Positions 1 to 61,532 of a stretch of DNA of 61,532 nt are shown here, piece after piece. How positions within the stretch are numbered: the first letter of the stretch is position 1; each line of letters opens with the position of its first letter. The notes beneath the pieces are model-generated. The model did no database searches. It saw only the letters and a list, made by a program, of their open reading frames with translations, and had not been told where the DNA came from. The stretch comes from Nostocales cyanobacterium Centralia_MAG_434 (lineage in GTDB: Bacteria > Cyanobacteriota > Cyanobacteriia > Cyanobacteriales > Nostocaceae). The DNA lies in assembly GCA_021324415.1 (NCBI GenBank), contig JAJPJF010000280.1, forward strand, positions 1 through 61,532, in the 5' to 3' direction. A program made the translations under genes and the position numbers.

Positions 1-536
1 AGCCAAATAAAGTTGTTGCTAATATTCCTTACAACATTACTGGACCAATTCTAGAAAAGCTACTAGGCACCATTGCTAACCCAAACACGAAACCATACGA
101 CTTATTGGTGCTGTTAGTACAAAAAGAAGTCGCACAAAGATTGGTTGCTCTACCAGGGTCAAGAACATTTGGCGCGTTGTCAGTACGAGTGCAATATCTA
201 GCAAAGTGTGAATTAATTTGTCCAGTTCCCGCCGGAGCATTTCACCCACCACCAAAGGTAGACTCAGCAGTCGTCAGGCTTACTCCACACCAAATTGAGC
301 CACCAGCTTCAAATACACGACAGTTGGAAACTTTGGTCAAGTTGGGCTTTGGTGCTAAGCGTAAAATGTTGCGAAATAATTTGCAATCAATTGTAGAACG
401 TGATCGCTTGACACACTTACTGGAACAATTGAATATAAATCCACAAGCGCGAGCCGAAGACCTGGGTGTAGATCAGTGGGTAGCCTTAAGTAATCAGTTA
501 CAAGTGTCAGGAGAAACAGAAAGACAGAAAAATTAA
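1..536 (+). CDS. rsmA: 16S rRNA dimethyladenosine transferase RsmA/KsgA, 3' part
   Basis: The frame is already open at base 3, so the gene is cut by the window edge and its N-terminal SAM-binding half is missing. The first visible residues contain NIPYNITGPI, which carries the N-I-P-Y catalytic motif of adenine-N6 methyltransferases. The C-terminal part (FHPPPKVDSAVVRL, then GFGAKRKMLRNNL) is the typical KsgA helical domain. KsgA dimethylates two adjacent adenines near the 3' end of 16S rRNA late in 30S assembly. The gene ends 54 bases before ispE on the same strand; this rsmA-ispE pairing is common in bacteria. Confidence 0.95.
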   Translation, partial: PNKVVANIPYNITGPILEKLLGTIANPNTKPYDLLVLLVQKEVAQRLVALPGSRTFGALSVRVQYLAKCELICPVPAGAFHPPPKVDSAVVRLTPHQIEPPASNTRQLETLVKLGFGAKRKMLRNNLQSIVERDRLTHLLEQLNINPQARAEDLGVDQWVALSNQLQVSGETERQKN

Positions 537-590
537 TTTTTTTTGACAGTTGTTGCGTCTTGTTTGAATTAGGAAGAGGAGGGAATATTT

Positions 591-1541
591 GTGAAGCCTA
601 TTATCCTTGAGGCTTTTGCCAAAATCAACTTATATCTAGAAATCATCGGCGATCGCCCTGATGGATATCATGAGTTGGTCATGATACTGCAAAGTATCGA
701 TCTTGCAGATCAAATTGAGATAACACCAAATAGTACTGATGACATCCGCATTGAATGTGCTCATCCGCAAGTTCCATTAGACAAAACTAACATTGCTTAC
801 CGTGCAGCAAAACTTATGGCTTCTGAATTTTCAGATGCTTTTGTTAAGCATGGCGGTCTAAACATTACAATCCACAAGCACATTCCTGTAGCAGCTGGGT
901 TAGCTGGAGGGTCGGCAAATGCAGCAGCCGTATTGGTGGGAGTCAACCTGCTATGGAATTTAGGACTCACCCAAATAGAATTAGAGGAACTAGGAGCAAC
1001 GCTGGGTTCAGATGTACCATTTTGTGTTGCGGGTGGAACAGTGATAGCCACAGGTAGAGGTGAGCAACTTTCTCCCCTACCCAGTTTAGATAACATATAT
1101 ATAGTATTAGGCAAATATCGTAGCTTGGCAGTTTCTACTGCTTGGGCATACACAACCTATCGCCAACAGTTTGGTAATTCTTATATCAAAGATACACAGG
1201 ATTTGGCAGCACGTGCGGCAGCAGTACATTCTGGACCAATGGTCAAAGCTATTTCGCACAAAGATGCCCTGGAAATAGCCCAACAGTTGCATAATGATTT
1301 AGAGCGTGTGGTTTTGCCAACACATCCGCAAGTGTTACAACTGCGAGAATTATTTGCCAGTACAGGTGTTTTGGGAACAATGATGTCTGGTTCTGGACCA
1401 AGTGTATTTGCATTGTGTGAATCTAAACAGCAAGCAGAACACGTTAAACATCTTGTGAGAGAGACAATTTCTGATCAAGATTTAGAATTATTTGTGACCA
1501 GGACGCATACACATGGAATTCAGGTGGTATCTTCGAGTTGA
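591..1541 (+). CDS. ispE: 4-diphosphocytidyl-2-C-methyl-D-erythritol kinase
   Basis: This 316-residue GHMP-family kinase phosphorylates CDP-methylerythritol in the MEP pathway, which supplies isoprenoids for carotenoids, phytol and quinones. The N-terminus (FAKINLYL, then RPDGYHEL) and the glycine-rich ATP loop [16 protein letters not shown] (about residues 99-114) are diagnostic. A second motif, [12 protein letters not shown], lies near residue 265. The GTG start is supported by a purine-rich ribosome site (AGGAAGAGGAGGG) about 8 bases upstream. It is full length for the family and probably co-transcribed with rsmA. Confidence 0.96.
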
Positions 1542-1550
1542 GAGGATCTC

Positions 1551-1574
1551 AAGCCAAGCTCTCAATCTTGGCTT
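1551..1574 (+). terminator. hairpin after ispE
   Basis: Perfect 8-bp stem AAGCCAAG/CTTGGCTT with an 8-base loop, starting 10 bases after the ispE stop. No U-run follows, so it may be an RNA 3'-end stabiliser rather than a true intrinsic terminator. Confidence 0.4.
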
Positions 1575-1616
1575 AACGGCTAAATCACATCTATTTTGAG
1601 AACCATAGTTTTAGAC

Positions 1617-1671
1617 GTAGTGGGAGCATCTCGCTCCCTGTGCTTACTAGCAGGCAAGATGCCCACACTAC
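1617..1671. repeat. imperfect inverted repeat (GTAGTG...CACTAC)
   Basis: The arms GTAGTGGGAGCATCTCGC and, read in reverse complement, GTAGTGTGGGCATCTTGC pair with a few mismatches around a loop of roughly 15 bases. Related GGGC-TCTTGCCC palindromes occur near 30003. This looks like a small dispersed intergenic repeat of cyanobacteria, but family membership was not checked. Confidence 0.45.
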
Positions 1672-1701
1672 ACAGATTTCAAAATCGGCGAGGTTTAATC
1701 A

Positions 1702-2022
1702 ATGAATGAGCCAAATGTAACGCAACAAACAGATAATCAAGTGCAGATTTCAACAAACCCCTTACGCAGTTTGATAGGATCGCTCATCTCAGGGGGACTA
1801 GGATACTTAGCTTACTCTCTCATGATTGCCATAGCTACAAGTTTTGCAACAAAACCCATTCATTCAGATAGTGTAGTGGTGATCAATATTGCCTCCGCTG
1901 TGCGTACTTTGGTTGTTGGTGTAGTGGCTTTGGCAAGTGGAGTATTTGGAATAGTAGCAGTAGGATTACTAGCATTAACAGTGCAGTTGTTCTTCCAGCA
2001 GTTGAGAAAGCAGAAGACTTAA
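1702..2022 (+). CDS. DUF3082-like small membrane protein
   Basis: This 106-residue protein has two hydrophobic segments (about residues 24-48 and 65-98) and a short basic C-terminus (QQLRKQKT). The size, the two-helix layout and the position after ispE match the cyanobacterial DUF3082 family of unknown function; that family call rests on memory. It probably sits in the thylakoid or plasma membrane. It is separated from ispE by a hairpin and a repeat, so it may have its own promoter. Confidence 0.65.
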   Translation: MNEPNVTQQTDNQVQISTNPLRSLIGSLISGGLGYLAYSLMIAIATSFATKPIHSDSVVVINIASAVRTLVVGVVALASGVFGIVAVGLLALTVQLFFQQLRKQKT

Positions 2023-2031
2023 CTGCTTATG

Positions 2032-3306
2032 CTATCTACCCCGATCTCGTTCCAAGTCATGAATCACTTTTTCCATGTACCATTCTTCTGACATACCAGG
2101 ATAATAATTCTTTGCTTGTTCAATCAGTCGTTGGGCGATTTCCCAATATCCACCTACCAGTCTTAATAATCGCTGGCGCAGTAAGTTATTCGTTGTCTTG
2201 CTGAACTCAGAATTGGGTTTGTGAACTTTTTTCAGACTATCTAAAACTTGTTGGTAATTTTCCCAATTTTCTTGTTCACAAAAGATACTCGCTGCACGCT
2301 GATAATCTTCAACAGCATGTTTCACTTCTTCGATACAAGTGTAAGCCATTCCCCGGTTGTAGTAAACTTGGGGATCATCAGGATTGATTTCCAATGCTTG
2401 GGTATAGTCTTTAATTGCCCCATAATAATTACCCATCGCTTGATAGACGTTTCCTCTTGCAACATAGAGAAGCGCATCCTGAGATTGGATCTGGAGTGCA
2501 CAGTTAAAATCAGCAAGTGCACCTTGATGATCTCCCAACAGAAAACGTGCCTTACCTCGGTTGCGATAAACAATTGCATCTGAAAAGTTCAAGCGTAATG
2601 CTTGATTAAAATCCGAAATTGCATCCCGATAATTTCCTAACTTGTACCGCACAACCCCTCGACAACAGTAAGCTTGAGCATCTTGTGGATCGACTTTTAA
2701 TGCCCAGTTTAAATCTTCCATTGCCTGCCGAGTCTCACCTTTTTCTGCTTTTTCTAGTAACTGAGTGAAATACTCCTTTTCAGATAGCATTGGCACTGGT
2801 TTAGAAGTTGGGGATTCACTAGTAATAACCGATTTTTCTTGCGGTTGTAGTTGTTTAATCTTTTCTAGACATAGACGACAATTTTCTTTGTCCCTTTGCT
2901 CTAGAAATAATTCTGCTGCTTTTTTAAAATTGGCGATCGCATCTTGAATAAAACCTTGTTTGCGCCGCACTGTTCCCCGTAAACTATAGGCAGGGGCATA
3001 ATTGCTATTGAGGCGAATAGCTTTATCCACATCCTCTAACGCCCCTGGTAAATTTTTCAGTCCCACCCGTGCTAAAGCACGACAATAATATGCCTCTACA
3101 CTTTGAGGATTCAGCTTCAAAACTTCTGTATAATCTGAAACAGCCTGAAGAATTTCTCCTGAGTCGTAGTATGCCAAACCTCTGCGCAAGTAGGCATCAG
3201 CAAAGTAGGGTGCGAGTTGCAAGGCACGGGTAAAATCCTCAATGGCTCCGGTATAGTCTTTTTGCTTAGACTTTTCTAATCCTTGATGGTAGAATTCGTC
3301 ATTCAT
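2032..3306 (-). CDS. tetratricopeptide-repeat protein
   Basis: This 424-residue protein consists largely of TPR units in two blocks. Repeats run from about residue 3 to 135 and again from about 170 to 345, separated by a charged linker. Typical units read ALELNPDDPQVYYNRGMAY and ALQLAPYFADAYLRRGLAY. No signal peptide or membrane segment is visible, so it is likely a cytosolic scaffold for protein-protein contacts. The last 75 residues lack TPRs and are basic. It converges with the DUF3082 gene, with 9 bases between stop codons. The specific partner is unknown. Confidence 0.85.
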   Translation of the reverse strand: MNDEFYHQGLEKSKQKDYTGAIEDFTRALQLAPYFADAYLRRGLAYYDSGEILQAVSDYTEVLKLNPQSVEAYYCRALARVGLKNLPGALEDVDKAIRLNSNYAPAYSLRGTVRRKQGFIQDAIANFKKAAELFLEQRDKENCRLCLEKIKQLQPQEKSVITSESPTSKPVPMLSEKEYFTQLLEKAEKGETRQAMEDLNWALKVDPQDAQAYCCRGVVRYKLGNYRDAISDFNQALRLNFSDAIVYRNRGKARFLLGDHQGALADFNCALQIQSQDALLYVARGNVYQAMGNYYGAIKDYTQALEINPDDPQVYYNRGMAYTCIEEVKHAVEDYQRAASIFCEQENWENYQQVLDSLKKVHKPNSEFSKTTNNLLRQRLLRLVGGYWEIAQRLIEQAKNYYPGMSEEWYMEKVIHDLERDRGR

Positions 3307-3412
3307 AATGTTAGTTTTAATGGACTTAGTGTATTGATTTTTAAGGTAGCGCGATTAATCACATACAGGCAGGCTACTTGCTCATATTAACTACTAACCA
3401 CTAACAAAGCTG

Positions 3413-4174
3413 ATGAATGACTACCTTTACCACTACCCACCGTTGTATTCCGGAATCTTATTAAAACGCTACAAGCGATTTTTTGCAGATGTTGAACTTG
3501 CTTCTGGGGAAATAGTTACAGCACACTGTCCGAATACAGGACCCATGACAGGGGTATCCACTCCTGGCAGTTTGGTGCAATTGTCTTTAAGTGATAACCC
3601 TAACCGCAAACTTGCCTACACCTGGGAACTGATACAAGTAAATGATAATGAGCCGACTTGGGTAGGGGTCAACACTTCCTTGCCTAATAGGATAATTAAG
3701 ATAGCTTTGGAACAGCGTCTGTTCCCAGAATTGGGCGAGTATGACCAAATTCGCGGTGAAGTTCCCTACGGACACGAAAAAAAAAGTCGAATAGATTTTG
3801 TCTTATCTAAATCTCATTTAGTCTCAACAAATAGTGAATTGCCGCTCACTAAAAATATTCGTAACATTTATTTGGAAGTTAAAAATACAACTTGGGCTCA
3901 AGGACGGTTAGCATTATTTCCTGATACAGAAACAACACGGGGACAAAAACACTTACGAGATATGACTGAACTTCTGCCGGGTAGTCGTGCAGTCATGCTT
4001 TACTTTATCAATCGAGGTGATTGTACTGAGTTTGTCCCTGGTGATGGTCCAGACCCTATTTATGGCAAATTGTTAAGATCTGGCATGGCGTTGGGATTGG
4101 AAGTTTTACCCTGCCGTTTTGAGATCACTCCAGAAGGTATCCGTTATTTGGGTTTGGCAAAATGTAAGCTTTAA
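3413..4174 (+). CDS. sfsA: SfsA family DNA-binding/nuclease protein
   Basis: This 253-residue protein matches the SfsA family over its whole length. Visible features are an OB-fold-like N-terminus (GILLKRYKRFFADVEL, CPNTGPMTGVSTPGS), the central segment SRIDFVL...YLEVKNTT, and FPDTETTRGQKHLRDM. The D/E-V-K residues and downstream Arg/Lys resemble a PD-(D/E)XK nuclease core, which is how SfsA is now viewed. E. coli SfsA was first described as a stimulator of sugar-fermentation genes. It is transcribed alone, 106 bases from the divergent TPR gene. Confidence 0.92.
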   Translation: MNDYLYHYPPLYSGILLKRYKRFFADVELASGEIVTAHCPNTGPMTGVSTPGSLVQLSLSDNPNRKLAYTWELIQVNDNEPTWVGVNTSLPNRIIKIALEQRLFPELGEYDQIRGEVPYGHEKKSRIDFVLSKSHLVSTNSELPLTKNIRNIYLEVKNTTWAQGRLALFPDTETTRGQKHLRDMTELLPGSRAVMLYFINRGDCTEFVPGDGPDPIYGKLLRSGMALGLEVLPCRFEITPEGIRYLGLAKCKL

Positions 4175-4175
4175 G

Positions 4176-4377
4176 AAGGGTGTGGGGTATAGGGTGTAGG
4201 GTGTAGGGTATCCCCATCAATGAATTGAGGAGATTTCATTCATGAATAAATTTTTTGTTTTCTCCATAAATAAATTTAGGGGCTTTAAACCAGCTTGGGT
4301 GTAGAGTAGGCTGTTCATTTTCTTCAAGAATTTCTTTTTACCCCTACACCCCACACCCTACCACCTACACCCATTTT
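4176..4377. repeat. inverted pair of G-rich heptad repeats
   Basis: GGGTGTA/GGGTATA-type heptads at about 4180-4212 are mirrored by CCCTACA/CCCACAC heptads at about 4338-4375, so the transcript could fold into a long stem around a 125-base AT-rich loop. Such short tandem repeats are typical of intergenic DNA in Nostocales. Confidence 0.6.
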
Positions 4378-4396
4378 TTCGGTGAAAAGTAGGAGC

Positions 4397-4654
4397 TTAC
4401 TTCTCAGTGTTCTGAGGAGCGGCTTTCAGTACAGCTTCTACAGATACATTCAGTTGTTGAGCAATCTGCTCCACATTCATCCCCATTTTGAGCAACAGAG
4501 GTACAGTTAGTCTCAACATTTCTGCTTCCCGTTCTTCCCGACCTTCTGTGTGACCTTCTGTGCGACCTTCTTCTTTTGCTTCTTGATAAACCCTAGTTTG
4601 CTCTAAATTCAATCCCAACATAGCTTCCACTTCCTCTCTCGTTAAATTAGCAAA
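4397..4654 (-). pseudogene. C-terminal relic of an Rpn-family (PD-(D/E)XK transposase) protein
   Basis: The frame is open from FANLTREEVEAMLGLNLEQT to the stop. It contains YQEAKEEGRTEGHTEGREER, the charged tail typical of cyanobacterial Rpn/DUF4351-type putative transposases. The nuclease domain (about 200 residues) is absent. The frame is closed upstream by a TAA that overlaps the last codons of cysA, so the junction sits exactly at the cysA stop. The only candidate start is an internal GTG. This is best read as a decayed insertion or deletion scar. Confidence 0.65.
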
Positions 4655-4655
4655 C

Positions 4656-5675
4656 TTAACTTAAACTATACTCAGGAAAAATCTTTGCCTGCTTAGATTT
4701 CACATAGACAGGCTGAGCCTCCTCAATATTGAGATAATTGAACTGATCACGGCTCAAGGAAGCATTCAGGATCTCCCCAGACTTAAGAAGCAATTCCACC
4801 CGAATCTCCCAACCCAAGTTCACAATGCGATCAACTTTGGCAGGTGCAGTCTCATCATCAGGATAGGTCTGAATCACAATGTCATGGGGACGCAAAAAGA
4901 TGCGATCGCCCTTTGCATTCACCACAACTTTGTCTGGTAAAATTCCCACGTTACGAGGTAGAACATTGACTGGACCAATAAAGCTCATCACAAACGGTGT
5001 TGCTGGTTGGTCATAAATCTCAGATGGACTACCAACTTGTTCCACCCGACCTTGATTCATCACCACAATTTGATCAGAAACTTCCATGGCTTCTTCTTGA
5101 TCATGGGTCACAAAAACAGTTGTCACATGCACTTCTTGATGCAGTTGTCGTAACCAACTTCTCAATTCCTTTCGGACTTGAGCATCCAATGCACCAAAAG
5201 GTTCATCTAAAAGCAAAATACGTGGTTGAGCGGCTAGTGCTCTTGCTAACGCTACCCGTTGACGCTGACCCCCAGAAAGTTGGGAGGGGTAGCGATCGCC
5301 AAAACCTCCTAATTGCACCAACTCTAAAAGTTCTTCTACTCTCTGTTGACGCTTAGTTTTAGGAATCTTGCGGATTTCCAACGGAAAGGCAATGTTCTCT
5401 CTTACCGTCAAGTGCTTAAACAGTGCATAATGCTGAAACACAAAACCAATATTGCGTTCCTGTACTGATTTATAGGTAGCATTTTCTCCAGTCAACCAAA
5501 TCTCTCCAGAATCAGGCACTTCCAACCCCGCAATCATCCTGAGCAAAGTTGATTTTCCTGAACCAGATGGACCCAATAGTGCCACCAGAGAGCCAGTTTT
5601 CACCTCTAGACTTACAGCATCAACCGCACGAAAAGAACCATATACTTTAGATACATTCTCAACTGCAATACCCAT
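4656..5675 (-). CDS. cysA: sulfate/thiosulfate ABC transporter ATP-binding protein
   Basis: This 339-residue ATPase powers sulfate import. Walker A (GPSGSGKST, about residues 35-43), signature [16 protein letters not shown] (about 135-150), Walker [13 protein letters not shown] and the switch histidine in [11 protein letters not shown] are all present. A C-terminal TOBE-like region follows ([12 protein letters not shown] onwards). It is last in the sbpA-cysT-cysW-cysA set, 87 bases after cysW; that gap carries G-rich heptad repeats. Its stop codon abuts a transposase-family relic. Confidence 0.95.
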
Positions 5676-5744
5676 AATTCTTCTTTAAGAAAACTAAATT
5701 ACAAAACCAAATATCTTAAGCAATATTTATGAAGAATGTTTTTA

Positions 5745-5771
5745 TCTCCCATGCCCCATGCCCTATGCCCT
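5745..5771 (-). repeat. GGGCATG/GGGCATA heptad repeats
   Basis: Read on the minus strand this is GGGCATA, GGGCATG, GGGCATG in tandem, located between cysW and cysA and touching the cysW stop. The same heptads recur at about 14473-14500. Confidence 0.6.
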
Positions 5772-6647
5772 CTTACTAGTTTTCCGTTCCAAAATTTCCT
5801 TCAACACCAAAGTGACCAACGCTAGCAGTGCCAGCAACACAGCAGCAGAGTAAGCGGCTTCTGTTTCATACTGTTTGTAAGCCTCTTCAACAAATAAAGG
5901 TAAGCTTTGGGTTTTGTTAGCAATATTTCCCGACACAACTGAGACTGCACCAAATTCACCCATTGCTCTTGCATTAGTTAAAATTAAGCCGTAAAGTAAA
6001 CCCCAACGAATATTTGGCAAGGTAACACGCCAAAATATTTGCCAAGGCTTTGCACCTAAAGTTTTAGCTGCTTCTTCCTGATCTTTACCTACCTCTTCTA
6101 AAACAGGAATAACTTCACGAGCAACAAAAGGCATGCTAACAAAAGCTGTTGCTAGCAGCATACCTGGAAAAGCAAAGATAATTTTAAGATCATGTGATTC
6201 TAGAAAGCCGCCAAACCATCCTTGCCGTCCATAAAGTAACACAATCATTAACCCTGCAACTACCGGAGAGATCGAAAAGGGTAGATCGATAATACTGAGA
6301 ACCAGAGCACGACCAGGAAATTTGTGGCGAGTAATTGCCCAGGCAGCACATAAACCAAAAACTGTATTTACAGGTACAGCAACCAAAGCTAGCAACAGTG
6401 TTAAGCGAGCTGCATTCTGAAAATCGGAGCGTGTCAGGTTCAACAGAAACGGACCTACCCCTTTTTTAAAAGCTTGGAAAAAGACGTTAAAGGCTGGAAT
6501 GTAGAGTACCAAAAATAGGTAAGCTACTGCTATTGCGATTAAACCAATAACGCCCCAATTTCTCGGTTTGCTTTGATTTTGTTCAGGTTGCTTTGTTGTG
6601 CTTGAATGAAAGCGAGGTGGTTCAAATGAGCCATCATTTTGTGTCAT
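5763..6647 (-). CDS. cysW: sulfate ABC transporter permease CysW
   Basis: This 294-residue inner-membrane permease has about six hydrophobic segments. It carries the ABC-permease EAA loop [28 protein letters not shown] (about residues 180-207, split here only by its function as the contact to CysA). The basic, polar N-terminal 30 residues are cytosolic. It pairs with CysT to form the sulfate channel. Its ATG overlaps the end of cysT by 14 bases, which indicates translational coupling. Confidence 0.94.
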
Positions 6648-7512
6648 ATCTTTGTCCCCAAACTTGTAAGAAATTAATTGCTATCAGCACCACCAAAGAA
6701 ATCACCAGTAGCACTATCCCGATAATTGTTGCACCAGAATAGTCGTACTGTTCTAATCGTTGGAAAATGAGTACAGGTGCAATCAAATCTTTAAAGGGCG
6801 TATTAGAAGATATAATGACTGTCGATCCATACTCACCAACTGCACGAGAGAATCCCAGCGCAATACCTGTCAAAATTGCGGGAAATAATGGTGGTAAGAT
6901 GACTCTCCAAAAAGTTTGCCATTGCGATGCACCCAAACACCAGGCAGCTTCTTCAATTTCCTTTTCCATTTCTTGAAGCACAGGCTGCACTGTCCTCACT
7001 ACAAAAGGGAGCGAGATAAATGTCATGGCTACCGCTACCCCACTAAGAGTGAAGGATATCTTTATGCCCAAGGGTGCAAGTAGCGAACCAATCCAACCGT
7101 TATCGCTGTACACTGTTGCCAGCGTTAACCCTGCAACCGAGGTTGGCAAAGCAAAAGGCAAATCCACAGAGGCATCAATGAACCTTTTGAGTGGGAAGTC
7201 ATAACGTACTAAAACCCAAGCGATCAAAGTGCCAAACACCCCATTCATCAGGGCTGTTAGCAATGATGTCAAAAATGTAACTTGATACGTTGCCAAAGCA
7301 ATGGGACTAGTAGCGATTTCCCAAAACTCAATAGGTGTTCTGGTGCTTGCTTTTAGGAACATCGCAACTATGGGGACAAATAACATCACTGTTAAATACC
7401 CCAGAGTGATGAGCCAAGCCACCGGAAGTTGCGATAACTGACTCAATAGCTTCCTTTTTGGAGGTTTCTTAGGAACTAGTTGCTGAGAGGGTAATGGAGA
7501 AGAGACAGCCAT
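6634..7512 (-). CDS. cysT: sulfate ABC transporter permease CysT (CysU)
   Basis: This 292-residue permease has six hydrophobic segments and the EAA loop ([20 protein letters not shown], about residues 190-209). The partner order sbpA-cysT-cysW-cysA is the standard cyanobacterial sulfate operon. It starts 49 bases after the sbpA stop and overlaps cysW by 14 bases. In Synechococcus such operons are induced by sulfur starvation through a LysR regulator (CysR). No cysR gene is seen in this window. Confidence 0.94.
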
Positions 7513-7561
7513 AGATTCATGGAGAGTGGTAATTTTTTACAACCAAGCAATAACTAAGCCA

Positions 7562-8716
7562 TTACTGTTTTTTTGCTTGAATTTGGTCAAAAATAGCCCC
7601 ATCTGCAAAGAACTTTTTATTGATGGCAGACCAACCACCGTACTCATCAACCGTACCCAGATTTTTTACTTTGGGATATTTGTCTGCTATTTCCTTTGTC
7701 TTGGCAACTGTTTCCTCTACAGGACGGAATCCGATTTTGGCAAACTCTTGTTGTGCTTCTGGAGTAAATAAGTATTTGACAAAGGCTTCCGCTACTTCAC
7801 GAGTACCGTGTTTATCGACATTTTTATCCACGACTGCGATCGGATTGTCAATGGAGATATTCACATCAGGCACGACATAACTGAACTTCTCACCTTTTTG
7901 TTTTGCCAAGAGAATTTCATTTTCGTAGTTGATCAGAGCATCTCCTTGACCCTGTTTGAGAAATACGTCAGAAGCTTCGCGGGCATCCTTTGTTAGTACT
8001 GGAACATTCTTATAAACCTTAGTGACAAAATCTTGCGCTTTAGCGTCATCGCCTCCAGTTTTGATCACTGAATTCCAAAGTGCCAGAAAGTTCCAACGAG
8101 CAATACCCGAAGTTTTGGGATCAGCAGTAATGAGTTTGACGCTATCTTTTGCCAAATCTGACCAATTTTTGATACCTTTGGGGTTATTTAGACGAGTTAC
8201 TAATGCAGCCACAGTTTTAGTGACAATAGCGTTATTTGGAACTTCCTTTTCCCATCCCGACTGAATCAATCCAGCCTTTTCAATTTTCTGAGTATCTCCA
8301 GCTAGTGATAAATGCACAATATCTGCTTCTAAACCATCAATTACAGCACGAGTTTGAGAACCAGATCCTCCATAGCTTTGTTTAAAAGTAACGTTTTGAT
8401 TGTGTTCTTGTTTCCACTTATCTACAAATTTAGGAATGATCGCTTCATGAGCTGCTTTAGTAACAGCAAAAGACACAAGAGTTAACTCAACATCTTGCTT
8501 GTTAGCAGCAGCTGGACTACTACTAGGAGTGGCAGCAGAGTCCCCATTCGGAGAACGACTTGTATCTGCACCAGTACAGGCAGCAATCACCACACTCAAG
8601 CTTACGCCCACTAAAAAAAGTGCAACAAAGCCTTTCAAAGAATTCAGTTTTGACCGAATCTTGTTTTTTTCAATAAGTTGCTTTAACACTCCTAAGACAC
8701 CCCACCAGGAATTCAT
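7562..8716 (-). CDS. sbpA: sulfate-binding lipoprotein, first paralogue
   Basis: This 384-residue periplasmic sulfate receptor delivers substrate to CysT/CysW. The N-terminus has a hydrophobic stretch ending in a lipobox-like VVIAAC (Cys near residue 47), followed by a Ser/Pro/Ala linker, so a membrane-anchored lipoprotein is likely. Family motifs include VSFAVTKAAHEAI, QSYGGSGSQTRAVIDGLEADIV and NENEILLAKQKGE-type sequence. An SD-like GGGGAG lies 4 bases before the ATG. It is first in the operon and divergent from the second paralogue. Confidence 0.93.
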   Translation of the reverse strand: MNSWWGVLGVLKQLIEKNKIRSKLNSLKGFVALFLVGVSLSVVIAACTGADTSRSPNGDSAATPSSSPAAANKQDVELTLVSFAVTKAAHEAIIPKFVDKWKQEHNQNVTFKQSYGGSGSQTRAVIDGLEADIVHLSLAGDTQKIEKAGLIQSGWEKEVPNNAIVTKTVAALVTRLNNPKGIKNWSDLAKDSVKLITADPKTSGIARWNFLALWNSVIKTGGDDAKAQDFVTKVYKNVPVLTKDAREASDVFLKQGQGDALINYENEILLAKQKGEKFSYVVPDVNISIDNPIAVVDKNVDKHGTREVAEAFVKYLFTPEAQQEFAKIGFRPVEETVAKTKEIADKYPKVKNLGTVDEYGGWSAINKKFFADGAIFDQIQAKKQ

Positions 8717-9073
8717 AATGCTCCCCTTCTATAAAGTACCTTTTATAGCTAAAAATGCCGTACTTAATGTCATATCATATTACAGAAGAGTTGTTAAAAA
8801 CTCAAGAAACACTCTCTACTTACTTAAAATTGGACTTTGGTCAGCCTACTGACAAGACTATACAAAAACTATAAATTTGCTAGTAGCTTCAAGAAGCTTG
8901 ATATCATTGCAGCAGTAGCAATAGACTTACTTCCGATGAGGAAATTTACGCAAGTTTCAAGAAATTGTATACGGAAGCACTTGCTTTTGTTATTGAATCT
9001 ATGGCAGTGTGCAGAATAAAGATCTGTAAATCTACCGAATTAACGTAGTTTTTATTCGTCAATATCTTGAACC
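8717..9073. promoter_or_regulatory. divergent control region between two sulfate-binding protein genes
   Basis: This 357-base AT-rich gap must hold the promoters of both sbpA genes. Two dyads stand out: GTCAG-N4-CTGAC at 8840-8853 and AGCTTC-AA-GAAGCT at 8885-8898. Either could be an operator; neither was matched to a known CysR consensus. No convincing ORF is present. Confidence 0.4.
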
Positions 9074-10186
9074 ATGCAAAATCCCCTCTTGAAAACTTGG
9101 AGATCTGTACTGCAACCATGGAAACGGTCTGCATCTAATACTCGCACATTGCTGTTGGCAACGGTTAGCATTGGCATGTTACCTGTTTATGCAGGGATTA
9201 CCTGGCAATATTCATCTGCTAGTGCTAGTGCTCAGCGCATTAGTCAAAACCCTAAAACGCTGCAAGTGACTTTGGTTTCCTACGCTGTCACTAAAGAAGC
9301 TTACTCAAAAATTATTCCTTTGTTTACACAAAAGTGGAAGAAAGAACATAACCAAGATGTCGTTTTTCAGCAAAGTTATGGCGGTTCTGGTACCCAAGCA
9401 AGAGCAGTCATTGATGGTTTAGAGGCAGATGTAGTAGCACTGGCACTGGGATATGATGTAGAAAAAATCCAAAAAGTCGGTTTAATAAATTCTGGTTGGG
9501 AACAAAAAGCTCCTAATGGTGCGATCGTCACTCGCTCAGCAGTTGTATTAGTAACGCGTCCAGGCAATCCCAAGAAAATTAGTAGTTGGGCTGACTTGGC
9601 AAAACCAGGAGTTAGTGTAATTACTGCCAATCCCAAGACCTCTGGGGGTGCTCGTTGGAATTTCTTAGCGTTGTGGGGATCAGTCGTCAAAACAGGAGGC
9701 GATGAAGCCAAAGCCCGTGATTATGTGAGTAAGGTTTATAAAAATGTTGCTGTGTTGCCGAAGGATTCTCGGGAATCTAGTGATACTTTTTATAAGCGAA
9801 ATCAAGGGGATGTGTTGTTGAACTATGAGAACGAGGAGATTTTGGCAAAGTTGAAAGGTGAATCTAACTATCCCACCATCCTTCCACAAGTTAACATTTC
9901 TATTGATAACCCAGTTGCTGTAGTAGATAAAGTTGTGGATAAGCACGGTACTCGGCAAGTCGCAGAAGCTTTTGTTAAGTTCCTCTTTACACCAGAAGCC
10001 CAGAGAGAATTTGCTAAGGTAGGATTCCGGCCTGTTAACTCTACAATAAATCAGGAAACGCAGAAGCAATTTTCCAAGATTAGTAACTTCTACACAGTGA
10101 AAGATTTTGGCGGTTGGAATACAGTCCAGAAGAAGTTCTTTGATGATGGAGGTATTTTCGACCAAATTCAAGGAAGCAGACGTTAG
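9074..10186 (+). CDS. sbpA: sulfate-binding protein, second paralogue
   Basis: This 370-residue paralogue of the neighbouring sbpA shares long matching blocks (LVSYAVTKEAY, QSYGGSGTQARAVIDGLEAD, NYENEEILAKLKGE, VNISIDNPVAVVDK). Unlike the first copy it has a conventional signal sequence (about residues 20-50, ending SASASAQ) with no lipobox Cys, so it should be soluble in the periplasm. It is divergently transcribed and has no permease genes of its own, so it probably shares CysT/CysW/CysA. Different affinity (sulfate versus thiosulfate) or expression conditions are possible. Confidence 0.92.
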   Translation: MQNPLLKTWRSVLQPWKRSASNTRTLLLATVSIGMLPVYAGITWQYSSASASAQRISQNPKTLQVTLVSYAVTKEAYSKIIPLFTQKWKKEHNQDVVFQQSYGGSGTQARAVIDGLEADVVALALGYDVEKIQKVGLINSGWEQKAPNGAIVTRSAVVLVTRPGNPKKISSWADLAKPGVSVITANPKTSGGARWNFLALWGSVVKTGGDEAKARDYVSKVYKNVAVLPKDSRESSDTFYKRNQGDVLLNYENEEILAKLKGESNYPTILPQVNISIDNPVAVVDKVVDKHGTRQVAEAFVKFLFTPEAQREFAKVGFRPVNSTINQETQKQFSKISNFYTVKDFGGWNTVQKKFFDDGGIFDQIQGSRR

Positions 10187-10202
10187 CTTGAAAGAAGCTT
10201 TT

Positions 10203-10310
10203 TGATTGGGGGACAAGGGGAGCCAGTGCGGTCTTGGGGTTTCCCCAAGTGGAGCAACTGGCGTGGACAAGGGGGACAAGGAGGACAAGGAGGACAAGGA
10301 GGACAGAATA
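10203..10310 (+). repeat. GGACAAGGA/GGACAAGGG nonamer array
   Basis: After an interrupted first stretch, at least four tandem GGACAAGG(A/G) units lie at about 10265-10302, downstream of the second sbpA. The same nonamer appears inverted at 14515-14570 and again at 61434-61532. Apparent Pro/Cys-rich or Gly/Gln-rich ORFs across it are by-products of the repeat. Confidence 0.75.
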
Positions 10311-10383
10311 TTGGGTTCATACTTTCAGTTCTCCACAGAAAGTCGAATAGTATAATTAAATACATTTTGATTAAGTACGAAAT

Positions 10384-10416
10384 AGAACCCCAGTATTTTG
10401 AAGAAACTGGGGTTCT
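10384..10416 (+). terminator. strong hairpin downstream of the sbpA paralogue
   Basis: Perfect 11-bp stem AGAACCCCAGT/ACTGGGGTTCT with an 11-base loop, followed by TTCG. It probably marks the 3' end of the sbpA transcript, 198 bases after the stop and beyond the nonamer array. Confidence 0.5.
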
Positions 10417-10587
10417 TTCGCCTTAGGTAGTTCTTCGCTCTTAACTTAGGCTAGTACAATGATGAGTACTATTACTTTTTTCTCACCCTCGGCTTCTCTG
10501 TAGTTTTAGTCTTAAAGTATGCAACTTTGCAAAGTGGGACAATAACTCGTAGCTAGGAAGAGGCGTTTTTGGAAAATGTGACTCACT

Positions 10588-13014
10588 ATGACAATCTCTA
10601 GCATAATCGCAGCATTACAGCAACAATTAGAAGAAAGAACAGCTCAGTTACAGAAGGCTTCTCAAGAGCTGCAGGAAATGCTGGAAGAAATAGAGATTCT
10701 TCAAGAAGAAAGGAGCTTACAAAGAGAAGAGCTGATCACCGTTCGTAAAACAGCAGAGTCAGAACGCCAACGTTATCAAGACTTGTTTGAGTTTGCCCCT
10801 GATGGCTACCTATTGACTGATGCGAAAGGCATTATCCAAGAAGCCAACTTTGCAGCAACATCTTTACTCTGCACACGCCAGCAACATCTGATAGGTAGAT
10901 CACTACTCCTTTTTTTTACTGAACAAGATCGCAAGGCTTTTGACACACGCTTAATGAAGCTACGGCAAGTACAGAACTGGGAAGTTCACTTACAGCCACA
11001 AGAAGGACTGCCCTTGCCTGTATCCGTTACTATAGCTCCTGGGTATAACCTACAGGGTAAGATGGTTTGGCGACGCTGGTTGATTCAAGACATTAGCGAT
11101 CGCAAGCAGGCAGAAAAATCCATCCAGTTTCAGGCAAATGTTCTGTCGCAAGTCAACGACGCAGTCATTGCTATTGATCACCAGCAGCGGATCACTTATT
11201 GGAATCCTGGGGCAGAGCGCTTGTATAATTTGAAAGCTGATGAAGTGCTTGGTCAACCATTAGAAACAGCGTATCAGATGCGCTGGCTTGAACCACAACA
11301 AAAGCAGGCTATCTGCGATTCTGTAACCCAGACAGGTTCATGGCGAGGCGAGACAATTCATCTTAAAAAGAGCGGAGAAGAAATTTACGTTGAGTCATCG
11401 CTCAGTGTACTCAAAGATGATAAAGGTGTCGCAATCGGTTTTTTAGCTGTTAACCGTGACATCACTGATCGTAAACAAGCAGAACAAATCATCTACGAAC
11501 AAGCTGCACTACTTAACATTACAACAGATGCAATTATCGTGCGTGATCTCCAGGACAAAATTGTGTTTTGGAACAACGGTGCTGAGCGCCTATACGGTTG
11601 GCAACAAGCAGAAGCTCTTGGTAAGAATGCCAATCAACTTTTGTATAAAAATTTGAAAACTTCACCTCCAAAACTCAAGATCCAGCAAACCCTTGCTAAA
11701 AATGGCTCTTGGCAAGGTGAGTTGCAACATGTAACAAAAAACGGCAAGGTCATCCTTGTTGAAAGTCGCTGGACTTTAGTACGTGATGAACAAAAGCAGC
11801 CAAAATCAATTCTGATTGTTAATACTGACATCACAGAGAAAAAGCAACTAGAAATGCAACTTCTCCGTGCTCAGCGTTTAGAAAGTCTTGGCACTCTTGC
11901 CAGTGGCATTGCTCACGATCTCAACAACATCCTGACTCCTATTTTGGCAGTAGCTCAGCTGCTGCCTAGAAAGCTCACCAATCTAGAACAGCGCAATCAG
12001 CAACTGCTGAAGATACTAGAAGACAACTCCAAACGCGGAGCTGATTTAGTTAAGCAGATTCTGTCCTTTGCACGGGGGGCTGAAGGCAAACGTACAATTG
12101 TGCAAGTTGGATATGTGCTTAAAGAAGTTGCTCTAATTGCCAACAAGACATTTCCCAAATCTATCAAGATCCATATTGAAACTGTGTCGCCCAATCTTTG
12201 GACTGTTTTGGCAGATACTACACAATTACATCAAGTCATCCTAAATCTATGTGTTAATGCTCGTGATGCTATGCCAAAAGGTGGGGTCTTAAGTTTGGCT
12301 GCGGAAAATATATTTGTAGATGAAAACTTTACACGCATGCATCTAGATGCTCAAACAGGTCCCCATGTTGTTATTAAAGTCTCAGATACAGGAACAGGTA
12401 TTCCCCCGGAAGTATTAGAGCGAATATTTGATCCTTTCTTCACAACAAAAGAGCCAGGCAAAGGTACAGGATTGGGTCTTGCGATGGTGATTGGGATTGT
12501 CAAAAATCACAAGGGTTTTTTGACTGTGGAGAGCGAGGTAGGCAAAGGCACTCAATTTCAGGTGTATTTCCCAGCAACAAGAGATGAGGAAACACCACTA
12601 TCAGAAGATTTAGCAGTGCCTAAGGGATCTGGGGAATTGATTCTCATTGTTGATGATGAGATCTCAATCCAAAGGACCAGCAAAGCATCCTTGGAAGACC
12701 ACCATTACAAAACTATCATTGCCAATGACGGAAAACAGGCGATCGCACTATATACACAGTACCAATCCCAAATTAGTATCGTGTTGATGGATATCATCAT
12801 GCCGTCTATGGATGGGTTAGCTGTCATTCGTAGCCTACAAAAAATGAATCCTCAAATAAAGATTATTGCCACTAGTGGAATCGTATCTAACACCCGGATT
12901 ACCGAAGCGACCGGCACAGGTGTCAAAGCATTTTTATCGAAGCCTTTTACCATACAAGAACTATTGAGCACTGTTTACCGGGTTTTGAAGATGCCAGTTA
13001 GTGGTTCGAATTAA
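10588..13014 (+). CDS. multi-PAS hybrid sensor histidine kinase/response regulator
   Basis: This 808-residue soluble sensor kinase starts with a coiled coil (residues 1-55). PAS domains follow at about 60-170, 175-295 and 300-420, the latter two ending in typical PAC motifs ([20 protein letters not shown]). The H-box [14 protein letters not shown] has its phosphorylated His at 443. The ATPase carries the N-box ([10 protein letters not shown]), G1 (DTGTGIP) and G2 ([10 protein letters not shown]). A C-terminal receiver follows with Asp735 in [12 protein letters not shown] and KPF near the end. There are no membrane segments, so the signal is probably intracellular. No separate regulator lies nearby. 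Confidence 0.93.
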
Positions 13015-13150
13015 GCAACTTTGCCCTTGTCCTTTGTTTTGAGTTCACTGTAACTAAAGACTAATGACTATTTTTACGCTTTTAACTTGATTTGTACCGA
13101 TCTACTGATTAGCATAAATTTTATATGCAAAAGAGAGGAAAGTGAGCGCT

Positions 13151-14470
13151 ATGGGCATGACCCTGACTGAAAAAATTTTAGCAAAAGCCTCTGGTCGATC
13201 AGTAGTAGAACCGGGGGAAAACATCTGGGTTAACGTTGATGTGCTAATGACACACGATGTCTGCGGACCTGGAACCATTGGTGTTTTCCAACGCGAGTTT
13301 GGTGCTGATGCTAAAGTCTGGGACCCAGAAAAAATTGTTTTAATTCCTGACCATTACATTTTTACTGCTGACGAACGAGCTAATCGCAATGTTGATATTT
13401 TGCGTGAATTTGCTCTACAGCAAGGTATCAAATATTTTTATGATATCACTGACAGATCTAACTTTAAAGTAAACCCAGACTACAAAGGTGTTTGCCACAT
13501 CGCCCTAGCACAAGAAGGTCACACCCGCCCAGGTGAAGTTCTATTTGGCACAGACTCTCACACATGTAATGCAGGTGCCTTCGGGGAATTTGCCACTGGA
13601 ATCGGCAACACTGATGCTGGGTTCATTATGGGTACTGGCAAGCTATTAATCAAAGTCCCTGCAACTATGCGCTTTGTATTAGATGGTGAAATGCCTCCTT
13701 ACCTGTTGGCAAAAGACCTGATTTTGCAAATCATTGGAGATATTGGCGTTGCTGGTGCAACTTACCGGACAATGGAATTTGCAGGAACTGCCATTCAAAA
13801 AATGACCATGGAAGAACGGATGACTCTGTGCAACATGGTGATTGAAGCTGGTGGCAAGAATGGAGTTATTGCACCTGATGAAACCACATTAGAGTATCTC
13901 GATGGGCGTACTGACAAGTTATTTGAGCCAGTTTACACAGACCCAGATGCTCGGTTTTATAGCGATCGCCACTATGATGTCTCCCAATTAGAGCCAGTAG
14001 TCGCCAAACCTCACTCCCCCGATAACCGAGCTTTAGCACGAGAATGCCGCGATATTAAGATTGATCGCGTTTATATTGGTTCCTGCACAGGTGGGAAAAC
14101 CACTGACTTTCTCAATGCTGCACAACTGCTCAAAGGGCACAAAGTTAAGGTTCCTACCTACTTAGTACCTGCTACCCAAAAAGTCTACGAAGACCTCTTT
14201 AAACTCAAGTATGAAGGGCAAACTCTCTCGGAAATTTTCTTAGAAGCAGGTTGTATAGAACCAGCAGCACCTTCTTGCGCCGCTTGTCTAGGCGGTCCAA
14301 AAGACACATTCGGACGCTTAAATGAGCCAGAAATTTGTGTTTCTACCACTAACCGCAACTTCCCCGGACGCATGGGCAACAAAGAAGCTGGAATTTATCT
14401 CGCTTCCGCCTACACCGCTGCGGCTTCCGCCCTCACTGGCTATGTGACCGATCCGCGGGAGTTTATGTAA
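13151..14470 (+). CDS. leuC: aconitase-family hydro-lyase, LeuC-type large subunit
   Basis: This protein of about 439 residues belongs to the 3-isopropylmalate dehydratase large-subunit family. TDSHTCNAG, GSCTGGKTTDF and APSCAACLGG supply the three 4Fe-4S cysteines. With its small subunit it would isomerise 2- and 3-isopropylmalate in leucine synthesis. It is shorter than the usual bacterial LeuC of about 467 residues and resembles the archaeal-type/homoaconitase-like branch. No leuD is adjacent. An upstream in-frame GTG at 13142 sits only 2 bases from the AGAGGA ribosome site, so the ATG at 13151 (11-base spacing) is preferred. Confidence 0.85.
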   Translation: MGMTLTEKILAKASGRSVVEPGENIWVNVDVLMTHDVCGPGTIGVFQREFGADAKVWDPEKIVLIPDHYIFTADERANRNVDILREFALQQGIKYFYDITDRSNFKVNPDYKGVCHIALAQEGHTRPGEVLFGTDSHTCNAGAFGEFATGIGNTDAGFIMGTGKLLIKVPATMRFVLDGEMPPYLLAKDLILQIIGDIGVAGATYRTMEFAGTAIQKMTMEERMTLCNMVIEAGGKNGVIAPDETTLEYLDGRTDKLFEPVYTDPDARFYSDRHYDVSQLEPVVAKPHSPDNRALARECRDIKIDRVYIGSCTGGKTTDFLNAAQLLKGHKVKVPTYLVPATQKVYEDLFKLKYEGQTLSEIFLEAGCIEPAAPSCAACLGGPKDTFGRLNEPEICVSTTNRNFPGRMGNKEAGIYLASAYTAAASALTGYVTDPREFM

Positions 14471-14576
14471 TGGGGCATGGGGCATAGGGCATGGGGCATA
14501 GGATAAGTGCTTGTCTCCTTGTCCTCCTTGTCCTCCTTGTCCCTCTTGTCCCCCTTCCCTTGTCCCCCATAGCTTC
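14471..14576. repeat. GGGCATG heptads plus inverted GGACAAGG nonamers
   Basis: Four GGGCAT(G/A) heptads directly after the leuC-type stop are followed by a run of CCTTGTCCT/CCTTGTCCC units, the reverse complement of the nonamer at 10265 and 61434. The run creates a false Leu/Val/Pro-rich N-terminal extension in frame with gntK. Confidence 0.75.
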
Positions 14577-14616
14577 CTCTGTATATTCCAAGATTAGTTA
14601 TAAAAGACCTACACCC

Positions 14617-15102
14617 ATGATTATCCTAGTAATGGGCGTCTCTGGTTCTGGTAAGTCTACCGTTGGCAAACAGTTGGCAGACTCTTTAAACTGGGAGTTT
14701 ATTGATGCTGACAGTTTCCACTCATCAGAGAATATTGAGAAAATGCATCATGGTATTCCCCTGACTGATGCCGACAGGACACCTTGGCTGCAAAGTTTGC
14801 AAGCAGCTATCAAGCAGTGGTTAGAAGAAAATAAAAATCTGGTGCTGGCGTGTTCGGCATTGAAAATCAGCTATCGCCAGATGCTTTTATTGGATGAGAA
14901 ACGCACCAAACTAGTTTACCTTAAGGGAACTTTCCAGCAAATCGAGCAACGGCTGCGATCGCGTTCTCATCACTATATGCCACCAGAACTCCTCCAGAGT
15001 CAGTTCGACACTTTAGAGGAACCAACTGATGCGATTACGGTAGATATAGAAGACTCACCAGAAGTTATTGTGCAGCATATTAGAGCAAGTTTGGAAATTT
15101 AA
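14617..15102 (+). CDS. gntK: gluconokinase
   Basis: This 161-residue P-loop kinase makes 6-phosphogluconate from gluconate, feeding the oxidative pentose phosphate pathway. Walker A is GVSGSGKST near the N-terminus, followed by FIDADSFHSSENIEKM, PLTDADRTPWL and ACSALKISYRQMLL, all characteristic of GntK. The frame extends 42 codons upstream, but that extension is made of nonamer repeats. The ATG at 14617 gives the family's normal N-terminus (MIILVMGVSGSGKST). Confidence 0.93.
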   Translation: MIILVMGVSGSGKSTVGKQLADSLNWEFIDADSFHSSENIEKMHHGIPLTDADRTPWLQSLQAAIKQWLEENKNLVLACSALKISYRQMLLLDEKRTKLVYLKGTFQQIEQRLRSRSHHYMPPELLQSQFDTLEEPTDAITVDIEDSPEVIVQHIRASLEI

Positions 15103-15582
15103 TTTTTAGGAAAAGGTTATATAAAATAAACTATTTCCTCACAAGTTTCTCACACTTTATTACTAAACTCTAAACAGCAGTCATAGAATGTGTTTAAAAA
15201 AATCTAATAGCTTGTTTACTCTAGTATTCAATTAGTGTGAAAGCTGTTGTAAATGTCTTTATTTACACTGGGTTACTTAAATTACTGAAACAATTGATAA
15301 ATGTTGTAAATGTAAACAGTTTCTCGCGCTGATTCAAACACCTCAAGAACCCATAAATCCTAGTTTTGCTCTAAAAGATAATAGTAGCAGATGCTCAAAA
15401 CAGACTGAATATTTATTTCTGTTTCTATAAGTGTCCCATAGTAGCAGTGTGGATTTTTGGAACATTTTCAAGCTGGGTAATCAGTCACTAATTCTTGGGG
15501 TATTTTCTCAACTAAAGAACGGCAAGAGAAATATGACTGCCGAGATGAAGGGATGACAAGATTGCCACAGGAGACGACTAGG
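15103..15582. other. 480-base intergenic region with a repeated dodecamer
   Basis: An AT-rich leader before the oxidoreductase gene. TGTTGTAAATGT occurs twice, at about 15245 and 15302, suggesting a paired regulator site. An AGGAG lies 9 bases before the chosen ATG at 15583. No ORF or RNA gene is recognised. Confidence 0.35.
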
Positions 15583-17145
15583 ATGGAGACTTTTGATTAC
15601 GTGATTCTGGGAGCCGGATTAGGTGGACTTTCAGCAGCAGCCTGCTTGGCAAAACAAGGATATCGGGTTGCAGTGCTAGAGAAACACTATTTACCAGGTG
15701 GGTGTTGTCACACGTTTGATTATGGCGAATATAGCTTTTGTGCTGACGTGCATTATATCTCTCAATGTGCTCCTGGTAAGACCATTACTCAGTTTCTCAA
15801 CTACATTGAACGGGATGTCCCCTTCAATAGCCTTGAGCCAGACTGCATAGACCGGGTGATTACACCAACAGCAGATTTCAAGATTCCCTTGGGATGGGAA
15901 AATCTACGTGCACGTCTGCTTGCAACCTTCCCACAACAAGCAAGTGCCATCAATGGCTACTGCAATGAGATCAAGCAACTGCATCAGGAAATGTATCATC
16001 TAGCACAAGATATTCACTGGTTTGATCTCAAGTGGTACGACTGGTTAAAGTTGCCGAATTATTGGAATTTGTTTTTAAAGCGAACTTGGACTCTGCAAGA
16101 TTTGTATGATCATGTTGGTTTGTCACCTGAGTTACAAGCAGTGCTGGCAGGGCAAAGTGGTGATTACGCTCTACCACCTAAAGATATCGCATTGATAACC
16201 CATACTTCGTTAGTTTGGGACTATTCAGAAGGTGCTTACTATCCAAAACATCACTTCAAGCACCTTGTTGACACCATTGTTGAGGCAATTACAACAGGTG
16301 GAGGCGTCATTAAGTATTCAACGCCAGTTGACCATATTCAAGTTAGCAAAGGTACTATCCAAAATATAATTTCTGATCGCCAAGAATATCGCGCTAGCAA
16401 AGCTTACATCAGCGACCTCGACCCAAAATTAACTGTAGAGTTGATGCATGATTCAGAAGCTCTAAGTCATCGAGAGTTTCAACGTCTGACCAGCTATGAA
16501 TACTCAGCCAGTGCCTTTAACATTTACCTGGGTTTGGATAACCGCTTTGATCCACAACGCTATGGTATTGGGAATTGGAATATCTGGTATTACCCAACAG
16601 GTGACCTGAATCAAGAATATCAAAAACAATTAGACGGAGACATGAGCCGTCCTTGGATTTTCCTATCATGTCCAACAATGAAATCCAGCGAACCGGGAAT
16701 GGGACCTCCTGGACATCATGTCCTCGAAATTGCCACTGTCTGTCCTTATGAACTGTTTGAACACCTGCACAAAACTGACCCGAAGGCCTATAAAGCCAAA
16801 AAGCGGGAAATGTATCAGCAGATCATGAACAGTGTGCAGGATGTGATTCCAGATGTGAACAATTACGCACGGATGAAAGTTTATGGGACACCTACCACCA
16901 GTGAATATTACTTAGGACAACCACAGGGGAATATTTATGGTGCAAAATTGATACCAAAACAAGTTGGATTGAATCGCCTAGGATATACAACAGAGTTGCC
17001 TAACCTCTTCTTTGTAGGTGCAACTGCGGGGTATCCAAGTGTACCTGGTGTCATTGGTAATGGTATGGATGTGGTGGAATTGATGACAGGGCAATCTGTG
17101 TGGAGGAAGACTGAAAAGAAGCAACCCTTGGTAGCTACTGGGTGA
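15583..17145 (+). CDS. FAD-dependent oxidoreductase of the phytoene desaturase/CrtISO family
   Basis: This protein of about 520 residues opens with a Rossmann FAD site (YVILGAGLGGLSAAACLAKQG) and a following VLEKHYLPGGCCHTF. The C-terminal FAD motif is NLFFVGATAGYPSVPGVIGNG. This layout is shared by carotene desaturases, carotene cis-trans isomerase and retinol saturase-like enzymes. The substrate cannot be decided here; a carotenoid or other polyene is likely. An in-frame ATG at 15553 lacks a properly spaced ribosome site, so 15583 was chosen. A P450 of the CYP120 type (known to act on retinoids) lies 1 kb downstream. Confidence 0.85.
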   Translation: METFDYVILGAGLGGLSAAACLAKQGYRVAVLEKHYLPGGCCHTFDYGEYSFCADVHYISQCAPGKTITQFLNYIERDVPFNSLEPDCIDRVITPTADFKIPLGWENLRARLLATFPQQASAINGYCNEIKQLHQEMYHLAQDIHWFDLKWYDWLKLPNYWNLFLKRTWTLQDLYDHVGLSPELQAVLAGQSGDYALPPKDIALITHTSLVWDYSEGAYYPKHHFKHLVDTIVEAITTGGGVIKYSTPVDHIQVSKGTIQNIISDRQEYRASKAYISDLDPKLTVELMHDSEALSHREFQRLTSYEYSASAFNIYLGLDNRFDPQRYGIGNWNIWYYPTGDLNQEYQKQLDGDMSRPWIFLSCPTMKSSEPGMGPPGHHVLEIATVCPYELFEHLHKTDPKAYKAKKREMYQQIMNSVQDVIPDVNNYARMKVYGTPTTSEYYLGQPQGNIYGAKLIPKQVGLNRLGYTTELPNLFFVGATAGYPSVPGVIGNGMDVVELMTGQSVWRKTEKKQPLVATG

Positions 17146-17161
17146 GTCGATGATAACCTAC

Positions 17162-17202
17162 AAGCATTGGAGCAAGCTCTTTGTTGTTATGCTCCAATGC
17201 TT
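17162..17202 (+). terminator. terminator-like hairpin after the oxidoreductase
   Basis: Perfect 13-bp stem AAGCATTGGAGCA/TGCTCCAATGCTT with a 15-base loop, 16 bases after the stop codon. Only a short pyrimidine tract follows. Confidence 0.6.
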
Positions 17203-17341
17203 CTTCGCTTAAGCTGATATTTCCTCACAACTTCCTCAAATTGTTTTTCTAATCTGAAAGTAGAGCCAACAAGGTAGTTTTCTTTACAAGTTGATTGGTT
17301 CTAACGAACAGTTGCAATAAGTCTTAATAGAGGAACCCGAT

Positions 17342-17908
17342 ATGTCTTTAATCCCTTGGCAACCTCTAAGAGAACTAGATCACCTACGTCAACAAATAAA
17401 TCATCTGTTTGATGATATGGTTCACAGTAGGCGTACCGAAAGCCGATTCTCTAAAAAAGAAAATATTACCTGGATGCCAACTATCGAACTGCAAGAAACT
17501 GACGCAGACATCATTGTCAAAGCCGAAGTTCCAGGAATAGATGCAAAAGACTTAGACGTTCACATCAGCAAAGATGCTGTTTCAATTGCTGGAGAACATC
17601 AGGAAGAAAAACATACCGAGAACAAAGCCTTTGTCCATTCTGAGTTTCGCTATGGACAGTTCCAACGCATAGTACCTTTACCTGTAAGTGTTAAACACGA
17701 GCAAGTCAAAGCTGAATTTAAGGATGGAATTCTGACACTAATCTTACCTAAAGCAGAAGAAGTCGATTCTGATGTGGTCAAGGTTGATCTGACTCTGCAA
17801 GAAAGAGCACGAGAAGCAATGACTCAACAGCGCCAGCACGAGGAACACATACAACAAACAATGCATACTCGCACAATGGCAGAGTTAAAAAACCAAACTA
17901 GGAGATGA
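17342..17908 (+). CDS. small heat-shock protein, Hsp20/alpha-crystallin family
   Basis: This 188-residue chaperone has the alpha-crystallin domain at about residues 45-150, running from the ITWMPTIELQETD segment to VKAEFKDGILTLILPK. The conserved A-x-x-x-n-G-v-L/I motif is seen as AEFKDGILTL. The charged, Gln/His-rich tail of about 35 residues is longer than in many homologues. Such proteins hold unfolding proteins and protect membranes under heat. The 5' leader has AGAGGAA before the ATG, but no CIRCE operator was found. A tiny gene follows after 4 bases. Confidence 0.94.
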   Translation: MSLIPWQPLRELDHLRQQINHLFDDMVHSRRTESRFSKKENITWMPTIELQETDADIIVKAEVPGIDAKDLDVHISKDAVSIAGEHQEEKHTENKAFVHSEFRYGQFQRIVPLPVSVKHEQVKAEFKDGILTLILPKAEEVDSDVVKVDLTLQERAREAMTQQRQHEEHIQQTMHTRTMAELKNQTRR

Positions 17909-17912
17909 TATT

Positions 17913-18089
17913 ATGTCAAAGCCAACAGCCATACAACAATTTTTGCAATCAATCCAAGAAGCCACTCAACGCATAATCAGCTATGTATTAAGTGCAGGTG
18001 CTAGAATTTTTGGACCTAGTGATGATAACTATCCGAAAACAGGAGTTCAACCCTTTGAGGGTGATCCTGACGATGAGAAAAGATTTTAA
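17913..18089 (+). CDS. 58-residue hypothetical protein in the hsp20 operon
   Basis: ATG at 17913 is 4 bases after the hsp20 stop and has TAGGAG 8 bases upstream. The product runs from MSKPTAIQQFLQSIQEATQR to GDPDDEKRF. Residues 5-35 look like an amphipathic or weakly hydrophobic helix (IQQFLQSIQEATQRIISYVL), followed by an acidic, proline-containing tail (DPDDEK). An intrinsic terminator begins 10 bases after its stop, so hsp20 and this gene form a two-gene unit. No family was recognised. The ribosome site, spacing and terminator argue that it is real. Confidence 0.7.
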   Translation: MSKPTAIQQFLQSIQEATQRIISYVLSAGARIFGPSDDNYPKTGVQPFEGDPDDEKRF

Positions 18090-18098
18090 GTTATTCAA

Positions 18099-18132
18099 GG
18101 GCGAACAGATTTACAGTTCGCTCATTTTTTTT
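18099..18132 (+). terminator. intrinsic terminator of the hsp20 operon
   Basis: An 8-bp stem GGGCGAAC/GTTCGCTC (one G-U pair) with a 9-base loop is followed by A and eight T residues: a classic Rho-independent terminator. Confidence 0.85.
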
Positions 18133-18196
18133 GGATATTAAAGTTATGCTTAATTATGCTTATTGACACTGATAAAATTCAAGCAATAACAAAAGC

Positions 18197-19537
18197 ATGA
18201 CCAGCCTTTCAACCAAACCAGCACTTCCGCTACCTCCTGGTCGCTTTGGATTACCTATCATTGGCGAATCCATCCTCTATTTACGTGATCCACAAAGTTT
18301 CATAGCAAAGCGACAACATCTGTATGGAAATATCTTTAAAACCCATCTGTTTGGTCGTCCAACAGTTGCTTTGATTGGAGCAGAGGCGGTTCGATTTTTA
18401 TTTGCCAATGAAAGTCAGCATTTTGAAATGACAAATACGCTTAGTTTTGAAGTGCTACTAGGTGATAAATCAATTGGTGTGCAGACAGGAAACGCTCACC
18501 AAATGCTGCGTCGTCAACTGTTTCAGGCTTTCCAGCCAAGGGCTTTAGCAAATTATGCTGTAACAATGGAAGAAATTACCCAACGTTATTTAAAAAAGTG
18601 GGAGCAAAGGGAAACGCTAACTTGGTATGACGAGTTGAAAAAATATACCCTCGACATTGCCTGTCGGTTATTTGTGGGTGTTAGTACTGCAGCAGACGAA
18701 AACTTAAAACAGGTTTATGAAACCTGGAGTGATGGGCTTCTGTCGCTTCCTATTCGGGTTCCTGGTAGCAAATTTGATCGTGCAGTACGTGCACGGGAGA
18801 GGCTTCTAGCTCAGATTGATGCAATCATCGACCAACGCCAACAACAGATCTCAGGTAAAGAAGATGTTTTGAGTATTTTGTTGCAGGCAAAAGACGAAGC
18901 AGGAAATTCGCTCAGCCGAGTAGACATCAAAGATAACGTACTTGCAATGCTGGTTGCAGGACATGAAACCTTAACGTCTGCGCTGACTTCTCTTTGCTTG
19001 TTGCTAGCCCAACATCCAAAAGTGTTAGAAACCCTTCGTACAGAACAAGCACAACTCGGATTGTCAACCCCATTAACACAAGAAATCCTCAAACAAATGA
19101 CTTACCTAGACCAAGTACTCAAGGAGGTTTTACGGATATTACCCCCAGTGGTTCGTAGTGGCTCACGCAAAGTGCTACAGTCTTGTGAGTTGAGTGGGTA
19201 TTGTATTCCACAAGGTTGGGATGTGTTTTACCAAATTCAAGAGACGCATCAAGATCAAAGTATCTACACTCAACCAGAGCAATTTGACCCAGAAAGGTTT
19301 TCACCGGAACGGTCTGAGGATAAACAAAAAGTTTTTAGTAACATTCCCTTTGGTGGTGGAATGCGGGAATGTTTAGGCAAAGAGTTTGCCAGATTAGAAA
19401 TGAAGATATTTACAGCTTTACTAGTTCGTGAGTATGAGTGGGAAATCCTTGGTGGACAGAATCTAGAGCGTGTCGTGCTACCTTTCTCGCGTCCTCAAGA
19501 TGGTTTGAAGGCCCGATTTTGGCGGCGTCTGCGTTAA
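18197..19537 (+). CDS. cytochrome P450, CYP120-like
   Basis: This 446-residue P450 starts with the proline-rich hinge LPLPPGRFGLPIIGE. The I-helix oxygen-activation motif is AGHET (residues 254-258). The ExxR motif lies in LKEVLRILPPV, and the heme loop FGGGMRECLGKEFA has its Cys ligand at 392. The sequence style is that of cyanobacterial CYP120, of which Synechocystis CYP120A1 hydroxylates retinoic acid. No N-terminal membrane anchor is visible, so it is likely soluble. Electron donors are not encoded nearby. Confidence 0.93.
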   Translation: MTSLSTKPALPLPPGRFGLPIIGESILYLRDPQSFIAKRQHLYGNIFKTHLFGRPTVALIGAEAVRFLFANESQHFEMTNTLSFEVLLGDKSIGVQTGNAHQMLRRQLFQAFQPRALANYAVTMEEITQRYLKKWEQRETLTWYDELKKYTLDIACRLFVGVSTAADENLKQVYETWSDGLLSLPIRVPGSKFDRAVRARERLLAQIDAIIDQRQQQISGKEDVLSILLQAKDEAGNSLSRVDIKDNVLAMLVAGHETLTSALTSLCLLLAQHPKVLETLRTEQAQLGLSTPLTQEILKQMTYLDQVLKEVLRILPPVVRSGSRKVLQSCELSGYCIPQGWDVFYQIQETHQDQSIYTQPEQFDPERFSPERSEDKQKVFSNIPFGGGMRECLGKEFARLEMKIFTALLVREYEWEILGGQNLERVVLPFSRPQDGLKARFWRRLR

Positions 19538-19541
19538 GAGA

Positions 19542-19712
19542 TTATAGTGTCTCGTGGCTGATGTTGGACTCACAGGCGATCGCTGTCTTTTGCTCGCCAG
19601 CACTTGTCCGCCGCAGATTCTCTACCTGATCAGGAAACAGAGTTTTCTTGCAACCACGGTATGCGCCGCGCTGTTTGGCAAAGGCGATGTCTTTACGCTG
19701 CCGCTGTTGAGC
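19542..19712 (-). pseudogene. C-terminal relic of a serine recombinase (resolvase/invertase)
   Basis: The minus frame upstream of 19542 reads QQRQRKDIAFAKQRGAYRG, then KKTLFPDQVENLR, then SAGEQKTAIA and SHETL before a stop. This matches the end of Pin/TnpR-type recombinases: the RQREGIALAKQRGAYRGRKK linker followed by the helix-turn-helix with E-Q-V-x-x-L-R and IS-R-E-T. The catalytic domain is missing and a TAA closes the frame at about 19713. The relic lies between the P450 and Uma2 genes and marks a past mobile-element insertion. Confidence 0.7.
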
Positions 19713-19868
19713 TTATGATTGTTCTGGATTGATACGGTAACCCCAGCAATGGATCAAACTCAAGTAAAGTACAGTATCAGCTTTAATGTACATTCGAGTT
19801 TCATTGCTACTCATTGGTATTGCAACCTCGCTGTTTCCTTGATGTCTTACTCTCGATCTCAAAAATAT

Positions 19869-20426
19869 CTAAGGAATCCCTGCTTGTTGAAAAATTTGTT
19901 GGGGCGTAATTTGTAAGCCTTCTAAAAGAGAATCTTCTAAACTATCTGCACCACTTTTTGTTTGTGGTCGAGTATCAGGATAGAAAATAGTGACTGTTTT
20001 AGATCTAGCATCCACAACCCAAACTCTCATGACACCTGCATCAAGATAATCTGTGGCTTTAGCACTCATTGCTCCAAAACTTTGGTCGGGAGAGATAATT
20101 TCAATCACTAATTCTGGGGGTATGGGATAAGCTTCATCTTCAATGACGTTACTGGGAAGACGAGAGTAGGAGACGTAAAGCAAGTCTGGTACTGGTACCC
20201 AGTCTCGGTTCTTACGTTTTAAGGTCACTGCCCACTCAATACCAACCTCTCCACGATTTTGCGACCATGGGGCTAGAAGTTGACTCAGCGCAAGGGTTAA
20301 TCGTGAGTGGAACCTTTTTGGTGACATCTTGGGTTTAGCTTCGCCATCGACTAATTCGTAAGTGATATCCCCTTCCGGAAGGGCAAGAAACTCTTGTAGC
20401 GTGAGCTGAGGTTTGACTGGAACCAT
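19869..20426 (-). CDS. Uma2-family putative endonuclease
   Basis: This 185-residue member of the Uma2 (DUF820) family is highly multiplied in cyanobacteria and predicted to have a PD-(D/E)XK nuclease fold. Visible features are the N-terminal LTLQEFLALPEGDITYELVDGE, the core VPDLLYVS and PPELVIEIISPDQS, and the C-terminal VWVVDARSKTVTIFY. The biological role of the family is unknown. It is transcribed alone and lies next to a recombinase relic. Confidence 0.9.
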   Translation of the reverse strand: MVPVKPQLTLQEFLALPEGDITYELVDGEAKPKMSPKRFHSRLTLALSQLLAPWSQNRGEVGIEWAVTLKRKNRDWVPVPDLLYVSYSRLPSNVIEDEAYPIPPELVIEIISPDQSFGAMSAKATDYLDAGVMRVWVVDARSKTVTIFYPDTRPQTKSGADSLEDSLLEGLQITPQQIFQQAGIP

Positions 20427-20753
20427 AGCTAGATTTCATGATTTGCCATGATTTTATTGTGAACGAGTTTTGTTGGATTCAAAAGACAAACAGCGATCGC
20501 ACTCCATTCATACCTATTCTCTAAAATTCAGCACTAGATTCAATATCAGAAATCCTTGTTATGTCTAGCTTCCTTAATTTTGAATTTTGTATCTTCCAAA
20601 GGAACTGCGCCAACGCATAATATGCTTGACAGGCAGATTTTAAATTTATATTAAGCTGTTTAACGCATAAGAAAAATCACTTGGTGATTACTGAAGCATA
20701 TTTTCTGTAGAAATAGAAAAATAAGATTAAATCTATTTTTTGACAGTAAAAAA
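20427..20753. other. intergenic region, nothing specific seen
   Basis: A 327-base gap between divergent Uma2 and the Tyr/Arg-rich gene. It holds one HIP1-type octamer and an AT-rich stretch before the ATG at 20754 that probably carries the promoter. No ORF, RNA or repeat was identified. Confidence 0.3.
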
Positions 20754-21026
20754 ATGAAACGCTTGACTTCAGTGATCTTAGCGGCTCTCCTGGGGACAGG
20801 GCTTAGCATGACTGTAACTCCAAGTGCTTTTGCCCAACCTGAACGTTATTATCGTACATCTCACCCATACCGCTACAGATACTATGGTGGGAACTATCGT
20901 CCGTATCACTACAGATACTATCGTAGATATCGTCCATACCGCTACAGATACTATGGTGGGAACTATCGTCCGTATCGCTATAGATACTATCGTGGCTACC
21001 ATCGACCTTATCGCTATGGATACTAG
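20754..21026 (+). CDS. exported Tyr/Arg-rich repeat protein
   Basis: This 90-residue protein has a clear signal peptide (MKRLTSVILAALLGTGLSMT...SAFA, cleavage before QPERYY). The mature 63 residues are almost only Tyr, Arg, Pro, Gly, His and Asn. They form near-exact repeats of the type PYRYRYYGGNYRPYRYRYYR. The mature protein is strongly basic, with no Cys. It is probably periplasmic or extracellular, perhaps binding polysaccharide, nucleic acid or anionic surfaces, or cross-linked through Tyr; that is inference. DNA repeats underlying the protein repeats suggest recent internal duplication. Confidence 0.85.
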   Translation: MKRLTSVILAALLGTGLSMTVTPSAFAQPERYYRTSHPYRYRYYGGNYRPYHYRYYRRYRPYRYRYYGGNYRPYRYRYYRGYHRPYRYGY

Positions 21027-21076
21027 GAGCAGTTGAGAGATTAAAATAAGTGTCCAGAGAAATGGTAGAAGTAGTA

Positions 21077-21106
21077 AAAGCCCTATGGTGAGCAGCCAAG
21101 GGCTTT
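21077..21106 (+). terminator. bidirectional hairpin between convergent small genes
   Basis: An 8-bp stem AAAGCCCT/AGGGCTTT with a 14-base loop lies midway between the Tyr/Arg-rich gene and the minus-strand gene ending at 21136. It could serve both strands. Confidence 0.5.
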
Positions 21107-21135
21107 GCTATATGTTTTGCTATATGTATTGAGCT

Positions 21136-21540
21136 TCAAAAGTGAGTCACTGGTACACTAATCGATCCACGGACAAAGGAATCGAGTGGAGGAACTTTGG
21201 AAACACCCAACGGATCAACTGGCTGGGGTTTTGGATTGGGCTTTTCCTGTAAGAATTGCTTTAAGGTAGTAGAAGGATGTTTTAAAATATCGAACGGGTT
21301 CAGGGATACGGATGGTTGATCGTGTACTGATGGAATTGAGTTAGTAATTTGCTTTAGTCTTTCAGCTTGATTGATGCTATGGTCAGCCTCACCATTAATT
21401 GAGGCTGGTTGAGTAACTAGAGTAGCAGCCTTACCAGGAGCAGTTTCATCAGGGGAAGCATTGACTTCGTTGGCAAAAGCTGGATAAGTAGCGGTAATTG
21501 TGCTTAGCACAACGACTAAGGCTGTAAGTGAGCGTTTCAT
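21136..21540 (-). CDS. exported hypothetical protein
   Basis: This 134-residue protein begins with a signal peptide (MKRSLTALVVVLSTITATYPAFA, cleavage before NEV). The frame continues 25 codons further upstream, but those precede the signal sequence and were not used. The mature part is polar and proline-rich, with PNPKPQPVDP near residue 100 and no Cys, so it may be largely unstructured. No family was recognised. It converges with the Tyr/Arg-rich exported protein. Confidence 0.65.
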   Translation of the reverse strand: MKRSLTALVVVLSTITATYPAFANEVNASPDETAPGKAATLVTQPASINGEADHSINQAERLKQITNSIPSVHDQPSVSLNPFDILKHPSTTLKQFLQEKPNPKPQPVDPLGVSKVPPLDSFVRGSISVPVTHF

Positions 21541-21764
21541 AACTAAATTTGAATCATAATTTCTGACAAAGGACAGAGGATTTGTAGCAAGAATTTTGTG
21601 AATGGGATCAGACATTTTAGAGCAACTATAACCTGAATATCAAAAACCCGCACCAATACAAATTTATCTACTTTTTAGAAGCGTAGTATCAAATGTGGCA
21701 AATTCGAGCAAAGCAAGCGACAATAGAAAATTATCAAAATGCGGTTTGCTGCTAAACAAGTGCC

Positions 21765-24700
21765 ATGACACTCATTCAACGTACAACCCTGCACTATCAG
21801 GAAGGAACTTCTAATAAAATCTACGAAGTCGATCTATGCCAGATAGACGAGGGGTATTACGTAGTCAATTTTCGATACGGACGATCTGGCACTAAGTTGA
21901 AAGAAGGCACAAAAACGACGGAAGCTGTACCTTTAGCCCAAGCACAGCAAATCTTCAAAAAACTTGTTGGTGAAAAGACGAAAAAGGGATATCGTGATGT
22001 GACGATACCAGATCTCATTGAACCTCAACCCATAGCCACAGACGATCCGCGAAAACAGGCTATCCTTAACCGCCTTGCCAACAATAAACCTAGTCAATGG
22101 AAGCTAGAAAGAGCAATTTGGCGTGCTGGAGAACTTAAAATCAGTGAAGCAACACCACTCATTCTTAAGCTTATAGGCACAGGTGAACCCCTAAGAGATT
22201 ATTGCATTGCTTGGGCTTTGGGTTGGTGTGGCACAAAAGAAGCTATTGCGGCTCTCATTAACTTACATCAAAACGCCTCAACTCCAAATTTTGTAAGTCG
22301 CATCGCTTTTGAAGCACGACTGAAACTCTCGGATGCAGAAACCAAAGCAAGTTTACAGGCGGAAATGATTAAATTTTTGCCACCAGAATTACGCTCATTA
22401 GCACACAATGGTTCACAAGAAGCGTTTGCCACAGCTTTACAAAGTCATTTAAAGCACAGCACCTATAAGCATTTTGCCGTACTCGATACAATTTATCAAA
22501 TCGATAACCAGTATGTTCGCCCAGCACTGCTGAATATTTTATCCAACGCGCCTTTTCAACCAAACTACTTTCAAAGACTGCGTCATATCTTCAAAATGGC
22601 TGAATATCGCCATGATGCAGAAGTCTTTGGGATTTTAACTTACCGCCTAGAAAAAGAGCAGGCAAGTTTTAACAGCAACAGTTATTATGTCAAGCTGCCT
22701 AACAATGAATATCTTCGCAAAATAGTTTATGAGAATGGCAACAGATCTAATAGAAATGAAATAGAAGAAGAGTTAAAACATCCACAATCGAGAATTGCCT
22801 ATAGCAGTAAGACTCGTGAATACTTGCTTCGGCGTGTGTGGCGCACCCTTAAAAAACTAGGTGAACAAGGAGATCCTGAATATATCAAAATAGCTGCTGG
22901 TGTTCTCCTGCAGTATTCTGATCAAGATGCTGAACAAGTGATGGAGTCGGTTTTCTACCGTTGGAATCGTTCCAACTGGACTCGTATTCAGTTTAAGCGT
23001 AACTGGGATGCATTTGCTGGATATTTAACCTTTAACCACATTCTCTATGAAAATAGTCCTCGCTATGAGTTAAAACCCAATTCTCACGCTTGGCGCTGTC
23101 GGGAAGGTTATAAGCCAGGAGATCCTGAACCTCAAGTACGGGAAGAGGCTTTTCCCCAACTGTGGGAGCAAAACCCACAAGCACTGCTACAGTTACTTTT
23201 ACAGAGTCATTGTCTTTTAGTACATCATTTTGCTGTCAAAGCTTTAAGAGTTTGTCATCATTTCTGTGCTTCCTTAGATACGGATACAATCATCCAATTA
23301 GTAACAAAACCTTACGAGGTAACAGCACAATTTGGTACAGAATTAGCACTTGTAAAATACAACCCCACTCAACCAAACACGGAATTGATTCTTGCTCTTG
23401 TTAACAGCTTATCTGAACAAGGTCGTGCCCAAGCTTACCTCTGGATTGAGGAACAACGTGAATATTTCCTAGAAGACAGCAACTTCATCACTGCTTTGAT
23501 CACCAGTCCACAGACTGAGACTCGTACCTTTGCTCGTAGGCTATTGGCTGGATCGATTTTAAGCGATCGCACTGCTCAAGTTCTTGCCGGACGTATCATT
23601 GCTGAATTGCTGACATTGAAGCCAGCACTCCACGAAACCTCTTTGATTGAGAAGGGAATTAGAGAGTTAGCAAAAGAAATTGGTGAAACCCTACTGTTAT
23701 GCTTTCCACTTCAGTTGCGTACTTTAGGTTTGAGTATAATTGATGACTTTTTAGCTCATTCTCTGCTAGAAATCCAAGAACTAGGAGCTCGTATTCTACT
23801 AAACCACGAAATCAGCTCAGAGAACTTACCGCCTCAGATCATTGAATCGCTACTTGCATCACAAAATCAATCATTAAGAGTTCTTGGTATCAGACTATTT
23901 GGACAGTTACCTGATGAGAAACTCATCTCTGAAGAGAGAACTCTGATGGTAGGCATGGCAGTGAACGCCAAAGAGGATATCCGCAATGCCATCAAACCCA
24001 TTATCCATCGTTTAGGAAAAGCTCATCCAACATTTGCGATCGCCCTAGCATCCGATTTTATAGAAGTCCTGCTTACCCCCGAAAAATACGAAGGCGTTCA
24101 CAGCTATTTAGCACGTCTGTTGCGGGAAGACTTACAAGGGTGGATCTCAAGCATCAACAAAGAGACAGCTTACAGGCTCATTCAAGCTAAGTCTTCAACT
24201 TCACAAGAATTAGGGGGTTTAATACTAGGTGCAAATTACCAAACCTGGGTTGAAGAATTTACAACCAGCGAAATCGTTAGACTTGCTAATCACGAAATTC
24301 TATCAGTACGAGAAGCTGCACGGCAGATATTTGTGCAGATTTTAGACCGTTTACGCACAGATGCACAAGAAATGTTGACCGCAGTCCGAATGCTAGAAGC
24401 AAAGTGGGAAGACTCACGTGAATTTGCCTTCAAAATATTCACAACAGAGTTTAGCAGTGCAGAATTTACACCCAGCGTTTTAGTAAGCATTTGCGATAGT
24501 GTACGAGAAGATGCAAGAAAACTGGGTCGTGATTTATTGACTCGTAATTTTCAAGCAATAGATGGGCAAGAATATCTCCTAAAGTTTAGTGAACATCCAT
24601 CGCAAGATATGCAGTTATTTGCCACAAATTATCTAGAAAAATATGCTGAGAATTATCCAAAAAGATTACGTGAATTGAGCCCATATTTTGTGACTGTTCT

Positions 24701-24938
24701 TTCAAATGTTAACCGTGGTCGTGTTGCGAAACAGCGAATTTTTAATTTTCTGAACGCGGAAGCACAAAAAAGTGAGGAAGCCGCGAAAATCGTTGCAGAA
24801 ATCATGACTCGACAGTCGTTAACGATGGCGATTGGTGATAAAGCGACAGCAATACAAATTATGTTACAAATTTACAAAAACTATCCTCATTTATCATTGC
24901 CAATTCAATTAAAAGCCGTTTCTGAAGTGAGAAGTTAA
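21765..24938 (+). CDS. WGR-domain plus HEAT/ARM-repeat protein (retron-associated)
   Basis: This 1057-residue protein is the first gene of a three-gene set. Residues 1-90 form a WGR domain (LHYQEGTSNKIYEVDL, VNFRYGRSGTKLKEGTKT), a nucleic-acid-binding module also found in PARPs. The rest is alpha-helical, with HEAT/ARM-like repeats visible as repeated ALGWCGTKEAIAALINLH- and RVLGIRLFGQLPDEKL-type units. There is no membrane segment. From memory of published retron classifications, type XIII retrons pair an ARM-repeat protein and a WHSWIM protein with the RT; this gene would be the ARM component. It may be the effector or target-sensing subunit (inference). Confidence 0.85.
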   Translation: MTLIQRTTLHYQEGTSNKIYEVDLCQIDEGYYVVNFRYGRSGTKLKEGTKTTEAVPLAQAQQIFKKLVGEKTKKGYRDVTIPDLIEPQPIATDDPRKQAILNRLANNKPSQWKLERAIWRAGELKISEATPLILKLIGTGEPLRDYCIAWALGWCGTKEAIAALINLHQNASTPNFVSRIAFEARLKLSDAETKASLQAEMIKFLPPELRSLAHNGSQEAFATALQSHLKHSTYKHFAVLDTIYQIDNQYVRPALLNILSNAPFQPNYFQRLRHIFKMAEYRHDAEVFGILTYRLEKEQASFNSNSYYVKLPNNEYLRKIVYENGNRSNRNEIEEELKHPQSRIAYSSKTREYLLRRVWRTLKKLGEQGDPEYIKIAAGVLLQYSDQDAEQVMESVFYRWNRSNWTRIQFKRNWDAFAGYLTFNHILYENSPRYELKPNSHAWRCREGYKPGDPEPQVREEAFPQLWEQNPQALLQLLLQSHCLLVHHFAVKALRVCHHFCASLDTDTIIQLVTKPYEVTAQFGTELALVKYNPTQPNTELILALVNSLSEQGRAQAYLWIEEQREYFLEDSNFITALITSPQTETRTFARRLLAGSILSDRTAQVLAGRIIAELLTLKPALHETSLIEKGIRELAKEIGETLLLCFPLQLRTLGLSIIDDFLAHSLLEIQELGARILLNHEISSENLPPQIIESLLASQNQSLRVLGIRLFGQLPDEKLISEERTLMVGMAVNAKEDIRNAIKPIIHRLGKAHPTFAIALASDFIEVLLTPEKYEGVHSYLARLLREDLQGWISSINKETAYRLIQAKSSTSQELGGLILGANYQTWVEEFTTSEIVRLANHEILSVREAARQIFVQILDRLRTDAQEMLTAVRMLEAKWEDSREFAFKIFTTEFSSAEFTPSVLVSICDSVREDARKLGRDLLTRNFQAIDGQEYLLKFSEHPSQDMQLFATNYLEKYAENYPKRLRELSPYFVTVLSNVNRGRVAKQRIFNFLNAEAQKSEEAAKIVAEIMTRQSLTMAIGDKATAIQIMLQIYKNYPHLSLPIQLKAVSEVRS

Positions 24939-25033
24939 GAGACGAACAAACACAATAAAACCAAGCAATTCAGGGAAACAAAAATCCAGCCTTGGCAATT
25001 CATTCAAAAAAAACTTAATAAAACAAGTAAATT

Positions 25034-26674
25034 ATGGAATTTAACTACACTTATAAAGGAAGCACTGAAGTTTTAGAGCGCAGCAACAGCACCCAAATGT
25101 CCTTTTCTCCAGACACAAAGCGTCCACCCACTTACTTTATTGGAGAATTACGACAAAACGTTGCTTTTCGTGAAGCCATTAGCGCTTTACATGATGTCGT
25201 TATTTCCGATATGCAGTTTAAACCAAAAGACAAAACTGCTTATAAAGAATGGCGTGCCAAACAAGAGGATATTGACTGGGAAATTGTCGCGGCTATGCGT
25301 CAAGACACGGCTGATAAAATTAAGCAGTTACAAGAAGAGTTAACTGAGTTAAAGAAATCTAGTTATGAACGCTGGCGTCCTTATTATCAAGCACAACGTC
25401 ACTATTTTGATTACCTTTATGAAAAAGACCGTGATGCTTGGTTTGTACTTGATCCAGTGATTACGGTTCACCCTGATGAAGTATTTTTTGAATGTTTTAG
25501 TGTAGATGAGTCGAGTTATGGACGTCTAGGTGCAAGTTATGAAGTCTTCAAAAATATTCATGAATTTGCCTGCGGTACAACCAATATAGATTACTCAGCA
25601 GCACTCTATGATGAGTTTCAAAAAATCCGCAGCTATAAGAGTACCCACTTACAAGTTGATCCTTCCGGTTTTGAAGTTCAAACGACTAACGAAGCAGCTT
25701 ATAAAGAAGTCAAAATTGACTTGCCAGATAGCTGGGTGAGAGGCTTTTTGCAGGTCAGTTCGGCAATGTCTTTACCAGCCGTCAGGTTTGATTTACACCC
25801 GATGGACATCCACAACATTTGTTTTGTGTTGCGTCGTCACAAAGAGACAAAGGGTCCACGCAGCATGCGGTATCATCTTCAGCCTGGTGAACCAGTACGC
25901 GTGGTATTTGAACCATGGGAGAAAGAGGTTGTGTGTCCGCGATCGCGTTACCTGGGAAATGAACCACAAATCATTCGGGTTTGGGGACGTCGCCGTCTCC
26001 ATATTCTCGAACGCCTCATTCCTGTTGCCAACAAATTTACTGTTCATCTGTTGGGAACAGGTATGCCTTCCTTTTATGTTGCTGACTTGGGTGATATGTC
26101 CTTTACATTAGGTTTATCGGGATGGACTGCGAATGATTGGTCCCAATCTGGTAATTTTGACTTAATGGCACCCCGTGCTGATGTGGACGAATGGACACAA
26201 AAAATCATTTTTGATGCATTGCAAGAGAATTGGCTAGAAACGGCTGATAGCCTTGCACAACGCTTGAAATTCAGCCGAACAGCTGTGCTAGGGGCGTTAA
26301 GTGCTTATACACAGGCAGGGCGTATTATTTACGATTTAAATAAACAAGTCTATCGTGTGCGGGAACTCAGCCGTGAACCATTACCTATGGAAAGATTACG
26401 CTTTGCCAATGAACGCGAAGAAAATGCAAAGCGATTTTTAAATCAGAATGCCGCACAAGTGACATCGGTGAATGATCGAGATGGTGTATTGGTTTTACAA
26501 GGTAATATTCGAGACAACGAGAAAACTTACAATCCATCTTTGACGATTGATCAAGACGAGCGTATAATCGAGGCAGAGTGTACTTGCAACTGGCATCAGC
26601 AAAACAAGCTGTACAAAGGTCCTTGCGAGCATATTCTGGCACTACGGATGCAATACGTTCGTCAGTGTCGTTAG
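25034..26674 (+). CDS. winged-helix/SWIM zinc-finger protein (WHSWIM, retron-associated)
   Basis: This 546-residue protein lies 95 bases after the WGR gene. A helical region with a coiled coil lies at about residues 65-130. A winged-helix-like segment sits at about 395-455 (LAQRLKFSRTAVLGALSAY, AGRIIYDLNKQVYRV). The C-terminus has a SWIM zinc finger, C516-x-C518...C531-x-H533, within ECTCNWHQ...GPCEHIL. SWIM and winged-helix modules bind DNA, so this subunit probably recognises nucleic acid. The stop codon TAG (26672-26674) immediately precedes the predicted msr-msd RNA, so all three genes and the RNA are likely one transcript. Confidence 0.85.
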   Translation: MEFNYTYKGSTEVLERSNSTQMSFSPDTKRPPTYFIGELRQNVAFREAISALHDVVISDMQFKPKDKTAYKEWRAKQEDIDWEIVAAMRQDTADKIKQLQEELTELKKSSYERWRPYYQAQRHYFDYLYEKDRDAWFVLDPVITVHPDEVFFECFSVDESSYGRLGASYEVFKNIHEFACGTTNIDYSAALYDEFQKIRSYKSTHLQVDPSGFEVQTTNEAAYKEVKIDLPDSWVRGFLQVSSAMSLPAVRFDLHPMDIHNICFVLRRHKETKGPRSMRYHLQPGEPVRVVFEPWEKEVVCPRSRYLGNEPQIIRVWGRRRLHILERLIPVANKFTVHLLGTGMPSFYVADLGDMSFTLGLSGWTANDWSQSGNFDLMAPRADVDEWTQKIIFDALQENWLETADSLAQRLKFSRTAVLGALSAYTQAGRIIYDLNKQVYRVRELSREPLPMERLRFANEREENAKRFLNQNAAQVTSVNDRDGVLVLQGNIRDNEKTYNPSLTIDQDERIIEAECTCNWHQQNKLYKGPCEHILALRMQYVRQCR

Positions 26675-26914
26675 TCACGCGTCTGAGAGTTGGTAAGCAA
26701 TCCTTGCAATTCGGGCGGTGCGATCGCCGTCCTTGCGTTTAGCCGTAAAGCAGCATCACTAGCCCACTCTTGACTGTGCGGTCTTACGGGTACTGTCGTT
26801 ATTCCGGACTGAATTCGGTAAATTGAATGAACGACAGTACCCGTGACCGCTGGAGTTGAGTGGTCTAGTCCAGAGGGATTTACGAAGGGAAAGCCAACAA
26901 AAAACAGCGCGTGA
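26675..26914 (+). ncRNA. predicted retron msr-msd RNA
   Basis: The expected retron order is visible. a1 (26675-26693, TCACGCGTCTGAGAGTTGG) pairs with a2 (26894-26914) through TCACGCG/CGCGTGA, CTG/CAG and GTTGG/CCAAC. Directly after a1 is TAAGC, with G26697 the candidate branch guanosine. msr hairpins follow: GCAA-tcc-TTGC (26697-26707) and GGGCGG/CCGTCC (26713-26732). The msd is a long hairpin at 26758-26869. Its outer stem ACTAG-CCACTC pairs with GAGTGG-CTAGT, the next stem is GCGGTC/GACCGC, and an inner 14-bp stem CGGGTACTGTCGTT pairs perfectly; the loop is 29 bases. It ends 28 bases before the RT start codon. Boundaries are inferred by eye. Confidence 0.8.
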
Positions 26915-26942
26915 TTTTTTTCAACCAAAAATCGCCTGCTAC

Positions 26943-28364
26943 ATGACAGACCAACCTCGTACTCGTCAAGAACTGTATGATCGTATCCGCCAGACCAGTA
27001 AAGAGGAATTTATCCTCGAAGAAATGATTCGTTATGGTTTCTGGTCTGCGCAAGGTGAAGCCCCCCAAGATCCAGCAGATGAAATTCGGCGTATTGGGGA
27101 AATTCGGCGAGAACTAGAACAACTACGGCAAGAAGCTAGTCGTCTCCGTAATGAAAAAGAATTGCGGAAGCAGATGTTAAAGCAACGACTAGAAGAGTCG
27201 CGGCGCAAGCGTCAAGAAACCAAAGAACGGCGAGAACAAGAAAGACAACAACGTGCTCAAGTTTGGAATCAGAAAAAGCAGCAAGCAATTGTCTATCTTG
27301 GTGAGGATGTGTCTGCTGGGTTAAATCAGACCCAAAGTAACGAGGAACGATTGCAAAGTTATGGGCTACCCTTATGTAACACCCCTGAACAAATTGCCAC
27401 TGCAATGGGAATCAGTGTGGGAACACTGCGATTTTTAGCATTTAACCGCAAAACTTCAACTGTCTCCCATTACATCCGCTTCAAAATGCCCAAAAAAACG
27501 GGGGGAGAACGGATCATTTCAGCGCCCATGCCAAGATTAAAGCAAGCCCAGCACTGGATTTTAGAGAATATTTTGCAAAAGCTAGAAGTTCATGACGCTG
27601 CACATGGTTTTCGGCGCGATCGCTCAATTGTCACTAACGCGACACCCCACGTTGGTGCTGAAGTCATTATCAACTTCGACCTCAAAGACTTTTTCCCCTC
27701 CATTTCCTACAAACGTGTCAAAGGGCTTTTCGAGTCCTTCGGTTATTCTGAAACTGCGGCGACGATATTTGGTTTACTATCTACGGCTGCAGAAGTGGAA
27801 GCACTAGAATTGGATGGTCGGACTTACTATGTCGCATTGGATGAAAGACACCTCCCTCAAGGTTCACCAGCAAGTCCAGCCATTACCAACCTTCTATGTC
27901 GGCGCTTAGATCGGCGTTTAACAGCAATGGCAGAAGCCTTAGGTTTTACATATACCCGCTACGCCGATGACCTCACCTTTTCTGCTTCTGGTGATAGCCT
28001 ACGTCATATCTGCAATATTCTTAGGCGCACAGAGTCAATCGTGACACATGAAGGTTTTACCATTAACCCAGAGAAAACCAGAATACTACGGAAATCTCGC
28101 CAGCAAGAAGTGACTGGAGTTATTGTTAATGATAAACCTAATGTTTCCAAGAAAACTTTGAAGCAGTTCCGCGCTACCTTATATCAGATCGAAAAAGATG
28201 GACCAGAAGGCAAATTCTGGGGAAACTCTCCGGACATCATTGCAGCTATTAAGGGATTCGCTAATTTTGTTGCAATGGTCAATCCACAGAAAGGTGCTGA
28301 GTTTCAGCAGCAAGTCCAGCGGATTCAAAAGAAATATTGTTCCAATGTACCAAGCAAGTTATAG
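26943..28364 (+). CDS. retron-type reverse transcriptase
   Basis: This 473-residue RT would copy the msd into multicopy single-stranded DNA. Retron hallmarks are present: NATPH (NAxxH motif, residues 232-236), FDLKDFFPSI (245 onwards), LPQGSPASP (304-312), catalytic YADD (340-343) and EVTGVIVN (VTG motif, 390-392). Residues about 46-116 are an unusually long charged coiled coil (EIRRELEQLRQEASRLR and on). The frame continues upstream to 26856, but that stretch is inside the msd hairpin. The ATG at 26943, after a2, is therefore chosen. There is no maturase or HNH domain, so it is not a group II intron protein. Confidence 0.92.
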   Translation: MTDQPRTRQELYDRIRQTSKEEFILEEMIRYGFWSAQGEAPQDPADEIRRIGEIRRELEQLRQEASRLRNEKELRKQMLKQRLEESRRKRQETKERREQERQQRAQVWNQKKQQAIVYLGEDVSAGLNQTQSNEERLQSYGLPLCNTPEQIATAMGISVGTLRFLAFNRKTSTVSHYIRFKMPKKTGGERIISAPMPRLKQAQHWILENILQKLEVHDAAHGFRRDRSIVTNATPHVGAEVIINFDLKDFFPSISYKRVKGLFESFGYSETAATIFGLLSTAAEVEALELDGRTYYVALDERHLPQGSPASPAITNLLCRRLDRRLTAMAEALGFTYTRYADDLTFSASGDSLRHICNILRRTESIVTHEGFTINPEKTRILRKSRQQEVTGVIVNDKPNVSKKTLKQFRATLYQIEKDGPEGKFWGNSPDIIAAIKGFANFVAMVNPQKGAEFQQQVQRIQKKYCSNVPSKL

Positions 28365-28457
28365 ACACTTGCTTGATACTTAATAAATTATGAGCGCTGA
28401 CAGAAGATAGACTCAACCAATAGACACGGAACGGACTCACTCTCGAAATTCAACGAC

Positions 28458-29648
28458 TTAGGAAACATACCAATCGAGGGAAACTTTTGAAGTAGAAGCC
28501 CCACTAGAAGTTGTATCATTGATGAACCAAAGAGAGTCATCACCCGTTTGAGAGTTACGCCAGAACACATCTGACTTACCATCGCCGTTGTAATCACCAA
28601 TACTTGGCTTCCAAGAGGGATCAGTTTTTGGTAGAAAAGCAGCTGTGGAGATTTTTGTGCCATCCATTAGCCAGGCAGTATTCTCACCTGTCGTATTATT
28701 GTGCCAGAAGATATCAGTCTTACCATCACCGTTGAAATCACCAACGGTAGGTTGCCACGCTAGATCTTCCTTCTGTAAAGAAGCTGAGTTAACGATAGTG
28801 CCATTCATCAACCAAACAGTATTCTCACCTGTTTTTGAATTGCGCCAGAGAATGTCAGTCTTACCATCACCGTTAAAATCGCCAATATTACTCAAATTCC
28901 AGGATGAGTCAAGTTTGGGTAAAGCAAATGTATTGGAATTAGTTCCATCCATAAACCAAACATTGTTTTCACCTGTTGTCTGATTACGCCAGAGGATATC
29001 GGTCTTACCATCACCGTTGAAGTCAACAATGGTAGGTGTCCAAGATGCGTCAGTTTTTGAAATATAAGCAGCAGTTGTGACTGTTGTACCATCCATCTGC
29101 CAAACGGCATTTTCACCCGTTTTCGCATTACGCCAAAAGATATCGGTCTTGCCATCACCATTAAAATCGGCAGTGCTAAATGTCCAGGAAGGGTCAATTG
29201 ACTGTAAAGAAGCTTGAGAGCCAATTTTATTACCATCCATCAGCCAAATTGTGTTATCTCCGGTTTTCGTATTGCGCCAGAAGATATCAGTCTTCCCATC
29301 GTGGTTAAAGTCAGCAAACCGATAATCCCAGTCTGAGCTCATTTTTTGCAGAGAAAATGAACTAGGCTGATTGCCATTCATCAACCAAATGGTAACGTCA
29401 CCCGTTTTCGTATTACGCCATAATTTATCGTTCTTGCCATCACCGTTAAAATCGGCAGAACTTGCAGGACCATTGAAAAAAGAATTTTGATTCGGTTTTT
29501 GTGTTGCTTGTACTGATAGTGAGGACTTCCCAAGACTCAATTCAGAAGTTAAATCAGACGACATAGCTGAAAAGCTATTTGAGACGTTGAGAGATTGCAA
29601 TGCACTAGTATACGTAGAAACGTTTAGTGGATTATTAGATGCCAACAT
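28458..29648 (-). CDS. FG-GAP/VCBS-repeat protein 1
   Basis: This protein of about 396 residues has seven repeats of about 46 residues after a Ser/Asn/Leu-rich N-terminal 75 residues. Each repeat reads roughly DFNGDGKTDILWRN, then TGENTVWLMNG. The D-x-N-x-D-G-x-x-D loops should bind calcium, and seven repeats predict a 7-bladed beta-propeller. There is no classical signal peptide. The ATG at 29648 (MLASNNPLN) aligns with the MLSSQNSLN start of the next copy and is preferred over a GTG at 29663. It is one of three tandem paralogues. A surface or matrix adhesion role is possible but unproven. Confidence 0.87.
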   Translation of the reverse strand: MLASNNPLNVSTYTSALQSLNVSNSFSAMSSDLTSELSLGKSSLSVQATQKPNQNSFFNGPASSADFNGDGKNDKLWRNTKTGDVTIWLMNGNQPSSFSLQKMSSDWDYRFADFNHDGKTDIFWRNTKTGDNTIWLMDGNKIGSQASLQSIDPSWTFSTADFNGDGKTDIFWRNAKTGENAVWQMDGTTVTTAAYISKTDASWTPTIVDFNGDGKTDILWRNQTTGENNVWFMDGTNSNTFALPKLDSSWNLSNIGDFNGDGKTDILWRNSKTGENTVWLMNGTIVNSASLQKEDLAWQPTVGDFNGDGKTDIFWHNNTTGENTAWLMDGTKISTAAFLPKTDPSWKPSIGDYNGDGKSDVFWRNSQTGDDSLWFINDTTSSGASTSKVSLDWYVS

Positions 29649-30167
29649 GATGCTTTTTATCACTAGTGTCCATTATTTTTTTAACTATTTTTTTTCGTTT
29701 TTTCTGTTAAAGAATAACATCGGCTAATTTTTATTATTTCTAATAAGCATCATTTGTTTGATATATATATGTATGATTACAAACATTCAAATATTGAGAG
29801 TATGACGAAAATCTATCTGAAAAATATTACTTTCTAGATTCCTATATTTGTATAAAAAAATATTCTGAAAGTAGCAAAAATAAAATTCAAGAGATGAAAA
29901 ATCACCTAAGTAGAGTTTCTATTTTTAACTAATTAAAAATTACTTGTCATGTACTTATGTTCATTTGTACTCAATGACTTCTATGGCACATAAAAAAATG
30001 GAATGGGCGTCTTGCCCATCCCCAAAGAAAAATTAATAAGAGTGTGGGGTAGGTGTCTTACCCATCCTGTCTTCATGTGCAAGATTGCATTCTGTATTCT
30101 CCTAATATTTAAGAGAACTAAAGAGGGTGTCAAATAAGTATAACTTTCTCAAGAATTGGTATGAGTT
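29649..30167. other. intergenic region with shared motif and small palindromes
   Basis: A 519-base AT-rich gap between two propeller genes. At 29706-29721 lies GTTAAAGAATAACATC, close to sites upstream of the next copy. Two related palindromic elements occur at about 30003-30023 (ATGGGCGTCTTGCCCATCC) and 30043-30065 (GGTAGGTGTCTTACCCATCC). No ORF is credible. Confidence 0.45.
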
Positions 30168-31451
30168 TTAGAAGGTATACCATTCTTTAGAAAGTGTTGC
30201 TTCAGAAGTCGTAGTCGCTACCTTTGTACCATCCATTGTCCAAATGGTGTTCTCACCTGTGCCGTAATTGCGCCAGAAGATGTCAGTCTTGCCGTCGCCG
30301 TTGAAATCACCAATGCTAGGTTGCCATCCTGAACCAAGTGTCGGGAGAGTAGATGCAGTCGCTGTTGCACCATTCATTGTCCAAAGAGTATTTGTTCCCG
30401 TTGAACTATCACGCCAGAGGATATCAGTCTTGCCATCGCCGTTAAAATCACCAATGCTGGCTTGTGAATTAGCGCTAGTCTTCGCTAGAACGGTTTCAGA
30501 TGGTGTAGCACCATTCATCAGCCAAACTTTGTTCTCACCTGTTTTAGTGTTGTGCCAAAGAAGATCACTTGCATAATCACTATTAAAATCACCAACGCTA
30601 AGCGTCCAGTCTGAACTCACTGTTGGCAGTGTAGAAGCCGTTGCAGTCGTACCATTCATGAGCCAAACTTGGTTTTGACCTGTTTGAGTGTTACGCCAGA
30701 CGATATCTGTTTTGCCATCGCGGTTGAAATCAGCAATGGTAGGTGTCCAAGAAGGGTCAAGCTTCTGCAGTGCAGTACTTGCTGCTACAGTTGTGCCATT
30801 CATTGTCCAGGCAGTGTTCTCACCTGTTTGAGTGTTGTGCCAGAGAATGTCAGTCTTACCATCACCGTTAAAATCAGTAATGCTGGGTGTCCAGGCAGAA
30901 CTCAATGTTTGTAGCGAAGCTTGAGAAGCAATTTGTGTACCATTCATCAACCAAACCTGGTTTTCTCCTGTTTGAGAGTTATGCCAGAGAAGGTCGGTTT
31001 TGCTGTCACCATTGAAATCAGCGATTTGATAAGTCCATTGCGCACCAAGTGTTGGCAGCGAAACTTGAGATGTTACTTTGGAACCATCCATCAACCAAAC
31101 CTGGTTCTCACCTGTTTGCGAGTTGCGCCAGAATCTGTCAGTCTTACCATCGCCATTAAAATCCACCAAAATCGCTGCACTACTAAATATAGGATTAGGA
31201 TTGGGGTTTTTTGTTGCTAGTAGAGACTTGCTCGAGGCTTGCTGTTGTGTTGAAGAGCTACCAGAACTCAAAATATCTTCTAATGATGGTGAAGAGCTTC
31301 CTATGTTCGAAAAAGAACCTAAAGTATTTTGTAGGTCTCCAATGTTTGAAATGCTATTTAAACCAAGTGAGCCTAGAAGACTATCTGAAGGTAGCAGAGA
31401 TTGTAATGCATTGGAACTTGTAGAATTCAAAGAATTTTGAGATGACAACAT
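30168..31451 (-). CDS. FG-GAP/VCBS-repeat protein 2
   Basis: This 427-residue paralogue again has seven repeats. The calcium-loop starts read DFNGDGKTDRFWRN, DFNGDSKTDLLWHN, DFNGDGKTDILWHN, DFNRDGKTDIVWRN, DFNSDYASDLLWHN, DFNGDGKTDILWRD and DFNGDGKTDIFWRN. The N-terminal 100 residues are Ser/Leu/Asn-rich and low in complexity. No signal peptide or membrane anchor is obvious, so any export would need a non-Sec route. Antisense ORFs across the repeats are shadows. Confidence 0.87.
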   Translation of the reverse strand: MLSSQNSLNSTSSNALQSLLPSDSLLGSLGLNSISNIGDLQNTLGSFSNIGSSSPSLEDILSSGSSSTQQQASSKSLLATKNPNPNPIFSSAAILVDFNGDGKTDRFWRNSQTGENQVWLMDGSKVTSQVSLPTLGAQWTYQIADFNGDSKTDLLWHNSQTGENQVWLMNGTQIASQASLQTLSSAWTPSITDFNGDGKTDILWHNTQTGENTAWTMNGTTVAASTALQKLDPSWTPTIADFNRDGKTDIVWRNTQTGQNQVWLMNGTTATASTLPTVSSDWTLSVGDFNSDYASDLLWHNTKTGENKVWLMNGATPSETVLAKTSANSQASIGDFNGDGKTDILWRDSSTGTNTLWTMNGATATASTLPTLGSGWQPSIGDFNGDGKTDIFWRNYGTGENTIWTMDGTKVATTTSEATLSKEWYTF

Positions 31452-31841
31452 GATTTTTATTTTGCCTTCATCGTCATAAACCTTTTAACTTTTTTTTCAA
31501 AAGCATTTCAAGTGTTATATAAGAACATCTATAGTGGTTTAATTATTTTTTTATAAATAAAAGTGTTATACAATAACATCTCATATGTTCTAATTATTTT
31601 GTTTAAAAAAACAAGTCTTATTAGATATTTTTTGCAAATTTAAAAGTTATTCAATAACATTTTCAAAGCTATTTTTAACCAAAAAATTTTCTATTAATTA
31701 AAAAAATATCTCATTTTTTTATGTTAAAATACGATACGTTTCAGTTAACACAAATTCTTAGTAGCAATGAGCTTAATTAATGACCCTCGCTTCTTTGATG
31801 GTCTATTAACTTGACTGTTTGTCTTATTCAGTATTGTGCTA
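31452..31841. promoter_or_regulatory. AT-rich region with three GTTAT-N3-ATAAC-type dyads
   Basis: Upstream of propeller gene 2 (minus strand), dyads lie at 31514-31526 (GTTATATAAGAAC), 31565-31577 (GTTATACAATAAC) and 31646-31658 (GTTATTCAATAAC). The first two are followed by ATCT. A related site lies upstream of propeller gene 1 at 29706. They look like repeated operator sites for one regulator. The regulator is unknown. Confidence 0.45.
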
Positions 31842-32927
31842 TTACGCTACAGATAGCACTGTGGAAAGTTGTGTTGCTAGAGAAGACCCAGTCAAACTCT
31901 TGCCGTTCGTCAGCCAAATCGTGTTCTGTCCCGTTTCTGTATTGTGCCAAAAGATATCTGTTGTCTTGCTACCATCACCTTTGAAACTCCCAACGTATGG
32001 TATCCAAGCGGTTGGAAGTGTTGGCAACGAAACCCCAGTGGCATTTGTGCCATCCATCAGCCAAACAACGTTCTCTCCAGTGAGCCTATTACGCCAAAAG
32101 ATATCGTTTTTGCTGTTGCTTTTGAAACTAGCAATACTCAAATCCCAGTTTGAATCTAGTGATGGTAGAACAGATGTGGCAATAATTTTCGTGCCATTCA
32201 TCAGCCAAACAATGTTCTCTCCAGTTCGTTTGTTACGCCAGAAAATGTCGCTATTATGATCGCCGTTGAAATCACCAATCAAAAAATCCCAGTCAGAAGT
32301 GGGTGCCAATAAAAAATTCTCTACAAAAGCTTGCTCGGTAACTACCGTACCATGCATCAGCCAAACAACATTCTCACCAGTTTGCTGATTGTGCCAGAAG
32401 ATATCACTGTTGCGATCGCCGTTAAAATCACCAAGTTTGTAATTCCAGTCAGCAGCAAACATCTCTAAAGTAGACTCGGTGGCACTTGTGACCGGAAACC
32501 CTGTGGCATTCGTGCCATTCATTAGCCAGACGACATTCTCTCCGGTCCATCTATTGTGCCAGAAAATGTCGTGATTTAAATCTTCATTGAAACTACCAAT
32601 ACTGAGGTCCCAGTCTGAATTCAGAGAAAAAAGATTTTTGACAGCGACAACATTCGTCCCATCCATCAGCCAAAGTTGACTCTCACCAGTTTGCTGATTG
32701 CGCCAGAAGAAGTCACTCCTTCCATCACCATTAAAATCACCAGTCGCAAACTTCCAGTCAAAATCAAATTGTGGTAAAAAAGCCTCCGTAGTGTTTAAAT
32801 CATTTACGCGCCAAAGCGCACACTCACCAGTTTCAGGATTATGCCAAACAATATCACACTTCGCATCGGCGTAGAAATCCTCGAAAATGACTGTTTGGTT
32901 TAATGGAGGGTTGGTATCTACTGTCAT
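31842..32927 (-). CDS. FG-GAP/VCBS-repeat protein 3, diverged copy
   Basis: This 361-residue protein also has seven repeats, but it lacks the long Ser-rich N-terminus and starts almost directly in the first blade (MTVDTNPPLNQTVIFEDFYADAKCD). Several calcium loops are degenerate (SFNEDLNHD, SFKSNSKND, SFKGDGSKTTD), so this copy is older or under different constraint. Spacing between blades is also irregular, with insertions near residues 145 and 195. It is on the same strand as copies 1 and 2. Confidence 0.86.
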   Translation of the reverse strand: MTVDTNPPLNQTVIFEDFYADAKCDIVWHNPETGECALWRVNDLNTTEAFLPQFDFDWKFATGDFNGDGRSDFFWRNQQTGESQLWLMDGTNVVAVKNLFSLNSDWDLSIGSFNEDLNHDIFWHNRWTGENVVWLMNGTNATGFPVTSATESTLEMFAADWNYKLGDFNGDRNSDIFWHNQQTGENVVWLMHGTVVTEQAFVENFLLAPTSDWDFLIGDFNGDHNSDIFWRNKRTGENIVWLMNGTKIIATSVLPSLDSNWDLSIASFKSNSKNDIFWRNRLTGENVVWLMDGTNATGVSLPTLPTAWIPYVGSFKGDGSKTTDIFWHNTETGQNTIWLTNGKSLTGSSLATQLSTVLSVA

Positions 32928-32983
32928 AAGTATCTATGTATAAGTCATGACAGTAAATTATTGTTCTAGTTATATCGAAAAAG

Positions 32984-34243
32984 TCAAGCATAAATCTTCC
33001 ACCTAGAAGCAGGAATTTCGATGAGGTAGTATGTCACAGTCGCAAGTGCAGTCGATAAAACTAGCGTTACTACAACTCTGGTATAAAAAGCTTCGAAAGG
33101 AATATCCGAGGTAAAGACAGTAAGAATTTTGTAAATGATCGGTATATGCCAAATATATATCCCGTAAGATAAAGTTCCAAGCACTTCTAAAATTCTTAAG
33201 GGATTTCTTAAAATAGCTGCAAATGATAATTTTTCATTTCTGGTGAAATCATGATAGCTCTCTGATTCAAAGGCCAAGATAAAAAACGATACAATAATTG
33301 CTGTTAATGGCTGGAAAACAAAAATTGTCATGGATGTTCTCCAACCACCAGGACGATTAGCTAGGCCCCATAGTTCTTGGCTATATAAATGATAGGCAGA
33401 GAATAGATAAAGTAAAATTAACAAGATGACAGCAATATATTTTGCTAAAATCATCGAAATATTAAGTTTAGTAAAAGGTATAATAATATCTGAATCTTTA
33501 AGCTTTGGCGTTTTGTATTTAATAAAGATATTTACAAGAAACCCACATAAAAATACATCTAAATTATTGATTAGCGGACTATACCAATATTTAACCGCAT
33601 ACGACATTTGCTGATAAATGTGATGATATAAGCTTAACCAGATTATACCCTTAAAAGTAGAAGTGAGAAGAATAATTAATCCAAATACAATAATGGCTTG
33701 TTGGAGTTTGATTAAACGAGGGCGTAAAATATTAAAGATGAAAGGAATCAAAAGATAAAATTGGATTTCTGTTGAGAGAGACCATAAAGCTTCATTGAAA
33801 AGTACAGGGTGTGAGCCAATGTAAGGATGATAAGTGAAAGTACAAATTCTAACTAAATATCCCCAATTTTCTATTTTTAATATCTCCGGATAAACAAATA
33901 TAGACAAAATCAATACAGAGAAATAGTAAAGTGGAAATATTCTAATAGCACGGTTTTTCCAAAAGTTTTTCACTCCAGCAACATCAGAATTATAACGTTC
34001 AGTATAAAAGGCTTTTCCCATTAAATAGCCAGATAAACAAAAGAAAATCCAAACAGCTACCGCTCCATGGCTAAAAGTCAACCAACTTAGATCAAATCCT
34101 TTATAAATAATAGAGGCTCTCGGTGGACTACAATGAATAATTACCACCATTAAACAAGCTAATCCTCGTAGGGCAAGTAGAGCATCTAAATGATTATGAT
34201 GTGCTGTTTTTTCTTGGCTATTGGAATATATTATTTTATGCAT
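32984..34243 (-). CDS. membrane acyltransferase (acyltransferase_3/OafA-YrhL family)
   Basis: This 419-residue multi-pass protein has about ten hydrophobic segments. Family motifs are LDALLALRGLACLMVVIIH, including the catalytic-type His, then FFCLSGYLMGKAFY and YYFSVLILSIFVYPE. LSYGIYIWHIPII near the end is typical. Members O-acylate surface polysaccharides or lipids, for example O-antigen acetylation. No glycosyltransferase cluster flanks it. A regulatory AT-rich gap separates it from pepP. Confidence 0.9.
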   Translation of the reverse strand: MHKIIYSNSQEKTAHHNHLDALLALRGLACLMVVIIHCSPPRASIIYKGFDLSWLTFSHGAVAVWIFFCLSGYLMGKAFYTERYNSDVAGVKNFWKNRAIRIFPLYYFSVLILSIFVYPEILKIENWGYLVRICTFTYHPYIGSHPVLFNEALWSLSTEIQFYLLIPFIFNILRPRLIKLQQAIIVFGLIILLTSTFKGIIWLSLYHHIYQQMSYAVKYWYSPLINNLDVFLCGFLVNIFIKYKTPKLKDSDIIIPFTKLNISMILAKYIAVILLILLYLFSAYHLYSQELWGLANRPGGWRTSMTIFVFQPLTAIIVSFFILAFESESYHDFTRNEKLSFAAILRNPLRILEVLGTLSYGIYIWHIPIIYKILTVFTSDIPFEAFYTRVVVTLVLSTALATVTYYLIEIPASRWKIYA

Positions 34244-34679
34244 TATTTAGTTATAATTAACGTCGAAAATATTTGAGATTATTTCAACATTGTTTTTAAC
34301 AAAAATAATGCCAAATTGCCAACCAATATTATAATTACTTTATTTGCTTTATTCCTAATTTTGAATTATTCTTCTCTTAATTTTATAAAATAAAAAACAA
34401 TCAAGTAACTGCAGCAAAATGATAGAAAGCTAATAAGAATTCACTTATTTATTAGAGCCTACTTCCTTAGTATACAGCACAAGTATACTATAGCATAAGT
34501 ACTTAAATGAAAGTAATTATAAGAACCGAACCATTACGCGCTAACAGCCGACAGTATAATAATCTAAACCGAACAGAGTAGAAAGTATTTTAAATTTTCT
34601 GTGAAGATTAAAAAAACACCAGTTTTGCGGAGAAGTTTATTTTTTGTAAAAATAGGTGAGAACACAACAGTAGAGAATT
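34244..34679. other. AT-rich divergent intergenic region with a dyad
   Basis: A 436-base gap between the acyltransferase and pepP. The clearest element is AGTATAC-agcacaa-GTATACT at 34469-34489, a 7-bp perfect dyad suited to a dimeric regulator. Otherwise low-complexity A/T; no ORF or RNA recognised. Confidence 0.35.
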
Positions 34680-35993
34680 ATGCAAGCAGAATATCGGCAG
34701 CGTCGTGAACAGTTGATGTCAAAGATTGGTAATGGGACTGCAATCTTTCGCAGTGCACCAATGGCAGTGATGCACAACGATGTCGAGTACAATTTCCGCC
34801 AAGACAGCGATTTCTTCTACCTCACTGGGTTTAACGAACCGCAAGCAGTTGCTATTTTAGCACCGCATCATCCAGAACATCGGTTTGTGTTGTTTGTGCA
34901 ACCCAAAGATCGCGAGAAGGAAGTCTGGAGTGGTTATCGTTGTGGTACAGAAGCAGCGAAGCAACAGTACGGTGCTGACGAAGCTTACCCTATCACAGAA
35001 TTGGATGAAAAGTTACCGCAGTATTTGGAAAAAGCGGATCGCATTTACTACCATCTGGGACGCGATCGCGCTTTTAATAACCAAATCCTCAATCATTGGC
35101 AAAGCTTAATGCGAACCTATCCCAAACGTGGGACAGGACCAATTGCGATAGAAGACACTGGTCCAATCTTGCACTCTATAAGACTTGTAAAAAGTCAAGC
35201 AGAATTAGAATTGATGCGAAAAGCCGCTGATATTGCAGTTGAGGCCCATAAGCATGCCATGGAATTTACACAACCAGGGTGTTATGAGTATGAAGTTCAA
35301 GCGGAAATAGAATACATCTTTCGCCGCCGAGGTGCAATGGGGCCAGCGTATCCATCAATAGTTGCTTCTGGTGTGAATTCTTGTGTATTGCACTACATAG
35401 AAAATACTCGACAAATGCAGGACAAAGACTTACTGCTTGTTGATGCTGGTTGTGCTTACGATTATTATAACTCTGATATTACCCGAACCTGGCCAGTCAA
35501 TGGTAAGTTTACGCCTGAACAAAAACTCCTGTATGAGATTGTTTTGGAAGCCCAGAAGCAGGCGATCGCTCAAGTACAACCAGGCAATCCCCACAAGCAA
35601 GTTCATGATACAGCAGTACGTGTATTAACAGAAGGCTTAGTCGAACTGGGTATCCTCAAAGGTGAAATTGACAACTTAATTCAGGAAGAAAAATATAAGC
35701 CATATTATATGCACCGCACCAGCCACTGGTTAGGCTTGGATGTCCATGATGTTGGCGTTTACCAACATGGTGATGATAAACCACAGATATTACAACCAGG
35801 TCAGGTGCTAACGGTAGAACCAGGACTTTATATTGTGCCAGACACAAAGTTAGCGGAAGATCAACCAGAGACTGATCCCCGTTGGATTGGTATTGGTATT
35901 CGTATTGAAGATGATGTATTAGTAACATCTACAGGGCACGAGGTGTTGACGGCTGGTGTTCTCAAAGAAGTGGCAGACGTGGAACGAAGTTAG
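34680..35993 (+). CDS. pepP: Xaa-Pro aminopeptidase
   Basis: This 437-residue aminopeptidase P removes N-terminal residues before proline. The N-terminal creatinase-like domain (MQAEYRQRREQLMSKIGNGTA) precedes the pita-bread catalytic domain. All five dimetal ligands are visible: Asp255 (LLVDAGC), Asp266 (NSDITRTW), His349 (SHWLGLDVHDVG), Glu380 (TVEPGLY) and Glu410 (GIRIEDD). The length matches E. coli PepP. It is a cytosolic single-gene unit. Confidence 0.96.
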   Translation: MQAEYRQRREQLMSKIGNGTAIFRSAPMAVMHNDVEYNFRQDSDFFYLTGFNEPQAVAILAPHHPEHRFVLFVQPKDREKEVWSGYRCGTEAAKQQYGADEAYPITELDEKLPQYLEKADRIYYHLGRDRAFNNQILNHWQSLMRTYPKRGTGPIAIEDTGPILHSIRLVKSQAELELMRKAADIAVEAHKHAMEFTQPGCYEYEVQAEIEYIFRRRGAMGPAYPSIVASGVNSCVLHYIENTRQMQDKDLLLVDAGCAYDYYNSDITRTWPVNGKFTPEQKLLYEIVLEAQKQAIAQVQPGNPHKQVHDTAVRVLTEGLVELGILKGEIDNLIQEEKYKPYYMHRTSHWLGLDVHDVGVYQHGDDKPQILQPGQVLTVEPGLYIVPDTKLAEDQPETDPRWIGIGIRIEDDVLVTSTGHEVLTAGVLKEVADVERS

Positions 35994-36846
35994 ATACCAA
36001 TACCCACTGACAAAATTATACAACAGTTGGGCGAAAACTAGCTAGTAGGTTAGGAGGCTAGTTATGGTACGTGTTTCGTGCCTCCACCTAGCCTACAATA
36101 CTCAACTTTGTCACAAATACTACGAATAGATACTCGAGATTGAAAAGCTTTAGAAACAAATGTTTAAACAATTCAAGTAACATTCCTCTCAATCTGATTT
36201 ATCATTTAGTTTTAGTCTTAAGATTCACAGTTGACTGTATATTGTTTTTTATTTCTTAAATTTAATTCCAATCCTACTTGTTTAGAATAGTTAAGTGTAT
36301 TGAACACACCAAAAAAGTTAATCAAATTACTTTTTTGCGTTCAACAAGCACATTTGAATACAATGTAATACTTGTGAGCCAAATGATGCGGCAAAATAAG
36401 ATTTCCTGACATTGCCCAGAGGTCAAATCTAGGCAGTGAATAGCTTATTAATATCACTAAATCCAGAGATTAACTCTCTTTATTAACGAGACTAATCTTT
36501 TAATAAAGTATAAAAAACAGCTTTTATGATTGATAGTAGTATGCTTATAATGGGAAAAACCATTAACCCACTCAAATTTATAAGGAATAGGTGATATCGG
36601 AACTTCAATAGAAAAAATTTATAGAATCTTTCTATTACCTATTTTTGATTTGACTGCTTTAAACCACTGAGTGCAAATAGATTTAACTATTTTGATTGTT
36701 GTTTGTCCTTTGTCTTTTATAACTATTGACTAACCAATGACCAATGACTAGTGACTGTTGAAGACTTACAAGCTTTTCATTGTATTTCTATCGACTTATT
36801 CATCACTTATTTAACAAAGATAATCAACAAAAAAAATTGCCAACAT
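35994..36846. other. long intergenic region with hairpin and short tandem repeats
   Basis: An 853-base gap. At 36045-36095 an imperfect hairpin GTAGGTTAGGAGGC / GCCTCCACCTAGCCTAC probably ends the pepP transcript or is a dispersed repeat. At about 36722-36755 short ACTAATGAC/CCAATGACTA-type repeats occur, a cyanobacterial intergenic signature. The middle is AT-rich and featureless. A 32-codon in-frame extension of the next gene into this region lacks homology. Confidence 0.45.
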
Positions 36847-37296
36847 ATGTCTAAGACCGAAGATATGAATGCTAATGAACTTCTAAGACGCTATGCTGAG
36901 GGAGAACGAGATTTTCAGGGAGCTAACTTAAGTGGGGTAGATTTAAGTTGGAAAGTCCTACCAGGAATCAACTTGCACTCAGCAAATCTCAGTGGAGCTA
37001 AACTGATCGCTACAGACCTAAGTCGGTCAAACCTCAGTCAAGCCAATTTGGATTTAACTAATATGCGAGGTGCAGATCTCAGTGGGGCATACTTACGTAA
37101 TGCGAGTCTCATTGGAGCAGACCTACGTGGAGCTTACTTAAGTTTGTTCAACCTTTCCGCTTTCATGGTAGGAGCAAACTTAAGTCAGGCAGACTTAAGT
37201 GGTTCATACATGCGTGGAGTATACCTGCGTAAGACCAATCTGAGCCATGCCTCTTTGCGTGGAGCAACAATGCCAAATGGAACCATTCATGATTAA
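36847..37296 (+). CDS. pentapeptide-repeat protein
   Basis: This protein of about 149 residues starts MSKTEDMNANELLRRYAEGERDF. Most of the rest is A(D/N)LSG-type pentapeptides (GANLSGVDLSWKVL, SANLSGAKLIATDL, GADLSGAYL, GADLRGAYL), predicting a right-handed beta-helix of about six coils. MNANELLRRY is a common cyanobacterial N-terminus for this family, so the ATG at 36865 is an alternative start. The function of most cyanobacterial pentapeptide proteins is unknown. It stands upstream of the Kef-type antiporter. Confidence 0.87.
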   Translation: MSKTEDMNANELLRRYAEGERDFQGANLSGVDLSWKVLPGINLHSANLSGAKLIATDLSRSNLSQANLDLTNMRGADLSGAYLRNASLIGADLRGAYLSLFNLSAFMVGANLSQADLSGSYMRGVYLRKTNLSHASLRGATMPNGTIHD

Positions 37297-37431
37297 TAAT
37301 ATCCGCTGCTTTGATTGCTATTAACCGTTAATGTCAACAGTCTTAATAGATGACAAGAGTAACTATTAAGCGCGATTGCGTAAAACTTTGTATGCTGAGT
37401 CTAATAGGTCTGAAACGTTTTTGAGAAAGTT

Positions 37432-39771
37432 GTGCAAGAAGATTTTCGGCTCATAGTGGATTTAGTGTCAGTTTTCGCAGTGGCAGCCTGCGGAGGACTG
37501 TTGGCAGCACTCTTGCGACAACCCGTTTTACTGGGATATTTGATTGGTGGCATGGTTGTTGGACCAACCGGACTGGGACTGATTAAAGAATTGATTCAGG
37601 TAGAAACCTTGGCTCAGTTCGGTGTTGCCTTTTTGCTGTTTGCTTTGGGAGTTGAGTTTTCCTTCAATGAACTTAGAAAAGTCCAAGCGATCGCTTTAGG
37701 AGGAGGGGCAGCTCAGATCACCTTGACGATTTTGGCCACAGTTGGAGTGTGCGGGCTAATCGGAGCCTGGGAAGTTCTACCAGCTAAGGGTGTGTTTTTA
37801 GGAGGAATATTGTCTTTATCTTCCACAGCAGTTGTCCTTAAGTCTTTGATGGAGCGTAATGAAACAGAAACGCCCCATGGACAAGTCATGCTGGGAATTT
37901 TGGTAGTGCAGGATTTAGCGCTAGGACTCATGCTAGCAGTCTTGCCTGCTCTCCATGCACCTGGGGAAGCAATTGCCATTGCTGTGTTAACAGCATTGGT
38001 GCGGATTGGGTTATTTGCCGCTGGTGCAGTTATAGCGGGGATTTGGCTCATACCACCGTTATTACGACTGCTAGCACGCACTGAAAGTCAAGAACTCTTT
38101 TTATTGGGCGTTGTAGCACTGTGTTTAGGCATAGCCTTACTAACAGAGTATTTGGGACTCTCAATTGAAATGGGGGCGTTTGTCGCCGGCTTAATGATTT
38201 CGGAGGTGGAGTATGCTGACCAAACCCTGACTTATGTGGAGTCATTGCGAGATATATTTGCGTGTTTGTTCTTTGTCTCCATTGGGATGTTAATTGACCC
38301 AGTCTTTTTGTGGAACAACATAGACATCATCTTAGGGTTAGTAGGACTAGTCTTTGTCAGCAAGTTTTTGATTGTCACACCACTCGTAAAATTATTTCGC
38401 TACCCGTTGAAAACAGCATTGATCGCTGGGTTGGGACTAGCGCAAATTGGTGAATTTTCCTTTGTTCTTGCTAGTGAAGGGCAAGCACTAGGACTAGTTT
38501 CACGCCAAGTCTATCTACTAATTTTAGGAACAACAGCAGTAACACTAGTACTAACCCCCTTCATTCTGCGAGGAGTGCCTATTGTCTTTGATTGGGCAGA
38601 ATCTATGCCTTGGTTGAAGCCTTATTTGAATGGAGAGGGTAAGCCTCTGGAAGTCGCTGATGAACTACCAGTCAAAGATCACATAGTGGTTTGTGGTTAT
38701 GGGCGAGTCGGACGAAATTTGGTCAAGTTGTTGCAACAAAATAACTTGTCTGTGGTGGTCATTGACCAATCAGAAAATAGAATTCAGCAGTTGCGGGAGG
38801 CTAAGATTCCTTATGTGTATGGCAATTGTGTAAGTTTCCATGTTTTGGAAACGGCTGGGATAAACAATGCACGCGCGATCGCGATCGCACTTCCTGACCC
38901 TATGAGTACCCGTCTTTGTATCAAACGCGCTTTAGAATTAATTCCTGAGTTGAACGTAGTTGTTCGCGCCACCAATGACAAAAGTATTGAGGTGCTTTAC
39001 CAACTAGGCGCGCGGGAAGTCGTGCAACCAGAGTTTGAGGCAAGTCTGGAAATGGCAACATACATATTAACTGACTTTGGTTTGTCACCCGCCTTCGTCC
39101 AACAAGAAATGCAAGAAATTCGGAATCGTCATTATTTAGATCTCCGACCGGAACAATCAGCGTCTGAAGTTTCCCGTGATTTACGGCAAGCAACACAAGA
39201 GATGAATAGCCGTTGGTATCCCCTTCCTTCTGGTTCGCCTTTAATTGGTATGACACTAGAAGAAGCAGATATGCGCTACTTAACGGGCGTGAGTTTGATG
39301 GCAATTCGCCGTAAAGGAGGCGAGGAAATAGATTATCCTAACGCCAGTACCAGATTGGAAGAAGGCGATCGGCTACTGGTAGTCGGATCAAATGCAGAAC
39401 TAGCAGCTTTAGATGAATTTGCACTAGGTAAAGCAACTGTTCCTCGAGAAAATAGCGCTTGCCAGTGGGTACAAGTGAGTGCTGAATCTCTCCTAGTTGG
39501 CAAAACTCTAGCAGAATTGGATCTTCGTAACAAAAATGAAGTACTGATACAGGCAATTCGACGAGATGGCAAGTTTATCCGTCTCCCTGATGACACTATG
39601 GATTTAAAAGTGCATGACCAAGTTTTGTTGTGTGGCAGTTTGTATTGCCTGAATCAACTACAACAATTATTGGCTGTCAAAACTGGAATACCCCTATCTA
39701 TCCCAATTGTGAAAGCTGCTGAGGCTGAATCCCTTAAAGAGTTTCTCCCAATGGATAATCAATTGGATTAG
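37432..39771 (+). CDS. Kef-type cation:proton antiporter with RCK domains
   Basis: This 779-residue monovalent cation:proton antiporter-2 has about 12 membrane segments (residues 1-395). They include LLGYLIGGMVVGPTGLG and GAFVAGLMISE. A TrkA-N nucleotide-binding domain follows at about 415-535 (HIVVCGYGRVGRNLVKLL), and two TrkA-C domains at about 590-660 and 690-760. This is the KefB/C layout for K+ efflux coupled to H+, here with the RCK modules fused. The start is GTG. Its stop overlaps hfq on the opposite strand by 4 bases. Confidence 0.93.
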   Translation: MQEDFRLIVDLVSVFAVAACGGLLAALLRQPVLLGYLIGGMVVGPTGLGLIKELIQVETLAQFGVAFLLFALGVEFSFNELRKVQAIALGGGAAQITLTILATVGVCGLIGAWEVLPAKGVFLGGILSLSSTAVVLKSLMERNETETPHGQVMLGILVVQDLALGLMLAVLPALHAPGEAIAIAVLTALVRIGLFAAGAVIAGIWLIPPLLRLLARTESQELFLLGVVALCLGIALLTEYLGLSIEMGAFVAGLMISEVEYADQTLTYVESLRDIFACLFFVSIGMLIDPVFLWNNIDIILGLVGLVFVSKFLIVTPLVKLFRYPLKTALIAGLGLAQIGEFSFVLASEGQALGLVSRQVYLLILGTTAVTLVLTPFILRGVPIVFDWAESMPWLKPYLNGEGKPLEVADELPVKDHIVVCGYGRVGRNLVKLLQQNNLSVVVIDQSENRIQQLREAKIPYVYGNCVSFHVLETAGINNARAIAIALPDPMSTRLCIKRALELIPELNVVVRATNDKSIEVLYQLGAREVVQPEFEASLEMATYILTDFGLSPAFVQQEMQEIRNRHYLDLRPEQSASEVSRDLRQATQEMNSRWYPLPSGSPLIGMTLEEADMRYLTGVSLMAIRRKGGEEIDYPNASTRLEEGDRLLVVGSNAELAALDEFALGKATVPRENSACQWVQVSAESLLVGKTLAELDLRNKNEVLIQAIRRDGKFIRLPDDTMDLKVHDQVLLCGSLYCLNQLQQLLAVKTGIPLSIPIVKAAEAESLKEFLPMDNQLD

Positions 39772-39992
39772 TTAGGCGTAATGGGCTTAATATAAGCTAG
39801 AGCTTGTTTCCACACAGTCATTTGTTGGCTCTTTTCATCCACAAGACACACACAGTACTGATCTTGCCATATCACTCTCCCAGTCAAAACATCGCCGGTT
39901 AGCAGTTTGAACTCTGTTGGTGCTGATTTTTTAATCAGGTTTTGCACTTGTCGTATGCTAGGCAATGACATATCAAATTCATCTGTATGCAT
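39768..39992 (-). CDS. hfq: RNA chaperone Hfq, cyanobacterial type
   Basis: This 74-residue protein carries an Sm fold: SLPSIRQVQNLIKKSAPTEFKLLTGDVLTGRVIWQDQYCVCLVDE, then MTVWKQALAYIKPI. Cyanobacterial Hfq diverges from the E. coli form, lacking its usual sRNA-binding residues. In Synechocystis it acts through the pilus motor PilB1 in phototaxis and natural competence. Adjacency to dapF is conserved in cyanobacteria and supports the call. The frame extends 33 codons upstream without homology; starting at MHTDEFDMSLPS gives the family length. Confidence 0.88.
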   Translation of the reverse strand: MHTDEFDMSLPSIRQVQNLIKKSAPTEFKLLTGDVLTGRVIWQDQYCVCLVDEKSQQMTVWKQALAYIKPITPN

Positions 39993-40117
39993 CTTTGGTA
40001 ATGATGTGTGTAATTGATAAGTAGGGTGCTCGTGGGTTTTGCCCAACGCCTGTACAGTAGTTGGTGTATTTTTACAATGAACACCTAACAATTCCTTGAT
40101 AATTCATTTTTGTAGAA

Positions 40118-40990
40118 ATGGCAATTAAATTTACTAAGTATCACGGTCTCGGTAACGACTTTATCCTCATTGACAATCGCTCTTCTTCCCAACCAATCCT
40201 GACACCAGAACAAGCGGCGAAGTTGTGCGATCGCCACTTTGGTGTTGGTGCAGATGGTGTCATTTTTGCCCTACCTGGAGATAATAACACTGACTATACC
40301 ATGCGGATTTATAATTCCGATGGCTCAGAACCAGAAATGTGCGGCAATGGGATTCGCTGTCTTGCTCAATTTTTGGCTGATTTAGAGGGAGTGGAGAAAA
40401 AAGAGGAATTGTCCTCATCTTCCGCCTCGCTGCCAATCACCTATCGTATTCAGACACTAGCAGGGGTGATTACACCTCAACTTATGCCAGATGGTCAAGT
40501 TAAGGTAGATATGGGCATTCCCCGGCTGCTTGCGTCTGAAATCCCTACCACTATATGTTCTGCTGAGGAAAAAGTGATCAATCGACCACTAGAAGTAGCA
40601 GGGCAACAGTGGAGTGTAACCTGTGTGAGCATGGGCAATCCCCACTGTATTACCTTTGTGGAAGATGTTACCTCAATTCCTCTAGAAGTGATAGGTCCAC
40701 AGTTTGAGCATCACCCAGTTTTTCCCCAACGGACAAATACTGAATTTATTCAAGTTGTGCGTCGCAACTATTTAAAAATGCGTGTATGGGAACGTGGTGC
40801 TGGTATTACTTTAGCTTGTGGTACTGGTGCTTGTGCTTCATTAGTAGCGGGGGTATTGACAGGAAAATGTGATCATTCTGCTACTGTGGAACTCCCTGGT
40901 GGTTGTCTACAAATTGAATGGTCAGCAATCAATGATCATGTTTATATGACTGGACCCGCCGAGCAAGTTTTTACAGGTTATATTGAATAA
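40118..40990 (+). CDS. dapF: diaminopimelate epimerase
   Basis: This 290-residue enzyme converts LL- to meso-diaminopimelate for lysine and peptidoglycan synthesis. The two catalytic cysteines are visible: Cys75 in [11 protein letters not shown] and Cys234 in [10 protein letters not shown]. The N-terminus [15 protein letters not shown] is diagnostic. An acidic/Ser insertion near residue 95 ([15 protein letters not shown]) lengthens the first half slightly. It is divergent from hfq with 125 bases between starts, and a hairpin follows. Confidence 0.96.
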
Positions 40991-40996
40991 GATAAA

Positions 40997-41028
40997 CCCC
41001 ACACAAGCAACGTCTAAACTTGGTGGGG
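40997..41028 (+). terminator. hairpin after dapF
   Basis: CCCCAC-a-CAAG pairs with CTTG-GTGGGG (10 bp with one bulge), beginning 6 bases after the stop. There is no T-run, so termination efficiency is uncertain. Confidence 0.45.
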
Positions 41029-41118
41029 AGAACTTGTAACTGTCAGCAAAATTAGCTAAAAATTCTAAGCAAAATCTGTGGATAATGAGAGATTAATCAT
41101 TCATCCATATTGATTTTT

Positions 41119-41748
41119 TTAATCAAAATCGGTTGGTAATTCTGGATGTCGGTAATGCTCAAAAACACGGCTAATTTGGGCTGGTGTCACACGCCCAAGT
41201 GACAGTTCTGGTATTCCATCTTCAGGAAAAAACCCCACTTCTTCAGTCTCTATACTAGGAGAGGGAGAACCACCTAAAAGCTCACATAGAAAAAAGAGTT
41301 TATAGACAGAGTGTGGAAAAGGTGGATGTCCTTGCATGTCTCGATCATAGACAGCTATCAGTTTAACAGCACGTGTACGATAGCCTGATTCTTCATACAC
41401 TTCTTTAACAGCAACCTCACTAGGTGTTTCACCAACATCAGCCCATCCACCCGGTAAAGTCCAGCAGCCATCAACTCGTTCCTTCACCAGCAAGATAGTA
41501 TTGTCGCGAAACACTGCTCCCCGCACGTCCACTTTGGGAGTTGCATAACCTACCTCACGGGTAAACAAATCGAGAATATAGCTTTGTTCCACATTGGTGT
41601 GGGTTGCCATGATTTCAGCAGAAATTGTCTGTAGCGCTTTGAAGCGTTCTATGTCAAAAGGATTTTCAGAATACGTCAGACCATTTTGAGCGATCGCTTG
41701 CAACTTTTGTACCCATTCCAGCCACTTGGAATCCACAGCTTTCTCCAC
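41119..41748 (-). CDS. Nudix hydrolase with N-terminal Nudix_N_2-like domain
   Basis: This 209-residue hydrolase has the Nudix box G-x5-E-x7-(R/K)E-x2-EE-x-G in GGWADVGETPSEVAVKEVYEESGY, with Lys replacing the usual Arg. The N-terminal 65 residues (KWLEWVQKLQAIAQNGLTYS, then PFDIERFKAL) match the small helical domain found before Nudix modules in hydrolases of X-linked nucleoside diphosphates. The substrate is probably an ADP-linked nucleotide such as ADP-ribose or a sugar derivative (inference). It lies 56 bases downstream of pgk on the same strand. Confidence 0.9.
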   Translation of the reverse strand: MEKAVDSKWLEWVQKLQAIAQNGLTYSENPFDIERFKALQTISAEIMATHTNVEQSYILDLFTREVGYATPKVDVRGAVFRDNTILLVKERVDGCWTLPGGWADVGETPSEVAVKEVYEESGYRTRAVKLIAVYDRDMQGHPPFPHSVYKLFFLCELLGGSPSPSIETEEVGFFPEDGIPELSLGRVTPAQISRVFEHYRHPELPTDFD

Positions 41749-41804
41749 AGTAGTAATTTTAAGGGTGAGTTGTTCACCCTCAAAATATAGTTCAAAAAGT
41801 GCGA

Positions 41805-43007
41805 TTAAGCGTCATTTAAAGCCGCAATTCCAGGCAACACCTTGCCTTCAAGCAACTCTAAGCTAGCACCACCGCCAGTAGAGATGTGGCTCATTTGATC
41901 AGCTAAACCGACCTTTTCCACAGCAGCAACAGAGTCACCACCACCAATGATGGTAGTAGCGCCTTGTTTGCTTAAATCGGCTAAGGTACGGGCGATCGCT
42001 TCAGTACCGACAGCAAATTTATCAAACTCAAACACACCCATTGGACCATTCCAAATGACTGTTTTGCATTCAGTAAGGGCTTGTTGGAATGTTTTTACTG
42101 AGTCTGGACCAATATCCAATCCCATCCAACCATCAGGGATATTGTCAATGCTGACCGTTTGGGAATTGGCATCAGCGGCAAATTTATCTGCCACCACCAC
42201 ATCTGTAGGTAGCAGCAAGTCAACGCCACGTTCTTTTGCCTTTGCTTCCAGAGATTTTGCTAGTTCTAGCTTGTCTTCTTCCACGAGTGACTTACCAACA
42301 TTCAAACCACGGGCTTTGTAGAAGGTGAAAATCATTCCACCACCAAGCAGGAGTTTGTCGCATTTCTCTAGTAGGGTTTCAATCACGCCAATTTTGCTGG
42401 ACACTTTGGAACCACCGATAATTGCTGCCAAAGGACGCTGGGGATTTTCAATTGCGTTTTGCAGATACTGTAGTTCCTTCTCAATCAAATATCCAGCCAC
42501 AGAGGGGCTTAGATAGTGAGTCACCCCTTCGGTAGAAGCATGAGCACGGTGTGCAGTACCAAACGCATCATTTACGTATAAATCAGCATTAGCCGCTAAT
42601 TTTTTAGCGAATTCTGGATCGTTTTTTTCCTCTTCTTTATAAAAACGGACATTTTCCAGTAACAGCACTTGCCCATTTTGCAACGCCCCTACTTTAGCTG
42701 AAACTTCATCGCCAATAGAGTCGTCAGTCTTAATGACTTCTTGCCCTAATAACTCAGAAAGACGTTTAGCTACTGGGGTAAGGCGCAATTTGTCATCTAC
42801 ACCCTTAGGACGGCCAAAATGGCTAACAAGAATCACCTTAGCTCCCTTCTGCCTTAGATCTTGAATTGTTGGGAGAGCCGCGCGGATACGAGTATCATCT
42901 GTAATGTTGCCAGCCTCATCCAGAGGTACGTTAAAATCTACACGTACCAGGGCGCGCTTACCAGACAGATCTGCTGCAGATAAATTTGCTAAAGTTTTCT
43001 TTGGCAC
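41805..43007 (-). CDS. pgk: phosphoglycerate kinase
   Basis: This 400-residue enzyme of glycolysis and the Calvin cycle interconverts 1,3-bisphosphoglycerate and 3-phosphoglycerate with ATP. Signatures are [48 protein letters not shown], and the C-terminal nucleotide loop [13 protein letters not shown] plus [14 protein letters not shown]. It is full length. A dyad (AGGGTGA/TCACCCT) at 41762-41780 lies just after the stop and before the Nudix gene. Confidence 0.97.
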
Positions 43008-43096
43008 AACCCAAACCTCCTGATTACCTTTTTGTTATGTTTTTTAAGTAGACCCATCCAGATTTTACCGGAGTCGGGGGTGCGGAGGCGAAACCT

Positions 43097-43504
43097 ATGT
43101 TCAAGACAGTTCTATTTCCAATTGATCACAGCCGAGAAGCACGGGAAGCAGCTGACGTAGTTGTTGATATCGTGCAGAAATACGGCAGTCGCCTAGTAGT
43201 GCTGAGTGTGGTCGAGAAATCTACCACCGATGCGCAAGGTGAAGATGTTATGTCTTCAGCTGATACAGTTGCCCAACTGCTAGAGAATGCCAAATCTCTG
43301 TTTTCGGCACAAGGAATTGCAGCCGAAACTATTGAACGAGAAGGCAAGCCGGCTTTTACCATCTGCGATGTTGCAGATGAGATAGGAGCAAATTTAATCA
43401 TTATGGGTTGTCGGGGACTAGGGCTCACGGAAGAGGGATCACAAGATAGTGTTACCAACCGAGTGATTAATCTTTCCCCTTGCCCAGTACTGATTGTTCC
43501 CTAG
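43097..43504 (+). CDS. universal stress protein
   Basis: This 135-residue UspA-fold protein starts FKTVLFPIDHSREAREAADVV. The ATP-binding signature G-x2-G-x9-G-(S/T) is present only partly: MGCRGLGLTEEGSQDSVTNRV reads G-C-R-G-L-G, then S-V-T-N. ATP binding is therefore possible but not certain. It is divergent from pgk with 89 bases between starts and convergent with the WrbA-like gene. Confidence 0.92.
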   Translation: MFKTVLFPIDHSREAREAADVVVDIVQKYGSRLVVLSVVEKSTTDAQGEDVMSSADTVAQLLENAKSLFSAQGIAAETIEREGKPAFTICDVADEIGANLIIMGCRGLGLTEEGSQDSVTNRVINLSPCPVLIVP

Positions 43505-43521
43505 TTCTTAAAGGTGCATCA

Positions 43522-43550
43522 ACGGGGAATTGATTCCCCGTCAGATTTTT
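43522..43550 (+). terminator. intrinsic terminator after usp, probably bidirectional
   Basis: Perfect 9-bp dyad ACGGGGAAT-tg-ATTCCCCGT followed by CAGATTTTT. It lies between the convergent usp and WrbA-like genes. Confidence 0.75.
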
Positions 43551-43558
43551 ACAGGCTC

Positions 43559-44128
43559 TTAATTGGGTTTTGCAAATAAATTCTGCCCTTTGAGAGCTGC
43601 TGCAACTCTAGCAACATTTGCACCATGGTGAAATGCTGCTTCCAGCCGTTCCTCAGGCAGTCCTGTAGGTGTGCCATCTTCTGCATGGGCACGTCCGTAT
43701 GGTGCCCACTGTAACCCACCCAAAGCATAACCAGGTGTATTTTTAGGCAGTGGTATAATAATCATTCCCAACTCAGCAAAGTTGTTGAGTAAGGACAATA
43801 TTGTCAGTTCACAACCTCCACCAGCATTGCCAAATCCTCCACCAGTGGCAAAAACTGCGCCTACTTTACCAATCAGGCTGTCTTTCACCCATAACTTGCC
43901 GCACACAGTATCAATAAACTTTTTCACACGCCAATCTGGGCTTCCCATATGGACTGGAGAACCTACTAAAACAGCATCACTACTAGTCATGTCATCAGCA
44001 GTTACTTCCTCTGCTGTTTTCAATTCAACAACAACGTTAGGAACAGAGTGAGCACCAGATGCGATCGCCTCTGCCATTCTCTTAGTACTACCGTAATCAG
44101 TTGCGTAGACAATCAGAACTTTCGTCAC
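43559..44128 (-). CDS. flavodoxin-fold NAD(P)H:quinone oxidoreductase, WrbA-like
   Basis: This 189-residue FMN protein starts (GTG) at VTKVLIVYATDYGSTKRMAEAIASG, the phosphate-binding loop. VLVGSPVHMGSPDW and FATGGGFGNAGGGCEL complete the FMN pocket, and the C-terminus matches WrbA-type quinone reductases. These enzymes reduce quinones by two electrons and so avoid radical formation. The GTG start has GGAG 8 bases upstream. The frame's longer ATG start at 44218 would run through a hairpin and has no homology. Confidence 0.88.
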   Translation of the reverse strand: MTKVLIVYATDYGSTKRMAEAIASGAHSVPNVVVELKTAEEVTADDMTSSDAVLVGSPVHMGSPDWRVKKFIDTVCGKLWVKDSLIGKVGAVFATGGGFGNAGGGCELTILSLLNNFAELGMIIIPLPKNTPGYALGGLQWAPYGRAHAEDGTPTGLPEERLEAAFHHGANVARVAAALKGQNLFAKPN

Positions 44129-44495
44129 TTGAGTTTCTCCAATGAGCAGTAATTTGACTTTTAAAGCACTCAAAAACCCGGTAATTTTTACAAAACCGGG
44201 TTTTTTTGATTCCAACAATTATTTAGGCGTATTATAGCTGTGCTATTAATCTTAACTTTTATTTTTGTTCAGTTTTCTATGGCTTCGTCTGGGATTCTCC
44301 CAAGGTAGCCTGTAGGCCCTACAATATCCTTCCACATCAATTCAACACTGGTTTGTGGCCACACAGTGGTTCAATTTTTTCTAGAGGATTATAAAAGTCT
44401 AGCTTTTTCCCAGTTGTCCATCAATTCGGCTTTATGTAGGTTCGCCCATATTTAGAATCATCTAAGATCGGCTGTAGACCATCTTAGGTAAAGTT
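44129..44495. other. divergent intergenic region with an oddly placed terminator-like hairpin
   Basis: AAAACCCGGT / ACCGGGTTTT (10-bp stem) at 44173-44204 is followed on the plus strand by TTT, giving a run of seven T residues. No plus-strand gene ends here. On the minus strand it falls in the WrbA-like gene's 5' leader. The remaining 290 bases up to the SDR gene show nothing distinctive. Confidence 0.45.
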
Positions 44496-45323
44496 ATGAC
44501 TTCTGTAGGCGTATCAGGTGAGGATTTAGTGCTAGTCGCTGGTGCTACAGGTGGAGTGGGACAACTCGTAGTAAGCAATTTATTAGAGAAGGGCTTCAAA
44601 GTTCGCATTCTGACTCGTAATGCCGCAAAAGCTCAAAAGATGTTCGATGACAGAGTAGACATTGCGATCGCGGACATACGTGACCCAGCAACACTCCCAG
44701 CCGTAACACAGAATGTAACCTACATCATATGTACTACCGGGACGACAGCTTTTCCTTCTGCGCGATGGGAGTTTGATCCAACCCCCAGTTTGTTTGAATG
44801 GGTACGGTTGTTTATTGACCCTAAATACAGTGAGGCAAGGGCAAAGAATAGTCCTGTTAAAATTGATGCGCAGGGTGTAATTAACCTAGTAGCAGCAACA
44901 CCCAGAAATCTCAAGAGGTTCGTTTTCATCTCGTCATCGGGAGTTCTTCGCAAGAATCAGTTTCCCTTCAAAATTCTCAATGCGTTTGGTGTACTTGATG
45001 CCAAATATCAGGGTGAGCAGGCTATTCAAAGTTCGGGATTACCCTACACCATCATCCGTCCAGGACGCCTCATTGATGGTCCTTACACCTCATACGACCT
45101 TAACACTTTGCTATCAGCAAAAACTGGGGGTAAGCTTGGTGTTGTTGTAAGTAAGGGCGATACACTGTTGGGTGATGCTAGTCGAATTGACGTGGCAGCA
45201 GCAGCGGTGGAATGTCTTTTTCATCCATCCAGTCAAGGTCTAGTTTTTGAACTAGTCAACTCCGGACCCAGACCACCTGTGATTGATTGGGAAAGGCTTT
45301 TCTCCAATTTATCCCAGACTTAA
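44496..45323 (+). CDS. NAD(P)-binding atypical SDR (NmrA/Tic62-like)
   Basis: This 275-residue Rossmann protein has the atypical-SDR motif VLVAGATGGVGQLVVSNLLEKG near the N-terminus and the active-site-like SSSGVLRKN in place of a YxxxK signature. IRPGRLIDGPYTSYDL is typical of the SDR_a5 group, which includes cyanobacterial and plastid Tic62/Ycf39-like proteins. It probably binds NADP(H); an assembly or redox-sensing role is possible. The substrate is unknown. It is a single-gene unit. Confidence 0.87.
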   Translation: MTSVGVSGEDLVLVAGATGGVGQLVVSNLLEKGFKVRILTRNAAKAQKMFDDRVDIAIADIRDPATLPAVTQNVTYIICTTGTTAFPSARWEFDPTPSLFEWVRLFIDPKYSEARAKNSPVKIDAQGVINLVAATPRNLKRFVFISSSGVLRKNQFPFKILNAFGVLDAKYQGEQAIQSSGLPYTIIRPGRLIDGPYTSYDLNTLLSAKTGGKLGVVVSKGDTLLGDASRIDVAAAAVECLFHPSSQGLVFELVNSGPRPPVIDWERLFSNLSQT

Positions 45324-45363
45324 ATATTCTGTAATATTCTGTATTTGTAGAGGTCAGTCCAGC

Positions 45364-47016
45364 TTAATTAGAGGTTGAGCAGTAAGAAGAAACTCCTGAA
45401 TAAGGAATAGTTTCAGGATGCACGCAGGGCAATCTCTTAGGATCTACTGCTCGATAGTTAATTTTGTTCTCGTCCAGACGAATTTGTAGTCCTATCCAAT
45501 TGTTATTGCTAATAAATATCGGTGAATTAAGTTTGGAAACCCTAGATATAAATGCCCACATTTGATGGGTTGTAGTCAGGTTGGCTTCAGTATAAACAGA
45601 TCCTATAGCAAAGATATTAAGCAGGGCGATGAAAATGATAGCTTTGGCTAAGACAAGTAATACTCTTCTATAAGAACTCGTCAAGACAAAGACGGTAGGC
45701 AGTATAGGAAATAACCATAATTGAGGAACGTACCTTGCCCACCAAGAAGCTGGGTTTACTATAACTGTGAGCCATAAAATAGTCATTGCAGCTAAAAAAT
45801 CCCGCTTGTTAGGTATTCTAGTTATTAGTAGAAGCGAAGTTAACAAAGTGCTTAAGAGAAATAATAAACTAAAAAATATACCAAAGCCGCCTATTCTAGT
45901 ATCTGTGCTTCTGTATGTTCTATTTTGTTCTTTTAAGTCAAAGGAAGTCTGTAGGGGAATTTTATTATATTTATATACAATTGGAAGATAATTTCCAGGT
46001 TTTGAAAAGATAGAAATAAATAGTTTATGAAATTCATTTTTACCAGTTAATGCTATAGGTTCGTTAGATGTTATAATATCTACGGAACCCTTGCCTGCTA
46101 ATGGATAAAATGGATGACCATGAACTTGAGTATTAATTACATATGGGTTATATCCTATAAAGAGTATACCAATAATTAATGAGAATACTGAGCTTATTAT
46201 AAATTGATAAAAATATTTCTTTTCACGATATAAAAGTAGATACATAGTGAATAAAAATATAATGATTACAGAGTAAATCAACGCAGTAAATTTTATATTA
46301 ATCAAAAGAACAATGATAGGAATAAGTAATAAGACATACAATTTTTTTTGATTAATAGTAAATAAACATAGGATTGATGTCAAAGTCACTAGAAGTGATG
46401 AGAGTTGCCCATCTACGTAAAAACTTAGGCTTTGATAAACTGATACTGGGTTAAATGCTGCGATGAAACTGATGATGTAAGCATAGGTAGGTTTTATTCT
46501 TCTAATTGAAATTAATGCAGCACTAGAGATCATGAAAGATCCTAATATAAAGGCGATGTTAAAAGTTTTTCCAACTTCGATATGTCCAATTAACTTATAA
46601 ATAGAGGCAGCATATATCCAAGAATCTTTGGCATAGTGATCTACCCAAATATCACCAACTTTGTCCTTAAATGGATTCCAGTTATTTGCAAGATAATAAA
46701 CAGCTTTTTGATGATATATCTGACCATCATAAGAGAGATCATAGAAAGCACTCGATATCCAGGCTGACATCAGCATTGTAAAAACAAAAAGCGCTACAAT
46801 CCATAACCTATGATAAAAGCTTGATTTAGGAAGCAATATCCTTGACAATATTAAGCAGTATGTTATGGAGGCTAAAAAACTGATTATAAAAATAGAAGTT
46901 GAAATAGTGTAGTTACAAATAAAAAATATTGAGCTAAAAAAAACAATTAAGAAAGCTAATACGAAAATAGCTGTTCCTATAATTAGGAGTAAATGACTTA
47001 TCTTATTTCTGCTCAT
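45364..47016 (-). CDS. GT-C-like multi-pass membrane protein
   Basis: This 550-residue protein has about 12-13 hydrophobic segments. The first large periplasmic loop begins SSAFYDLSYDGQIYHQKAVYYLANNWNPF, an acidic D-x-x-x-D-x-x-x-H arrangement resembling the catalytic loop of polyprenyl-phosphate-sugar (GT-C) glycosyltransferases. Later WWARYVPQLWLFPI recalls the same class. A hydrophilic C-terminal domain of about 75 residues ends with four cysteines. Codon use is AT-rich compared with neighbours, hinting at transfer. It follows the UbiA-methyltransferase-HAD genes on the same strand with a 183-base gap. Confidence 0.7.
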   Translation of the reverse strand: MSRNKISHLLLIIGTAIFVLAFLIVFFSSIFFICNYTISTSIFIISFLASITYCLILSRILLPKSSFYHRLWIVALFVFTMLMSAWISSAFYDLSYDGQIYHQKAVYYLANNWNPFKDKVGDIWVDHYAKDSWIYAASIYKLIGHIEVGKTFNIAFILGSFMISSAALISIRRIKPTYAYIISFIAAFNPVSVYQSLSFYVDGQLSSLLVTLTSILCLFTINQKKLYVLLLIPIIVLLINIKFTALIYSVIIIFLFTMYLLLYREKKYFYQFIISSVFSLIIGILFIGYNPYVINTQVHGHPFYPLAGKGSVDIITSNEPIALTGKNEFHKLFISIFSKPGNYLPIVYKYNKIPLQTSFDLKEQNRTYRSTDTRIGGFGIFFSLLFLLSTLLTSLLLITRIPNKRDFLAAMTILWLTVIVNPASWWARYVPQLWLFPILPTVFVLTSSYRRVLLVLAKAIIFIALLNIFAIGSVYTEANLTTTHQMWAFISRVSKLNSPIFISNNNWIGLQIRLDENKINYRAVDPKRLPCVHPETIPYSGVSSYCSTSN

Positions 47017-47199
47017 AGAATTTCTAACTCTTCTACCTCTTGGAGTGAAACTATAGTTCTTGTCGCTGTCATTGACATAATGAGGTCAATAAAAAATAGC
47101 ATTTTATCCTTAAATATTATTTGAATTTATTCTGAATAGAGGCAAAATTTGTTATTAATTATTAATTATTAAGTCAATGTTCTTTTGTAAAAAAAACAG

Positions 47200-47829
47200 T
47201 TAGAAAAAACTTTCATAGCCAACACCAGGCTCAAAGTTCCACAGATCTGCTTCATCTGGATAAGGTATTTGTACCCATCTACCTGCAAGTTTTTCCCACC
47301 ATCGGGGCGGATGGGGCAAACTAGCAACTTGGATGAAGTGGCACCCACACAGCCATGCTCCTATAAAATCAGTATGCAAACTATCGCCAATGACAACTAC
47401 GTGTTTGGCATTTAGCCGCATATGAGCCATTGCATGACGAAATGCAGGGGGAAATGGCTTTTCGGCTGGGCTGAGACCTGGAATATCGAGACGATGAGAC
47501 CAAAATTTGACGCGATAGCGACGTTTTCCATTTGAAAGAATAAAAAATTGCAATCCAGCTAACTTTGCTTGTATGATCCAGTCTTCTGCCCAAGGTGATA
47601 AGTAGCGGTCGTCTTCCGAAATAATTGTGTTGTCCAAATCAAGAATAATTCCTTTAACACCACAAGTCTTGATTTGGTCAATTTCGATCTGAGCCAATGT
47701 GTGCGATTGTCGTGGCAGTCTATGAGGGTTTCTTCTAAAACCTGATGGATTGTTTGCCTGAATCAGTAAACTTAACCAGGAGGTAGAAATGCTGAATAGT
47801 TTTCTGAAAATAGTTGTGGGATTTCTCAT
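47200..47829 (-). CDS. YqeG-like HAD phosphatase (subfamily IIIA)
   Basis: This HAD phosphatase has motif I GIILDLDNTIISED, motif II FFILSNGKRRYRVKF, and motifs III/IV around AEKPFPPAFRHAM and VVVIGDSLHTDFIGA. This is the YqeG/PGP-like arrangement. A basic region of about 55 residues precedes motif I. A GTG at 47850 would start 3 bases after the methyltransferase stop; the ATG at 47829 has GGAAG about 10 bases upstream and is chosen. A phospholipid- or sugar-phosphate substrate is possible, given the neighbouring prenyltransferase. Confidence 0.85.
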   Translation of the reverse strand: MRNPTTIFRKLFSISTSWLSLLIQANNPSGFRRNPHRLPRQSHTLAQIEIDQIKTCGVKGIILDLDNTIISEDDRYLSPWAEDWIIQAKLAGLQFFILSNGKRRYRVKFWSHRLDIPGLSPAEKPFPPAFRHAMAHMRLNAKHVVVIGDSLHTDFIGAWLCGCHFIQVASLPHPPRWWEKLAGRWVQIPYPDEADLWNFEPGVGYESFF

Positions 47830-47853
47830 GTACAAATTTCTTCCAATCACACC

Positions 47854-48489
47854 TTAAGGCACTATTGCCACAATTTGAAAGTGTGGATACCAAAGAGTCC
47901 AACGGAGTATTGGTTGGCTCACTGTGGCTCCAGCCGATTGCAAAACCTTAACAATATCCTTACTTCGACGTTGGTGAACCCATTCTTTCGCTAGCAACAG
48001 GTCATGAAGCTGATTCATCAAGGAGCCAAGAGTTTTAGATGCCTCAATGTCTTTAATAATTAGCCTTGCTCCTGAATCCATACTTGTAATTATTTTACGA
48101 AGAAAATTGTCTTGCAGTTTTGCTGGAATGTGGTGTAGAACATCAACCATAGTTACAGTGTCATATCCATGCAAATCTGGTGTTTCTTCTGGATGCAAAT
48201 GGATAACCCGAAATATTTCAGGTCTCATTGCAAAAGCTGCTGCAGCTTTCACTGCTTCACGAGAAATATCATGACCATGAGCTATTTTTAATGAACGCAA
48301 CTTTAAAGCTAAATAAAGTAACGCTCCTGTCCCACAACCAATATCATAAAGACTTGCGCCTTGAGGAATCTGCGCAAGAACCATATCAAGAGGACAGATA
48401 AATGGACGATAGCGCGTTTTTAGTGCAGTAAGGCCAGACATTTTTTGACAAGGTAATTTCAACTCGTGGGCAAGGCTAAAACTATTCAT
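47854..48489 (-). CDS. class I SAM-dependent methyltransferase
   Basis: This 211-residue protein has SAM motif I ASLYDIGCGTGALLYLAL (about residues 46-63), an acidic residue in AHGHDIS, and the post-I motif TVTMVDVLHHIP. The C-terminal part has LIIKDIEASKTLGSLMNQLHD. The substrate is not recognisable. It lies between UbiA and HAD genes, almost touching the latter, suggesting a common pathway acting on a lipid-linked or small-molecule substrate. Confidence 0.88.
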   Translation of the reverse strand: MNSFSLAHELKLPCQKMSGLTALKTRYRPFICPLDMVLAQIPQGASLYDIGCGTGALLYLALKLRSLKIAHGHDISREAVKAAAAFAMRPEIFRVIHLHPEETPDLHGYDTVTMVDVLHHIPAKLQDNFLRKIITSMDSGARLIIKDIEASKTLGSLMNQLHDLLLAKEWVHQRRSKDIVKVLQSAGATVSQPILRWTLWYPHFQIVAIVP

Positions 48490-48565
48490 ATTAAGTTGTT
48501 GGATTAAACAGCTACAAATTTCATGAGCCAGGTAAACTCATTTTTTCTATCCTCCGCTGCAAGAT

Positions 48566-49552
48566 TTATTCAATCATTCCTTGGTTTTTCAGCCAAAGAA
48601 TTGCAAAGCAGGTAATAATCCAACCAATAACAGTGATGAGAATCGGTAAGTCTTGCAATAATACTTCTTCGGGTCGCTCACTGCATCCACCTTGCTCAAG
48701 GTTATCGCTCTGATTGGCAACAATCTCTTGAGGATCACTCAGTAGTTGATAGCGAAAAATGCCATACAAGACAAACGGTAAGGTGACCAGCATCCAGGAG
48801 GTAGATGCCCCATGCAAGTAGGGACCTGCACTCCAGAGAGCATAGGTGACAACTATACCAGCAGTAACGACATTTTCCATGCGATTTAGTAAGGGTAGGG
48901 AGTAGCGTTTGAGTACAGCACGGAGTTTGCTACCTTTGATTTGTGCCAACCGCAGTTCTGCTTTACGCTTCTCTATCCCCAAAAACAGCGCTAACATTGC
49001 CGTACAGAGTATAAACCAAGTTGATAAAACAATGTTAGTAGCAGTAGCACCGGCCAAAGCACGCAGGACAAATCCGGTAGCGATCGCCCCAATGTCCAAA
49101 ATCACCATGCGTTTGAGTCTCAGATTGTAAGCGATTTGCAATACGGTGTATGCAGTGATCGTTGCACCAAACTGAGGCGAGTGCAACCATCCGATAGTCA
49201 GAGCGCTACCTAACAACACCACTGCCATAGCGGTTGCAACAGGGATTTTGACTAATCCGGCGGCAATTGGTCGCTGACATTTGATAGGATGCTGACGATC
49301 AGATTCAACATCTGCAATGTCGTTGATTAAGTAAAATCCACTTGATGCACAACAAAATAATGTAAACGCTAGTAGGCTGCCTAAGAGTGATTTTAAGGTA
49401 ATGCTAAAGGCAAACAACGGTGCTGCAAACACCACCAGATTTTTCGTCCATTGTCGGGGTCGCAGAGCAGATACATGATGTGTTAACTTTTTGGACTTAT
49501 TTACTGTGACAACTAAGGATTTTTCGACAGGTGGAACATGACGAGATCCCAT
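48566..49552 (-). CDS. UbiA prenyltransferase, decaprenyl-phosphate phosphoribosyltransferase-like
   Basis: This membrane enzyme of about 328 residues has eight or nine hydrophobic segments. It has the DPPR-synthase signature LRPRQWTKNLVVFAAPLF and a first Asp-rich motif NDIADVESDRQHPIKCQRPIA. A second segment reads AYNLRLKRMVILDIGAIA. Mycobacterial UbiA of this class moves phosphoribose from PRPP to polyprenyl phosphate. The longer frame starts with TTG; the ATG at 49552 has AAGGG upstream. A lipid-linked pentose pathway with the neighbouring phosphatase and GT-C-like protein is plausible inference. Confidence 0.88.
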   Translation of the reverse strand: MGSRHVPPVEKSLVVTVNKSKKLTHHVSALRPRQWTKNLVVFAAPLFAFSITLKSLLGSLLAFTLFCCASSGFYLINDIADVESDRQHPIKCQRPIAAGLVKIPVATAMAVVLLGSALTIGWLHSPQFGATITAYTVLQIAYNLRLKRMVILDIGAIATGFVLRALAGATATNIVLSTWFILCTAMLALFLGIEKRKAELRLAQIKGSKLRAVLKRYSLPLLNRMENVVTAGIVVTYALWSAGPYLHGASTSWMLVTLPFVLYGIFRYQLLSDPQEIVANQSDNLEQGGCSERPEEVLLQDLPILITVIGWIITCFAILWLKNQGMIE

Positions 49553-50295
49553 AAATACTAGTTCCCTTGACAAGCAATTAAAGTAGAAATTTACTTAGGC
49601 TTAGTTCGTGAATAAGTAAAAATAATGTGTATAAACTACTTTTGTAAGAATACCTTTCTATGTAATATTTCGGTCATCAAGAAAGCAACTTCATCTAATC
49701 TTTATAGAATTTGGTTGTAAGAATTGAGCATTCCAATTAAAATTGGAAAGTATTAATAAATACTAATGAGCTAAGTACTTATTAATACTTTTTATTGTTT
49801 CAGTTGGGAAACCAAAACTGAGTAATGTGAATTTTTTAAGGTGAAAAACTTGAGGCAAAGAGTACTTTATTAAAGTAATAAGTTTTAAAACACAATTCTT
49901 AGTATAAAAAAATACTTGATATAACAAAAAAAATAAAAATCTTTTTTTAATTTCAAAACATAGCTACTATCTTTATTTTGCTAGATCGCCTTACGGCAAT
50001 TCTTACTGGAAGATAGTTCTTCATATTTGCTTTATATTTTATCTGCTCGTACGACAAACTTATCAGTAATTCACTATGTGTCATTCTTATGCGGGACTAC
50101 GAAAAAGGATGAAGATGGGAATTGGCACAAGAAACCTGAGTAGTCTCTGTGTACGGTGAAGTTGATATTTGTTCACATCTCGATGACTAGATAACGTGCT
50201 ATTATCCTTAAAAGTGGTGAAAAAATGCTTTTTTTGTTTAATAGCTGAATATCTTCTAAGGCAGAACACAATTCTTTACGTTCGGCTTTAAATCC
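49553..50295. other. long divergent intergenic region with two adjoining palindromes
   Basis: A 743-base AT-rich region. TTCCAATT-AA-AATTGGAA (49731-49748) is a perfect 18-base palindrome. It abuts AAGTATTAATAAATACT (49748-49764), which pairs with 49774-49790 (one mismatch, 9-base loop) and is followed by TTT. This could be an operator plus terminator-like hairpin, or the core of a small RNA. A 60-codon minus-strand ORF at 50087-50269 has no supporting signal. Confidence 0.4.
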
Positions 50296-51087
50296 ATGTT
50301 GCATCGTTTATCAAAACAGGGACTGATTTGCATAGCTCAACACAGCCATGCTTGGCTTTCTGGTCAGATAGCTCAAGCGTGGGGTAATGAACACTTTGGT
50401 GAGTTTGCCCCACTAAAAGAAGTCTGTCTTAGTGCCCAAGAACATGACATAGGTTGGCTTTCGTGGGAACAAGCACCCACACTCAATCCACAAACTGGCT
50501 ATCCTCATAAATTCTCCGAGCTGCCAACGCGACTACACGTAGACATATGGTCACGGGCAAGAGGGTTAGCAATGCCTTTAGGGGAATATGTTGCTTTACT
50601 TGTCTCACTTCATGGGACAGGATTATATGAAAGATTCAGAAGCTGGCAGAATTCAAAAACGTCTGCTCAAATTGTGGAAGATTTTTTAAAGTGCGAGTAT
50701 GCCTTTCAAGCAGATCTCATGAATACTTTGCAAAGAGATAAGTATTATGCGCCTTATGTGACCTTGGATGTAATCAAACGTAATATAAAACTGATAGCAA
50801 CATGGGATGCACTTTCAATAATTGCTTGTCAAGGATTTACTGGTCAAGAACAAGTTGCTCAGGTGCCCACTATTGATGGTGAAACCACACTGAAATTAAC
50901 TTTAAAAGAAAGTAAAAATAATTATCAATTAGTGACCGTGTCTCCTTGGCCGTTCCAAGACAAAAAAGTCGATTTAATATGTGAAGGACGCCTTCTGCAA
51001 CAGACTTTTAGCGATGAAAAAGCAATGCAAGAAGCTCTTATGAGCGATCACGGAGTGTCTCTGGGCACTACTTTGATACCCGATTAA
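50296..51087 (+). CDS. DUF3891 family protein
   Basis: This 263-residue protein matches the DUF3891 family: QHSHAWLSGQIAQAWGNEHFG near the N-terminus, CLSAQEHDIGWLSWEQAP, and ALLVSLHGTGLYERF. The conserved H-x-x-x-G-x-(I/L), E-H-D-x-G-W and S-x-H-G motifs resemble an HD-like metal site (inference). No membrane segment. The function of the family is unknown. It is probably a separate unit upstream of the MFS gene. Confidence 0.85.
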   Translation: MLHRLSKQGLICIAQHSHAWLSGQIAQAWGNEHFGEFAPLKEVCLSAQEHDIGWLSWEQAPTLNPQTGYPHKFSELPTRLHVDIWSRARGLAMPLGEYVALLVSLHGTGLYERFRSWQNSKTSAQIVEDFLKCEYAFQADLMNTLQRDKYYAPYVTLDVIKRNIKLIATWDALSIIACQGFTGQEQVAQVPTIDGETTLKLTLKESKNNYQLVTVSPWPFQDKKVDLICEGRLLQQTFSDEKAMQEALMSDHGVSLGTTLIPD

Positions 51088-51219
51088 CAAGCAATATTGC
51101 TCTGTTTTCCAGAGTCAACTGTAATTGGTCACTTGTTTAAAAATTACAACTTGAGTGCAATAGTACTGGCAATGCATGTTTAAGTAAATGAGGAACACGC
51201 AACTCATTGCATACCACCA

Positions 51220-52419
51220 ATGGCACGAACAACAGATACTAATTCTCATAGGATTTTGTGGCTGCAAGTTGGGGGTTTAGCTACAATACAAGGCACAATC
51301 ACCCTTTGTTGGGTGATTTATAACGTCTACTTGCCCCAGCTTCTAGTAGAAATCGGTTTTCCACGAGATTTAGCAATTGGGTTAGTGGTTTTTGAAAATG
51401 CCTTGGCTGTGGTGATGGAACCTTTAATGGGTGGACTTTCAGATAGAGTCAAGTATTGGACTGCGAGCCGTTTTCCATTTATCTTTGCAGGCGTGATTCT
51501 CTCATCGACGTTATTTATTGTGATTCCATCGATAGTAACGTTTCTCCCACTGTCGGAAGCCAAACGAGTGATTTTTTTGTTTATAGTAGTGAGCTGGGCT
51601 TTGGCTATGACAGTGTTTCGTAGTCCGGCGATCGCATTATTAGGAATATATGCAGCAAAACCAGAATTACCATTAGCCGCAAGTTTGCTAACTTTGGCAG
51701 CAGGCATAGTAAATGCATTTCGGCCAATGAGTAATCATTTTCTCCTCAGTTTAGGAGCAGTTTTTACCTTTAGTGTTGGTTCCTTTGTTTTGTTGAGTGC
51801 TGCATTTGTTTTGCGATTTGTCAATCCACCAGACAAACTTATCAATACAACAGTTGAAACATCAAATCAAGCAGAAAAATTACTACAGGCATTAGCCTTA
51901 TTGTTGGGAACCGGGTTCGGTATCGCTTGGGCTTCCCGGTTGCTCATGGACGTTTTAGGAAAGCTACTCAAAATCGAGATCAATACCGATCATATTGATA
52001 CCATAATGTTTGTTATCAACATTGCATTAGCATTTGCAGCACTACCAGCCGGAGTATTTGCTAGTAAAATTGGCAACCGCAAAGCGATGCTTGGGGGTAT
52101 TTGTGCCATCTCGATATTGATAGTTTGTATGTTATTTGCTGGGGCAAAGTTGCCTTTAGTTGTCATGAGCGTTGCTGCATTTAGCTTGATAATTAACGGT
52201 GTCATTCCTTTTGCACTATCACTCGTGTCTTCTAAGAGGGCTGGTTTAGCAATTGGAATGTATTTCGGTGGTGCCGCCTTAGCTGGGTGTTTACTACCAA
52301 CGTTGTTACCAGGATTAGCCAATATCCCACCTATATTTGAAGTATTTTTAAGTACCATAGCATTTTTAATAGCAGGTGGGTGTGTGACTGCTAGTCGCAG
52401 TCTTACTACAGTCCAATAA
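51220..52419 (+). CDS. MFS transporter
   Basis: This 399-residue protein has about 12 membrane segments. The MFS loop 2-3 signature is visible as MEPLMGGLSDRVKYWTASRFPFI (G-x-x-S-D-R), with a weaker copy in the second half (FASKIGNRKAMLGG). The central loop (about residues 205-225) is short. It resembles SLC45/GPH-type carriers in N-terminal layout, but the substrate cannot be predicted. It lies 132 bases after the DUF3891 gene on the same strand. Confidence 0.83.
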   Translation: MARTTDTNSHRILWLQVGGLATIQGTITLCWVIYNVYLPQLLVEIGFPRDLAIGLVVFENALAVVMEPLMGGLSDRVKYWTASRFPFIFAGVILSSTLFIVIPSIVTFLPLSEAKRVIFLFIVVSWALAMTVFRSPAIALLGIYAAKPELPLAASLLTLAAGIVNAFRPMSNHFLLSLGAVFTFSVGSFVLLSAAFVLRFVNPPDKLINTTVETSNQAEKLLQALALLLGTGFGIAWASRLLMDVLGKLLKIEINTDHIDTIMFVINIALAFAALPAGVFASKIGNRKAMLGGICAISILIVCMLFAGAKLPLVVMSVAAFSLIINGVIPFALSLVSSKRAGLAIGMYFGGAALAGCLLPTLLPGLANIPPIFEVFLSTIAFLIAGGCVTASRSLTTVQ

Positions 52420-52585
52420 TGATGCCTTAAACTCAAAAAACCTGGTTTCTGGAATTATTAAATCGGTGTTCTAGAAAAAATAAGTATAATAACACACTTG
52501 AATTCTGTGGACAAATCCGGTTAGAACAACTTTTTTAAGAAAAAGTCTATGGTGCTTAATATTTCACCTGAGGGGAAGCCATAGC

Positions 52586-54064
52586 ATGATCGGGAGATTA
52601 CTAGACCAACGTTACCAGGTAGTTAAACTTTTAGCGAAAGGTGGATTTGGTCATACTTACATAGCGCGAGATACCCGTCGTCCTGGAAACCCTCTATGTG
52701 TCGTCAAACATCTTAAACCTGCTACGAATGACCCCAACTTTTTACCAACAGCTAGACGCTTGTTTCACAGGGAAGCCGAAGCCTTAGAAAAACTGGGTCA
52801 CTACGACCACATTCCCCGATTATTAGCATACTTTGAGGAAAACGAAGAGTTCTACTTAGTGCAGGAATTTATCGACGGACACCTGCTTTCCTCGGAAATG
52901 CCTCCCGGAGCAAAGTGGAGCGAAAACCAAGTTATTGAAATGTTACAAGAAGTCTTATCTATTTTAGACTTTGTCCATACTCATGAGGTGATCCATCGCG
53001 ATCTCAAGCCCCAGAATTTAATCCGTCGCAGTTCAGACAACAAGCTGGTTTTGGTTGACTTTGGCGCTGTTAAGCAAGTGAAGATGTACTCACTCATGCC
53101 ATCAGAACAGTTCAAAAACGAAACAATTCCCATTGGTACCCCAGGCTATATGCCAAGTGAACAAGCTCAAGGAAGACCACGCCCCAACAGTGATATTTAT
53201 GCTCTTGGCATGATTGGTATCCAAGCACTAACTGGCTTGAGTCCTAAACAGTTAACTGAAGACCCTGTCAGCGGTGAAACTCTCTGGCGACATCACACCC
53301 AAGTCAGTGACCAGTTAGCGGCTATTTTGAGTAAGATGATACACCCTCACTACAAATATCGTTACCACTCAGCCCTTGAAGTCTTGGAGACATTAGCTTC
53401 TATCAACAATCCCAACACACCTACTGCGTTAGCTGCTATTGTCAGCAAAATGCTACGTAAGTACTGGCAATCGGGCTATATGTCTGTAACTAAGGTCATT
53501 AGTTCACTCCAAGAACGAACAAAGCCTCACTACATTCTGCCAGAAAAGACAAATATACCTGATTCTACACTGCCGCCAGTCACTTCAATTCCCAAAACAT
53601 TACAGTACATACATAAGAATTTGACAATTGAGCATGCAAACACATTACTAAGCAGTTCCCGAACTGGCCTAAATTCTATTTTTAAATCCCACCTCAGGTT
53701 GACATTGTTTGTGGCAACTGGCAGTTCTATTGTGATGATTGTGTTCCATGCAATTTTTTCTCCTCGCTTACCACAAACCTCTCCTGTCACTGAAGAAAAT
53801 CAAGTCTCCACCACAATTCCCTCCCCAATTCCCGAAAGAACTCAACAAATAACTGACCAAAATAAAACTGAAGAAAAACACAATTGTGTTGTTGTTTTTG
53901 CATCATCAAATTTGCACTCCTCTGCTGGACACAGAAGAACTGGAAAAGTTATTAAAGCTGGAACCAAAGTGACAGTGACTGGGAAAGTAGAAGGTGGTTG
54001 GATTGAAATTAGCGCTCCAGAATCAGGTTGGATTTGGAAGAGTCGGACAAAAAATAGCTGTTAA
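52586..54064 (+). CDS. Ser/Thr protein kinase with C-terminal SH3-like domain
   Basis: This 492-residue Hanks-type kinase has the Gly-loop GGFGHTY, Lys41 (CVVKHLKP), HRDLKPQN (Asp139) and DFG at 158-160. TPGYMPSEQA is the activation/P+1 region. A juxtamembrane segment leads to one membrane helix (about residues 372-392). A proline-rich linker (about 395-425) and an extracytoplasmic SH3b-like domain at about 432-490 (SSNLHSSAG, then GWIEI and GWIWK) follow. It probably senses cell-wall or external ligands through the SH3 domain. Targets are unknown. Confidence 0.92.
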   Translation: MIGRLLDQRYQVVKLLAKGGFGHTYIARDTRRPGNPLCVVKHLKPATNDPNFLPTARRLFHREAEALEKLGHYDHIPRLLAYFEENEEFYLVQEFIDGHLLSSEMPPGAKWSENQVIEMLQEVLSILDFVHTHEVIHRDLKPQNLIRRSSDNKLVLVDFGAVKQVKMYSLMPSEQFKNETIPIGTPGYMPSEQAQGRPRPNSDIYALGMIGIQALTGLSPKQLTEDPVSGETLWRHHTQVSDQLAAILSKMIHPHYKYRYHSALEVLETLASINNPNTPTALAAIVSKMLRKYWQSGYMSVTKVISSLQERTKPHYILPEKTNIPDSTLPPVTSIPKTLQYIHKNLTIEHANTLLSSSRTGLNSIFKSHLRLTLFVATGSSIVMIVFHAIFSPRLPQTSPVTEENQVSTTIPSPIPERTQQITDQNKTEEKHNCVVVFASSNLHSSAGHRRTGKVIKAGTKVTVTGKVEGGWIEISAPESGWIWKSRTKNSC

Positions 54065-54094
54065 AAAATATGATTGCCATCGCTTGCTGAACGT

Positions 54095-55003
54095 TTATCC
54101 GTCCTCAGAAACACGACATAATGTTCTCTCTCCCATCAGTGCGTGCCTTGGATGATCAACTAGTCCTGTGTCTAGCAGCATGACACCAAAAAGTATTGCC
54201 CAGCCCTTGGCGCGTTGCAGAGTTGCCTCAGAAATATTTGCATATTCTGCGATCGCTTGTTGGCGTACATTTTGATCAAAGAAGAGCATCCATATAGAGG
54301 CAAGGTCTGTAGCTATATCGCCTGCGGTCATGTCACCCCAATCAATAATGCCTGTGATCACACCGTTCTGAACAAGGACGTTGCGTGCGTGAAGATCACC
54401 ATGTAGCCATTTTGCCGGCACATCAACAGGCGTGTTCAAAGCTATATTCCAAGTATTTCTAATCTGTGGAGTCATCAAATTAGTTTTTATCTTAAGTCGT
54501 TGCATTCGTTCTTCCACAGAAACTGCTCGATGACTCAACGGCACACCGCGTACCGGACTTTTTGGCGCATTGCATGGTGCAGGTACATGCAATGACCGCA
54601 GGAATGAAGCAAAGAGTTTGGCCTGCGTTGCATTGGGTTCCTCTTGGTCAGCAGTTTGACCAGGTAACCACGGCAATACACTCCATCGCCAAGGATACTC
54701 TTGAGTTGGGTTGCCTAGTCTGTAAGGATTTGGAACAGGTATAGGAAGCTGATTTGCCAGTAATGGAAGCCAGGTTTGCTCATTTTCAATAAGTGTGGCT
54801 GCTACTTTTCGACGTGGGAGTCTCACAGACAATTGATCTCCTAGTCGAAACATTGCATTGTCCCAACCAGCATCAATAAGATGTATCGGCAAGTGTGCCA
54901 GATCTGGATGCTGATCTTTTAACAACCTGTGGACGAGAGTTGCATCTATTTCAAGTTCGGAGATTGGTGTTCCGTTTGAACTCGATTTTCCCTCTGACCC
55001 CAT
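54095..55003 (-). CDS. aminoglycoside phosphotransferase (APH) family kinase
   Basis: This 302-residue small-molecule kinase has the catalytic loop WLHGDLHARNVLV and metal site GIIDWGDMTAGD. The N-lobe has VRLPRRKVAATLIENEQTWLPLLA. The family includes aminoglycoside kinases but also macrolide, choline and homoserine kinases, so an antibiotic substrate must not be assumed. Its ATG lies 22 bases after the hydrolase stop, indicating one operon. It converges with the Ser/Thr kinase gene. Confidence 0.87.
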   Translation of the reverse strand: MGSEGKSSSNGTPISELEIDATLVHRLLKDQHPDLAHLPIHLIDAGWDNAMFRLGDQLSVRLPRRKVAATLIENEQTWLPLLANQLPIPVPNPYRLGNPTQEYPWRWSVLPWLPGQTADQEEPNATQAKLFASFLRSLHVPAPCNAPKSPVRGVPLSHRAVSVEERMQRLKIKTNLMTPQIRNTWNIALNTPVDVPAKWLHGDLHARNVLVQNGVITGIIDWGDMTAGDIATDLASIWMLFFDQNVRQQAIAEYANISEATLQRAKGWAILFGVMLLDTGLVDHPRHALMGERTLCRVSEDG

Positions 55004-55025
55004 ATTTGCCTCCTTAACGGGACAG

Positions 55026-55679
55026 TCACCTTCCTGTATGGTTAAGAAGACTGCAAAGCGTTGTTGTGTCGGTTATAACAGCATCACCTGCAAACTTTAA
55101 ACTCTCAATGGAACGTTGAGCAGCCTCTTCATCACCACCTTCACAAGCATCGCTCACGATGATGGGAATATAGCTCAAATCGGCAGAATGGCGAACGGTT
55201 GGTTCAATACCAATCTCTGTTGCAACACCGACAATAATAACAGCATTAATGCCGCAGTCTCGGAGTGCAATATTGAGAAAGGTTCCCTCAAATGCTGACA
55301 TTGTGATTTTATCAAAGATAACCTCTGACGTTCGGGGTGCAAGTTCTGGAATCAATTGAAACCCTGGTGCATCTCGTAGGAACCAGGGTTTGACCTCGCT
55401 AACATGGCTCACCCGTTGCCATGCCATTGCCATGCGTAGTTGAAAGACTCCGGCTGCTTCAACAGGTAAAGATAGATGACGGCTAAAGAAAACTCGAACT
55501 CCTGCATCTCGCGCAGCTTGGAGTACTTTGAGAACTTGATCAGTGATGTGCTGTGCGCGTTCTGGTGGTAGTTGGCTAAGAATGCCAACTTGCATATCGT
55601 ACACAAGTAAGGCGATACGATGCGGTTGACAGATTTCAGATAAGGTTTGAGGGATTTCCAGCCCAAATGCCTGTTCCAT
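55026..55679 (-). CDS. isochorismatase-fold hydrolase lacking the catalytic Cys
   Basis: This 217-residue isochorismatase-like hydrolase has the acid LLVYDMQ (Asp28) and the Lys of FDKITMSAFEG (Lys124). Where cysteine hydrolases have Cys, the sequence reads GVATEIGIEPTVRHSAD with Gly157. True isochorismatases such as EntB also have Gly there, so a vinyl-ether substrate, or a non-hydrolytic role, is more likely than amidase activity. It is in an operon with the APH kinase. A LysR relic is divergent. Confidence 0.85.
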   Translation of the reverse strand: MEQAFGLEIPQTLSEICQPHRIALLVYDMQVGILSQLPPERAQHITDQVLKVLQAARDAGVRVFFSRHLSLPVEAAGVFQLRMAMAWQRVSHVSEVKPWFLRDAPGFQLIPELAPRTSEVIFDKITMSAFEGTFLNIALRDCGINAVIIVGVATEIGIEPTVRHSADLSYIPIIVSDACEGGDEEAAQRSIESLKFAGDAVITDTTTLCSLLNHTGR

Positions 55680-55694
55680 AATGGTTGCTCCTGG

Positions 55695-56264
55695 TTTCTA
55701 CAGCAGTATAAGCAAATTAAGATTGAGGTTCTCCTCACAAACCAGTTCGTTGATCTTGTTACTGATGGTGTTGACATTACGTTTTCCTGGCAACGTCAAC
55801 CCTTCACTAATCCACAACCCAATACACAGACACTCCATCAAGTGTTTTATTGGGTGTGTGCCAACCCAAATTACTTACAGCAGTATGGAGAACCCCAAAC
55901 TCCACAAGAACTGGCTCAACACCGATGTATTGTGGTTTGCGGTCAACCCTTCGCTGGTCAAACAACTTGGCAACTGATGGATTCTACTGGAATCATTGAA
56001 ACAGTGAATGTGACGGGTATTTTAGTCACAAATGATTTGATGCTCGCAAGACAGGCGGCGATCGCAGGTTCAGGCATCACTTACTTGCCCAGTTCAATTT
56101 TAAGCGAACCGATTGCTAACCGACAACTCCAAAGAGTTTTACCAAATTGGACGTTTCGGGAAGGAACGTTGTACATGCGATGTTTCCATCAATTCCCCCT
56201 TCCTGCCAAAGTTCGTGCGTTTTGTGACTTCATAACTAAGAAATATTCAGAAATTAACGCATAA
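55695..56264 (+). pseudogene. LysR regulator remnant (effector-binding domain only)
   Basis: The frame encodes the substrate-binding half of a LysR regulator: FLQQYKQIKIEVLLTNQFVDLVTDGVDITF, then LTNDLMLARQAAIAGSGITYLPSSIL, ending in FCDFITKKYSEI. The helix-turn-helix domain of about 90 residues is missing, and the 5' end runs into the start of the divergent hydrolase gene. The small hydrophobic core is intact with no internal stop, so the truncation may be recent. It probably once regulated the adjacent hydrolase operon. Confidence 0.75.
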
Positions 56265-56465
56265 TTGGTTGAGGGAGCACGATGCATATTCAACTCATCA
56301 AACAGTGTACATTAACTCGTTTATTCTCACCGACCTACTCAAGCTATTGCACAACAATCACAGGTGTTCCGATACTGACCGTTTTTATATAGAAATCAGA
56401 TCTAATATTCCAACTCATTTGTTTATTGTATTAAGAAGCAATCTGCCATACTTTTAATATTTGGG

Positions 56466-57482
56466 TCACTTTGGTTTAGACCAAATAGGCAGTTGATTAA
56501 CTTTTTGTAGTGTTAACTGAACATAGGTAGTGTTGCTTTCTTTTACAAGTGTTGTACCAAAATAGCCTTGGGGACCAGTGTGAGTGTGCGGTCCGCTCCC
56601 TAGAACGGTATAACGTCCCTGTTGACGAGCTTGATTAAAGGGGGAGCCAACTGTCCAAGGCCAACGCGAGGGAAATACAATGCGGCTAATGTCCTCAATC
56701 CAATCTCTCTGACCATGTAGATGATAGACATGGTCAACTTCCTCAAAGCCAGTATTACCGTCAAAGTCCCCACCGATGGAAACGACTATCAACTCTGGCT
56801 TCAGCCACTGATCCAGATAAGAAGCAGCACCAAGAGCTACTTGTACTCCACCACTAGTGCCAATTAAAATAAGTTTTATGGGCTGGTGTGTCATTGTCTT
56901 GAGAGGATATGCAGCATTCATGCGACGGATGACTGTTGTTGCAATTCCCCGATTGTAAATCGGACCGTAGCGAGCGTCGGCAGAAATTGCAAACCGCCAA
57001 AGATTACGAATCTTGATCAAGACATCTGCATTATCCAGCCAACCGTCTGCATTCTCAGCCGCGCGCCACAAGGGAGCGAGTAATCTTTGCCCACCTAAAC
57101 TTTTATCAGTAACTGAATAGGGAAAAACATCCGAAACCTGTACACAGTTAGGGTGAAGTTGAACCAAGCGATTTAGAAAAAATTCCTCACCTTTCGTCAA
57201 CTGATTGGCGGAGAAATCTCCCACTCCGGGCAAAAAGACAATGTAGCAATCAATATTGCCAGCTTGGACAACTTTCGTAGAGCGATCATTTGTTAGTAAA
57301 TGTTGAAGATAGCTTTTCTTAAAACCCAAAGTCTCGGCACTTTGATTCATCCACCATACCAGAGTGCCCACAGGTGCAAAAGTTCCCCATATCAGCAGCA
57401 ATACTCCCGCCAGAGTGAGCAGCTTTAAGGTGTCACTGCGCAATTGTAACAGTACCCACTGAATAAATTTAAGCATTTCCAC
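56466..57482 (-). CDS. alpha/beta-hydrolase-like membrane-anchored protein
   Basis: This 338-residue protein has an N-terminal membrane helix (about residues 19-40, LLTLAGVLLLIWGTFAPVG). A hydrolase-like core follows: CYIVFLPGVGDFSANQ, a nucleophile-elbow-like LILIGTSGGVQVALGA (G-x-S-x-G near residue 208), and acid/His candidates in GGDFDGNTG and GSGPHTHTGPQGYFG. It probably faces the periplasm. The family is unknown to me; an esterase or lipase-type activity is inferred only from the elbow. Confidence 0.65.
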   Translation of the reverse strand: MEMLKFIQWVLLQLRSDTLKLLTLAGVLLLIWGTFAPVGTLVWWMNQSAETLGFKKSYLQHLLTNDRSTKVVQAGNIDCYIVFLPGVGDFSANQLTKGEEFFLNRLVQLHPNCVQVSDVFPYSVTDKSLGGQRLLAPLWRAAENADGWLDNADVLIKIRNLWRFAISADARYGPIYNRGIATTVIRRMNAAYPLKTMTHQPIKLILIGTSGGVQVALGAASYLDQWLKPELIVVSIGGDFDGNTGFEEVDHVYHLHGQRDWIEDISRIVFPSRWPWTVGSPFNQARQQGRYTVLGSGPHTHTGPQGYFGTTLVKESNTTYVQLTLQKVNQLPIWSKPK

Positions 57483-57577
57483 TTACAAAAGAAACAAAGT
57501 ACTCTTTAAGATGGATGAGATGGTTGCCCTGAACCTGTTGTATATAAAATCAGAACCTGTGACATTTTGCATCCATC

Positions 57578-58180
57578 GTGAGCTGTAGTCAAAATAGTGC
57601 AAGTAACAACACTAAATCAAAGCAGAGAAAGCAGAGTGTTTGTGAGACACTGAGAAAAGCTCTTGCCTTGAATACCAACTTCTATGAAAATGCCCGTGAT
57701 ACACCACAAACTCGAAGATTAGCTCTAACTGTCGTGATTTTGGCAGCTTTATCCCATGTTTTGGGTAGTGCTGTTATTTTGTTGATCAGTCTTGCTACAC
57801 CTCCTGTATTGCTGGTGTCGCTTTTAATGAATGTATTAAGTGTGATTGCTGGATACTATTTTTGGACTTTCACTATCTGGAAAATTGGGCAGTGGTTGAA
57901 GCCAATTGACCCAACATATGGTGATTTGTTAAGTCCAATTGGCTTTGCCTATGCACCACAAATACTGAACTTTTTAACTTTGATTCCTTTATTAGGAAGA
58001 CCTATAGAATTGGTGTTGGCGGTATGGAGCCTACTAGCGGTGATTGTGGCAGTCCGTCAAGGTTTAGATATCAGTACACGACAGGCAGCGTTAATTTGTT
58101 TAGTGGGTTGGCCACTCATTCAAATTGCTATTGGTTTTGTACAAGTTGTGGAGCAACAACTGGTGAATTTAACCAGTTAA
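57578..58180 (+). CDS. Yip1-family membrane protein
   Basis: This 200-residue protein has a polar N-terminus of about 45 residues and five hydrophobic segments. The characteristic Yip1 pattern is visible in GYYFWTFTIWKIGQWL and DLLSPIGFAYAPQILNFL. The start is GTG. Bacterial Yip1-domain proteins are of unknown function. It is divergent from the hydrolase-like gene by 95 bases and lies just before the CAST relic, so it marks the likely chromosomal side. Confidence 0.82.
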   Translation: MSCSQNSASNNTKSKQRKQSVCETLRKALALNTNFYENARDTPQTRRLALTVVILAALSHVLGSAVILLISLATPPVLLVSLLMNVLSVIAGYYFWTFTIWKIGQWLKPIDPTYGDLLSPIGFAYAPQILNFLTLIPLLGRPIELVLAVWSLLAVIVAVRQGLDISTRQAALICLVGWPLIQIAIGFVQVVEQQLVNLTS

Positions 58181-58240
58181 TATAGTACTTTTCCCTTTGC
58201 ACTATACTAAGAGTGATTGCATGAGCAATTCTGACAAAAA

Positions 58241-58390
58241 ATAGATTGTGCGATCGCAAGATGGGAGAAGTTTCGGTTCACTCCCCCACCCTCTTGCCAG
58301 CAATTGGAGTCATGGGCTAAGGTTCTGGGGGTTGATGCCGATAGGTTAGCGCAAATGCTACCACCTGCTGGGGTGGGGATGAAATATGGA
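58241..58390 (+). pseudogene. tniQ: fragment of a V-K CAST TniQ gene
   Basis: The plus frame reads AIARWEKFRFTPPPSCQQLE, then VLGVDADRLAQMLPPAGVGM. This is close to the centre of the small TniQ of V-K CRISPR-associated transposons (ARWERFHF, VDAQRLAQMLPPAGVGM in ShCAST, from memory). Homology stops abruptly after GVGMKYG, where the zinc-binding CGACY region should follow. Upstream homology fades at about 58241. About 50 of the roughly 167 residues survive, so this is a relic. Confidence 0.82.
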
Positions 58391-58679
58391 ACTCATTCGG
58401 TTATTCAGCCAAATCTAACAAGTCTATAAGATGCGAACAATATATAAGATTTTTATCAAAAATTAATGTATATAATTGCTCATATAGTACAATTGTACTG
58501 AACAGCAATGGGGAGTGAGTCAACCACTCGTCAAGTATTGGATCAAAAACTACACTTAACTTATATAAATTTTGACAACAACTCTAAAAATTTTTTAATA
58601 AAAATCATTATGAGTACTTATAAACAGCTATATTTTTTAATCAATTTACGCTATTTTGTTACTAGTAGAGAGAAGAGTT

Positions 58680-59159
58680 ATGGTGGATAAACTTATCAAA
58701 TATTTTGTCTACGCGACAAAAGGATATATTACAAAAACACAGCTAATCAAATTCTTATACTTAGCTGATCTTTACTCTGTTAAGTGGACGGGAAAACAAC
58801 TGACTGATCTAGATTGGTGCTATTACCACTTTGGCCCTTGGAATGAGGGTATAAACACTGCTTTGAATGAAATGAATGGGAAAGAGATTATCCAAGAATC
58901 GCAAGGTAATGTAACATACATTAGACCTGAAAATGAAGCTGCTCAGGTAGATAATTTACAAATACCTCTCAGTATTAAGTTTGTGTTAGATAATATTCGC
59001 AGAGAGTGGGCTGGTGCAGATAAACTAGATCAGCTACTGGATTACGTCTATGATACTGCTCCAATGGTGGAAGTAAAAAATACTCATAAGCCAGAAGAAA
59101 AAGTTAAACTTAATTTACAGGCAGAAAGAGAGAGATTAGTTGGGGAATTAGGATTGTAA
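58680..59159 (+). CDS. Panacea (SocA-like/DUF4065) antitoxin
   Basis: This 159-residue Panacea-domain protein reads KGYITKTQLIKFLYLADLYS, then DWCYYHFGPWNEGI. Panacea domains act as hyper-variable antitoxins for many unrelated toxins (established for the family). The ATG at 58680 has GAGAAGAG directly upstream; an earlier start at 58656 was rejected. The last 30 residues are charged. The next gene starts 1 base after the stop, the usual coupling of a toxin-antitoxin pair. Confidence 0.85.
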   Translation: MVDKLIKYFVYATKGYITKTQLIKFLYLADLYSVKWTGKQLTDLDWCYYHFGPWNEGINTALNEMNGKEIIQESQGNVTYIRPENEAAQVDNLQIPLSIKFVLDNIRREWAGADKLDQLLDYVYDTAPMVEVKNTHKPEEKVKLNLQAERERLVGELGL

Positions 59160-59160
59160 G

Positions 59161-59763
59161 GTGGCTGGACAAAAACCTAGACAAGGTTGGATTTATTTCA
59201 TAAATCCCTACAGAGTATCTCTTCGTTGCAGGTGGGGTCATGTTCATATTTATAATTTAGATGAGCCAGATGAAATAGGATGTCAAACTTGTAGTGAGAC
59301 TATCAACTCAAGCAGGGTTTTTAGAGGGATACATCCTTACATCTTGTGGACAAGTGATCAGTTTCAAGATGAATCTGGATATATAGCAACGTTTTCCGTT
59401 ATTCCTATGACTTCACAAACAACATTTAACGGTTTACCAACCACATATCCAATTAACCCTACAAGTAGAAATAGTCTTGATAAAAATTCTTACGCTTTAG
59501 TTCATCAAATATGTACTGTTGATGCTAATTGCTTTAAAGACTCATCAGCTAATTGGTTAGATAGAATTGGACAATTAGATAAACCTGATAAAGAATCTAT
59601 AGAAGAACGTTTAAAGTATTTTTTGAATATTAAAGAGAATCCTAGTGCAGACTGGTTTGCTCAAAATGCGTCTCCAGAACTTCTAAAAAAAGTCTTTGAT
59701 TATCTACCTGAAGATACCAAGAGTTTAGCAGTAGAAGAATTAATTAACAATTTAGGTTTCTAG
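59161..59763 (+). CDS. PemK/MazF-like toxin with zinc-binding insertion
   Basis: This 200-residue protein has MazF-fold features: RQGWIYFINPYRV, GIHPYILWTSDQF, FSVIPMTSQTTFNGLPTTYPI and SYALVHQICTVDANCF (compare the MazF V-x-P-x-T-S and Q-x-R/C-T-V-D motifs). After the first strand comes C-R-W-G-H...C-x-x-C (about residues 23-43), which could bind zinc. The C-terminal 60 residues are helical and extra to MazF. The GTG start is 1 base after the antitoxin stop. It is probably an mRNA-cleaving toxin, but the residues were only judged by eye. Confidence 0.7.
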   Translation: MAGQKPRQGWIYFINPYRVSLRCRWGHVHIYNLDEPDEIGCQTCSETINSSRVFRGIHPYILWTSDQFQDESGYIATFSVIPMTSQTTFNGLPTTYPINPTSRNSLDKNSYALVHQICTVDANCFKDSSANWLDRIGQLDKPDKESIEERLKYFLNIKENPSADWFAQNASPELLKKVFDYLPEDTKSLAVEELINNLGF

Positions 59764-60036
59764 TACTGATATATTGGGTGGCGTTCAATTTTCTTGAGCC
59801 AGCTTATCTATTTTCTCAAGTTTCGTTATCAGATCAATAAGCTAAACTAAAGAATTTATTTACATAAAGATATAGCTTTTTAATAAAAGTAAAACTATAG
59901 AAACCTTAGCTCTTATTCAGATATTGTTAAATCTACGTTGTTTTAGTCCAAGTATTGCGTATATAAATACTCACACTTGCTAGATACTCAGTTAAGAGAT
60001 AATTCAAACAAACCGCAAATCACAAAAAGTTTTTAA
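59764..60036. other. non-coding region between the TA pair and the guide remnant
   Basis: An AT-rich stretch. CTTGAG...CTCAAG at about 59795-59821 may be a weak terminator for the toxin gene. This is where a CAST would hold cas12k, tracrRNA and CRISPR array, but no coding or tracr-like sequence was recognised. Confidence 0.35.
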
Positions 60037-60065
60037 GTGGGTTGCAAGGATATAGCAACAGATTC
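60037..60065 (+). CRISPR. solitary CRISPR-repeat remnant with tRNA-matching homing spacer
   Basis: GTGGGTTGCAAG (60037-60048) resembles the 3' end of V-K CRISPR repeats (GTGGGTTGAAAG). The next 17 bases, GATATAGCAACAGATTC (60049-60065), match tRNA-Arg minus strand 60285-60269 (GATAGAGCAACAGATTC) at 16 of 17 positions. On the tRNA gene the match is preceded by AGTG, fitting the V-K GTN PAM. After position 17 the match ends, as described for delocalised tRNA-targeting guides of V-K elements. Confidence 0.75.
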
Positions 60066-60163
60066 TTTTATTTGGAAAGATTGACTTTTGATATTAAATA
60101 CTGAATAGTTGCTACCTAAAAAGAGTGCTGCCATACTTGAGTATACGGCAGAAAATTGGTGTT

Positions 60164-60226
60164 ACACACAATTTGGCAAGATGGACAACAATTTGTCAAC
60201 GCGGACAAACAATTTGGCAATCGACA
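60164..60226 (-). mobile_element. transposon end with three TnsB-type repeats
   Basis: Read on the minus strand from the tRNA side, the end begins TGTCGA and has three copies spaced 20-21 bases: TTGCCAAATTGTTTGTC, TTGACAAATTGTTGTC and TTGCCAAATTGTGTGT. The TGT terminus and TGACAAATT-n-TGTC repeats resemble V-K CAST and related Tn7-like ends. The terminal T (60226) lies 59 bases past the PAM in the tRNA gene, against about 60-66 reported for ShCAST insertion. Confidence 0.75.
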
Positions 60227-60229
60227 TAA

Positions 60230-60302
60230 CGAGCGCGGAGGGATTTGAACCCCCGACCAACAGAACCGGAATCTGTTGCTCTATCCACTGAGCTACGCGC
60301 CC
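60230..60302 (-). tRNA. tRNA-Arg (anticodon CCG)
   Basis: A complete 73-nt cloverleaf. The acceptor stem GGGCGCG pairs with CGCGCTC, the discriminator is G, the D-arm contains AGCTCAGTGGATAGAGC, and the anticodon loop is TTCCGGT (CCG). The variable loop is GTTGG-like and the T-arm is GGGGGTTCAAATCCCTC. CCA is not encoded. It reads codon CGG. The 3' end lies 3 bases from the CAST end, so the gene survived insertion intact. Confidence 0.96.
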
Positions 60303-60328
60303 TCAATGTTTCATAGTATAGCACTTGA

Positions 60329-61315
60329 TCAAGTGTTGCAGTCAACAGCAATATCATCAGCCAACGCCACCGCACCCCACAGTGGTGCATCATCACCCAA
60401 AGCCGCTGGCACAATTTCCAAATTCATCACCTCTGGTAACGCGGTCTCTCGGGCCACTTTCCTCACTATATCCCAAAAACTCTCCCCTGCTTTCGTCACA
60501 CCACCACCCAACACAAACCGCTGGGGATTCATTAAATTCGCCACATTGCCAATACCCATACCTAGCGCCCAACCAGCCCGATACAAAAGCTCTCTAGCTA
60601 AATCATCTCCAGTTGCAGCCGCTTCACTCAATACCTTCCCTGTGATCAAATCTAAATTATCTCCTACCAAACCCCTCAATACCTCTCCTCTGACCTCTCT
60701 GCTTTCCTTGCGTCTTGGCGGTTCGTTTTCTAAAACCTCTCTCGCATCTCTTGCCATGTAAGGTCCCGAGGCCAACCGTTCCACACAACCCCGCTTCCCA
60801 CACAAACAAACTGGTCCAGAAGGATCAACAACCATGTGCCCAATCTCACCAGCCATCCCTTCAGTACCTCGCCAAGGCTTACCATTGAGTATCCAACCTC
60901 CTCCCACACCAGTGCTAACAGTTACATAAAATAGGCTATCGTACCCCTGACCAGCACCAAAGCGATGCTCACCTAAAGCAGCAACATTAGCATCGTTATC
61001 AACACGAGTAGGAACACCAAAATCTTCCATCAATAAGTCTTGTAGAGGAACGTTTTCCCATCCAGGGACATGATGAGATAGCCTCACCTTCCCAGTCGTT
61101 GCATCTACTGGCCCACCAAAGCTGACACCAATAGCAGTTGGCTTTGCTCCTTGTAGTAGAGAGTGGATGAGCGATCGCATAATTTCCAGATCAGTATGAG
61201 CATTTGCATTCGCTGGAGATAAAGCACGCTCATAACCCAACCATTCCCTCGACCCTGCATTGACTATCCCAGCCGCCAGCTTAGTCCCACCAAAATCAAG
61301 CGCTAACAAGGTCAT
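60329..61315 (-). CDS. ROK-family sugar kinase (probable glucokinase)
   Basis: This 328-residue kinase has the N-terminal phosphate loop LALDFGGTKLAAGIV, catalytic Asp in RVDNDANVAALGE, GVGGGWILNG, and the ROK zinc site CLCGKRGCVE. The C-terminal segment FVLGGGVTKAGESFW completes the fold. Glucose or N-acyl-sugar substrates are typical; the residue set fits glucokinase-like members. An Arg/Glu-rich insertion near residues 195-210 (PPRRKESREVRGEV) is unusual and coincides with lower sequence complexity. It is followed by the tRNA on the same strand. Confidence 0.9.
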   Translation of the reverse strand: MTLLALDFGGTKLAAGIVNAGSREWLGYERALSPANANAHTDLEIMRSLIHSLLQGAKPTAIGVSFGGPVDATTGKVRLSHHVPGWENVPLQDLLMEDFGVPTRVDNDANVAALGEHRFGAGQGYDSLFYVTVSTGVGGGWILNGKPWRGTEGMAGEIGHMVVDPSGPVCLCGKRGCVERLASGPYMARDAREVLENEPPRRKESREVRGEVLRGLVGDNLDLITGKVLSEAAATGDDLARELLYRAGWALGMGIGNVANLMNPQRFVLGGGVTKAGESFWDIVRKVARETALPEVMNLEIVPAALGDDAPLWGAVALADDIAVDCNT

Positions 61316-61324
61316 GGCTACGTT

Positions 61325-61532
61325 AAAAGTTAGGAGTTAGGAGTTAGGAATAAAGATTTATTTTAATATTTTAATTTTGTCTTGAGAATGGGGAGTGGCT
61401 GACAGTGTAGGTTTTTTACAGCAGATTTTGGAACAAGGCAAAGGGGGACAAGGGAAGGGGGACAAGGAGGACAAGGGGAACAAGGAGGACAAGGGGGACA
61501 AGGAGGACAAGGGGGACAAGGGGGACAAGGAG
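61325..61532 (+). repeat. short tandem repeats: TTAGGAG heptads and GGACAAGGG nonamers
   Basis: AGTTAGG heptads occur in tandem at about 61329-61350. From about 61434 to the window end, GGACAAGG(G/A) nonamers run with few interruptions and continue past the edge. The nonamer is the same as at 10265-10302 and, inverted, 14515-14570. No gene is present in the 217 bases after the ROK start. Confidence 0.75.

Follow-up and report, generated by a model that had tools for sequence, protein, structure and literature searches.

Retrons in general are described as systems in which a complex of a reverse transcriptase (RT) and its msDNA holds a toxic effector in check until a phage infects the cell (excerpts of PMC12548924 and PMC8867640). 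Among the described systems, Ec86 (Retron-Eco1) resembles the element analysed here in the order a1, msr, msd, a2, in an inner a1/a2 helix end that is followed by GC, and in the start of reverse transcription at a cytosine, and the priming G of retrons lies in an AGC context (excerpts of PMC6868368). The RTs of the myxobacterial retrons Mx162, Mx65, Sa163 and Ne144 share a long N-terminal extension and cluster with two RTs of cyanobacterial origin, and the Mx162 precursor is 241 nt long, compared with 240 nt for the element described below (PMC6868368, excerpts). Covariance models of msr-msd RNAs are already included in PADLOC (PMC9252829, excerpts), and an msr-msd RNA is a known kind of element. 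The open-access literature searched yielded no description of the RNA of type XIII retrons and none of a naturally unlinked RT and RNA, tandem msr-msd arrays, an embedded promoter or a clamp-like fold.

The window, that is, the whole 61,532-nucleotide stretch of DNA analysed, from Nostocales cyanobacterium Centralia_MAG_434, carries a contiguous retron cassette in which the RNA-model match is separated from the RT by 51 nt; the genome yields a single RT match at E ≤ 1e-60 and a single copy of the RNA. The protein-coding genes of the cassette are the following.

21765–24938, plus strand: WGR-HEAT protein of 1057 amino acids (PADLOC WGR_XIII, E = 0; Pfam WGR, 9.5e-9, and HEAT_2, 5.2e-9), the putative effector or regulator of a type XIII retron.
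25034–26674, plus strand: SWIM protein of 546 amino acids (PADLOC SWIM_XIII, 9e-247; Pfam SWIM, 0.0005, slightly above the cut-off).
26943–28364, plus strand: retron reverse transcriptase of 473 amino acids (PADLOC RT_XIII, 1.5e-204; Pfam RVT_1, 2.3e-26).

For each of the three proteins, the best-scoring PADLOC model is the one of type XIII, a class that reportedly goes back to Mestre et al. 2020, and for the RT, the RT_XIII model reaches 678 bits compared with 339 for the next one. NCBIfam gives no match above the cut-off for the WGR, SWIM or RT proteins. The same partner genes recur elsewhere: of the 71 named loci for which 6.4 kb or more is available 5' of the RT, 54 have SWIM upstream and 50 have WGR upstream. 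In the RT tree, the closest relatives of the window's enzyme come from an uncultured cyanobacterium, Scytonema, Rhizonema, Chlorogloeopsis and Hassallia. On the minus strand 3' of the retron (28458–32927), there are several genes built from repeated FNGDGKTDIFWRN-like units, which, judging by eye, we take to be FG-GAP-like.

The interval between the SWIM and RT genes, 26675–26914, is strongly supported as the msr-msd RNA of the adjacent RT's retron. It consists of the following parts.

26675–26705, plus strand: a1 strand, ending with CCTT (26702–26705); the CCTT/AAGG helix is 93.8% paired in the homologues, and two of its four pairs changed on both sides.
26713–26732, plus strand: msr hairpin of 8 bp; 99.5% of cells are paired, and five of the eight pairs changed on both sides.
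26758–26869, plus strand: msd hairpin, with basal stems 26758–26762/26865–26869 and 26764–26769/26858–26863, followed by the stem 26778–26783/26845–26850.
Top of the msd hairpin, plus strand: a 2-nt bulge, a perfect 15-bp variable stem (26786–26800/26830–26844) and a conserved apical region.
26885–26914, plus strand: a2 strand, from AAGG (26885–26888) to CGCGTGA (26908–26914), delimited by the fold, the covariation and the duplex test.

Most of this architecture had been proposed in the initial annotation and holds up. The terminal repeat, TCACGCG at 26675–26681 pairing with CGCGTGA at 26908–26914, can be read directly from the sequence, and the further paired blocks of a1 and a2 (CTG/CAG, GTTGGT/GCCAAC and TCCTT/AAGGG) are present in the minimum-energy fold; a1 does begin immediately after the SWIM stop codon (TAG, 26672–26674), and the gap between a2 and the ATG of the RT at 26943 is, as claimed, 28 bases. 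The msd hairpin indeed spans 112 nt, from ACTAG to CTAGT, and its inner stem, given as a perfect 14-bp helix (26787–26800 with 26830–26843), is perfect and gains one extra pair, for a total of 15 bp (26786–26844). Two short msr hairpins had been proposed, of which that at 26713–26732 is well supported, whereas the second one is not. The sole candidate found for it, TTTA 26738–26741 with TAAA 26746–26749, pairs in 51.6% of cells; shuffling gives 43.1%, a single one of 500 shuffles matching the observed level, and a one-column slide gives 44.3%. It shows fewer pair types than the shuffles do and is absent from both the single-sequence fold and the consensus fold; a second hairpin was rejected because its pairing is little above that of the one-column slide and it is missing from both folds. 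The equation with the Ec86-type order is right with respect to the layout, but the RT and the partner genes match type XIII models, and the element differs from Ec86 in its type of RT and effectors, in a priming context that is mostly TGC, and in that the RNA and the RT are often unlinked. A search of Rfam over the RNA yields no hit at or above a family's gathering score, the only hits being two miRNA models below threshold.

The fold of 26672–26920 has a free energy of −106.8 kcal/mol, against a mean of −72.99 for shuffled sequences (z = −7.19; none of the 200 shuffles equals it). Homologues were collected through relatives of the RT, drawn from 100 relatives, 388 genomes of the order and named genomes (80 of the 114 loci were kept), and a profile search of these loci gave 58 distinct RNA copies with sufficient coverage, 48 of which make up the core alignment. 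The copies left out are near copies (L005, L032, L038, L065 and L081), one with an insert in the msd (L031), one with a replaced 5' part (L073) and three with a diverged 3' part (L085, L086 and L088). RNAalifold finds 39 consensus pairs in the 48-copy core, 27 of which changed on both sides. For the covariation test, the inner a1/a2 helix was added and one lone pair removed, yielding 42 pairs and 2015 cells; 94.4% of the cells pair, compared with 81.6% after shuffling and 46.5% after a slide by one column, and 28 of the 42 pairs changed on both sides, with neither this number nor the 94.4% pairing reached by any of 500 shuffles. The number of further pair types is barely raised (67 against 60.4 in shuffles; 5 of 500 shuffles). 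Compensatory changes, whose absence the initial annotation had named as a refutation, are present in the a1/a2 and msd stems, and on this point, the proposal of an msr-msd RNA stands.

The outer strands of a1 and a2 are too variable for a good alignment and were therefore tested as duplexes in 53 copies (L073, L085, L086, L088 and one duplicate dropped). The mean energy with a copy's own partner is −31.2 kcal/mol, as opposed to −15.2 kcal/mol with the partners from other copies, and none of 10 000 permutations is as good; individual copies vary, such that for the weakest one, L098, 31% of the other partners are equally good, and for the a1 of the window, 15% of the other copies provide an a2 that is at least as good as its own.

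A covariance model, R1, built from the 48 aligned copies gives 43 matches over 87 sources. It finds the RNA 5' of RTs at unused loci of Chitinophaga and Chryseobacterium, and on a Methylobacterium plasmid, also 5' of an RT, at a locus outside the model building (E = 5.4e-36); the RNA is conserved across several bacterial phyla. At L085, L086 and L088, an RNA with an extended and diverged 3' half adjoins a second RT, and the respective genomes hold a standard copy elsewhere. Weak, shortened matches to the RNA model were observed 3' of the RT at L022 and L023, where the RT relatives align from residue 129 onward only, within longer open frames; these two loci perhaps represent a related retron type.

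The RT and the RNA go together in genomes. Among the 388 genomes of the order, 70 have both, one has the RT alone, two have the RNA alone and 315 have neither (RT at E ≤ 1e-150, 71 genomes; RNA at E ≤ 1e-10, 72 genomes); the Fisher value for this co-occurrence overstates the independence of the observations because the genomes are phylogenetically clustered. The RT-only genome, G055, has a relative of the RT without the N-terminus and no RNA, and the RNA-only genomes, G022 and G404, contain a WGR-SWIM-RNA arrangement with no RT detected. All 30 RT-bearing genomes that were searched directly with the model have the RNA (E ≤ 0.001). The arrangement of the two components is far less uniform: in 33 of the 70 genomes, the RNA and the RT share a strand, with the RNA no more than 5.2 kb upstream; in the other 37, the placement differs, and some of these cases, with the RT close to a contig end, are uncertain.

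The RNA seems to be a separate transcription unit with its own promoter in the SWIM gene, to judge from the following sequence signals.

26540–26568, plus strand: predicted promoter of the sigma-70 type, within the coding sequence of SWIM (TTGACG, 17 nt, TATAAT; 11 of 12 consensus positions).
26915–26921, plus strand: T-run directly 3' of a2, a possible terminator.

Transcription would start near 26575. The scan of 801 bases that detected the promoter found two promoter-like sites where 1.0 was expected. A looser form of the motif is present in 33 of the 41 SWIM genes scanned (43 genes given, two of which had no anchor match) and missing from five of the six non-cyanobacterial ones. Across 35 cyanobacterial SWIM genes, the excess of synonymous-codon conservation is the strongest in the gene at the promoter site and just 3' of it. 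The observed versus expected values at the promoter codons are 0.94 versus 0.21 for TTG, 0.84 versus 0.21 for CGT and 0.94 versus 0.39 for ATA, and those at the expected start are 0.88 versus 0.27 for GCA and 0.89 versus 0.50 for TGT; the scorable codons between the hexamers show little or no excess, with the exception of ACG/ACA, which contains the end of the −35 element (0.50 versus 0.26). It counts against the promoter reading that the motif sits in a conserved stretch of the protein. A T-run of at least five within 50 nt 3' of the core is present in 26 of 35 cyanobacterial copies, compared with 4 of 21 other copies, and is lacking in the remaining nine cyanobacterial copies; a simple terminator scan omits 26915–26921 because the stem is long-range.

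The point at which reverse transcription is primed appears to differ from that proposed at first. The initial annotation had the branch at G26697, within TAAGC (26694–26698), and the template extending to 26893; AGC at 26696–26698 is found in 1 of the 58 homologues and a G at this position in 2, and this assignment is abandoned. Two other sites are nearly invariant.

26706, plus strand: putative priming G and branch point, in the context CCTTGCAA; conserved as G in 57 of the 58 homologues; assigned by analogy with the AGC priming context.
26883–26884, plus strand: predicted start of reverse transcription; C26883 in 52 and G26884 in 55 of 58 homologues, immediately before AAGG.

G26706 is followed by C in 57 of the 58 copies, and its context is TGC in 54 and AGC in three, the latter all from Nannocystis. 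This genus, the source of Ne144, has type XIII loci in which the predicted branch column reads AGC. Given the conservation of G26706 and of C26883-G26884 together with the described retron rule, we infer that the branch point is G26706 and the first template base C26883, which, lying next to the AAGG of the inner helix, would be a better start than 26893. The conservation of G26706 could also be structural because helix 2 (GCA/TGC) pairs this base in an extended msr hairpin.

One competing account takes the first layout to be exact, with the branch at G26697, the template reaching 26893 and the RNA in one operon with the RT, as in Ec86. The AGC at 26696–26698 agrees with the described priming context (PMC6868368, excerpts), and in the window, the RNA does lie directly 5' of the RT; however, the one AGC and two G among 58 homologues compare poorly with 57 of 58 for G26706, 37 of 70 genomes have the RNA somewhere other than upstream of the RT, and the RNA has a promoter signal of its own. 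We consider this layout very unlikely.

Separation of the RNA from the RT is best seen in genomes in which both are located on one contig. In G059, a single contig of 7 020 691 bases, the RT is at 5.45 Mb and a WGR-SWIM-RNA block at 6.87 Mb, 1.42 Mb away, and each of the two is matched once in this genome, the RT at E ≤ 1e-20 and the RNA at E ≤ 0.01. Calothrix parasitica NIES-267 has one RT (E ≤ 1e-60) at 3.05 Mb and RNAs at 1.858 and 1.864 Mb, a distance of 1.19 Mb, again on one contig; the corresponding distances on single contigs are 0.64 Mb in G103, 1.1 Mb in G178 and 5.7 Mb in G214. A remote RNA is located 3' of WGR and SWIM in G059, NIES-267 and G103, 3' of SWIM in G214, and alone in the fetched stretch in G178; no RT was found in the 18 kb fetched around the remote RNAs of G059, NIES-267, G103 and G214. 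These cases bear on the view that the split is an artefact of draft assembly or that the remote RNAs are relics. Several of the 37 non-adjacent RTs are indeed close to a contig end and most of the genomes are drafts, but in 14 of the 37, going by coordinates alone, the RT is on the plus strand and the contig continues for more than 7 kb upstream of it, and the remote RNAs of G059, NIES-267 and G103 follow SWIM genes that align over the full length, which, along with the five single-contig splits, makes this view very unlikely. Assembly artefact as the sole cause of the split loci was rejected on account of the single-contig splits.

The RT tree has 96 rows (67 cis, 22 split and 7 unlabelled; L018–L030, L080, L116 and those loci that were duplicated under another id were excluded) and requires 10 changes between the cis and split states, or 9 once L015, with no more than 3.0 kb of sequence available upstream of the RT, and L118, with a weak RNA match, are also left unlabelled; 24 of its 93 inner branches are poorly supported. 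With 9–10 changes, the separation of the RT and the RNA has therefore probably occurred repeatedly, and a single ancestral split was rejected on the same count. Spread by plasmids or phages as the main route was likewise rejected: the RT was found in a single plasmid record at E ≤ 1e-60, and at E ≤ 1e-30, no phage record covered 80% of its length.

That the element is instead a regulatory RNA, or a 3' UTR or processing element of the SWIM mRNA that is not reverse-transcribed, the RT using another template, is extremely unlikely: many genomes have the RNA immediately 3' of the SWIM stop codon, at a great distance from the RT, and the two RNA-only genomes are in line with this idea, but in Chryseobacterium, the RT follows the RNA and is itself followed by WGR-SWIM, L058, L067 and L129 carry a copy right before the RT besides the one after SWIM, and the retron-like layout, with the end of the inner helix beside near-invariant GC and CG, as well as the co-occurrence with the RT, speak against it.

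Two observations concern the surroundings of the RNA and the RT. At L173, L174, L175, L178, L201 and L206, the RNA is present with no WGR, SWIM or RT match in the 12–18 kb fetched (tblastn, E ≤ 1e-6). In 13 of 98 RT loci (e.g. L057, L061, L078, L081 and L017), a gene for RNase III terminates no more than 700 nt 5' of the RT, often preceded by a gene for a NYN-domain protein (Pfam: RNase III in L057, L078 and L093; NYN in L057 and L078); RNase III is a possible processing partner of the RNA.

Some genomes have several RNAs per RT. Between SWIM and the RT, L091 has four copies about 256 nt apart, L095 three and L099 two; L008, L058, L067 and L129 have one copy 3' of SWIM and one 5' of the RT. 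In the class of G427, the RNA was found in 13 of 162 genomes (E ≤ 1e-6), and eight of the 13 contain two or more neighbouring copies. The copies in L091, L095 and L099 each have their own a1/a2, and in the seven arrays folded (L091, L095, L099, L185, L187, L188 and L189), each copy folds its own long hairpin. The sequence of the msd hairpin seems able to change fast. The arms of the msd are 78–95% complementary in the 48 aligned copies, scored with the bulge, and yet, between L008:1192 and L033:1162, where the framework is 97% identical, the arm is 48% identical, compared with a shuffled level of 46%; the respective RTs have 97% amino-acid identity and 82% identity at fourfold sites. Fast change of the arm is not universal because Oscillatoriales (94–100%) and Nannocystis (88–100%) keep theirs.

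The SWIM protein appears to hold a PCNA-like clamp fold, according to AlphaFold2 models based on 22 sequences (pLDDT 68.4) and 74 sequences (pLDDT 77.9, pTM 0.77). Residues 34–366 are predicted to adopt this fold, and the SWIM zinc finger is near 508–537. The first model matches PCNA and the 9-1-1 clamps with Foldseek E-values down to 1.3e-9, and the structural Z-scores to clamps are up to 18.9 for the first model and 19.5 for the second (PCNA, rmsd 2.7 over 233 residues). Sequence methods give no match of the SWIM protein to PCNA, and the best hit in a sequence search of solved structures is FANCL, with E = 0.065. The likeness to the PCNA and 9-1-1 clamps is one of predicted fold, with 7–14% identity among the matches listed, and the SWIM protein differs from them by a helical insertion and by C-terminal parts that include the SWIM motif; a common predicted fold would not by itself prove a clamp function.

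Taken as a whole, the account that we consider very likely is that 26675–26914 is the msr-msd RNA of a type XIII retron, with transcription, priming at G26706 and control of the effectors as follows. The RNA would be transcribed from the promoter at 26540–26568 within the end of the SWIM gene, stop at the T-run after a2, and fold into the long a1/a2 stem, the msr hairpin and the 112-nt msd hairpin. The RT would recognize the fixed framework, prime from the 2'-OH of G26706 (2'-5') and copy from C26883 back to about 26757–26765, giving a cDNA of about 120–127 nt, the core of which would be the perfect 15-bp hairpin with a changeable sequence and a conserved tip. By the defence and toxin-antitoxin logic that the system presumably shares with other retrons, the complex of msDNA and RT probably keeps the clamp-like SWIM protein and the WGR protein inactive until phage infection disturbs the complex.

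A broader proposal is tentative, and we find it plausible without being quite persuaded: type XIII retrons may be naturally trans-acting and modular, with an autonomous RNA gene and an RT that is possibly megabases away, with one RT serving two to four RNAs of a common framework in several lineages, their fast-changing hairpins amounting to a repertoire of msDNAs, and with a PCNA-like-clamp effector. For the type XIII retron, the analysis yields a testable model of the RNA and its cDNA. The clamp-like fold in an effector would hint at a link to replication or to the surveillance of DNA. The tandem RNAs with altered hairpins suggest that the hairpin sequence evolves separately from the framework, a clue to what retrons sense. 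If the RT and the RNA are naturally separate, the enzyme must locate its template in trans, as it does in engineered retron editing.
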